A stretch of 32,409 nt of DNA from a virus. A program made the position numbers and the translations under genes. Positions 1-32,409 of this stretch are shown here, piece after piece. The stretch lies in IMG/VR virus record IMGVR_UViG_3300038825_001024, positions 1 to 32,409 of that record; one strand, written 5' to 3'. Numbering within the stretch: position 1 is the stretch's first letter; every line of letters begins with the position of its first letter. The notes under the pieces are model-generated. The model was not told the origin of the DNA and ran no database searches. It saw nothing but the letters and a program-made list of their open reading frames with translations.

Positions 1-103
1 TTGCAATCCACTCGTCGTCTTTAGGTGTCGGAGTTACTGCTGCGATAATACTTGCGACAGTGACTATGGTTGTTACAATGGATACAATGCCCATCAAGTC
101 CAT
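1..103 (-). CDS. Small TPTPKDD-motif membrane-type protein, copy 1 (3' end cut off)
   Basis: The first 34 codons of a small gene that runs off the left edge of the window. It starts at ATG 103 and encodes a hydrophobic N-terminal segment (about residues 5-24, rich in Ile, Val and Thr) followed by TPTPKDDEWIA. The same layout, hydrophobic stretch then TPTPKDD, is seen in the complete 51-residue protein at 32103-32258, so the two are paralogues. The gene lies just downstream of the small acidic gene at 113-355, the same pairing as at the other end of the window. Function is unknown; one hydrophobic segment and a charged tail would suit a holin-like or membrane-anchored accessory protein, but that is inference. 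Confidence 0.7.
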   Translation of the reverse strand, partial: MDLMGIVSIVTTIVTVASIIAAVTPTPKDDEWIA

Positions 104-112
104 TTGTTACTC

Positions 113-355
113 CTAAGCTGTGTAAGATTCAGCAGCAGAGATAGCAGCATTAGCAGCAGTCATGTCTTCGCTGCCCCAGTCGTCTTTAGCGACCATGATC
201 TGCAAGTGTTCTTTGTTGCGATCTACGCAGCCTTGACGGTCTGCGGCATCATCATCAGCCATTTGTTCGCCAGCGATAATCGCGTTGATTAGGTCTACAC
301 TGTGGTCCATAGCCGTGTAGTCCTGTGCTAGTTGTTCTGCGGTACGGTCTTCCAT
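113..355 (-). CDS. Small acidic conserved phage protein, copy 1 (gene A1)
   Basis: An 80-residue acidic protein with no signal peptide or membrane segment. An AAGGA ribosome site lies 5' of ATG 355. The C-terminal half contains CVDRNKEHLQIM and KDDWGSEDMTA and ends in AAESYTA. A second copy, cut by the right edge of the window, is at 32269-32409; over the 46 visible residues the two agree at about 85-90% of positions, the differences lying mostly at the start of the overlap. It sits in the late operon between the tail-fibre-linked gene at 416-745 and the TPTPKDD gene. I do not recognise a function. The tight conservation of the C-terminal half between copies suggests that part is the working surface. 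Confidence 0.8.
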   Translation of the reverse strand: MEDRTAEQLAQDYTAMDHSVDLINAIIAGEQMADDDAADRQGCVDRNKEHLQIMVAKDDWGSEDMTAANAAISAAESYTA

Positions 356-415
356 TGTTTATTTCCTTGTTAAGATTCTAGTGCGGCGACTTTCGCCTTT
401 AATTATCGTTTACAA

Positions 416-745
416 TTAATCCCAAGGCATCGGGTCAGTGTCAACGACACCGTCAAGTTTATCCAATTCTTTTTGAAGGTTTGTACGCATCAACGCTTGA
501 CCTTGTTCTTTAAGCGCATCTGTTACCCAACCTAATACTTGACTTTCCGTCAGAGAACTAAGGTCTGTAAACGACCCTCCCTCGTTTAAGGTTAGTGGCG
601 AACTTCCGTCCAATACCACTGTGTTATTTCCGTCAGTGCCAACAACCGACCACATAACATTATTGACTACATCGCTGTACTCACCAACCTGTGGTGTCTG
701 TTTTAATTGACGCACTTTGTAAGTAACTGTTGTAAGATTACCCAT
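416..745 (-). CDS. Conserved small phage protein downstream of the tail fibre
   Basis: A 109-residue protein whose ATG at 745 lies 2 bases past the stop of the large fibre gene, so it is very likely co-translated with it. Features include an N-terminal beta-rich stretch (TVTYKVRQLKQTP), a WSVVGTDG segment near residue 33, and LTESQVLGWVTDAL near residue 66 followed by a predicted helical, acidic C-terminus ending MPWD. As I remember it, the WSVV(A/G)TDG and VLGWV motifs mark a small family common near fibre genes in marine phages. A fibre-assembly or minor virion role is suggested only by position. No membrane segment or catalytic motif is visible. Confidence 0.75.
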   Translation of the reverse strand: MGNLTTVTYKVRQLKQTPQVGEYSDVVNNVMWSVVGTDGNNTVVLDGSSPLTLNEGGSFTDLSSLTESQVLGWVTDALKEQGQALMRTNLQKELDKLDGVVDTDPMPWD

Positions 746-747
746 GA

Positions 748-3700
748 TTATGCTCCCTCATAAATAAAGCCGTAAATTGCCCATTGATCGCTACTACTAA
801 TACTGGTAGTGGGCGATGCAAAATTACCCGACCTATCCCAAGCCCCCAGACATCCAGATGTTGTTCCAAATTGTGTGTTCCAGTAAACCTGCACACTGTT
901 TGTTCCACCATCACCTTGCACAATAACAATACGCAAGTTCTTGTTTGCGGCGGTAGAGTTCATAAGCTCCAAGCCTTGTTGCGAAGACCCTCCGTGCCAC
1001 ATCCAAGGATTACCATCACCATCTGATAAGACGATGTTGTTGCTTGAGGTGCGGAGATCTAAGCTGTTTTGGTTGCCGTTGTAACAACCAAGGATGGTGT
1101 TTTTAGAGCCGGTAGTCATTGCGCTACCACTAGAGCGGCCAAAGAAAGCGTTGAAAGTTCCCGTTGTTGCTGCGCCAGCCGCGTTCATACCGACATAAGT
1201 GTTGTAACTACCAGTCGTTACTGCATCAGCAGTATTCACACCTATTGCTACGTTTTGAGTCCCTGTGGTGTTTGCGGTTAAAGCACTTGTACCAACTGCT
1301 GTATTGTCAGATGCTGTGGTGTTTGCCTTTAAAGCACTTTTGCCTACGGCCACGTTGCTAGAGCCTGTGGTGTTGTTATCCATAGACGCATAGCCTATAG
1401 AAACGTTGTCATTTCCTGTAGAAGCCGTATCTAAAGCGTATGCACCTACTGCTACGTTTCTAGTGCCTGTAGTGTTTGCGACTAAAGTATGAAAACCAAC
1501 TGCTGTGTTGTTACTTGCGTTGGTGGCAACTGCTAATGATCCATGCCCAACCGCTGTGTTTGCATCTCCTTCCGTATTAGTTCCTAAAGCATTTTTACCG
1601 ACACCTACGTTTTGGTTTCCTGTAGTATTTGCATCTAAAGATAAAGCACCAACAGCTACGTTAGATGTGCCAGTGGTGTTTGCGGTTAAAGCATCTTTAC
1701 CAACGGCTGTGTTGTTGCTTGCGGTTGTATTAGACTCTAATGCACCTTTACCAACACCTGTATTATCTGCGCCTGTTGTGGTTTCATTCAACGCACCTCT
1801 ACCGATTGCAGTATTGTTATCCGCAGTAGTAGCCGAAGTTAGGGCGGCGTAACCTAAAGTAACATTGTAATCACCAGTAGTAATTGAATCACCAGCAAGA
1901 GCACCGATGAGGGTGTTTTGAACGCCTGTGGTGACTTGATAACCAGCAAGATGTCCGACTGCAACATTTAAAGAATCTGTTGCCGAAGTGAAGTTTTGGT
2001 TAGCCAGCGTATAACCACCTATAGCTACGGACTTACTTCCTAAAGTGTCTGATCCTAGAGATGTATATCCTACAGCTACGTTAAAATCAGCATCAGTAAG
2101 TGCATCACCTGCAAGACCGCCGATGAGGGTGTTTTGGATGCCTGTGGTAATTGATGCTCCAGCCGTAAAGCCAACAGCCGTATTATAAGAATCTGTGCTA
2201 GATGTAAAATTCTGAGCCGCAAGAGCGGAATTACCAATAGCGACGTTTCTGTCTCCTAAAGTGTCTGCCGATAAAGCTAAATAACCTACCGCAACATTAT
2301 TATTGCCTTCTGTTAAAGCATCTCCAGCTAAACCACCAACAAGAGTATTCAGAACACCCGTGGTTATGTCATTACCTGCTTCAAAGCCTATAGCTGTGTT
2401 GTAAGCATCTGTAGAAGAAGTGAAGTTTTGCGCGTGTAGAGTTCTTCTACCAATTGCTACAGAGCGACTACCTGTAGTGTCTGCCGTAAGCGCGTCTGTT
2501 CCGATAGCTACATTGAAAGAACCAGTAGTATTAGCGTCACCTGCGAAAGCACCTATGCCTACATTTTCTGTACCTGTGGTGTTTGCGGTTAAAGCTGATT
2601 TACCAACTGCGGTGTTATTATCTGCTGTGGTGTTTGCCTCTAACGCATCCTTACCTAAAGCGGTATTACCAGCGCCTGTGGTGTTTGTGGATAAAGCATC
2701 GTATCCAACTGCTGTGTTGTTAGCGCCTGTTGAAACAACTCTAAGAGCCTGAGAACCTACACCAGTATTACCATCTGCTGTTGTTAAGGCAGATAAACTA
2801 GCTCTGCCAATACCTGTATTATGCGAACCTGTTGTTAGTGCATCTCCTGCATAAGCACCTACAATTGTGTTGTTATCGCCGCTTGTTAATACATTAAAAA
2901 CATCATAACCCAAACCTGTATTATCACTTGCAGTAGATAATGTGCCTGTACCTGCATCTTGGCTGATAAGAATACTTTGTGCGAAGTTTGTAATATTAGA
3001 AGAGATGCCTACGCCATTGATTGTGCCAGTTACGTCTACGTTGCCGCCAAAAGTAGCACCAGCGTTGAATGACGATTGTCCAGAATTTGACATGTCAAAA
3101 GTTGCAGCGGTAACTGTGCCGCCAGAGTCAGTGCCTTGAATAATTACGTCGCCATCGACTACTGAAGATTTTAGAATCAGGTTATCAACTGCTTTTGAAA
3201 TAAGACCGTATTGTGTACCACCATCTTTGAAAGCAACCTGACCGTCAGTTTCAGCGTCAAGAGTTATTGTGCCGCCGCTATCAATCTGCACTGTTGTGTC
3301 TGCAACAATGTCTAACTGACCGTCTGCGCTTGAGTTGACGTAGATCGCAGCATCACGGAATTGAACCTTTTGAGTTGTATCAACAGCAATGTCGTTTGAG
3401 CCAGTGGTATTGCCTGCCGCAAGCACCTCAGACAACGTGTCAAAAGACCCAACCTGGGAATCAACATACGCCTTGATGCTTTCTGAGGTTGCAAGTGTAG
3501 TGGCAGAAGCTCCAGTAAAATCGTCTGCATCAAGCACCGCTGTGCCGCTAACCCCCGTGTTGAGAACAGGTGAAGTCAGTGTCTTGTTCGTTAGCGTGTC
3601 TGTTGTGGCCAGGCCAACCAAAGTGTCAGTAGCGTTTGGAAGTGTGATGGTGCGATCCGCGGTCGGATCTGTGACCGTCAGTGTGGTTTCATGGGCATCA

Positions 3701-4479
3701 GCCGTTGCGCCCTCGAAAACGATAGAAGCGTCTGAAAGCGTTAACCCAGAAGCAACTGGGGACGTTAAAGTTTTGTTGGTCAAAGTATCTGTTGTAGCTC
3801 GTCCGACCAGTGTATCGGTAGCATCTGGCAGTGTGATGGTTCTATCCGCAGTTGGGTCAGTAACCGTTAACGTGGTTTCGTGATCGTTGGCAGTTGCGCC
3901 TTCAAAGATAATAGAAGCATCAGACAGTGTTAGACCTGAAACGGTTGGAGTGGTCAGGGTCTTGTTGGTAAGAGTTTGAGCGTGTGCCGCAAACACAAAG
4001 GTATCGTCGCCGGTCAGCAAAGGCAGCGTCACTGTTCTATCTGCTGCCAGGTTAGAGCCAGCAAATATATACTGATGATCTGCGGCTGAGTCGTTGATTT
4101 GAGGGGTGGTGAGAATCGGGGACGTAAGGGTCTTGTTCGTTAATGTTTGGGCGCTGGTAGTGGTTACGGCCTCATACCATGTTCCCAGGCTGCCCCCGTC
4201 ATCCCGATTCCACCACAAACCGTTTGATTCTGTTATTGCTATTTGACCGTATCGAATTTCACCCGTTGCTGCTGTATCTCGTACCGCAGAGATTAAAACA
4301 GCGCGATCAGTTGAAGGTGCGTTAGCACTGGAGCCTTGCAGTGAGTAGAAGCCGCTCTTCTTGAATGCGACAGAGGTAGTATCTGATCCGTCTGTCAGCG
4401 AGGTCTTGCCGACGTTTGCGGCATCTGCATCGTCTAAGATTACCTGAACTTGTGCCGTAGTTTGTGTCAGTTGTCCCAT
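748..4479 (-). CDS. Repeat-rich tail fibre / trimeric adhesin-like receptor-binding protein
   Basis: A 1243-residue protein, the largest in the window. The N-terminus (about residues 1-110) would attach it to the tail. It is followed by several LTNKTLTSP-type segments, including two consecutive 63-residue copies (DNA about 3581-3960) carrying FEGATA and TVTDPTADRTITLP. A linker follows, then about 35 copies of a 17-residue unit of the type NTAVGxxALxxNTTGxx, as in the head domains of YadA-like trimeric adhesins. The last 95 or so residues (after NGNQ) form a non-repetitive domain with no recognisable S74 peptidase. The fibre lies after gp4- and gp10-like plug genes, where P22-type phages place tail proteins. 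Receptor binding is inferred from architecture; the repeats should fold as a long trimeric stalk. Confidence 0.85.
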   Translation of the reverse strand: MGQLTQTTAQVQVILDDADAANVGKTSLTDGSDTTSVAFKKSGFYSLQGSSANAPSTDRAVLISAVRDTAATGEIRYGQIAITESNGLWWNRDDGGSLGTWYEAVTTTSAQTLTNKTLTSPILTTPQINDSAADHQYIFAGSNLAADRTVTLPLLTGDDTFVFAAHAQTLTNKTLTTPTVSGLTLSDASIIFEGATANDHETTLTVTDPTADRTITLPDATDTLVGRATTDTLTNKTLTSPVASGLTLSDASIVFEGATADAHETTLTVTDPTADRTITLPNATDTLVGLATTDTLTNKTLTSPVLNTGVSGTAVLDADDFTGASATTLATSESIKAYVDSQVGSFDTLSEVLAAGNTTGSNDIAVDTTQKVQFRDAAIYVNSSADGQLDIVADTTVQIDSGGTITLDAETDGQVAFKDGGTQYGLISKAVDNLILKSSVVDGDVIIQGTDSGGTVTAATFDMSNSGQSSFNAGATFGGNVDVTGTINGVGISSNITNFAQSILISQDAGTGTLSTASDNTGLGYDVFNVLTSGDNNTIVGAYAGDALTTGSHNTGIGRASLSALTTADGNTGVGSQALRVVSTGANNTAVGYDALSTNTTGAGNTALGKDALEANTTADNNTAVGKSALTANTTGTENVGIGAFAGDANTTGSFNVAIGTDALTADTTGSRSVAIGRRTLHAQNFTSSTDAYNTAIGFEAGNDITTGVLNTLVGGLAGDALTEGNNNVAVGYLALSADTLGDRNVAIGNSALAAQNFTSSTDSYNTAVGFTAGASITTGIQNTLIGGLAGDALTDADFNVAVGYTSLGSDTLGSKSVAIGGYTLANQNFTSATDSLNVAVGHLAGYQVTTGVQNTLIGALAGDSITTGDYNVTLGYAALTSATTADNNTAIGRGALNETTTGADNTGVGKGALESNTTASNNTAVGKDALTANTTGTSNVAVGALSLDANTTGNQNVGVGKNALGTNTEGDANTAVGHGSLAVATNASNNTAVGFHTLVANTTGTRNVAVGAYALDTASTGNDNVSIGYASMDNNTTGSSNVAVGKSALKANTTASDNTAVGTSALTANTTGTQNVAIGVNTADAVTTGSYNTYVGMNAAGAATTGTFNAFFGRSSGSAMTTGSKNTILGCYNGNQNSLDLRTSSNNIVLSDGDGNPWMWHGGSSQQGLELMNSTAANKNLRIVIVQGDGGTNSVQVYWNTQFGTTSGCLGAWDRSGNFASPTTSISSSDQWAIYGFIYEGA
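1075..2885 (-). repeat. 51-bp coding repeat array in the fibre gene
   Basis: About 35 diverged copies of a 51-bp unit, each encoding 17 residues with a core [NS]-[TV]-x-[VIL]-G. Three copies of a longer, 73-residue (219-bp) unit are visible inside it, each marked by QNFTS followed by TD, so the array has grown at two scales. Copies differ at many third positions, so it is old enough to have diverged but still offers recombination targets. Confidence 0.85.
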
Positions 4480-4482
4480 TGG

Positions 4483-5907
4483 TTAGCCCTTCAATACTTG
4501 TGCGTCAATAGCCGCGTCAATGATGTCCACCTTTGCATTGGTGGAGGTTTCGACCCTTACAATGATCTCTCTGCATTTGCCTAGAGAGTTGATGTCGATT
4601 GTCTTGTTACCGTTTACCGAGACGGTGTTGATGGTTGTGAACGTGATCAAGTCTTTGCTGACCTTGACCGTAACGTCTGTCGCGCTGGAGGTTTCAACGT
4701 GCAGCTTGATCTTGTCGATGACCATCTCTGCCCCGCCAACGCCAAGCACTTCAGAGGAGATCAACGGCAGATCCTTTCTGCGCGTCATGTTCGCCCCGTC
4801 TTGCTGGAAGTTGTCGTAATCGAGCCGGTAGATCTTCTTGTTGATTGCGTGGGCTGCAAGCACCAGGTTGTAACCCTGAACGACAGTGGTCGTCACAAAG
4901 TCCTTCTCAAACCAAGATCCAGATACAACGTGATGGGTCCAGATGATTCCCTGGTTCGGGAAGATAAAGTCAACAAAGTTTTCTTGGTGCAGCGAGTAGC
5001 AGCTAACCCTGGCGCTTGTGAAGTCATCGGTGCCGTAGTTGGCCCAAGCCTCTCCGATTGCAGGAACATACAGAGGTTGATGCTGAGATCCGACGATAAC
5101 GCCTGGCCGTCTGTTGCCATCAATGAAGTAAATCGCGCCGTCAATAGAATCAACTGCGTAGGTGCCGCAAATGCCATGTTGTAACACTGCCTGACGGTCT
5201 AATGGTGGTCGCCCTGTGCCGCTCGTAAACCACACCTCAGTGGTCTTTTCTCCGAACAGGTAAAGCAATTGGTTTAGCGAGAAAACGCGCCTGATGTCGT
5301 CAGGGAGCGCCTCTGCTTGTGCAAAGTCTAGTGCGCTGATGTCTGTGCCGTCGTTCAGAGCGGAAACGACAAAATACCCGTCAGGTTGGTCAAAAATAAA
5401 TCGTGAGTCCAAGAACGCGACTGACTTTGTAGTAGATAGATCTGTGTCGCTAATCTCGACCAAGCCGCCTGCAACGGTGTACACATAAGCCGATGGGTTG
5501 CCACCAGTACAGATTATTAACTGGTTTGCATCCGTAGCCATTACAACAGGGTTTGGCTCATTCGATATGTTGCCCAAAAACACGGCATTACCGCCCGAAT
5601 CAACAGAGTAAAGCGACGAACCTGTTACCTGGTACATGAGGGCGTTTGGACCATCGACAATGATCCCTCTGTCTGCGCCACCTGGCGTGATTGATACCTC
5701 AATGGTGTTGCCATCGGCATCAGTGAATATCGATGCGTTTGTATCTGTAAGAGGCTCACCTGTACCTAAGAAGTCAGCAAAAGTAACGTAGCCAGGCACC
5801 TGCCTGTATCCCCGCAATGTGTGCGGGTAAATGTTGAGCACTTGCTGTCGGTTAGCATCGAGCCTGGTGCTGTTGTAGCTCGATTCTAGTTGGACATCTG
5901 CTCTCAT
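4483..5907 (-). CDS. P22 gp10-like tail hub / packaged-DNA stabilisation protein
   Basis: A 474-residue protein, close to the 472 residues of P22 gp10. In that family gp10 binds below gp4 and closes the portal channel after packaging. Visible features that fit are the N-terminus MRADVQLESSYNSTRLDANRQ-type opening with LNIYPH, the repeated beta strands expected of a propeller-like hub, the ISALDFAQAEALPDDI segment followed by LYLFGEKTTEVW, and the FIDGNRRPG stretch. The start ATG at 5907 overlaps the gp4-like stop by 4 bases (ATGA), which suggests coupled translation. The fibre gene follows 3 bases later. The call rests on motif memory plus the gene order portal, scaffold, coat, gp4, gp10. Confidence 0.88.
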   Translation of the reverse strand: MRADVQLESSYNSTRLDANRQQVLNIYPHTLRGYRQVPGYVTFADFLGTGEPLTDTNASIFTDADGNTIEVSITPGGADRGIIVDGPNALMYQVTGSSLYSVDSGGNAVFLGNISNEPNPVVMATDANQLIICTGGNPSAYVYTVAGGLVEISDTDLSTTKSVAFLDSRFIFDQPDGYFVVSALNDGTDISALDFAQAEALPDDIRRVFSLNQLLYLFGEKTTEVWFTSGTGRPPLDRQAVLQHGICGTYAVDSIDGAIYFIDGNRRPGVIVGSQHQPLYVPAIGEAWANYGTDDFTSARVSCYSLHQENFVDFIFPNQGIIWTHHVVSGSWFEKDFVTTTVVQGYNLVLAAHAINKKIYRLDYDNFQQDGANMTRRKDLPLISSEVLGVGGAEMVIDKIKLHVETSSATDVTVKVSKDLITFTTINTVSVNGNKTIDINSLGKCREIIVRVETSTNAKVDIIDAAIDAQVLKG

Positions 5908-6311
5908 ATATCAGTATTCACATCGTAGTTTGATTGATGGAACGTGAACGCTAGGTCCGACATATCAACAGAGATGTCGATGCTGATGTCGCCCTCAAGC
6001 CGGTCTTTTGTTTCTTGTGCAATCACAAAAACAACCTGCGAGGGATCGATACCGAAGTCGCTTGAGATCTCGACGGCCAGGTTATAGCCAAGCGCACGAA
6101 TTGTTCCATGTGGAACATCTAACGTTTCAGTCAAAGTCGTAGGTGCAGGGATGTTGCAAAGACCATCCTCGCCCCACTCAGAAATCATGTTCTGCAACGC
6201 AACAAACACATCTGCGTTTTTATTTGCGTCGTCAGTAGAAAAAGTCACCCCAGAGGTTCTGACACGAATCAGGGAGGTGGCCCTGTCAATTATGTTTTGG
6301 GGTGTTGCCAT
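5904..6311 (-). CDS. P22 gp4-like tail accessory factor (head-tail plug)
   Basis: A 135-residue protein, a little shorter than P22 gp4 (166 residues), which assembles on the portal and starts tail formation. The N-terminus TPQNIIDRATSLIRV, then NADVFVALQNMISEWGEDGL (residues about 33-52), and IRALGYNLAVEIS fit the helical gp4 family; the alanine-and-leucine helices and the W-x-x-x-G-L stretch are typical. It starts at ATG 6311, just downstream of a terminator that separates it from the coat gene, and overlaps the gp10-like gene by 4 bases. Loss of about 30 C-terminal residues compared with P22 may mean that the lysozyme-like activity reported for P22 gp4 is absent, but I cannot tell. Confidence 0.85.
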   Translation of the reverse strand: MATPQNIIDRATSLIRVRTSGVTFSTDDANKNADVFVALQNMISEWGEDGLCNIPAPTTLTETLDVPHGTIRALGYNLAVEISSDFGIDPSQVVFVIAQETKDRLEGDISIDISVDMSDLAFTFHQSNYDVNTDI

Positions 6312-6320
6312 GTCATCTCC

Positions 6321-6348
6321 AAAAAAGAGAAAGGGGGCCGAAGCCCCC
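6321..6348 (-). terminator. Rho-independent terminator after the coat gene
   Basis: On the minus strand a perfect 6-bp stem GGGGGC-TTCG-GCCCCC (6333-6348) with a stabilising UUCG loop is followed by TTTCTCTTTTTT (6321-6332). It lies between the coat stop (6363) and the gp4-like start (6311), so it should cut transcription after coat and lower expression of the downstream tail genes unless polymerase is antiterminated. Confidence 0.88.
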
Positions 6349-6362
6349 GATCAAGAGCGGTC

Positions 6363-7550
6363 TTAGTTAATACCTACTCGTGCAGCAAGCTGCGGTCTGA
6401 TTGCTTTGTAGCCATAGAGGACATCGATCCTGCATGGGTACTTGTCATCAGAGATTGTGTAGTCACGGATTACGCGCATCGAGATGCCGTCCATAACTTC
6501 ACGGGCCGCAAAGTCAACGCCTTGTGGCAATACCAAGTCAGCAGTTGCAAAAGCAAATGCGTTCTTGCTGAATGCCAGCGTTTCCTGCCAGTCTGCACTC
6601 GCGCCACCGCCAACTTTAGAGATCGCAGCATTGTCAGCAGGTGATCCGCTAACATTTTGACGACCGCCAGAGGCAGTGATTGAGGGAGAGATAGCAACCG
6701 ACGTTGCAGATGTTCCAGAGTCGCTGGTTACAACAAACTGCTGAAGTACACCTGTGTCTGCCTTAGTTTCAGGGTGGACACGGTTAACGCCTGCGATGGT
6801 GATGATGTCACCTTTCAGGAAAGTCGTTGTACCGCCATCTACAGTCAAGCTTGCGCCAGTCTGTGATGCACCGTTGACCAGGTAGCCAGTAGTTGCAGCA
6901 GCAGTACCAGTGGTGTGAACAGGCATGAGAGTGTTCTCAAAGTGCTCAAAACCAGCGATCTTGCCCAACTGACCTTCTTTGTACTGCTTGCTGATGCTTG
7001 AAGAATCTTGGAAAAGACCCTTAGTATCGGCCAGCATGTCTACAACAGACTGTGGGTTGTGCAAGTAGCTGCGGTCGCCATAAGGCGCAAGGCTGTCAGT
7101 CAATAACTTCTGTGCCTGGGTAATGTTTGCAAAAGAGTTTGCAGAACCTACACCGTTGTAGAAGTTATAAACGTCCTTGTACATAGACAATGCGTCCGAC
7201 TCCATGTTGGCAGCCAATACAGACATTGCAGGCTCAAGGTATCGTGCCTTGAACTCGTCAATGTGCATCGTTAACTCTTCAGATGAGAACGTGAAGTCCA
7301 CACCTTTTTGAGTGTCTACGGTTAAAGTTTCAGAAGACTCATCGATGTCCTGAGTGCTGAGAGCTGCGCCACTACGGATAGTGAACTCGTTTGGTAAACG
7401 AACCTTGAGGTCGTTACCAATCTTTGCGCCGGTCTTTGCATACTGGTCGTCGTACTGAGTGTTGATGTTGCTCACGAAATTCAATTTCTGATGAAGAATA
7501 GCGAGAGCTTCTTTTGTGATGACACTAGGTGTCAGAAAGCTATTAGCCAT
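6363..7550 (-). CDS. Major capsid (coat) protein, P22 coat family
   Basis: A 395-residue protein that forms the icosahedral shell. It opens MANSFLTPSVITKEALAIL, as in P22-coat-type proteins, and contains KVRLPNEFTIRSG near residue 49 and a long helix with EFKARYLEPAM (about 103-113), the expected spine helix. A more variable middle with TTGTAAATTG and DGGTTTFLKGD (about 215-250) may be the telokin-like inserted domain. P22 coat has 430 residues, so the size fits. It lies 12 bases after the scaffold gene and directly before a strong terminator, the usual way to make coat in excess. No cleavage site or separate decoration protein is evident. Confidence 0.87.
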   Translation of the reverse strand: MANSFLTPSVITKEALAILHQKLNFVSNINTQYDDQYAKTGAKIGNDLKVRLPNEFTIRSGAALSTQDIDESSETLTVDTQKGVDFTFSSEELTMHIDEFKARYLEPAMSVLAANMESDALSMYKDVYNFYNGVGSANSFANITQAQKLLTDSLAPYGDRSYLHNPQSVVDMLADTKGLFQDSSSISKQYKEGQLGKIAGFEHFENTLMPVHTTGTAAATTGYLVNGASQTGASLTVDGGTTTFLKGDIITIAGVNRVHPETKADTGVLQQFVVTSDSGTSATSVAISPSITASGGRQNVSGSPADNAAISKVGGGASADWQETLAFSKNAFAFATADLVLPQGVDFAAREVMDGISMRVIRDYTISDDKYPCRIDVLYGYKAIRPQLAARVGIN

Positions 7551-7562
7551 GAGTTGCCTCGA

Positions 7563-8390
7563 TTATTTTCTGTACCCCCTAAACCTGGCGTACTCGGCTG
7601 GAGTCATCTTGTCGGGGTCTTTTTCGACCTTTCCAGATGCCCTGACGGGTTTCGCTGGTGCTGGGGCGTTGGATGTGGTGACAGGTCTGTTTGGAGAGAG
7701 CGCTTGAGATAACCGGCCTAGTTCCATCATTGCCATCCCAGGTGCCATCGCATTGATTGCTGCGGCCCTTTGTGGGTTTGATGCAAGGTGGTATGCCAGT
7801 GCTGGGCCATTCTCAGACAATATGATTGCCTGTTGCATGGCTTCACCCTGGACAAAACTAGGTGCGCTGACCTTGGCCATAAAATCTGGCTGCTCAGACG
7901 CAAATGCCTGCGAGCGTTCTTTGAAGGCATCGACAGTTGCTTGGTTGGCTTGTTGTCGAAGGTGTTCGACTTGTAGCCTTTCCTGCTGCGTCATTGCCTG
8001 CTGAACAGTTCGCTGGTTCAAAGCGGCGTTGTATTGAACTACGGCCTGCTGGTAAGCATTCTGGTCGTAATCAAAGTCCTCTAGCTGCGGAAATGTATCC
8101 GTTTGCGGGAGGTTCTGATTCATCCTCTGCTCAAGCAGATTGGCGCGTTGCTCGGCCTCTTTGGCTCGTTGCTCTGCCTCTCGGACTTGTCGTGTTTTTT
8201 GGTTGATCCGCTCTTGGAATGAGTTGCGTTTCTTTTGCACCTCTTCCTCAGATTCGACGGGATCAGCGTCGGATGGCTCTGTTGCTTCTACAGCTTCAGA
8301 GGTTTCGCCCGAAGGCTCTTGAGTCTCTTGAACGGTTGACTCGGGTTCCGGTGACACAGAAGTGTCGTCAGCTATTGCTGCATCAGTCAT
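7563..8390 (-). CDS. Scaffold protein
   Basis: A 275-residue protein that should guide coat assembly and then leave the procapsid. I start it at ATG 8390 because GGAG sits 8 bases upstream; an upstream GTG at 8417 has no better site. The first 55 or so residues are very acidic (many Glu, Asp, Ser, Pro), followed by a coiled coil with Arg/Glu/Ala/Gln heptads (RQVREAEQRAKEAEQRAN), a Gln-rich middle, and a basic C-terminus (KVEKDPDKMTPAEYARFRGY) that would be the coat-binding hairpin as in P22 gp8. It lies directly before coat and after a terminator, so it may have its own promoter or depend on antitermination. The call comes from composition and position. Confidence 0.83.
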   Translation of the reverse strand: MTDAAIADDTSVSPEPESTVQETQEPSGETSEAVEATEPSDADPVESEEEVQKKRNSFQERINQKTRQVREAEQRAKEAEQRANLLEQRMNQNLPQTDTFPQLEDFDYDQNAYQQAVVQYNAALNQRTVQQAMTQQERLQVEHLRQQANQATVDAFKERSQAFASEQPDFMAKVSAPSFVQGEAMQQAIILSENGPALAYHLASNPQRAAAINAMAPGMAMMELGRLSQALSPNRPVTTSNAPAPAKPVRASGKVEKDPDKMTPAEYARFRGYRK

Positions 8391-8423
8391 GAGTTCGTCT
8401 CCACGAATTTTCCCCACCAGAAC

Positions 8424-8446
8424 GAAAAAACCGCCACTAGGGCGGT
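8424..8446 (-). terminator. Rho-independent terminator before the scaffold gene
   Basis: On the minus strand ACCGCC-CTAGT-GGCGGT (8430-8446) runs into TTTTTT (8424-8430, ending at the stem). It lies between the ADP-ribosyltransferase-like gene (stop 8495) and the scaffold start (8390). It would separate the portal-side genes from scaffold and coat unless passed by an antiterminated polymerase. Confidence 0.8.
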
Positions 8447-8494
8447 CTTTACTCAGGGCGGTGGGTTTGCCCTAGTAACAGTGAGTCGGCACTG

Positions 8495-9997
8495 TTAAAC
8501 CGAAGGATCTTCTTGGTAAAGCTCTTGGGGGTCTTGGCCTGTTTCTTTAGCCAGCATTGCAGCGGCAACAGGTATTGCTATGCCATATTTCTTTGCAATC
8601 GAAATTAGCCTCGCGTCAAAAATCACGTAATTCTTTTTATGCTTTGCAGCCGATTTATGTCTTGTGAAAGCATCAGCATATTTAATGCCTTTAATGCCAG
8701 CGTCTTGTAATTGTTGAGCGGCAAACTCTGGACCGTCTTCTTCCATATATTGAACGAGGTCTTGCCCTGTTGCGTTGTCTCCCCGTCGGTCGGCTTTGTT
8801 TGTCGCTCCTTCTTCTGCGTATTCAAACCAATCAGTATTTTCTAAAGCTTTTTTTACTTTTTCAGGCTGCTCATCTATACCTACATCCCAATCTAAAAGC
8901 TCATCATCGGCAACATCAATTTCAACCTCGTATGTTCTGACAGTGCTCTCGTTAAAAACTGCTTGTATGGATTCTGGATTGTTCGCAATGTCTTCTCTTA
9001 ACCTCATTGCTTCATTGGCATAAGACATTTCACTTTCTAATAAAAGTTGTCTTTTTTCTGGATCAGGCTCTAACTCTTTTGTAATTTTTTGATTAACGTA
9101 ATTTACTTCGTCATTAATTCTTTCGTCTAAATAATCTAAAGCCATTTTTCTGCGATCAGAATTTGTCTTTTTTGTTCCATCAGCAAATTCGCGCATTTCG
9201 CCTTCATTTATTAACAAGTCTTCTATAAGCGATGCTTTTATATTATTTCTGGTATCTATACTGGCGATATCAGAGTAATCAAAGTTGTTGGCATTATTCA
9301 TTTCCGTGTCGTCTACACGTAAACTTTCTAATCTTGGTGGGTTGGAATTTTCAAAACTTTTCCTGTAGGAGTAAGCGGTATCAGGGTTTTCAGCAAAATA
9401 AAGCCCTCTACCATAAGCTTGAGCACCCTCGCCTGTTCCTATGAAATCAGTTGAAAACTCATCAAAATCGTGTGGGGAGCTATGAAGAGCTTTTATTTTT
9501 GGACGATCTCTTTCATCAGCGGATCTTAGCTCTTCTAAAAAGTCTCTTTCTTTCCTGGCAGCAAGATAGTTTTCTTTTGCTGCTGGATCGTTAGGAGAGT
9601 CTTCATATATCTTTCTAAGCTTGGCCACTTGCGATGCCGCTGGTATCAGAGGGATAACACCAGCACCGCTTAGTATGTAATTGACCATGTTCCTTGATTC
9701 AGGGTCACGGGCGTACATATCAGCGTCTGCTGCAAGTCCTGTCACATCACCGACGATAGGGATAGCGCTTGAGACTATTGCCGCAAGATCCAGTGGCGAC
9801 ATAGCTGATTCATCGTCGTAGCCAACAGACATCGATACGCCTGTACCGTATGGGCTGCGATCCATGATCTCCATGTAACGCTCTGCCTCGATGCCACCGA
9901 TCTCGTCTTGAGCTTCTAAAACGGCAGACAGGAAGTTACCAATCTCGTTTTCTTCTTTAGCTCTCAACAAAGCCTGAAGGCGAGGTGATGCAGGCAT
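8495..9997 (-). CDS. ADP-ribosyltransferase-like protein, probable virion or head-associated effector
   Basis: A 500-residue protein. Residues about 170-203 read LHSSPHDFDEF, then GAQAYGRGLYFAE, the His and Y-G-x-G-x-Y-F pattern found in mono-ADP-ribosyltransferase domains of phage polyvalent proteins. The C-terminal block (about 430-470) with AGIKGIKY, KNYVIFD and ISI matches the end of the same fold. In between lies a helical, Glu/Asn-rich insertion (about 220-400). Residues 66-120 are hydrophobic and could be a membrane-active stretch. It sits between portal and scaffold, so like T4 Alt it may be packaged and delivered (inference). The gene is more AT-rich around 8.9-9.3 kb than its neighbours, a hint of transfer. 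A terminator follows. The catalytic Glu cannot be assigned with confidence. Confidence 0.72.
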   Translation of the reverse strand: MPASPRLQALLRAKEENEIGNFLSAVLEAQDEIGGIEAERYMEIMDRSPYGTGVSMSVGYDDESAMSPLDLAAIVSSAIPIVGDVTGLAADADMYARDPESRNMVNYILSGAGVIPLIPAASQVAKLRKIYEDSPNDPAAKENYLAARKERDFLEELRSADERDRPKIKALHSSPHDFDEFSTDFIGTGEGAQAYGRGLYFAENPDTAYSYRKSFENSNPPRLESLRVDDTEMNNANNFDYSDIASIDTRNNIKASLIEDLLINEGEMREFADGTKKTNSDRRKMALDYLDERINDEVNYVNQKITKELEPDPEKRQLLLESEMSYANEAMRLREDIANNPESIQAVFNESTVRTYEVEIDVADDELLDWDVGIDEQPEKVKKALENTDWFEYAEEGATNKADRRGDNATGQDLVQYMEEDGPEFAAQQLQDAGIKGIKYADAFTRHKSAAKHKKNYVIFDARLISIAKKYGIAIPVAAAMLAKETGQDPQELYQEDPSV

Positions 9998-10000
9998 GTA

Positions 10001-10336
10001 TTAGGCCATACCGCCTTGGTACGGAGCGAAGGTCTGCAAGCCAGTAGTTGGGTCAACAACGATGCGATACATGGCACCATCACGGCCTCTGACAGCTTGC
10101 TGCTGACCTGGTTGCGCGGGTGGTTGCTGCATAGCCATTTGATTGCCCATCGGCATCTTCATACCGCCAGGCATTGCTCCCATCTGTCCAGGCATTTGAG
10201 GGCGTGGCATCTGAGGTGCCTGCCTGCGTGGCATTGGGGGCTTCATTTGTTGGGGGACAGCGTTGCCAACTGGGTTGGGGCTTGGTCGTTGTGCCGGTGC
10301 TCTACCTGCAAGCATTTGCGCGATTGCGTTGTTCAT
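10001..10336 (-). CDS. Pro/Met/Gln-rich small virion-type protein
   Basis: A 111-residue, low-complexity protein. The N-terminal 20 residues look helical, residues about 20-80 are made almost entirely of Pro, Met, Gln, Gly and Arg (MPRPQMPGQMGAMPGGMKMP), and the last 30 residues (RDGAMYRIVVDPTTGLQTFAP) look like a small folded tail. The ATG at 10336 overlaps the stop of the tiny basic gene upstream (ATGA). I do not recognise a family. Position between portal and scaffold suggests a minor head component. The repeats are encoded by GGCATCTG/GGCATTG-like short motifs. Confidence 0.75.
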   Translation of the reverse strand: MNNAIAQMLAGRAPAQRPSPNPVGNAVPQQMKPPMPRRQAPQMPRPQMPGQMGAMPGGMKMPMGNQMAMQQPPAQPGQQQAVRGRDGAMYRIVVDPTTGLQTFAPYQGGMA

Positions 10337-10443
10337 TTCTTTTTCCCGTACTTAACTTTGACGTTCTTCTTCTTCGCTGCCTTCTTGGCTGCGGCGATAC
10401 CGGCTGGCTTATAGCTAAAGTGCTTTTTTCCTACCCTTGGCAT
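10333..10443 (-). CDS. Tiny Lys-rich peptide (36 residues)
   Basis: ATG 10443 to TGA 10333, overlapping the next gene by 4 bases. It encodes MPRVGKKHFSYKPAGIAAAK and then AKKAAKKKNVKVKYGKKK-like residues, so about 40% of residues are Lys. It is the third of three basic mini-genes in a row. I recall similar GKKxFxYxxxGxAAAKKA peptides in marine phage genomes, usually unannotated. Function is unknown; binding to DNA or nucleic acid inside the head is a plausible inference from charge and position. Confidence 0.72.
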   Translation of the reverse strand: MPRVGKKHFSYKPAGIAAAKKAAKKKNVKVKYGKKK

Positions 10444-10445
10444 GA

Positions 10446-10589
10446 TTACTTCCTTTTCTTGGCAGTCTTTGCTGCTTTCTTAAACGATTTGGCAGTTGGT
10501 GCGCCTCTTGTACCTGGCTTTCTCATTGACTCACCGCTGCCTGCTTTGATTCTTTTTCGCTTGGCGTGAATGTTTCTGTACAAGCTCAC
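10446..10589 (-). CDS. Tiny Lys/Arg-rich peptide (47 residues), GTG start
   Basis: I start this gene at GTG 10589 with GGAG about 9 bases upstream, inside the end of the preceding gene; stop TAA at 10446. The product opens MSLYRNIHAKRKRIKAGSGE, then RKPGTRGAPTAKSFKKAAKT and a basic tail. The stop of the gene upstream is at 10590, so the two abut exactly. MSLYxNIHAKRKRIKAG-type peptides recur in marine podoviruses as I remember. Function unknown; strong positive charge fits nucleic-acid binding. Confidence 0.75.
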   Translation of the reverse strand: MSLYRNIHAKRKRIKAGSGESMRKPGTRGAPTAKSFKKAAKTAKKRK

Positions 10590-10823
10590 TTAGCTTCTCC
10601 TTGACTTCGATCCTGAACACTTCCAGCGCTTTCTGGATAACCTCAGAGGGCTATTCGGGTTACGTGCTGCCTTCGGGTGCGAACGCATCTGTCCTGCACT
10701 TCTGGCGCAGTAGGAGTCGCCCTTCTTGGTGCCTGGCTTTACCTTTGCGCCCTTCTGGCCGTAGCTAACCTTTCGACCACCGCTGGTTCGTTTAACTCTG
10801 GCTTTCCCTGCTGCTGGCCTCAT
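10590..10823 (-). CDS. Small basic protein, DUF6321-like
   Basis: A 77-residue, strongly basic protein. The core VKPGTKKGDSYCARSAGQM, then NPNSPLRLSRKRWKCSG, with two conserved-looking Cys, matches a small phage family that I recall as DUF6321-like (the assignment is from memory). The ATG at 10823 overlaps the portal stop by 4 bases. It begins a run of three basic mini-genes between portal and the Pro/Met-rich gene. The role is unknown; a packaged or nucleic-acid-binding accessory protein is possible. Confidence 0.75.
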   Translation of the reverse strand: MRPAAGKARVKRTSGGRKVSYGQKGAKVKPGTKKGDSYCARSAGQMRSHPKAARNPNSPLRLSRKRWKCSGSKSRRS

Positions 10824-12796
10824 TGAATTGGCATGCCTACTGTTTGACGTAACCGCATCGCTGCAATCCGTTGCGCTTCTAAATCTTGCTGTGCCTGGGC
10901 AAGTTCTAACTGCTCAACCTGCGCCTTGACCGTGTTCAGCATGGTCTTGCTCTCACGTTCCTTGGCCATTGCTTGCTCGTTGGCTACCTCTGCCTGCTTC
11001 ATGGCCAGTTCCATCTGCATAGCCTGGGCTTTCATCTGCTGCTCTTGCTGCTGCGCTTGAGAGATCTTCTGCTGCTCTTCTTCGTTAGGCTCTATCACGC
11101 CCTGCTTGATACCCGCCTTGCGTACACGCTCAACCAGTTCATCAGCGCCAACAAGGTCAAGAGACTTGAAGTAGATGTCTGCACCGAGCTGCGCCATTTG
11201 TGGGTTCTGACCAAACAAGGTGCCGAGCTGCTCTGCTGTCTCAGATCTGCGGGTTGAGAAGCTTGGTCCAGTTGTTACCTTGATGTCGTAATGGCCTCGG
11301 TTAAGATCGTTGATCATGACCGTCTCGCCGGTCTGCAAGTCGAGCTGAGGCTTGTTGATGACCTTGATCTCTTCGGCATCGTCCTCGCCCAGAATCCTGA
11401 TCTGACGCTCTGTGTCGTAGATCTTGGGGATCATGTCGATAAAGATCTCGCCGGTATACTTGATGGACTCAACCAGTTCATCGACAAACTCATAAGTGGC
11501 AATGTTGCCTTGCAGTTGTCGCTCCCTGATTGCTCGTCCTGAGGTTTCATTCCCTCTTGCGCCCAGGCTTGCGTCAAAGATCCCTGTGGTGCTCTTGATG
11601 TCGTCTGAGCTAATCTGTACGTCAGTCAGCAAAGCGCCTGATGGTTGTGCTGGCGGCTCTCTGAATGGCTTCTGTCCCTGGTCAAAGTTAAACAACAACA
11701 CAGGGTCGTTGGAGGTCATCAGGTTGCGGTATCGGTCTTCATGACCTTTGATCATTGCCGGTGTAGCCATGAGCGGCTGCTTAGGTTGCAGCGCTGTGAC
11801 CTCGATAGCAGTTGATCGAGAGTAGTTGTACATCCGCTGTGCGTCTTTCGCCTTGCGAACCAATCCGCGAGTCAAGAACTTGCCGTTGATGTTGGTGGTC
11901 TTGCCAAGCAGTGGAACCAGAGGAATATAACGCCCAACACACTCATACTCTTCAAGCACTTCCAAGCCGGTGATCTTGAACCGCTCAAGCTTGCGACCCT
12001 CAACGATGCGCTCGTTTGTAATCGTCACGCCCTTGAAGTTTAGCTCGTCAATGATTGGCTCTATGTCTGCGTAATCAACCACCTCACCCGTTGATAGCTG
12101 CACCAATCGGCGCTCTTCCATCACGATGCGGAAATAGTCTGCGACTCGGATCGTGTCCTCGTTGATCCAGGTCTTCATGTTGCCGGTGCTGTAGAAATCC
12201 TCACCTACGCCAGTCTTGGCCTTGGGATACATGCGCTCAAACTCATCCTTTTCGATGTCGTCGAACATGAACGCATACCGGCACTCTTTCATGTCTTGTA
12301 TCTGAATAATGGGATCAAACAACACGCTAAACGGGTTCTTGATCTCACGCAGGATGATGTCCTGGTTCATGCTGATATCGTCTTGGTAATCGTGGTCGAT
12401 CATCCAAACGCCCCAGCCACCCTTTACACTGAACTTAAATGCAGTCTTGTAAGCCTTGTTGCCTCTTTGCTCGATCTGCCTGATCAGTCCCTCGTAGATC
12501 TCCGCAACGTCGTTGTCGCCCTCTTCTGCGCCACGTACCTTCACACCAGGTAGCATCTGCAACTGCTGACCAACAACCTGATCAACAGCACTGGATAGCT
12601 TGTCAAACGTCAGGCATGGGCGATTGATACGCGCCTGGCGCACTGCGTCTTCCCACTGACCGTCCTCGCTATCAACAAACTCTATATCTTCTAGCGAGTC
12701 GTTGTAGCAGTAAGACCAAGAGTCAGATGCCGTGTCGAAGCGATCCATAGCCTCGTCGATAATGGCCTGCTTTTTCTTTGGTGATCTGTTTACCAT
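10820..12796 (-). CDS. Portal protein, P22 gp1 family
   Basis: A 658-residue protein forming the dodecameric ring through which DNA is packaged and ejected; P22 gp1 has 725 residues. Near the N-terminus are ARINRPCLTFDKLSSAVDQVVGQQ (residues about 54-77) and KFSVKGGWGVWMI (about 121-133), both characteristic of the P22 portal family. The last 110 residues are a Gln/Glu/Ala coiled coil (QQKISQAQQQEQQMKAQAMQ), fitting the barrel helix that projects into the head. The gene starts at ATG 12796 and overlaps the terminase stop by 7 bases. The next gene, a basic mini-protein, overlaps its end by 4 bases. Confidence 0.92.
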   Translation of the reverse strand: MVNRSPKKKQAIIDEAMDRFDTASDSWSYCYNDSLEDIEFVDSEDGQWEDAVRQARINRPCLTFDKLSSAVDQVVGQQLQMLPGVKVRGAEEGDNDVAEIYEGLIRQIEQRGNKAYKTAFKFSVKGGWGVWMIDHDYQDDISMNQDIILREIKNPFSVLFDPIIQIQDMKECRYAFMFDDIEKDEFERMYPKAKTGVGEDFYSTGNMKTWINEDTIRVADYFRIVMEERRLVQLSTGEVVDYADIEPIIDELNFKGVTITNERIVEGRKLERFKITGLEVLEEYECVGRYIPLVPLLGKTTNINGKFLTRGLVRKAKDAQRMYNYSRSTAIEVTALQPKQPLMATPAMIKGHEDRYRNLMTSNDPVLLFNFDQGQKPFREPPAQPSGALLTDVQISSDDIKSTTGIFDASLGARGNETSGRAIRERQLQGNIATYEFVDELVESIKYTGEIFIDMIPKIYDTERQIRILGEDDAEEIKVINKPQLDLQTGETVMINDLNRGHYDIKVTTGPSFSTRRSETAEQLGTLFGQNPQMAQLGADIYFKSLDLVGADELVERVRKAGIKQGVIEPNEEEQQKISQAQQQEQQMKAQAMQMELAMKQAEVANEQAMAKERESKTMLNTVKAQVEQLELAQAQQDLEAQRIAAMRLRQTVGMPIQ

Positions 12797-14079
12797 TCTG
12801 ATGAAAAGTCCAATTCAACCTCCGCAACTTCTTCCTCGTAACCTTGCGCGAACATGCGAAAAGCATCAGCGCCGTTAGAGGCCCAGTTGTGGAGTGGGTT
12901 TTGTCTGAAGGTGTCGTAACGCTCGTCCCAGACATATTGATAGTTTGCCAAGGCATTCAGCCCTGTCTCGCATCGCTCTGCGTCAAAGAAGCACTTGCTA
13001 AACATGTCCCTGACCATCGCAATGCCGTTCTCTACACTGTCGATTCTTGGCACTGTGTGGGTAGGAGATACGCCAAGGCCTTCTAGTATCTCTCGCCTTG
13101 ATCGGTTGCCTGCACCTAACACACGATGCTCTGCGTCATGCGGCAGGTAATGTGTGCCGTACATGTAGTCTTTGTCACGCAGCACGTTAGCGTAATGATC
13201 CAGGTCAACCAGTCGGTGCTCGTAGTAGTCGATGAACCGATAGGCCATGCCGATCTGCTGCATAAACCAAATCGCAGTAGTGTCGTTGCGGCCCAAGTCC
13301 CAAAAAGTGTGAACAGGTGCAGATTCAATCGGCAACCAGGTTATCCGCTCGTCATCCCTGGCCTTCTTCAGTTGCTTGGCGTAGATAGCGCCATCAGCAA
13401 ACTGCTTCAGCTCGCCCTCATAAACGTGCAGATACTCTTCGTAATCGTAGTCCTTGAGTCGCTGCATCTCGTCTTTGAGTGGCTGTGTGACCCAAGGGTT
13501 ATCACGCCAGCTAACCTTCTTGACCACTGCATCATCCGCAGGCTTATTCATCACAAACCTCTGGTACACAGGATCGCTCTTCAGTGCAGGATTGAAGCTT
13601 GCCCATATCTCGCTGCCCTCTTTCCGAATCGTTGGAATCAGCAACCGCCATGAGTTCTCACTGACCGTCGATGCTTCCTCGATCCAGCAGATATCTATGC
13701 TTTCAAGAGACTTCAAGCTCTCAGGGTTTGCATACAGTCCAGAGAAAATGATTTGGGTGCCGTTTATGCCCCTGATCTCGTTCTGCTGTATCTGGTAGAA
13801 GTTCGAAAGGCCAAGCGCCTTGATGCGATCAGCCAACAGGTTGTGAACAGAGTCCCTGATGCTTCTCTGGATCTCTCTGGCGCAAAGTATGCGTTTAGGT
13901 TTAGTACCGGCACCAATAAGCAGCAAAGCCGTAGCAAAGGCCCAACTCTTACCTGAACCGCGACCGCCCCAATAAATCTTGTATCTGTGCGGCTCGACTA
14001 GCTCTTTGAAAGCTTTGGGCAGGCTTACGCTATTCCCAGTTAATTTCGTAGGCTGCGATTGCAATTGGGGCATCTTCAT
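12790..14079 (-). CDS. terL: Terminase large subunit (packaging ATPase-nuclease)
   Basis: A 429-residue protein from ATG 14079; an in-frame TTG at 14094 would add 5 residues and is equally hard to support by ribosome site. The motor domain shows Walker A GGRGSGKS (about 38-45) and Walker B IDICWIEEA (about 128-136). The RNase H-like nuclease starts at FWDLGRND (Asp about 261) and has a later acidic position in SNGADAFRM near the end. It cuts and translocates phage DNA into the procapsid at the portal. The motif order and size suit the PBSX/phage terminase family used by headful-packaging phages. It overlaps the small-subunit gene by about 50 bases. Confidence 0.95.
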   Translation of the reverse strand: MKMPQLQSQPTKLTGNSVSLPKAFKELVEPHRYKIYWGGRGSGKSWAFATALLLIGAGTKPKRILCAREIQRSIRDSVHNLLADRIKALGLSNFYQIQQNEIRGINGTQIIFSGLYANPESLKSLESIDICWIEEASTVSENSWRLLIPTIRKEGSEIWASFNPALKSDPVYQRFVMNKPADDAVVKKVSWRDNPWVTQPLKDEMQRLKDYDYEEYLHVYEGELKQFADGAIYAKQLKKARDDERITWLPIESAPVHTFWDLGRNDTTAIWFMQQIGMAYRFIDYYEHRLVDLDHYANVLRDKDYMYGTHYLPHDAEHRVLGAGNRSRREILEGLGVSPTHTVPRIDSVENGIAMVRDMFSKCFFDAERCETGLNALANYQYVWDERYDTFRQNPLHNWASNGADAFRMFAQGYEEEVAEVELDFSSEW

Positions 14080-14311
14080 CGCCTGTGTGTTCAACAGACT
14101 TCAGGTCTGGCAGATACTTAGAGATAAGCTTCAGCTTGGTATCAAGTACAACCTTGTAGCGAGCCAAGTCTTGTTGATCTAAGTCTTTCCGCAGATCCTT
14201 GATTTCATCCAAGATATCAACGACATGCTGAACATGGCCCTGGGCAGATAACTGCTCTCTGAGCGCTTCTTTGCGAACCGATCTATTCTTGTTCGCTGCT
14301 GTCGTTCCCAT
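14030..14311 (-). CDS. Terminase small subunit candidate
   Basis: A 93-residue helical protein lying immediately 5' of the large subunit and overlapping it. The N-terminal half is basic (NKNRSVRKEALREQLSAQGH) and would recognise DNA; the middle IKDLRKDLDQQDLARYKVVLD and LKLISKYLPDLKSVE form helices that suit oligomerisation; the C-terminus EDAPIAIAAYEINWE is acidic, as expected for the large-subunit contact. There is no clear helix-turn-helix by eye. The call leans on position and size. Confidence 0.65.
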   Translation of the reverse strand: MGTTAANKNRSVRKEALREQLSAQGHVQHVVDILDEIKDLRKDLDQQDLARYKVVLDTKLKLISKYLPDLKSVEHTGDEDAPIAIAAYEINWE

Positions 14312-14474
14312 CTTCTTCTACTTCTTCAAATTCAGGGCTGAGTTCAGCGACCTTAGCCATAGCAGCCGCCAAGCGACCGGCGAGGATGACGTTCTCGTTC
14401 TGAGCAGCATTGCGTTGCTCTGCCAAGAAATTCAGCCTGCCATTAATTTCATCAAGGTTGATTTGGTTCTCCAC
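14283..14474 (-). CDS. Small acidic coiled-coil protein
   Basis: A 63-residue protein, MENQINLDEINGRLNFLAEQ onward, predicted to be one long helix with heptads, followed by a strongly acidic tail (EFEEVEEDGNDSSEQE). Its 3' end overlaps the terminase small-subunit gene by 29 bases. It could be a small packaging or assembly factor. I do not recognise a family; similar short coiled-coil genes often sit just before terminase genes in phages. Confidence 0.65.
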   Translation of the reverse strand: MENQINLDEINGRLNFLAEQRNAAQNENVILAGRLAAAMAKVAELSPEFEEVEEDGNDSSEQE

Positions 14475-14485
14475 CAGTTTTCTCC

Positions 14486-14821
14486 TCAGTTGGTTGATCG
14501 ATACTCGGGATTGTTTGCAATCACCGTCATGTATTGAGTTTCTTGTTTGCCGTCTGCGTAGGTAGCAGTGACCTTGACGACGCCTTGACCGCTCGATGTT
14601 GAGCTGACGTAGAAAGTCGCCACGCCACTAGAGACGCTAGGGGTTGTGATAGTTAAGGCCCGTGAGCCTTTTGATTCTGCACTGACTGAGGACACAGAGG
14701 TGCCACGATCACTGGCGCTGACGCTAAAATCAACGACGTAAGGGATGTCGCTGTCGATTGCCTGCGTAAATGTCATGGGTGTAAAGTCGCGCCGTCTAGG
14801 GTTGACCAGTATCCGTCTCAT
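14486..14821 (-). CDS. Small beta-rich Ig-like protein
   Basis: A 111-residue protein rich in Ser, Thr and Val. The first 15 residues are basic (MRRILVNPRRRDF), followed by alternating strands with VSSVSAESKGSRALTI, SGVATFYVSSTSSGQGVVKV and KQETQYMTVIA, which resembles a bacterial Ig-like or fibre-type beta sandwich. It lies between the lysis genes and the terminase, after a terminator. A head-surface or minor structural role is possible. No specific family is recognised. Confidence 0.65.
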   Translation of the reverse strand: MRRILVNPRRRDFTPMTFTQAIDSDIPYVVDFSVSASDRGTSVSSVSAESKGSRALTITTPSVSSGVATFYVSSTSSGQGVVKVTATYADGKQETQYMTVIANNPEYRSTN

Positions 14822-14843
14822 AAATATGTCTCAGTTTGTTGAT

Positions 14844-14862
14844 AAAACCCCCGTTATGGGGG
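14844..14862 (-). terminator. Rho-independent terminator after the lysis genes
   Basis: On the minus strand CCCCC-ATAAC-GGGGG (14848-14862) is followed by TTTT (14844-14847). It lies between the holin stop (14905) and the next gene start (14821). The short T-run suggests partial termination, so it may tune how much transcription passes from lysis to packaging genes. Confidence 0.72.
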
Positions 14863-14904
14863 AAAGAGCTGCGAGAGGAGTGGGTGGAGGATTGCAGCCC
14901 TTTT

Positions 14905-15222
14905 TTAACTTTTTTTGTAAGCAAATAGCTTGTCTATGCCAAACACAGCAAAAGTTATGCTTACAAAGCCGCCAACGTACCAATCTGGTAGGTTTGACAG
15001 GTATTCAAATCCCTCTCTTGCGTAGTTTTGCAAGCCAGGCACGAAGCAAGCCACGAATGGCGCTGCCCATATAAAGATCAAAAACTCGTCGCTGTAGCCT
15101 GGTATACCATTGGTCAGGCGCTGTACTTTCAGGTCTGCCTTGGCTGCCGACACCTTCTGCCTGTTCTCCATAAAGCCGGTAACCAAAGGCCCAGCTATTT
15201 TGAGGACGGTGCCTAACATCAA
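14905..15222 (-). CDS. Holin candidate with two membrane segments
   Basis: A 105-residue protein. After a basic amphipathic N-terminus (ENRQKVSAAKADLKVQRLTN), it has one hydrophobic segment at about 48-65 (LIFIWAAPFVACFVP) and another at about 82-97 (YVGGFVSITFAVFGIDKLF), with a short basic tail (AYKKS). That layout fits a small holin of the two-segment type, which permeabilises the inner membrane at a set time. The gene overlaps the endolysin gene by 4 bases and lies directly downstream of it, as a lysis cassette would. The exact family is not recognised; a membrane accessory protein is the alternative. Confidence 0.7.
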   Translation of the reverse strand: MMLGTVLKIAGPLVTGFMENRQKVSAAKADLKVQRLTNGIPGYSDEFLIFIWAAPFVACFVPGLQNYAREGFEYLSNLPDWYVGGFVSITFAVFGIDKLFAYKKS

Positions 15223-15584
15223 TAGGTCCAGAGAAGCGATTTACGGTCGGGGTCAACATCAATATGTACAAATCGACCCGAGCCTTTTTGGTGTACGCCC
15301 ACACCGCCAACGTCCATTCGCAAAGCAACCGAAAGAACTTCCTTAGCCTGCCGGTGAGATACAGCAAGATCTGCCGCAACCCCTCGACAATGCGTCCCCG
15401 TCCCAGGTTTAGACTTCGCTGCCTCGACAGGGTGCTTACTGCACCGATACCCGCTCGAAACGACAAGAGGATAGCCAACCTCTGTGCGTATCGCTTGAAT
15501 GACATCAATGATTTCGTCACTGATCTCGTTCTCGCCGCAGTGTTGGCAAGCAAATTCATCACGTTTGAAGTTTGTCCAAGGCAT
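15219..15584 (-). CDS. Endolysin, M15-type D,L-peptidase
   Basis: A 121-residue peptidoglycan peptidase. The M15 zinc ligands appear as His 65 and Asp 72 in HCRGVAAD and His 107 in RFVHIDVD; SSGYRCSKHP precedes them as in the VanY/M15_3 family, and FACQHCGEN near the N-terminus is the short Cys motif often found in these phage enzymes. It cleaves cell-wall stem peptides so the host bursts; no signal peptide is visible, so it would need a holin for release. It is the first gene of the late operon. Its ATG at 15584 directly follows a terminator, which is unusual and is treated as a finding. Confidence 0.9.
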   Translation of the reverse strand: MPWTNFKRDEFACQHCGENEISDEIIDVIQAIRTEVGYPLVVSSGYRCSKHPVEAAKSKPGTGTHCRGVAADLAVSHRQAKEVLSVALRMDVGGVGVHQKGSGRFVHIDVDPDRKSLLWTY

Positions 15585-15606
15585 AAAAAAACCGCCAAGA
15601 GGCGGT
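15585..15606 (-). terminator. Terminator abutting the endolysin start codon
   Basis: On the minus strand ACCGCC-TCTT-GGCGGT (15591-15606) runs into six T's (15585-15590), and the next base begins the endolysin ATG. It has the position of the terminator that in lambda-like phages stops the late leader RNA until Q antiterminates. Because it covers the place where a ribosome site should be, it may also limit endolysin translation. Confidence 0.88.
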
Positions 15607-15784
15607 CCTATAGGGTCAGGTGTTGCAATTATGGATACTTATACCCCCGTTTGGGCGACCGCACAAGACTTTTTTGACGTATATAGAACGTATATAAAAA
15701 CTTTTGTTATATATTTTTGCTCAATAAATTCATGGGGTTAGAGAACGGTTCGATTCCCATGCGTCCTCCGCACCCTTTCTCATT

Positions 15785-15812
15785 TTACCCCCCCTACCCT
15801 ATCGCGTATTAA
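15785..15812. repeat. 28-bp direct repeat, copy 1
   Basis: Begins TTACCCCCCC and ends ATCGCGTATTAA. It matches the copy at 15991-16018 at 26 of 28 positions, 206 bases away. The minus-strand reading starts TTAATACGCGAT. Conservation of a long non-coding unit suggests a protein-binding or promoter function. Confidence 0.85.
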
Positions 15813-15860
15813 CCGGACATTGCTCAAGGGGCTTTGTCTCGCAAAGTCCAGACAAGTGCC

Positions 15861-15872
15861 AAACAATTGTTT
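15861..15872. promoter_or_regulatory. 12-bp palindrome AAACAATTGTTT
   Basis: A perfect 12-bp palindrome one base before the four tandem repeats. Candidate dimer-binding site; shares the CAATTG core with the palindromes at 16026 and 16047. Confidence 0.5.
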
Positions 15873-15873
15873 A

Positions 15874-15919
15874 TATCAAGGAGATATCAAAGAGGTATCA
15901 AGGAAGGTATCAAGGATAA
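15874..15919. repeat. Four tandem 11-12 bp iterons of TATCAAGGA type
   Basis: Units start at 15874, 15885, 15896 and 15908, each beginning TATCAA and rich in A and G after it. Periods of 11, 11 and 12 bases place the units on about the same face of the helix. No reading frame uses them. Candidate binding array for a phage regulator or part of an accessory origin. Confidence 0.75.
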
Positions 15920-15990
15920 TTCAACTAACGTACTTGCTATCCATAAAACAAACGGCGAGCCTCAAACGCGGATAAAAGCACAAACACAGA

Positions 15991-16018
15991 TTACCCCCCC
16001 TACCTAATCGCGTATTAA
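15991..16018. repeat. 28-bp direct repeat, copy 2
   Basis: Second copy of the unit at 15785-15812, with two substitutions in its middle (TACCTAATCGCG for TACCCTATCGCG). It ends 53 bases before the -35 box of the plus-strand promoter. Confidence 0.85.
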
Positions 16019-16025
16019 GTTGCAC

Positions 16026-16056
16026 TGCAATTGCATAACTATCCTCTGCAATTGCA
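16026..16056. promoter_or_regulatory. Two TGCAATTGCA palindromes, two helical turns apart
   Basis: Perfect 10-bp palindromes at 16026-16035 and 16047-16056, each within a 13-bp direct repeat CTGCAATTGCATA. Their centres are 21 bp apart and lie roughly 55 and 76 bases before the expected start point of the promoter at 16072. Spacing on one helix face suggests cooperative binding by an activator or repressor. Confidence 0.65.
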
Positions 16057-16071
16057 TATCTAAAATAATAC

Positions 16072-16100
16072 TTGACATGTGACTAGTCACAGCCTATAAT
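16072..16100 (+). promoter_or_regulatory. Consensus sigma-70 promoter with operator in the spacer
   Basis: TTGACA (16072-16077), a 17-bp spacer, and TATAAT (16095-16100): perfect consensus at both hexamers. The spacer contains the perfect 14-bp palindrome TGTGACTAGTCACA (16078-16091), exactly where a repressor dimer would block polymerase. It drives the three small plus-strand genes that follow. Such strength in a temperate phage almost requires a repressor. Confidence 0.9.
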
Positions 16101-16159
16101 TCTTTTGTGGTTGAGGAAACGAAAATTAACCAATTAAGCCGCCCAAGGAGAGAAGTAAC

Positions 16160-16354
16160 ATGTCCTTTGTTATTGAGTACAAAGTCGAGCAGCGTAGATC
16201 GCCCCTTATTGATGGCAAAAAGTCCACTGATTTTAGAGTGGCCTTGTATGTAAATGGAAAGTGGGAAAACGAATGGGGCAATCTATGGAGCAAGAGCAAA
16301 GCCGATGGGATCGCTAAACGTTTAAACACGAACATTAAAAAGGGGTTTTTATGA
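16160..16354 (+). CDS. Small protein from the 16.07-kb promoter
   Basis: A 64-residue basic protein starting at ATG 16160 with AGGAGAG about 9 bases upstream. It opens MSFVIEYKVEQRRSPLIDGK and continues with DFRVALYVNGKWENEWGNLW and a Lys-rich end, predicted as a small beta sheet with a C-terminal helix. It is the first gene after the strong operator-bearing promoter, about 60 bases from the start point, so it may be made in large amounts when derepressed. The family is not recognised. Convergent orientation against the Q-like gene suggests a regulatory or early function. Confidence 0.75.
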   Translation: MSFVIEYKVEQRRSPLIDGKKSTDFRVALYVNGKWENEWGNLWSKSKADGIAKRLNTNIKKGFL

Positions 16355-16407
16355 ATCGACTTACTAAAATCGATATTGGGAGCAACATTTACCGCGTGAT
16401 TCTGTAA
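16351..16407 (+). CDS. Possible 18-residue coupled peptide
   Basis: ATG 16351 overlaps the stop of the preceding gene by 4 bases (ATGA) and encodes MNRLTKIDIGSNIYRVIL before TAA. It has no ribosome site of its own and would depend on coupling. It may be only a chance frame; I list it because all other gene pairs in this phage use the same overlap. Confidence 0.35.
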   Translation: MNRLTKIDIGSNIYRVIL

Positions 16408-16420
16408 AAGTTATAGTGCA

Positions 16421-16445
16421 CGAAACAAAAGCGGCGTGAGCCGCT
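16421..16445 (-). terminator. Terminator at the end of the early operon
   Basis: On the minus strand AGCGGC-TCAC-GCCGCT (16430-16445) is followed by TTTGTTTC (16421-16429). It lies about 140 bases after the Q-like stop and would end the early minus-strand transcript. The same hairpin on the plus strand sits just before the ribosome site of the gene at 16457. Confidence 0.72.
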
Positions 16446-16456
16446 AAGGGGTAAGC

Positions 16457-16612
16457 ATGAAGACTGACGCAGAACGAAAACGATTAGAGCGTGAACGCAA
16501 ACGAGAGGCAGGGCTTCGGCCTTTTGAGCTTTGGCTAACCGCAGAAGAGCACTTAGCTATCAAGACTTTTTTGATTGAGTTGCGATCTAATACCCCCGCT
16601 CCTCCAACATAA
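16457..16612 (+). CDS. Small Arg-rich helical protein, possible ribbon-helix-helix type
   Basis: A 51-residue protein starting at ATG 16457 with AAGGGG 5' of it. The first 18 residues are highly charged (MKTDAERKRLERERKREAG), followed by LRPFELWLTAEEHLAIKTFLIELR. A beta strand (FELWL) and two helices after a basic tail are what small Arc/MetJ-type or related phage DNA-binding proteins look like, though I cannot prove the fold. Its 3' end overlaps the 3' end of the convergent Q-like gene by 26 bases, so transcripts of the two genes are complementary there. Confidence 0.65.
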   Translation: MKTDAERKRLERERKREAGLRPFELWLTAEEHLAIKTFLIELRSNTPAPPT

Positions 16613-17030
16613 GCACCACCATGTCGAACCCTGCTGCCTTGGCTTGCTTGGCCTTTGTTTCTGACCAATGCAACTCCCTAGCAACAGCTTTGACCGTACC
16701 TCTCAAGTAATACTCTTTCAGTGCGTAGAAGTAATCAGGGTTGACCTTCTTAATCGCAAACATGATCTCGTCCATCGCCGTTGATCGATACACGGGGATG
16801 CGAGCATGAGGTTGCGGTCGCGTTTCTTTAGCATTTACCTTTTGCTTTAACGGGTTTGGCTTGCCTGCAACTGATAGCGCAAAGTTGCCATCCATGATGT
16901 TGACCGCAGCAAAGTCGCCGGTTTTATCCAGCGCGTACTCTCTTGCCCACCGTTCAAGTAGCTCGTCGGCTTTTTTGCGTAACTCTTCAGTCACACTCAG
17001 CCCTATCAATCTGACATTGCAATCGCTCAT
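16587..17030 (-). CDS. Q-like late transcription regulator candidate
   Basis: A 147-residue protein and the last gene of the early operon, the place of gene Q in lambda-like phages. The C-terminal 65 residues read ALKEYYLRGTVKAVARELHW, then SETKAKQAKAAGFDMVVLML, a helix-turn-helix like that in sigma-region-4-type antiterminators and the small RinA/ArpU/Q regulators. The middle is Pro/Lys-rich and linker-like. It would act near the late promoter in the 15.6-16.1 kb region so polymerase passes the terminator at 15585. It overlaps DUF3310 by 44 bases. Alternatives are other small phage HTH regulators. The family call is moderate; the position strengthens it. Confidence 0.6.
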   Translation of the reverse strand: MSDCNVRLIGLSVTEELRKKADELLERWAREYALDKTGDFAAVNIMDGNFALSVAGKPNPLKQKVNAKETRPQPHARIPVYRSTAMDEIMFAIKKVNPDYFYALKEYYLRGTVKAVARELHWSETKAKQAKAAGFDMVVLMLEERGY

Positions 17031-17271
17031 CTTCCGTCTCCACCTCCATGCTTTTAACTTCTCGTTCGATCAGCATCTCCAAGTAGTGAGCCGCCTTTCG
17101 CAAGTCTTCGATGTTTGGCAAGGGAGACGAGCCTGTCTTGCGCCGGTATCGTGTGACGTACTTGACGACGCACCCCTCAGCAAAACCTAAGTCATTGGCC
17201 AAAATAAACTCTGCCGGTTGTATGGCCATCTGGTAGTGATCACCCCCCACTTGTCTAGCTAGTGCTTTCAT
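16987..17271 (-). CDS. DUF3310 protein
   Basis: A 94-residue protein. The N-terminus VGGDHYQMAIQPAEFILAND followed by EGCVVKYVTRYRRK and DLRKAAHYLEMLIE is the DUF3310 signature, a family found in many phages; I recall that a T7 nucleotide-kinase gene product carries a related domain, but no kinase motif is visible here. GGAGAG precedes ATG 17271. It overlaps the metallophosphoesterase end by 17 bases and the Q-like start by 44 bases. A role in nucleotide metabolism or replication support is plausible but unproven. Confidence 0.82.
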   Translation of the reverse strand: MKALARQVGGDHYQMAIQPAEFILANDLGFAEGCVVKYVTRYRRKTGSSPLPNIEDLRKAAHYLEMLIEREVKSMEVETEDERLQCQIDRAECD

Positions 17272-18439
17272 TGAGTCTCTCCGCAGTTACTTTTAGTCTT
17301 GTCTCTTCTCCAAAATCTTTATGCAATACAATGCAAGTCATCGTTCTCTCAGAAACAAACCCGCTACCATTCGCAAAAACATCGCTAGGCGGCAACACCC
17401 CGAAATGCTCGATGTGCATGTGCCCCACCTCTTTAGCATCTCGGTGATGGATGTGGCCCAGGTATGCGTAAACGTGATCAGATTCGCCAAATTCTTTTCT
17501 AAGGTTTTTAGTGATTGCCTCATACAATCGGTTGGCGTTTATCTTGTCGCCGTGATGCGTGACAACCAGATTTTTGCCAAACTGAAACCAGACAAACTTA
17601 TTGAAGTTATCAAGCACCTCAACCCTGGGGTCGTTCTCAAAGTACATTTGTATGGCAGTGTTTAAAAAAAGGCTCGCGTCTGGATCGTGATTGCCTCGGG
17701 CGTTTACGACCATGACCTTCTTGTGCTTTTCGAGCATCCGCAGTACAACTCGTTTGATCAGGTGCGATCCTGCCCTGATTGTTCTGCCCCAACGTCCATC
17801 GCTATCGAGCAAGTGCTTGCTGGCTGGTGTACTGCTCGTTGTATCTTGGATGTGGAAGAAATCACCCAAATTTATTAAGCAACCCGTTTCGCTGTTTGGA
17901 CTGACTGAAACAAGACGATCAACAGCATCGGCAAGCATCTGTTCGCCCTTTTTGGTATCCCAATCGTGACCAACCTCTTCTGCCCAGGTGTACAGGCCAA
18001 GGTGATGATCACCCACCATGTACAACGACATCAGATCTGCATCTACATCTTTGGGCGCAGTAACAGGAACGTGTATGCCTTGCAGCTCGTCTTTAAACCC
18101 AGCCACAAACTCAGTCATCATTTCGTCTATCTTCTGCTTCATCGGCTCTTGGATGTGCCACTGAAGCGCAATAGATCCGTCTTCTTTGTATGCTGTGCTT
18201 AATCTTTTTGTAGCAAAACCTGGCGCTGCCTGGTGCCGCATGTCAAACGATGGCGCATAGCCTTGCTCTGCTGCTTTCTTGTGAACCCGACCAATCGTCT
18301 CGCTGATGCGTCTCGGGTGTCTGCCAAGCTGGCGACTGATTTCAACCTGCGACAAACCTTCGATGTGCAGTTGCAACACCTCTCTCTGATGGTCGGTTGT
18401 GCAAAAATCTAAATGTTGTTCAAGTGATTTAACTGGCAT
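17255..18439 (-). CDS. Helix-turn-helix / metallophosphoesterase fusion protein
   Basis: A 394-residue protein; I start at ATG 18439, which overlaps the previous stop by 11 bases and has AGAGG upstream. Residues about 14-60 form a helix-turn-helix (QREVLQLHIEGLSQVEISRQ, then RRISETIGRVH). Residues about 138-335 form a calcineurin-like phosphoesterase: GDHHLG (Asp 144, His 146), INLGDFF (Asp 193), RGNHD (249-252), VTHHGD and LGHIHH (328-332), so all metal-binding motifs are present. Similar phage proteins are often labelled as DNA-repair exonucleases of the SbcD type. A DNA-recognition domain plus nuclease or phosphatase suggests action on specific DNA or RNA ends during replication; the substrate cannot be told from sequence. 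Confidence 0.82.
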   Translation of the reverse strand: MPVKSLEQHLDFCTTDHQREVLQLHIEGLSQVEISRQLGRHPRRISETIGRVHKKAAEQGYAPSFDMRHQAAPGFATKRLSTAYKEDGSIALQWHIQEPMKQKIDEMMTEFVAGFKDELQGIHVPVTAPKDVDADLMSLYMVGDHHLGLYTWAEEVGHDWDTKKGEQMLADAVDRLVSVSPNSETGCLINLGDFFHIQDTTSSTPASKHLLDSDGRWGRTIRAGSHLIKRVVLRMLEKHKKVMVVNARGNHDPDASLFLNTAIQMYFENDPRVEVLDNFNKFVWFQFGKNLVVTHHGDKINANRLYEAITKNLRKEFGESDHVYAYLGHIHHRDAKEVGHMHIEHFGVLPPSDVFANGSGFVSERTMTCIVLHKDFGEETRLKVTAERLNESTS

Positions 18440-18677
18440 CAGGGTCTGCCTCTGCCATGACGAGACGTATAGCCTCGCCCAGCAAACTTCCTGCAACCGC
18501 TGGCAGGCTATCAAATTCGCCTGCTGCATGAGTTTGGATTTCGTAGACATCTCCCTCGACCGCTTCAAACACGATCACGAAGCCGCTGATCTTGTTTAAC
18601 TCTGCCGCTTGCAACAAAGTCTTTAACGCCTCACAAGTGTCTCTCGCCCATTTCTGGTGTGGTGTGATATCGCCCAT
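18429..18677 (-). CDS. Small phage protein of unknown function
   Basis: An 82-residue acidic protein, MGDITPHQKWARDTCEALKT onward, with a strand-rich middle (GFVIVFEAVEGDVYEIQTHA) and Ala-rich C-terminus. AAGGAG lies 7 bases before ATG 18677, which sets the start even though it overlaps the upstream nuclease gene by 47 bases. It lies between two nucleic-acid enzymes. No family is recognised; the alternating strand pattern suggests a small alpha/beta fold. Confidence 0.65.
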   Translation of the reverse strand: MGDITPHQKWARDTCEALKTLLQAAELNKISGFVIVFEAVEGDVYEIQTHAAGEFDSLPAVAGSLLGEAIRLVMAEADPDAS

Positions 18678-18984
18678 TAAGAAGCTCCTTTATCACCTTG
18701 ATGGCCCTCCCCTTACGAACGTCATCGCTCGTAAAGTACAGGGGCGTATAACCCTCCATCACCACTAACTGCATTTTCTCGCAGTCTTTTTGGTAGCCCT
18801 GGCCACTTGTGTGACCTCCTCTGCTGCCTTTAAACGTGCCACCTTGAATTTCGATAGCCAATTGTTCGATTACAAAATCCCACCTAAATTTTCTTTGAGG
18901 TATCAGGCGAACCTCTCTCTCAAACTTTATCTTGTGACTCTTCAACTCAAGGTCGAAAAGCTCTTCGACTTCTGATTTACGCAA
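18631..18984 (-). CDS. PD-(D/E)XK-like nuclease, possible junction or restriction-type endonuclease
   Basis: A 117-residue protein with a TTG start at 18984 that overlaps the YbcO-like stop by 8 bases. The core FRWDFVIEQLAIEIQGGTF carries Asp then Glu-x-Gln, the two-strand active site of the PD-(D/E)XK fold with Gln in place of Lys, followed by SRGGHTSGQGYQKDCEKM and LVVMEGYTPLYFT. This RWDF...IEIQGGT...GxGYxKDCEK pattern is familiar from small phage endonucleases near recombination genes, which may stand in for RusA/NinG. It would cleave branched or specific DNA. Confidence 0.7.
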   Translation of the reverse strand: MRKSEVEELFDLELKSHKIKFEREVRLIPQRKFRWDFVIEQLAIEIQGGTFKGSRGGHTSGQGYQKDCEKMQLVVMEGYTPLYFTSDDVRKGRAIKVIKELLNGRYHTTPEMGERHL

Positions 18985-19270
18985 CCTGAATCAACCCCTC
19001 GTCAATCATGATTGCCCAGGTTCTTTCCAGACCGCGCATCTGACACTTCAATATCTCGTCCTTCTCAATCAGGGTTGGCCGTCTGCCGTCGATGATGTCG
19101 TGGCAAATGTTGCAACCATAGGCGGCAAAATAATCTTGCGACTTCAACGCCATGCCTTTCGCCAAACTATTCAGATGGCACAGCACAACTGTCTCTCTGT
19201 CTTCCTGGCAATAGGGGAAGATCTGCAACGTGCAGGGTTGACCCCTTGCCGATTTACGCAACTTGCTCAC
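18977..19270 (-). CDS. ybcO: YbcO-like nuclease (DUF1364)
   Basis: A 97-residue protein with GTG start at 19270 and AGAGGT 5' of it. It has the DUF1364 layout: KLRKSARGQPCTL, then VVLCHLNSLAKGM near residue 30 and CNICHDIIDGRR near residue 53, giving a Cys/His set like the HNH-related zinc nuclease YbcO of E. coli prophages. In lambdoid phages such genes stand with nin-region recombination genes, as here, after a NinB-like protein. It probably cleaves single-stranded or branched DNA. Confidence 0.83.
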   Translation of the reverse strand: MSKLRKSARGQPCTLQIFPYCQEDRETVVLCHLNSLAKGMALKSQDYFAAYGCNICHDIIDGRRPTLIEKDEILKCQMRGLERTWAIMIDEGLIQVA

Positions 19271-19688
19271 GGGTTACCTCTGCAAACTGTACGCCCCACT
19301 CGCTCCCTAGCTGGTAGATCCGTTCGATCAGCTCACTCTCTTCTCTTTTCGTAAGCTTGCTCTCGCTCTTAGGCACTAACCCTGGAACAACCTGCAAGAC
19401 CTCTGGTCGCTCTTTGCTTAATCGTTTAGGGAGTGTCGCCTGGATGTCATAAGGCCAATAGGGAAAAACACCTTCGCTGTTGCGCTTCAAGATGTTGTCC
19501 TTCATCTCGCCTTCGCCAACGCCAACATGATTGGCTACTTCGCGGATGATTGCGTGTAGCAAGCTTTGTTGGTCAGTTGATCGTCGATCTTCTGCCCGAA
19601 CAACGTCCAGCCTGCCTGCTGGCATCTTCTCGAAAAACTTGTTGATATGCGCCACCAACATCTGCGCTTGGTGCTTTTGGTAGATCAT
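19254..19688 (-). CDS. ninB: NinB/Orf-like recombination mediator
   Basis: A 144-residue protein aligned by eye with lambda NinB (Orf, 146 residues), which helps load recombinase onto SSB-coated single strands. Shared points are a DRRSTDQQSLLHAIIREV segment near residue 35, matching the RSLDQNRKLW region, and a C-terminal TKREESELIERIYQLGSEWG block near residue 111, matching the FAELLELIQAFGTERG region. The middle differs. It overlaps its neighbours by 4 and 17 bases. The match is by memory, so the family call is moderate. Confidence 0.65.
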   Translation of the reverse strand: MIYQKHQAQMLVAHINKFFEKMPAGRLDVVRAEDRRSTDQQSLLHAIIREVANHVGVGEGEMKDNILKRNSEGVFPYWPYDIQATLPKRLSKERPEVLQVVPGLVPKSESKLTKREESELIERIYQLGSEWGVQFAEVTREQVA

Positions 19689-19993
19689 GCAGCCTGACCT
19701 CTCTGTTCGTAGAACAAGGCCCAGGCCTGTCTCAGCTTGACGTACAGTGTTCCGTAAGCCCTCGACAGCTTCCTGAGTTCAACCAGCATCTCGCCAGATT
19801 CAAGAGGTGGTTTTTCACATGGACGAATGTCCTGGCAACACTGCTCAATCACTTTCGCCACAAATGGCTGTATGGGGATCGGTGAGGTCACGTTCTGCAG
19901 CGGCTGACTCATCCAGCCCAGAACTTGGTGCTCAAGCATCCGCTCTGCATTCGCGTGGACCTTCTTAAAAATATGCTCATTGGGTAATGCCAT
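19685..19993 (-). CDS. Small protein after the replication gene
   Basis: A 102-residue protein overlapping the replication gene by 17 bases and the NinB-like gene by 4. The N-terminus (MALPNEHIFKKVHANAERML) and C-terminus (LVELRKLSRAYGTLYVKLRQ) are helical; a Pro-rich middle with two Cys (EQCCQDIRPCEKPPLESGE) may bind metal or form a loop. Position in the lambda P slot makes a helicase-loading or replication-accessory role worth considering, but no homology is visible to me. Confidence 0.65.
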   Translation of the reverse strand: MALPNEHIFKKVHANAERMLEHQVLGWMSQPLQNVTSPIPIQPFVAKVIEQCCQDIRPCEKPPLESGEMLVELRKLSRAYGTLYVKLRQAWALFYEQRGQAA

Positions 19994-20720
19994 TTAACAT
20001 CTCCTCCAGCTCTTTTCGTTGTGCGTTTTTTCTCTGCTCTTGACGCGGGTCGATCGGGACCACGTTCTCGGGTTTCTCAAACGGTCGTCGGTTAAACTTC
20101 TTCTCGTTCCTGAGCCAGTTGCGAGCTGCTGCCTTCCAATCCTTCATTTTTCGATTACCAGTTAAGTGCCAGTCACTTGCTGAGTGGTGATCGACAAACT
20201 GAGCTGCGACATCAAACTTTGTGCATCCCTGAGCCTGCATGTACTCAAACACTTGTTTAGCCGTGGGTTGGGTAAACAATTCTTTCTTTCTTTTATTCTT
20301 TACTTCTTGTTTGTAGGTAGTCTGTGAGGCACTCTGTGTCTCACTCTGTGTCACACTCTGTGATACATTCTGTGAGGCACTGTTTTGCTCTCCGCTCTGA
20401 AATTCGTCGTAATTACAGATAGTTATGATCGAAGTCAGTGGCGTAGCCTGTAGGGTAACCATGCCGTGTTTTTCGAGGCTCGAAATGAAGCTTTTTGTCG
20501 TTTTTGTGTGCCACTGCCAGCGCTTGCTTAAATTCCTCTGACTCCAACCGACTTGGCCTCGATCCACGTTCACCACGTTACCGCGCACCATAAAGAAACC
20601 AGGCTTGTAGTTCGCCAGCATGATCAGGTCTACCCAGGCTTGCCCCTTGGTATATCTCTCGCCTTTCCAAAGTGCATGATCAAGAAGAGTTCTGTTGAGC
20701 TTTATCCAGCCACCACTCAT
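19977..20720 (-). CDS. O-like replication initiation protein
   Basis: A 247-residue protein. I start it at ATG 20720, which overlaps the Cro-like stop (ATGA); the longer upstream frame is only that gene read out of phase. The N-terminal domain (about 1-110) has a winged-helix pattern: WIKLNRTLLDHALW, GQVGWSQRNLSKRWQW and FISSLEKHGMVTL, as in phage replisome organisers of the O/DnaT type. A Ser/Gln linker (114-134, five 4-residue repeats) is encoded by a DNA iteron array. The C-terminal domain (150-247) with KDWKAAARNWLRNEKKF resembles the helicase-recruiting end of these proteins. It should bind the origin within its own gene. Confidence 0.75.
   Translation of the reverse strand: MSGGWIKLNRTLLDHALWKGERYTKGQAWVDLIMLANYKPGFFMVRGNVVNVDRGQVGWSQRNLSKRWQWHTKTTKSFISSLEKHGMVTLQATPLTSIITICNYDEFQSGEQNSASQNVSQSVTQSETQSASQTTYKQEVKNKRKKELFTQPTAKQVFEYMQAQGCTKFDVAAQFVDHHSASDWHLTGNRKMKDWKAAARNWLRNEKKFNRRPFEKPENVVPIDPRQEQRKNAQRKELEEMLNGITQ
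20321..20380. repeat. Five 12-bp iterons, candidate replication origin
   Basis: Five head-to-tail 12-bp units beginning at 20321, 20333, 20345, 20357 and 20369, consensus TCTGTGnnnCAC (the fourth ends CAT). The first and last are identical. In coding sense they are followed by an AT-rich, purine-biased stretch (20281-20313). This is the layout of lambda-type origins, where iterons lie inside gene O before an AT-rich unwinding region. Confidence 0.78.
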
Positions 20721-20902
20721 AAGAACAAATCCGGTCGAATAACTTCTTTTGGAACGCCTAATGCCTTTGAGACTTGCGATACCCGCTCTGCCGGTACACC
20801 GTTTGGTCGCTTCTGCCACAAATAAATTGCTTGGCGACTTATTTTTAGATCTTTGGCTAAGTCGCTGATCTTTACCTCTGTCCATACACATTCCGGTGTC
20901 AC
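20717..20902 (-). CDS. Cro-like repressor
   Basis: A 61-residue DNA-binding protein. I start it at GTG 20902 because AAGGAG lies 8 bases upstream; an in-frame GTG at 20932 would lie at or before the expected transcript start. Residues about 9-30 (EVKISDLAKDLKISRQAIYL) form a helix-turn-helix, followed by WQKRPNGVPAERVSQVSKAL, as in Cro/YdaS-type proteins. It is the first gene of the early minus-strand operon and diverges from the XRE repressor, with operator-like sites between. It should repress the divergent promoters to allow lytic growth. Confidence 0.82.
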   Translation of the reverse strand: MTPECVWTEVKISDLAKDLKISRQAIYLWQKRPNGVPAERVSQVSKALGVPKEVIRPDLFL

Positions 20903-20930
20903 TTCCCAAGCTCCTTGACTACAAGATAGC

Positions 20931-20984
20931 ACTAATACTAATCATTATGAAAAAGCTGTCAACAATAAATTGATTACTAATAAT
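20931..20984. promoter_or_regulatory. Pair of inverted operator-like sites between divergent repressors
   Basis: Read on the minus strand, 20931-20946 gives AATGATTAGTATTAGT; 20969-20984 on the plus strand gives ATTGATTACTAATAAT. They match at 12 of 16 positions and face each other. The first overlaps the minus-strand -10 box, and the second lies just before the plus-strand -35 region. They are candidate CI/Cro-type binding sites. Confidence 0.65.
20935..20962 (-). promoter_or_regulatory. Promoter for the early minus-strand operon
   Basis: Minus-strand -35 TTGACA at 20962-20957, a 16-bp spacer, then TAGTAT at 20940-20935. The start point would fall near 20928, before the Cro-like gene start at 20902. 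The -10 box overlaps an operator-like site. Confidence 0.7.
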
Positions 20985-20998
20985 TCTTTTGAATCAGT

Positions 20999-21027
20999 TA
21001 GACATTTTAAAAATCAAGTGATATAAA
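20999..21027 (+). promoter_or_regulatory. Promoter for the plus-strand repressor gene
   Basis: TAGACA (20999-21004), a 17-bp spacer, then TATAAA (21022-21027). The start point would be near 21034, giving a leader of about 48 bases before the XRE gene. A second TTGACA at 21047 has no good -10 box after it. Confidence 0.7.
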
Positions 21028-21081
21028 GAATCGAGTAAAGGGACACTTGACAGTTTGAAGCGATAAGATCAGGATTGCTGC

Positions 21082-21453
21082 ATGGCAACTCTTGGTTACA
21101 AGCTAAAAAAACTTCGTCAAGCGCGTGAGATAAGCATGCGAGCGCTCTCTGTGCATCTAAAAAAACAAGGTGCTAACGCAAGCTACTCAGCAATACAAAA
21201 GTGGGAAAACGACGAAACTTTACCTTCAAAAGATAACCTTGCCGCTTTGTGCAAGTATTTTGCGGTCGAGCCAGCCTGGTTGATGTTTAGCGCATCTTCT
21301 GAAGAAGAAAATTTGTCGAGTTTAATAGATTCGATAAAACTGCTGTCAGCAAAGAATCAGCGGCTTTTGAAGCGTATAATTCAGGCAATAGAAAATGACC
21401 AAGAGTATGAGCTTGCTGCTGCTGGAAAACCCAGAGATCTCGGCACTGATTGA
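21082..21453 (+). CDS. XRE-family repressor, no peptidase domain
   Basis: A 123-residue protein with an N-terminal helix-turn-helix (KLKKLRQAREISMRALSVHL, then SYSAIQKWENDETLPSKDNL) of the XRE/CI class, residues about 6-65. The remainder (about 70-123) is a short helical region (SLIDSIKLLSAKNQRLLKRI) likely for dimerisation. It lacks the S24 self-cleaving domain of lambda CI, so SOS-type cleavage is not expected from sequence. It diverges from the Cro-like gene, so it is the prime candidate for the prophage repressor. The next gene overlaps its end. Confidence 0.82.
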   Translation: MATLGYKLKKLRQAREISMRALSVHLKKQGANASYSAIQKWENDETLPSKDNLAALCKYFAVEPAWLMFSASSEEENLSSLIDSIKLLSAKNQRLLKRIIQAIENDQEYELAAAGKPRDLGTD

Positions 21454-21799
21454 CCTTGTTACAAAAACTTACTTAGCAGCAGATTCCCCCCCGTTCCGCT
21501 ACGGCGGCGTTAACCACTATTACCTATACCCAGGTCGCTCGGATTTAGTTTGCCAAAAAAGAATAGTTGATATGCACCGCCTAAGTTGGCCTGTCATTTT
21601 CGACAAACGAAATTCAATACTACTTTGGCGAGGGCATACGACTTATTCTATTGCTTTGCGATGGGGCCATGACATGATGAACATGTTGATTGATGAGCCA
21701 TCGAATGATGCAAAACAAGTCTTTCAAGATCTTAACCTTTTTGTCGATTTAAAATCTCGGAACGAAACATCCATCCATTATTTATCTGACTACATGTGA
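21404..21799 (+). CDS. Unrecognised protein overlapping the repressor gene
   Basis: A 131-residue protein starting at ATG 21404 (an ATG at 21395 is also possible), inside the last 50 bases of the repressor gene in another frame. Visible are SLLLLENPEISALIDLVTKT, the aromatic stretch FRYGGVNHYYLYPGRSDLV, MHRLSWPVIFDKRNSILLWR and a helical C-terminus. No membrane segment. The overlap suggests that it is made with the repressor, possibly as a partner or a lysogenic-conversion function. I recognise no family. Confidence 0.6.
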   Translation, partial: SMSLLLLENPEISALIDLVTKTYLAADSPPFRYGGVNHYYLYPGRSDLVCQKRIVDMHRLSWPVIFDKRNSILLWRGHTTYSIALRWGHDMMNMLIDEPSNDAKQVFQDLNLFVDLKSRNETSIHYLSDYM

Positions 21800-21869
21800 C
21801 AATGAATTGTTGACAGCATAAAATTTTTGTTGCAATCTATGACCACATTTAGGCAAATAAGATGGTCAA

Positions 21870-22082
21870 ATGAGCACACACTATTACGCAGAATGTTTGC
21901 GATCAGAGTTAGAAGCAGAAGAGTTAGAACATAAAGTCTGGAAAGAGTTTGCCAACGATTTTCTCCCCGAGTCAGCACACCGATTTAGCGCACACAATTT
22001 AAAAGAGCTGCGCGGAACTCCAATCGGAGATCACCTTTTAGAAGCCTTCGACGATTACATGTGGGAGGCGACCAACCCATGA
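21870..22082 (+). CDS. Small acidic helical protein
   Basis: A 70-residue protein starting at ATG 21870. It opens MSTHYYAECLRSELEAEELE, is rich in Glu and His, and looks fully helical. It starts the chain of overlapping plus-strand genes: its stop overlaps the next ATG by 4 bases. A TTGACA at 21810 upstream could be part of a promoter, but no good -10 box follows. Function unknown. Confidence 0.65.
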   Translation: MSTHYYAECLRSELEAEELEHKVWKEFANDFLPESAHRFSAHNLKELRGTPIGDHLLEAFDDYMWEATNP

Positions 22083-22273
22083 GAATCGATCTGACCAATT
22101 ACAGCGACGACGTTGCTGCGATCATGAAACGGTATGCAGAAGCACAACAAGATCTGCATGCCTCCACTGTAAATCAATTAAACGCTTTGATTATGCAAGC
22201 GCATTTTGCAGGCATAGATCGTGGCGCGGAAGAAGCAAAAGAATGTTTAACCAAAAAGCAGGAGGTGGCATGA
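22079..22273 (+). CDS. Small helical protein
   Basis: A 64-residue protein starting at ATG 22079 (ATGA overlap with the previous stop), with GGGAGG 9 bases upstream. It reads MRIDLTNYSDDVAAIMKRYA and continues as a helix with QLNALIMQAHFAGIDRGAEE. No family recognised. Tight coupling to neighbours suggests an early regulatory or recombination-accessory role. Confidence 0.65.
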   Translation: MRIDLTNYSDDVAAIMKRYAEAQQDLHASTVNQLNALIMQAHFAGIDRGAEEAKECLTKKQEVA

Positions 22274-22485
22274 GTCAGAAAGAAAGAATCTTAGAGCATC
22301 TGCAAGAAGGTCGCTCACTCAACAGGCTAGATAGTTGGCAAGAGCTTGGGGTTTTAGAAGCTCCAGCAAGGATCAGCGAGCTACGCAAAGACGGCCATGC
22401 AATCGTCACGCAACTGTCTGACGTTACCAACCGATACGGCGAGAAGGTCAAAGTCGCAACCTGGTACTTGGAAAGGCGAGCATGA
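22270..22485 (+). CDS. Small winged helix-turn-helix protein, HTH_39-like
   Basis: A 71-residue protein starting at ATG 22270, coupled by ATGA overlap and preceded by AGGAGG. The pattern KERILEHLQEGRSLNRLDSW, then LEAPARISELRKDGHAIVT, matches the small phage winged-helix family I know as HTH_39 (PF14090). A C-terminal pair of strands (RYGEKVKVATWYLE) forms the wing. It probably binds DNA, and it sits before the erf gene, where it may regulate recombination or excision functions. Confidence 0.78.
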   Translation: MSQKERILEHLQEGRSLNRLDSWQELGVLEAPARISELRKDGHAIVTQLSDVTNRYGEKVKVATWYLERRA

Positions 22486-22536
22486 TTTTGTTTAGAGGAG
22501 TGTATTACACGTTTAGTCAACTGGAGGAGATCTACA

Positions 22537-23238
22537 ATGGAAACATCTGAATCAATCGCGAAGATTGCACACGCGCTAGTCGTTGCTCAAGGGTTAATTC
22601 AAAACCCCGCTAAGGCAAGCGCTAATCCTTTTTTTAACAGCAAGTATGCTGACCTAGCCACTGTGCTCGATGTAGTTAGACCCGCATTTACAGAGGCAGG
22701 CATAGCGGCTATTCAAACCCCAAGCACTGCCGACGATGGTTCTATCGTTGTCACTACAATGCTGGTACACAGCAGCGGCCAGTGGATTAAAGACGATATC
22801 TCTATGGGCATTGCTGCTGACGCTAAGAACCCAGCGCAAGCCGCCGGTTCGCTAATTACCTACCTCAGACGCTACTCGCTGTCTGCCTTTGCCAACATTG
22901 CTCAACAGGATGATGACGGCAATAGCCTAGAAGGCAATGCAAAGGTAATCAACAAACAACGTGAGCAGGCTGATCTTGAGCGACAAGAAAAAGAGCAAGC
23001 GTACAAAGATGCGGTTGCTGAACTGCAAGATTCTATTGATGCAATTAAAGATGGTATTGCCTCAAACGATCTTGAAAGAGCTTGTGTTGCTTGGTGTGAA
23101 CTGACTGAGGAAGAGAAGCTAAGTATCTGGAAAGCGCCGTCGAAAGGCGGGTGTTTTACGACGGAAGAAAGAGCTGTGATTAAAAGTTCTGAGTTCCGAA
23201 AAGCAAACCCAAAACTTGAAGAGGAAAAAGCCGCATGA
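22537..23238 (+). CDS. erf: ERF-family single-strand annealing recombinase
   Basis: A 233-residue protein starting at ATG 22537 with GGAGGAG 7 bases upstream. The ERF core is clear: NPFFNSKYADLATVLDVVRP (residues about 30-49), then AGSLITYLRRYSLSAFANIA and QQDDDGN (about 105-130). Such proteins form rings, anneal complementary strands and in P22 help circularise the genome. The C-terminal 100 residues are a charged helix and a tail that varies in the family. It starts a tightly coupled set with the SSB-tailed gene (4-base overlap), fitting a recombination operon. Confidence 0.93.
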   Translation: METSESIAKIAHALVVAQGLIQNPAKASANPFFNSKYADLATVLDVVRPAFTEAGIAAIQTPSTADDGSIVVTTMLVHSSGQWIKDDISMGIAADAKNPAQAAGSLITYLRRYSLSAFANIAQQDDDGNSLEGNAKVINKQREQADLERQEKEQAYKDAVAELQDSIDAIKDGIASNDLERACVAWCELTEEEKLSIWKAPSKGGCFTTEERAVIKSSEFRKANPKLEEEKAA

Positions 23239-23504
23239 GTGATAAGCAATTCGTAGATGGTTTCATTCCGAAACTACCACACCCAAACGCGCCAGATTTT
23301 GTGAAGCTTAAGGCAAGCATTAAGCGAACAGACATGATCGAGTGGCTCAAAGCTCAAAATACTGATTGGGTGAATTTAAATATTAAAGAAGCAAAAAATG
23401 GGAAGTTGTACGCGGAGGTGGATACCTGGAAGCCAAAAGCGGATGAAATGCAAACCCAGGGATCAACTAATCAGGATGATTTCGATGACGACATCCCCTT
23501 TTAA
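23235..23504 (+). CDS. Small protein with an SSB-like C-terminal tip
   Basis: An 89-residue protein starting at ATG 23235 inside the erf stop (ATGA). The body (about 1-72) has strands WVNLNIKEAKNGKLYAEVDTW and a helix, PDFVKLKASIKRTDMIEWLK. The last nine residues are DDFDDDIPF, the same kind of acidic tip that bacterial SSB uses to recruit partner enzymes. At 89 residues it is shorter than typical SSB (about 170), so a compact single-strand-binding protein or an SSB-tail mimic are both possible. Position after erf supports a role with single-stranded DNA. The tip is visible; the function is inferred. Confidence 0.75.
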   Translation: MSDKQFVDGFIPKLPHPNAPDFVKLKASIKRTDMIEWLKAQNTDWVNLNIKEAKNGKLYAEVDTWKPKADEMQTQGSTNQDDFDDDIPF

Positions 23505-23790
23505 GTCATCTCCGCATGAGGCAACGGCAAAGCGCAAACAGCAGTACATGTTGCGCCGAGCCAGAATCTTAAACTCGGCCTGGTCGGATAACAAAATCAC
23601 TACCTCTGCGGTAAAGAAGGAATTGAAGATTCCCCACTCCGAGGCACTTACACTGCTGCGGCTAATGGTGGACGAAGGTGATTTAGAGAAATTTCAGCCA
23701 GACGAGGCAGGCGCTGGTAAGAACCACGGTGAGTTTAGGAAGCGGGGAAATATTAACTACTGGCTGCGAAAGAAATGGAGGACAGGGTGA
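23485..23790 (+). CDS. Small basic winged-helix-like protein
   Basis: A 101-residue protein. I start at ATG 23485, 20 bases before the previous stop, because the longer frame upstream only reads the previous gene out of phase. The N-terminal part is basic (ATAKRKQQYMLRRARILNSA), followed by a helix-turn-helix-like segment, NKITTSAVKKELKIPHSEAL, and LLRLMVDEGDLEKF as a possible wing. It is likely a DNA-binding accessory of the recombination/excision operon. Its stop overlaps the GTG of the excisionase-like gene. Confidence 0.65.
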   Translation: MTTSPFKSSPHEATAKRKQQYMLRRARILNSAWSDNKITTSAVKKELKIPHSEALTLLRLMVDEGDLEKFQPDEAGAGKNHGEFRKRGNINYWLRKKWRTG

Positions 23791-24098
23791 TCACTGAAAG
23801 AAAGTTGCAAGAAGTGACCGGATACAACAAAAATCAGATCCGACGCAGACGGCAAAATCATTGGGTGGAGGGTGTACATTATTGGCGTGATGAGGCTGGC
23901 ACGATTGTGTACTCAAATGAGGAGATATTAGGATGGCAAGAAATGACGAGGGGGTGTATGAGCACAAAGGCAAATGCAGGCTTATCTGGCGCACTGAAGG
24001 TAAAAGAAAATCCAAACTCCTCGACATACCTTGGACCAAGGCTGGTCGCCAGAAAGCAGCAAGAATCCGAGAGCAAATCCTCAGAGATGAATACTTAG
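23787..24098 (+). CDS. xis: Excisionase-like protein
   Basis: A 103-residue protein. I choose GTG 23787, which overlaps the upstream stop (GTGA) and has GGAGGA 5-10 bases before it, over ATG 23775. Residues 3-52 (TERKLQEVTGYNKNQIRRRR, WVEGVHYW, SNEEILGWQ) match the small winged-helix excisionase family (DUF1233-like), in which W-x-E-G and EEIxxW are conserved. Integrase begins inside this gene in another frame, overlapping for 166 bases. It should bend attachment-site DNA so that integrase removes the prophage. Confidence 0.72.
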   Translation: MITERKLQEVTGYNKNQIRRRRQNHWVEGVHYWRDEAGTIVYSNEEILGWQEMTRGCMSTKANAGLSGALKVKENPNSSTYLGPRLVARKQQESESKSSEMNT

Positions 24099-24997
24099 GC
24101 AAAGAAGAAGAGGAAAGCGCAACACCCTGCCCTACATTTCACGAGGTAGCGCAGATAAAGATAGATTCTTTAGCCGCAGGATCTGCAAACCATCAGCGTA
24201 ACGTCACATCCGACTTGAATAAATATTGGATGCCTCACTTTGCCAATGCGCGAATCAACTCTATTACCCATCTGCAAATTGTAGACAAGGTTGTAAACCT
24301 GGTTCTCAAACTTAATCTTTCGGCTAAGACCCGCAAAGGAATAATTTCAGCAGGGTCTGGCGTTTTTAAATTGGCAGTGACCAGTGGCTACATGCAAGCC
24401 AATCCAGCCGCTAACATAACCTTTGACAATCAAGTCGGTGATCCTGATCCGTTCACAGATGAGGAAATGGAAGCTTTGCTCGATGAGTTAAAGCCAGGAT
24501 TCAGATTATTTTATCTGATCAGGTGGTACGCAGGTTTGCGGCCAGGTGAGACCATTGCGCTACGGTGGAGTGATTACGACCAGATCAACCAGAAGCTTCA
24601 CATCACAAAAAGCCGCTCAAGAGGCATCGAAGGACCGACAAAAACGCGTAAAGTGCGATCTGTGCATGTCCACCCCAGGCTCGCAAAAGCCCTCCAAAAA
24701 GCACCCAAACACATTACATGTACGAGCATTCTGTTCACTTCTAGGGGCCAGCCTTACCAGAAAGCACAAGAACAGGGAGAGGCCTTCTCACGGGCTCAGA
24801 GAGAGCTAGGATTGCGCTGGAGGCATCCATACAACGTCAGACACAGTTGTGCATCAAGATGGCTAAAGGCAGGGATTAAACCCGCGTTTGCAGCGCAACA
24901 ACTAGGTCATTCGCTACAAATGTTCTTCAGGATTTATGCAAAGTGGATTGATGTCGATGAGACGAAAAAACAAGAAAAAATGATGGATGCGATCTGA
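23933..24997 (+). CDS. int: Tyrosine-family integrase
   Basis: A 354-residue site-specific recombinase, with GAGGAG 8 bases before ATG 23933. The N-terminus (1-60) is basic, suits arm-site binding, and has an IPW motif. Residues about 68-165 form the core-binding domain. The catalytic domain (175-354) has Arg 203 in AGLRPGE, a Lys region at TKTRK (about 238), PYNVRHS with Arg 303, LGHS with His 326 and the nucleophile Tyr 335 in RIYAKW. The His usual three places before Arg 303 is Tyr here, a variant also known in other phage integrases. It ends one base before the first attP arm repeat and should recombine the tRNA-Leu-derived core. Confidence 0.95.
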   Translation: MARNDEGVYEHKGKCRLIWRTEGKRKSKLLDIPWTKAGRQKAARIREQILRDEYLGKEEEESATPCPTFHEVAQIKIDSLAAGSANHQRNVTSDLNKYWMPHFANARINSITHLQIVDKVVNLVLKLNLSAKTRKGIISAGSGVFKLAVTSGYMQANPAANITFDNQVGDPDPFTDEEMEALLDELKPGFRLFYLIRWYAGLRPGETIALRWSDYDQINQKLHITKSRSRGIEGPTKTRKVRSVHVHPRLAKALQKAPKHITCTSILFTSRGQPYQKAQEQGEAFSRAQRELGLRWRHPYNVRHSCASRWLKAGIKPAFAAQQLGHSLQMFFRIYAKWIDVDETKKQEKMMDAI

Positions 24998-25019
24998 AAA
25001 TGTTCCACAAATGTTCCAC
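24998..25019 (+). repeat. Left arm-type integrase sites of attP (two tandem repeats)
   Basis: Two tandem copies of AAATGTTCCAC at 24998-25008 and 25009-25019, directly after the int stop. A third copy lies beyond the core at 25212-25222. Distance from the core and repetition on both sides fit arm-type integrase binding sites. Confidence 0.78.
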
Positions 25020-25065
25020 AAAGATCTTGCAGCAAATAAATTATCATGTAAATCAATGGCTTATA

Positions 25066-25095
25066 TGGTGCCCGGGGCCGGAATCGAACCGGCAC
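25066..25095 (-). other. attP core: 3' end of a tRNA-Leu gene
   Basis: On the minus strand this reads as the T arm and acceptor end of a tRNA: GCCGG-TTCGATT-CCGGC, then acceptor CCCGGGC, discriminator A and CCA. CCCGGGC pairs with a GCCCGGG 5' end, typical of tRNA-Leu. The 5' part of the tRNA is absent, so this is not a gene but the identity segment of an attachment site that restores the host tRNA on integration. Confidence 0.85.
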
Positions 25096-25107
25096 AGCGT
25101 CACGTTG

Positions 25108-25190
25108 GTGCAGTATAGTGCAGTGTGGTTTTACAGTATTGCTAGATCTTAGCGATAGCGGTCACTAACTTGCTGCACCAGCCTGCACCA
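25108..25190. repeat. Paired GTGCAG / CTGCAC sites within attP
   Basis: GTGCAG at 25108-25113 and 25118-25123, 10 bp apart, and the reverse complement CTGCAC at 25173-25178 and 25183-25188, again 10 bp apart. The two pairs face each other across 50 bases. One-turn spacing suggests paired protein sites, for example excisionase or a second integrase arm class. They may also form a stem before the T-run at 25200-25207, ending transcription. Confidence 0.72.
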
Positions 25191-25211
25191 GTAAGCACGT
25201 TTTTTTTACAC

Positions 25212-25222
25212 AAATGTTCCAC
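25212..25222 (+). repeat. Right arm-type integrase site of attP
   Basis: Third copy of AAATGTTCCAC, 117 bases past the core and 6 bases before the stop of the last late gene. It completes the arm-core-arm layout. Confidence 0.75.
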
Positions 25223-25227
25223 AGGGG

Positions 25228-27273
25228 CTACTCTTGAAGGTTACTGATCGCAGTCCCACTGGAGGCCATGCCAGAGATGAAGGGGCCGACTACAGCGTCA
25301 TAGTCGTCACCAAGCGCTCGCCTGACTCCCGACCCTCCAAAGATGTTTCTAATCTGCTTTTCGTTATAACCTTGTTTAAACAAAATGTTGCCAAGTTGTT
25401 CAACAATTTCAGGCGTGGCTTGCTTGCGAGAGAACAGGTCAACGACCTTGCCGACGATGTTGGATCTGTTGGAGTTAGCGATCTCACGCATAAATCCTGG
25501 GTCTATCATCTGATCAAGAGATTCGCCAATTTGCTTTTGAAGCTCTGTCGTCGAATTACCCGTTACCGCCCGTTTCGTTTCAGCAAAATTTTCCTCGACA
25601 CCCGCCCTACGCAAAAACTCTGGAGCGTCGTCCCCCATGACCAACGCGATCTTCTTCTGGACAGCAGGAGGAGCACCAGGCCCGATAACAGAGGACAGGT
25701 CACGGTTAGCACCAAGCCGCTCAAGCTTATCAGCAACAGACCTGACGGCACCTAGCCTAAACATATCCTGCTCGGTTTTGGTCATACCTTGCAGCATCTC
25801 CGCAACTTCATCCGCGTCTACAGCGTTACTCATTAATGTTCGGCCAGAAACAAGCGCATCATTTAACTCGCTCGCAGATGAGAAAATAGAGTTGGCCCTG
25901 ATGTATTCTTCATTCTGGCGACCCATTGCTGCAACTAGTGCATCTTTCTGCTCCATCAGGATACGCATCTGGTTTCTGTTGTTATCTTTTGCAGCCTTGC
26001 CAATCATGTCGCTCAGACCTTCTTTAGCAAACTTGAGATAGTCGAAACGATCCTGGGGTGTCATATCATCAAATATAGTCGCGTTAGGGTCTTTGATTGT
26101 TTGCGTGGTTCCTTCTCGTTGAAAACGGCCTGCTGGTCGTTGCACAGTTATGGTTGGTGCTTTTAAAGGCGGCCTTCCCGATAGCGAAGCGAGCTTGTTT
26201 GCAGCGCCTTGAATGTTGACGTTCTTGACTATCTCTCTTAGGTCGGGCGTTAACTCAAGACCCTTACGTCTTGCCAGGTCATATAATGGACCCGCCTGTT
26301 CTTGCCTTTGCTGCACAATATTTTTCTGCGTGTTGGCAAAACTTTTAGAGCTTCCCGCCGCAGCCTCAATCGTAGAAAGCAATCGTTGGTTCTGCGCCCT
26401 GTCTCTATCAATAACAAACTTCTGAGCTTGCTCACGCATCGGACCCATGCGGTTTGCGCCTGCTCTGGCAATCATTCTTGTGCCTTCATCAAGGTCAGCA
26501 AGCACTGCATCGGGACCAAGCTCTCTCATTCGCTTAACGGCTTCGTCAGGAGTTAAGCCGGTTGCGTTTGCGGTGTCTCTGATAACCCTTTTGGCAGCGC
26601 CCGTTGGAGTGTCGGTAGCTAGACTCGCCAACCTATTCGCGCCTGCTCCTAATGCCCTTCCCGCTATGTTCGCAATAGGTGCCGCAACTGCACCGCCAAG
26701 CGCACCGTAGCCTGCTCCTTCTGCCGCACCTTGTAGCCTTTCTCCAGCATCAGCAGTGCCTGCTCCATAAATAGCACCCTCTGCTGCTCCAGTACCGATT
26801 CCTGCAAGCGCCCTTCCTAATGTTGGGGCATTGCGAACGGCTTGCGACCCTAAGACTCTTGCCGCGCCAGCGCCACCAGTTAAAAGCCCTCCTGCAAGCT
26901 CTAAGCCCATAGCTAATGCTTTGTTATCTTCCTCGAAAGCCTCTCTTTTTCTTCGCAAATCTTCTTGAGAACGATCATAAGATTCGCTGAATGTTTGATC
27001 GCTACCGACAGAATCTATCAGTGCAGATATTCCGCTTTGCACTTCGTCTGACAATCCGAAAGTTAAACCTTGACCAACTTGTCGAACACCTTGCAGTGCT
27101 GTGTTGTATTCAGGTTTTTTTTCTTTAGACGACAAATATGAAACTATTTCCTCGGGACTGTACCCAGAAGATAAAGCGCCCTGCACATCAAAATCGGATT
27201 TTCCCGAAAGATAATCTGCTATTTCTTGGTCGCTATACCCAGATTTTTTTGCGCCGTCGATATCAAAAGCCAT
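25228..27273 (-). CDS. Large ejection-type virion protein with a Gly/Ala-rich middle
   Basis: A 681-residue protein, last gene of the late operon. Residues about 1-50 hold two copies of a GYSxxEIxxYLS helical repeat. Residues about 110-205 are a Gly/Ala-rich, weakly hydrophobic stretch (GGLLTGGAGAARVLG, GTGAAEGAIYGAGTADAG) that could insert into or cross membranes. The rest is helical and charged. Three large proteins in a row after the tail genes recall P22 gp7, gp20 and gp16, which leave the capsid to form a conduit for DNA; this one has the most gp16/gp20-like composition. No catalytic motif is visible. Function is inferred from position and composition. Confidence 0.75.
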   Translation of the reverse strand: MAFDIDGAKKSGYSDQEIADYLSGKSDFDVQGALSSGYSPEEIVSYLSSKEKKPEYNTALQGVRQVGQGLTFGLSDEVQSGISALIDSVGSDQTFSESYDRSQEDLRRKREAFEEDNKALAMGLELAGGLLTGGAGAARVLGSQAVRNAPTLGRALAGIGTGAAEGAIYGAGTADAGERLQGAAEGAGYGALGGAVAAPIANIAGRALGAGANRLASLATDTPTGAAKRVIRDTANATGLTPDEAVKRMRELGPDAVLADLDEGTRMIARAGANRMGPMREQAQKFVIDRDRAQNQRLLSTIEAAAGSSKSFANTQKNIVQQRQEQAGPLYDLARRKGLELTPDLREIVKNVNIQGAANKLASLSGRPPLKAPTITVQRPAGRFQREGTTQTIKDPNATIFDDMTPQDRFDYLKFAKEGLSDMIGKAAKDNNRNQMRILMEQKDALVAAMGRQNEEYIRANSIFSSASELNDALVSGRTLMSNAVDADEVAEMLQGMTKTEQDMFRLGAVRSVADKLERLGANRDLSSVIGPGAPPAVQKKIALVMGDDAPEFLRRAGVEENFAETKRAVTGNSTTELQKQIGESLDQMIDPGFMREIANSNRSNIVGKVVDLFSRKQATPEIVEQLGNILFKQGYNEKQIRNIFGGSGVRRALGDDYDAVVGPFISGMASSGTAISNLQE

Positions 27274-27284
27274 TTATTACCCCT

Positions 27285-28298
27285 TTAATTATCGAAAGAC
27301 TCTAGCGGAGGCCTTTCTTTTGGAATTTCTACTGGTGCTGCGGCAGGAGCTGCGGTAGGTGCTGCAACTGGCGTTACAGTCCCCATCATTGAGGAAGCCT
27401 GAAGCTCTTGCCTTTCTTTCTCTAGCGCTTCAATAAATCCATTGTAGTGGTCATAAACCTTTTGTAGGTTTTCAGCTAGTTGATCTGCTGATTGGCTTGT
27501 ATCTAGGCTTGCAATTGATGATTCTAATAATTTCAATTCTTTTTCACTTACAGCACCAAGAGCGCCACCTGTCTTGCTCGCATCTCTCATTGCCTGCAAT
27601 CGGTCAAAGGCTAGGTTGGATTTAATAGTGTTGATTGTGGCTCTAAGGTTAGCGCCAGGAGTACCAGGTACATTCCCTAAAAGCCCTGAAAGACCTGCGG
27701 TTGTTGGTATCAAGGAGCCTTGATCATTTGCTAGAGTCGTTTGCGCTTGTGTAATAGTGTCTAAAAGAACATCTTTACCATTTATTTGTGCATCTAAAAA
27801 TCTGCCGTATTTAACAGGATCATCAGACATTGATTTCGATCCTGACTTGCCAGTCTTTTTAAAATCAATAACAAACTTAACAAACTCTGGAGTGCCTTCT
27901 TTCAACCCTTGCATCTTTGCAAAATCCATAGCTTCTCTAGTGCTTGTGGTGAATTTCGGAGTTGCTGACTTTGGCGTGTAATTAGGCATTGCTTCAAAAC
28001 CAATGAACTTGCCGGTTCGGTCATACTTGGGTTGACCGTAGGTGCCGTCATTTAACTCAACAGGCTTGTCGTAAATGGGGTTTCCAAACTGCGCCATTTT
28101 CAGTGCGGTATCAGTGTTTAAAAGTTCGTTGCTGCGGTTAGCAATTTGTTTGCCTCGATTATTTAAAAGCTCTGCAATTGCATTGCGCTGCGCCGCCTCA
28201 TTCGCCATTTTCCGGTCTAGCTGGGCTTGTATTTGGTTCTGTCGTACCTGCTCGACGCCAGGTCGATTCGCTACTTTAAAAAAAGTTTCTAGTGCCAT
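27285..28298 (-). CDS. Second ejection-type virion protein
   Basis: A 337-residue, mostly helical protein starting at ATG 28298, which overlaps the previous stop by one base and has GGAGG 7 bases upstream. The N-terminus is Gln/Asn/Ala-rich coil. Residues about 205-290 contain LSGLLGNVPGTPGANLRATI, then LAFDRLQAMRDASKTGGALG, which I associate with phage internal virion or ejection proteins. The C-terminus is Pro/Ala-rich (VAAPTAAPAAAPVEIP). It would be ejected with DNA into the host envelope. Alternatives are other structural roles. Confidence 0.72.
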   Translation of the reverse strand: MALETFFKVANRPGVEQVRQNQIQAQLDRKMANEAAQRNAIAELLNNRGKQIANRSNELLNTDTALKMAQFGNPIYDKPVELNDGTYGQPKYDRTGKFIGFEAMPNYTPKSATPKFTTSTREAMDFAKMQGLKEGTPEFVKFVIDFKKTGKSGSKSMSDDPVKYGRFLDAQINGKDVLLDTITQAQTTLANDQGSLIPTTAGLSGLLGNVPGTPGANLRATINTIKSNLAFDRLQAMRDASKTGGALGAVSEKELKLLESSIASLDTSQSADQLAENLQKVYDHYNGFIEALEKERQELQASSMMGTVTPVAAPTAAPAAAPVEIPKERPPLESFDN

Positions 28299-30889
28299 TA
28301 AGAGCCTCCGAAAAGATTTTGGAAGATGTTGTAGTAATTTTGTCCACGCCTTGCAGATTCACCAGCGTCAATCTCTGCTGCATTTTGCATATAAGGGGTC
28401 ATCAATGAGCTATAAAACTCATCGCTGCCAGACATGACGTTGGCTGCGTTCTGAGCGCCCCCAACCAAGGTGCCAAGTTTTTGAAAATCATACTCATCTC
28501 TCATGCGTTGTTCGTTTGAGAGTCTCTGATTCATATCTACAAGCTCGCCAGATCTAGCAAGCGCTATGTTTGCTGCTCTGTCTTGCAACTCGGTTAAAGT
28601 GCCGCCCGTGTTCAACCTGCCTCTTCCTGCTGCGGATGCCTCTGTCTGTCTCCGCATTTCATCTTGCAAAAAGCGCAAGGTTGGGTCATCAACGTTAAAT
28701 GGATCGATGTCGGTATATTCAATGTCTCGCTTGGCAGCTTCAATGAAATCTGGGAGCACTTCTTCCGCTTGCGTAACCCCCATGTCGTAAAACGGTTGTA
28801 GTCTACCGATTGCGTCGTCGTATTGGTCTTTCTGGAAGGCTAGAACATTTGCCTGAGACTCTGCCATCTTGTCAGCTATGTAACGATTGCCTGCTTCTTG
28901 AGCTAAGATTCCTGCCAGACTGTTCTCGCTTGCTGTAGTTGTTGCATCGGATTGACCGCCGAGTATTGTGCCAAGCACGTTCATTACATCGCCAACGGTG
29001 CCGCCTATAGTGTCGCCTAGTGCGCCAATGGCATCGCCAAATCCAGAGGTGTCAACATTAACCGTTGATGTGACATCACCTGTTGTTGTATCTCCAACGC
29101 TACCACCCGCACCGCCTGCACCGCCTGCCCCACCAGCACCCCCAGCAGAAGTGATAGCTCCCTCTTCAATTGTTGCGCTACCGCCTGCGCCGCCCTCAAC
29201 ATCAAAGGCACCTTCTTCAATCGTTTGAGTCTGATCCCCAACCTCTACCGTTGAACCTGCAACATCAATATCAGTGTCGCCAATGTCTACGGCCGAACTG
29301 GCATCAATATCAGTGTCGCCAATGTCTACTGTAGCTGATGTATCACCTACTGTAGCTGATGTATCTCCAACGGTTGCAGTCTGGTCGCCAATGGTTACAT
29401 CCAAAAGGTCTTTAAGCTCATTAACCAAAACCTGTTTCTGGTCTTGAGACATGCTGCCGCCCCCACCACCAAGACCTAACAAACCTAGAATCGCATTTAC
29501 TAAATTGCCAGTACCGTCGTCTGCACCTTCAACAAGGTCTTGCTGAAAATCCCAGTTGATAGGAGTGCCTTCTGGCAAGCCACCCTCCAAATCCGAAACT
29601 GGCGTGTAGATTCCTGGGCTGTCATAAATATAAATACTGCCGTCTGGCATGCGAACCACATCACCAGACCGAAACACACCGCCGGTATCAGGCGTGTCTA
29701 AAACCCACTGACCATTGCGATAAATATATTGACGGCCATTGTTGGTGTGCTTTTGACCTTCTACTGGGTTTTCAGGCCACATACCTGTGCCTCCTGTGTT
29801 TGTCCCGCTACCTGCGGGGTTGTTAGTGGTATCTGCTCCGCTGCCTGCGGGGTTTGTCACTGGGTCGTTGTTCACGCCAGTGCTAGAAGTTGATGTCACA
29901 CTGCCGTCAGGGTTTACCTGTACGCCAGAGCCAGGCAATTGATCGACGTTTGTTTGCGTTTGGTCCGTGTTGGTTTGATCGTAAATAACAGCGTGATCAC
30001 CAGGCCTGTTATCTTCTAACCATCCCGCAAAGTCTGGCAGCCCAATGATTGACCTTACGCCTCTGTAATCGAAGTCGCCCCATAGCACGTTGATTAGGTC
30101 ATCAACTTGTTGGTTTCCGGTAAGCTCTGGGCGTTTAACCATCCCGTCTTCACCGTTCTGATTCAACTCATCAAGAACCTGCTGAATAACTTTGTTCTGC
30201 TCGTCGATAACCTGGGCATCAGTTAACGTGCCTGCGATCTCACCGATTGCGTTGGTGGGTTCGTCGCTGGTCGTACCGTCAAAGCTGCCTTGTAGGCCAA
30301 GCTCGTTCAAAAACTGCTGCGGGGTGTATTCCTTTGTTGCAGCGCTTCCAGTGAAACCGAATGAACTTAGATCAACAATAAACTTGCCCGTGGATGGGTC
30401 GAACGTAGCCGACAAGCCAAAGTCTTGTGATGCCCTGGCGTTGTTAAAACGATCAACTAATTGGTCAGATGTAAACGCAGTGTTCTCAGCGTTGAGTCTT
30501 TCTGCCTGGGCTGGTATCTCTTGGAATTGCTGCTCACTCAAGCCAAAAGCTGTTGCTATTTGTAATGAGGGTAGAGTGTCGTTTTCTCCAAAGATAGCGT
30601 TAAAGAAAGCTGGTATTTTTCCAGAAGAAACATCAAAACCTAAGTCACTTAAAATACCCACTTTGAGTGGATTATTAATAACTTCATTGCCGTTATAAAT
30701 TTGCGTTTTTATTTCTTGCAGCGCTAAATTTAGAAAAGCAGCCGCTGTGTTGTCTAAAAGCCTTTGCAGCGTTTCGGTTGTTTCGTTTGCCTTTTGGTTC
30801 CACAACCCATCAAAATTTGAATCTTCTGTTGTTCCAGGCGTAGGATTTGTCTGAGGCATACCTGGTAACAAATCTAAATACAGGCTCAT
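28298..30889 (-). CDS. Third ejection-type virion protein with repeat-rich centre
   Basis: An 863-residue protein; I start at ATG 30889, which overlaps the upstream stop (ATGA). Residues about 1-240 are helical. Residues about 300-360 are Asn/Thr/Gly-rich with NPAGSG repeats. Residues about 480-610 consist of short strands in tandem repeats (VGDTSATV, VDIGDTDIDA) plus a run of GGAGGAGG units. The last 230 residues resemble the common end of phage DNA-transfer proteins: QPFYDMGV, AAGRGRLNTGGTLTELQDRA and NQRLSNEQRMRDEYDFQKLG. By order it matches a P22 gp7/gp20-type ejection protein. Confidence 0.72.
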   Translation of the reverse strand: MSLYLDLLPGMPQTNPTPGTTEDSNFDGLWNQKANETTETLQRLLDNTAAAFLNLALQEIKTQIYNGNEVINNPLKVGILSDLGFDVSSGKIPAFFNAIFGENDTLPSLQIATAFGLSEQQFQEIPAQAERLNAENTAFTSDQLVDRFNNARASQDFGLSATFDPSTGKFIVDLSSFGFTGSAATKEYTPQQFLNELGLQGSFDGTTSDEPTNAIGEIAGTLTDAQVIDEQNKVIQQVLDELNQNGEDGMVKRPELTGNQQVDDLINVLWGDFDYRGVRSIIGLPDFAGWLEDNRPGDHAVIYDQTNTDQTQTNVDQLPGSGVQVNPDGSVTSTSSTGVNNDPVTNPAGSGADTTNNPAGSGTNTGGTGMWPENPVEGQKHTNNGRQYIYRNGQWVLDTPDTGGVFRSGDVVRMPDGSIYIYDSPGIYTPVSDLEGGLPEGTPINWDFQQDLVEGADDGTGNLVNAILGLLGLGGGGGSMSQDQKQVLVNELKDLLDVTIGDQTATVGDTSATVGDTSATVDIGDTDIDASSAVDIGDTDIDVAGSTVEVGDQTQTIEEGAFDVEGGAGGSATIEEGAITSAGGAGGAGGAGGAGGSVGDTTTGDVTSTVNVDTSGFGDAIGALGDTIGGTVGDVMNVLGTILGGQSDATTTASENSLAGILAQEAGNRYIADKMAESQANVLAFQKDQYDDAIGRLQPFYDMGVTQAEEVLPDFIEAAKRDIEYTDIDPFNVDDPTLRFLQDEMRRQTEASAAGRGRLNTGGTLTELQDRAANIALARSGELVDMNQRLSNEQRMRDEYDFQKLGTLVGGAQNAANVMSGSDEFYSSLMTPYMQNAAEIDAGESARRGQNYYNIFQNLFGGS
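29107..29365 (-). repeat. Tandem coding repeats in the virion protein gene
   Basis: Two identical 28-bp segments (29263-29290 and 29302-29329) form a 39-bp period encoding VDIGDTDID twice. Two copies of ACTGTAGCTGATGTATC (29328-29344, 29349-29365) form a 21-bp period encoding VGDTSAT. A CCGCCTGCA-type run at 29107-29150 encodes the GGA repeats. Identical copies point to recent slippage. Confidence 0.82.
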
Positions 30890-31263
30890 ACCACTACCCA
30901 CTCACCAGCAGCGTCAAGGTAAATGCAACGCAAAACATCGTAGCGAGAGGCAATCGATTTCGACGTTGCCCCGTCAATTGTCTCTGTTCCTTGCGTGTCA
31001 ACGGTGACTGCTCCTGTTCCCATGCGCTTAACCACAACCTGCTGCCCGTCTGCTGGCTTTTGATGCAGGCTGACTGTGATACTAGATCCTGAGTCAACGT
31101 CCACGACCTCATGCCCAGCGTTGCCGGTGGTTGTGTAGTTTGCGGTTTGTTTAGAGTAGAAAGGTTTGATTAAGGTGTGATGATCGATTACTACTTGGCG
31201 AAGCTGCTCTGCTTCCAGGTTGACCGTGATCACGTTTGGATCACGCAGTCTTCTTGTTGTCAT
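30886..31263 (-). CDS. Small beta-rich structural protein
   Basis: A 125-residue protein whose ATG at 31263 overlaps the stop of the small membrane protein. After an N-terminal helical part (VNLEAEQLRQVVIDHHTLIK), residues 55-125 show the pattern SSITVSLHQKPADGQQVVVK, TGAVTVDTQGTETIDG and VLRCIYLDAAGEWVVV, as in phage beta-solenoid or fibre-like appendage ends (GTxTIDG followed by G-x-W-x-V). It stands first of the structural genes in this arm, and its 3' end is coupled to the large virion gene. A tail-tip or head-fibre role is plausible. Confidence 0.7.
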   Translation of the reverse strand: MTTRRLRDPNVITVNLEAEQLRQVVIDHHTLIKPFYSKQTANYTTTGNAGHEVVDVDSGSSITVSLHQKPADGQQVVVKRMGTGAVTVDTQGTETIDGATSKSIASRYDVLRCIYLDAAGEWVVV

Positions 31264-31430
31264 TTTCTAATAAGCTCGTTGATGGCCTTCCATGCCTCGA
31301 CCATTTTGCTTTCTAAAACCTCTAAACGATTTAAGATTCGACCGATGGTAAGAACCAAAATGAATAAACCCGCTGCTATAGGCCAACCACTTACGATTAT
31401 TTCCCAGGTTTCCATTTGTGTTTTATCCAT
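31260..31430 (-). CDS. Small single-span membrane protein
   Basis: A 56-residue protein starting at ATG 31430 with AAGG upstream. The sequence MDKTQMETWEIIVSGWPIAA is followed by a hydrophobic span (about 16-31, PIAAGLFILVLTIG) and a charged coiled helix (LNRLEVLESKMVEAWKAINE). One span plus a coiled coil recalls i-spanin or Rz-like and holin accessory proteins. Its stop overlaps the next gene. It was not obvious because of its short length. Confidence 0.68.
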   Translation of the reverse strand: MDKTQMETWEIIVSGWPIAAGLFILVLTIGRILNRLEVLESKMVEAWKAINELIRK

Positions 31431-31455
31431 TTTTTCCAACCTTACTTGTAACTTT

Positions 31456-31911
31456 TTACATCGACGTATAAAAATACAGCCCTGCGACTAATAAACCTAC
31501 ACAAGTAGCACCCCAGCCGAAAATGATACCTATTAGCTTCATGTTTTCTTTAAACTGCCTGCGCTGCATTCGAATCTTTGCAACTTCCTTTTCATGCGCT
31601 AGCCTGCTTTCTTCCATGCGCCTTTTTATGCTGTTGTACAAATCACCTTGGCCTTGCATTAGGCAAATGTCTTGCAACTGCCTATCAAAATTTTGAAGCT
31701 GCCTAGTAATACTTTCCATCTTTAGGGCTTCTTGGTAGCTCATCTTCCCAGCGCCTTTTTTTTCAGCGTCCCGAGCTTTTTCTGTTGCGTTGGCCCATCG
31801 CCCTATAACCTGGCTTAGATCTCCGCCGTGTCCTTTAGCTTCTTTTAATGCCTGGATAGCTGAGTTGACGGATTGAACTGCTCCGATCGCAGCGGAAATT
31901 TCTGCAATCAT
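31456..31911 (-). CDS. Coiled-coil protein with a C-terminal membrane segment
   Basis: A 151-residue protein. The N-terminal 25 residues are an Ala-rich amphipathic helix (MIAEISAAIGAVQSVNSAIQ), the centre is a charged coiled coil (RQLQNFDRQLQDI, MEESRLAHEKEVAKIRMQRR), and the C-terminus holds one hydrophobic span (about 126-147, LIGIIFGWGATCVGLLVAGL) with a short tail. As I remember, MIAEI-type proteins of this size occur next to internal virion genes in marine podoviruses. A membrane-active virion or lysis protein would fit. Overlaps the next-upstream gene by 4 bases. Confidence 0.7.
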   Translation of the reverse strand: MIAEISAAIGAVQSVNSAIQALKEAKGHGGDLSQVIGRWANATEKARDAEKKGAGKMSYQEALKMESITRQLQNFDRQLQDICLMQGQGDLYNSIKRRMEESRLAHEKEVAKIRMQRRQFKENMKLIGIIFGWGATCVGLLVAGLYFYTSM

Positions 31912-32099
31912 AAATTTTTAACGTCGCTGCTTTTGTCTCCCCTTTTAAATATTTTTTGAACCGTGTCACTCTCCCAAATTCTAAGAGACAACCAGATGAT
32001 GGTGAACAAACTTGCTATCGATGGAAGCCAACCAGCCAGGGTGGCGACAGTGCCTCCGACTGCCACACTATCCATTACTGTTTTGGCTTCCTCTTGCAT
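31908..32099 (-). CDS. Holin-like small membrane protein
   Basis: A 63-residue protein. One hydrophobic segment at about 13-24 (VAVGGTVATLAGWL) and a second at about 26-42 (SIASLFTIIWLSLRIW) are followed by a basic tail (TVQKIFKRGDKSSDVK). Two close spans and a basic C-terminus are typical of small phage holins. The other holin candidate lies next to the endolysin at 14905, so this may be a second holin, an antiholin, or a membrane protein used in DNA entry. Confidence 0.65.
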   Translation of the reverse strand: MQEEAKTVMDSVAVGGTVATLAGWLPSIASLFTIIWLSLRIWESDTVQKIFKRGDKSSDVKNL

Positions 32100-32102
32100 G
32101 AT

Positions 32103-32258
32103 TTATTTTTTGGCCTTACCGACTACCAAAGCGCCTATCTCAAGGAACTTGTATAGTTTGCTCACGACTTTGTCGTCTTTAGGTGTTGGGGTTAGCGCAG
32201 TAATAGCGGAGCATGCTGTGACCAAAGCGGTTATTGCATTTATGTAATCTAAGATCAT
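32103..32258 (-). CDS. Small TPTPKDD-motif protein, copy 2 (complete)
   Basis: A 51-residue protein from ATG 32258 to TAA 32103. After MILDYINAITALVTACSAIT comes ALTPTPKDDKVVSKLYKFLE and a C-terminal IGALVVGKAKK. The TPTPKDD...KLY...GKAK pattern is one I recall as a recurrent short phage protein. It is the complete paralogue of the truncated gene at 1-103, which shares the hydrophobic start and TPTPKDD. It follows gene A2 and precedes the holin-like gene. Function is unknown. Confidence 0.72.
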   Translation of the reverse strand: MILDYINAITALVTACSAITALTPTPKDDKVVSKLYKFLEIGALVVGKAKK

Positions 32259-32268
32259 TATTTACCCC

Positions 32269-32409
32269 CTAAGCTGTATATGATTCAGCAGCAGAGATAG
32301 CAGCATTAACAGCGGTCATGTCTTCGCTGCCCCAGTCGTCTTTGGCAACCATGATCTGCAAGTGTTCTTTGTTGCGGTCAACGCAGTCTTGACGCTCTTC
32401 TGCTTCATC
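32269..32409 (-). CDS. Small acidic conserved phage protein, copy 2 (5' end cut off)
   Basis: The last 46 codons of a gene whose start lies beyond the right edge; stop TAG at 32269-32271. The protein segment reads DEAEERQDCVDRNKEHLQIM and then VAKDDWGSEDMTAVNAAISA, ending AESYTA. It differs from the copy at 113-355 at only a handful of positions, mainly at its start, and at the DNA level the two are close to identical over the last 120 bases. Order and orientation match copy 1. Confidence 0.78.
   Translation of the reverse strand, partial: DEAEERQDCVDRNKEHLQIMVAKDDWGSEDMTAVNAAISAAESYTA

Follow-up and report, generated by a model that had tools for sequence, protein, structure and literature searches.

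A consensus promoter with a spacer operator, linked to a small basic protein, marks a candidate acr-aca-like accessory operon of phages

The window, by which we mean the whole 32.4-kb virus record analyzed here (with an integrase-like ORF, an ERF recombinase, a terminase, and a minus-strand late region), carries a short cassette that we read, with a probability of roughly 0.65, as a mobile accessory operon of the acr-aca kind, whose last gene would encode its own repressor and whose cargo would act against host defense. This reading draws on signals in the sequence: the promoter, the palindrome within it, the gene order, a linkage of site and protein recovered from both search directions, the diversity of the cargo, and an AcrIF11-like cargo protein in one lineage. 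The same pair of site and regulator was found in dozens of other phages. Several points count against it: of the cargo families, one alone resembles a known anti-CRISPR, below the cut-off; the 64-aa cargo protein of the window has no assigned function, and its homologs in L002-L006 stand apart from such a promoter and regulator; near-duplicates swell the contig counts; and one contig (L085) has the promoter pattern without the protein. The features of the cassette are listed in Table 1.

Table 1. Coordinates of the cassette and adjacent features in the window
Feature	Position	Strand	Remarks
Cassette segment	16022-16573	+	Missing from close relatives L033, L035, L036, and L038
Upstream palindrome TGCAATTGCA, copy 1	16026-16035		Array element, no tie to operon
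Upstream palindrome TGCAATTGCA, copy 2	16047-16056		21 bp from copy 1
-35 hexamer TTGACA	16072-16077	+	Part of the only 12/12 promoter in the window
Operator TGTGACTAGTCACA, arms GTGAC/GTCAC	16078-16091	+	Fills the 17-bp spacer; starts at the base after TTGACA
-10 hexamer TATAAT	16095-16100	+	Spacer 17
Cargo gene, 64-aa orphan, candidate anti-defense	16160-16354	+	Good ribosome-binding site
Stub of second cargo gene, 18 codons (MNRLTKIDIGSNIYRVIL)	16351-16407	+	Start resembles 58-aa gene of L002-L004
51-aa basic protein, putative autorepressor	16457-16612	+	phrog_536, E=2.5e-4; linkage with operator
Q-like antiterminator gene	16587-17030	-	phrog_79, E=8e-6; convergent with 51-aa gene, 26-bp overlap

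A consensus promoter with an operator in its spacer

The window contains one perfect-consensus sigma-70 promoter (TTGACA-17-TATAAT, 12/12), against an expectation of 0.01 per window in simulations that keep the dinucleotide content. Perfect 14-bp palindromes number two, with about two expected by chance, and one of them, the operator, lies exactly in the promoter spacer. A first-pass annotation of this DNA had described the promoter, the operator (center 16084.5), and two upstream palindromes (centers 16030.5 and 16051.5), and all of these elements were recovered at 16026-16100; the spacings of 21 and 33 bp correspond to about 2.0 and 3.1 helical turns, in agreement with that description. The operator arms are identical in 21 non-redundant promoters, a set in which they are partly fixed by the search pattern, and in all 16 testable loci of a protein-first search (see below), which was not selected on DNA and has the same arms. 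The two central bases vary among the 21 promoters (TA, CG, AT, AG, CT) and are thus probably not read, and the base 5' of the left arm is T in 95% of them. A CRP site (TGTGA-N6-TCACA) was ruled out, since the gap between these half-sites is 4 bp rather than 6 in the window and in all relatives, and Rfam gave no RNA element.

Presence and absence of the cassette among relatives

Four close relatives with terminases 98-100% identical to that of the window are colinear with it and lack the ~550 bp that hold the cassette; one of them, L033, is 95% identical to the window left of the gap and 92.5% identical right of it. At greater distance, L040 (terminase 93%) retains the promoter and the 51-aa gene and has different cargo (173 aa and 60 aa), and L042, L043, and L047 (85-86%) have a 51-aa homolog and other cargo behind the same promoter layout, with CGTGACCGGTCACA as the spacer palindrome. 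The operator is present in every one of these four relatives with the 51-aa gene and absent from all seven without it (L033, L035, L036, L038, L041, L045, and L046). The 64-aa gene reappears in other viral contigs amid different neighbor genes: it has five homologs in IMG/VR at 79-84% identity, and those in L002-L006 have neither this promoter nor the regulator. In L002-L004 the homolog is followed by a 58-aa gene, of which the window keeps a cut-down stub. Judged by these comparisons, the cassette is an add-on, and its presence and absence, together with the exchange of cargo, is the pattern of reassorting accessory genes.

The two upstream palindromes behave differently from the operator. 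The window holds a third TGCAATTGCA at 28173, and the number of copies by itself is unremarkable, since five matches with at most one mismatch compare with 2.5 expected. The pair at 21 bp is remarkable because L040 preserves both copies and their spacing, even though the 11 bp between them have diverged. In both L040 and L041 the palindromes belong to an array of GCAAYTGC elements spaced 21 bp and in some cases 14 bp apart. L041, which may be a deletion product, has this array without promoter or cassette; conversely, the array is missing from L042, L043, L047, and the operons of unrelated phages, all of which have the promoter. We therefore set the upstream palindromes aside as a component of the conserved promoter, and the earlier proposal that a second protein bound there helps to control it was not supported, because such sites are lacking from most operons with the promoter. 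The palindromes may still be a binding site of some kind, but outside the conserved operon unit.

Linkage of the operator to a small basic protein

The association between the operator and the 51-aa protein family was examined from both directions. In the protein-first search, an alignment of seven small proteins was run against IMG/VR and gave 17 loci; one (L070) fell outside the test because its contig ends before the expected position of the site, and the remaining 16 of 16 have GTGACNNGTCAC 314-790 bp upstream, in a promoter spacer with a CTTG-type -35, where chance would supply ~0.001 per locus (ten fixed bases in 1.3 kb). In the DNA-first search, the pattern CTTGN4GTGACNNGTCACN3-4TATNNT was run against IMG/VR, and a regulator profile was then applied to the 36 matching contigs. 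Four of these run out less than about 230 bp from the site and were not part of the test; 30 of the 32 testable contigs encode the regulator 233-1286 bp downstream on the same strand (E <= 1e-17). The exceptions are L085, which has no such protein, and L087, in which the relative found about 900 bp away is divergent and ribbon-helix-helix-like. A pattern of the same make-up but with a permuted palindrome matched two IMG/VR contigs, neither with the protein. The two directions overlap in contigs and include many near-duplicates; 21 promoters are left at <85% identity, which we guess to represent 10-15 independent lineages. The 14-mer TGTGACTAGTCACA alone is not diagnostic, because several of its 26 matching viral contigs are clearly unrelated (coding sequence, inovirus double sites).

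The pair occurs in phages of Acinetobacter, of Propionivibrio, and of unassigned aquatic hosts. The same pattern in GTDB genomes gave seven loci, of which two have the regulator and two others (L103 and L104, from Parasulfuritortus and Gallionellaceae) encode a ~395-aa protein whose N-terminus is the regulator domain and whose start lies 50-60 bp behind the promoter. Going by these two loci, which are not phage-like, the regulator domain is also employed outside phage cassettes. A whole-genome search of ~700 bacterial genomes found the strong form only in an already known genome, all other matches having E > 1e-7, and a scan of genome contigs found no relatives of the Acinetobacter 60-aa protein.

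The first-pass annotation had assigned the spacer site to a dedicated repressor distinct from the CI/Cro type, perhaps encoded by the host. The first part is supported: phage operons that are otherwise unrelated keep the palindrome within their promoters. The second is not, because the site is accompanied, whichever way the search is run, by a conserved small basic protein encoded in its own transcription unit; on this reading, the guess of a host regulator would give way to a two-component system of site and operon protein. It could still be that the operator is bound by another regulator, a host protein or a phage CI/Cro, and that the 51-aa protein is itself cargo: binding by this protein is something we infer, and TGTGACTAGTCACA also lies in contexts without it, such as inovirus genes beside Zot. 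We consider this quite improbable given a two-way linkage that spans phages of different hosts, a 51-aa family that stays constant while all other cargo changes, and a regulator N-terminal domain placed directly behind the operator in L103 and L104. The 51-aa protein is thus, in our reading, very probably the autorepressor of the operon promoter.

Linkage shows just that site and protein co-occur, and a protein bound in the spacer could also be an activator. MerR-type activators, too, bind in promoter spacers. Their promoters, however, have spacers of 19-20 bp. In the operons described here, 16-17 bp separate hexamers that are close to consensus (12/12 in the window), and a consensus promoter requires no activator, which leaves this explanation with hardly any probability.

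Several loci show other arrangements. L077 (4638-5215) and L086 (4352-4929) have the promoter-operator twice per cassette and only one regulator gene, which comes last. Two GTGACTAGTCAC sites each are found in L007 (5572-5640), L013 (2160-2222), and L032 (1930-1980); in L007 and L013, which are inovirus-like, the sites lie behind a Zot-like gene and precede a 99-aa gene with a AERKRRSRQNQRQAG-like stretch, and this gene and its double sites may be a remote offshoot of the regulator-operator pair. In a bacterial genome, L118 (1498-1900) encodes a 113-aa regulator relative, with GTGACATGTCAC 25 bp behind the gene and before the next one.

The predicted regulator

The short form of the regulator is 44-66 aa long, and R7, K8, R12, and G19 (window numbering) are invariant over 18 diverse members. 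An AlphaFold2 model of the 51-aa protein (pLDDT 83) has a helix at residues 4-17, an extended segment, and a second helix at 29-45. Since all four invariant residues fall within or beside the first helix, and the operator arms likewise do not vary, this basic helix is the likely reader of the arms, and the extended segments would pair in a dimer. In ribbon-helix-helix proteins (MetJ/Arc) the order is strand and then two helices; in the model it is helix, extended segment, helix. The longer relatives L012, L018, and L087 could accommodate a second helix at the C-terminus.

The 51-aa protein weakly matches phrog_536, annotated as "transcriptional regulator," and matches of the regulators to phrog_536, UrfF, KORA, and MazE-like models are likewise weak (E 4e-5 to 1e-2) and mostly to DNA-binding or antitoxin families, which suggests that the family binds DNA. 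Every Pfam or NCBIfam match to a regulator family is under its curated cut-off, no helix-turn-helix (HTH) model matched, no solved structure resembles the regulator by sequence or fold, and no relatives of the 64-aa and 51-aa proteins were found in named phages.

A couple of small genes, the last of which encodes the presumed DNA-binding protein, could also be a type II toxin-antitoxin pair, in which the 64-aa protein would be the toxin and the 51-aa protein the antitoxin and autorepressor; models of MazE-like and VapB-like antitoxins show weak similarity to some regulators. An antitoxin would be expected to stay with its toxin, yet there is no conserved partner among ~35 unrelated families in operons of one to four genes, and L077 and L086 place the operator promoter twice before one regulator. 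We regard such a pair as highly improbable.

Diversity of the cargo genes

Between promoter and regulator, the collected operons contain 79 ORFs, of which a few are overlapping frames and probably spurious, in about 35 families (36 BLAST clusters), with 1-4 genes per operon. Most encode 58-173 aa, and nearly all families have no match. The regulator is the one conserved gene, and all other operon content changes. Among those cargo proteins that were compared with NCBIfam, one matched a named anti-defense family, AcrIF11_anti (NF052490): the 138-aa product of the first gene of operons in Acinetobacter phages and phage-plasmids (E=9.5e-8, 33 bits against a cut-off of 50); the match of this protein to the AcrF11 structure (PDB 6kyf) is weak (E=0.78). 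As an ADP-ribosyltransferase, AcrIF11 acts as an inhibitor of type I-F CRISPR-Cas (PMC12421852). AcrF11 has been reported in Acinetobacter baumannii prophages (PMC11035748), which may or may not be the 138-aa protein. This likeness belongs to the Acinetobacter operons; in the window, no known anti-CRISPR was recognized.

The 64-aa cargo protein of the window has no match in Pfam, PHROG, or NCBIfam. Its model (pLDDT 82) is strand-strand-strand-helix; a likeness to the double-stranded-RNA-binding domain was set aside, with weak matches only (best E=0.35). We regard it as a candidate anti-defense protein. The same small repressor could instead govern a moron cassette whose cargo serves lysogenic conversion, superinfection exclusion, or host takeover. 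In favor of this, the 64-aa protein and nearly all of the cargo families are without a match, and a study that predicts anti-defense genes in general from shared regulatory sequences left most of them still to be tested (PMC11065993). On the other hand, no cargo was collected more often than the AcrIF11 relative, and each point of the layout has its counterpart in acr-aca operons (PMC9410906), so we hold cargo of another kind to be unlikely.

Comparison with known systems

The operon design is the known acr-aca design. In acr-aca operons, inverted repeats located in the core promoter are the sites through which Aca proteins act as repressors (PMC9410906), and the operons studied here share with those of Aca1-Aca10 a strong near-consensus promoter, an inverted repeat within it, one to several small cargo genes, a small predicted DNA-binding protein encoded last in the same orientation, and, in one lineage, AcrIF11-like cargo. 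They differ in the regulator: the ten Aca families have a predicted HTH (PMC9410906), whereas none is recognizable here. All 12 Aca families used in a further study have HTH domains, the HTH-less Aca13 having been left out (PMC9765179); Aca11-13 come from Streptococcus elements (PMC8934645). Archaeal-virus anti-defense genes with Aca8 (PMC11065993) are likewise diverse small genes united by a promoter-operator and a regulator, but with an archaeal promoter, a winged-HTH regulator, and mostly single genes rather than a regulator-last operon. Phage morons resemble the cassette in having their own sigma-70 promoter, an orientation opposite to that of their neighbors, and presence or absence between close relatives, whereas the cassette brings its own conserved regulator, a presumed autorepressor.

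A text search of the literature for GTGACTAGTCAC found no paper. Provisionally, neither the regulator family nor its operator seems to have been described, the published Aca families being set apart here by their descriptions rather than by sequences or operator logos. We put forward tentatively, at somewhat less than even odds, that they form a new Aca class of 44-66-aa non-HTH proteins, whose basic N-terminal helix would read GTGAC half-sites and autoregulate widespread, undescribed anti-defense operons of proteobacterial phages and mobile elements. If so, the ~29-bp promoter-operator would serve as a DNA-only search tag for new anti-defense genes and, together with the ~50-aa regulator, as a guilt-by-association marker for operons that HTH-based Aca tools miss by design; the ~35 cargo families, nearly all undescribed, would become candidates for anti-defense screening, and the predicted repressor could turn such cargo genes off.

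Proposed mode of action

On entry into a new cell, where the repressor is absent, the consensus promoter would fire at once and give a burst of cargo, here the 64-aa protein, which is probably an inhibitor of host defense. As the last gene is expressed, the 51-aa basic protein would accumulate, dimerize, and bind GTGAC-NN-GTCAC between -35 and -10, blocking RNA polymerase and shutting the operon down. Occlusion of the spacer would lead to a low steady state with low expression in the lysogen, and would limit antisense read-through into the Q gene. Autoregulation of this kind predicts low, not zero, expression in the lysogen.

Genomic neighborhood of the cassette

The left flank of the cassette is an endolysin gene (M15 peptidase) and its right flank the Q-like gene, both on the strand opposite to the cassette, which places it between the late control region and Q. 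No plus-strand terminator was seen from 16612 to about 17540, nor one dedicated to the cassette, and therefore transcription left unrepressed would continue through Q in antisense, which gives the window one more reason to keep the operon repressed. On the minus strand, the late control region (15585-15666) comprises a candidate promoter, TTGTGC-17-TATAAG (15666-15638), and then a strong terminator (15609-15585; -13.5 kcal/mol, z -2.9) directly before the endolysin start, and resembles lambda PR'/tR' downstream of Q. A tRNA-like fragment, GGTTCGATTCCCATGCGTCCTCCGCACC, at 15726-15772 is kept in relatives, although ARAGORN calls no intact tRNA near 15740. A 28-bp direct repeat at the cassette edge, TTACCCCCCCTACCYWATCGCGTATTAA, occurs at 15785-15812 and again at 15991-16018, with two to three copies in relatives, and is possibly a recombination spot.
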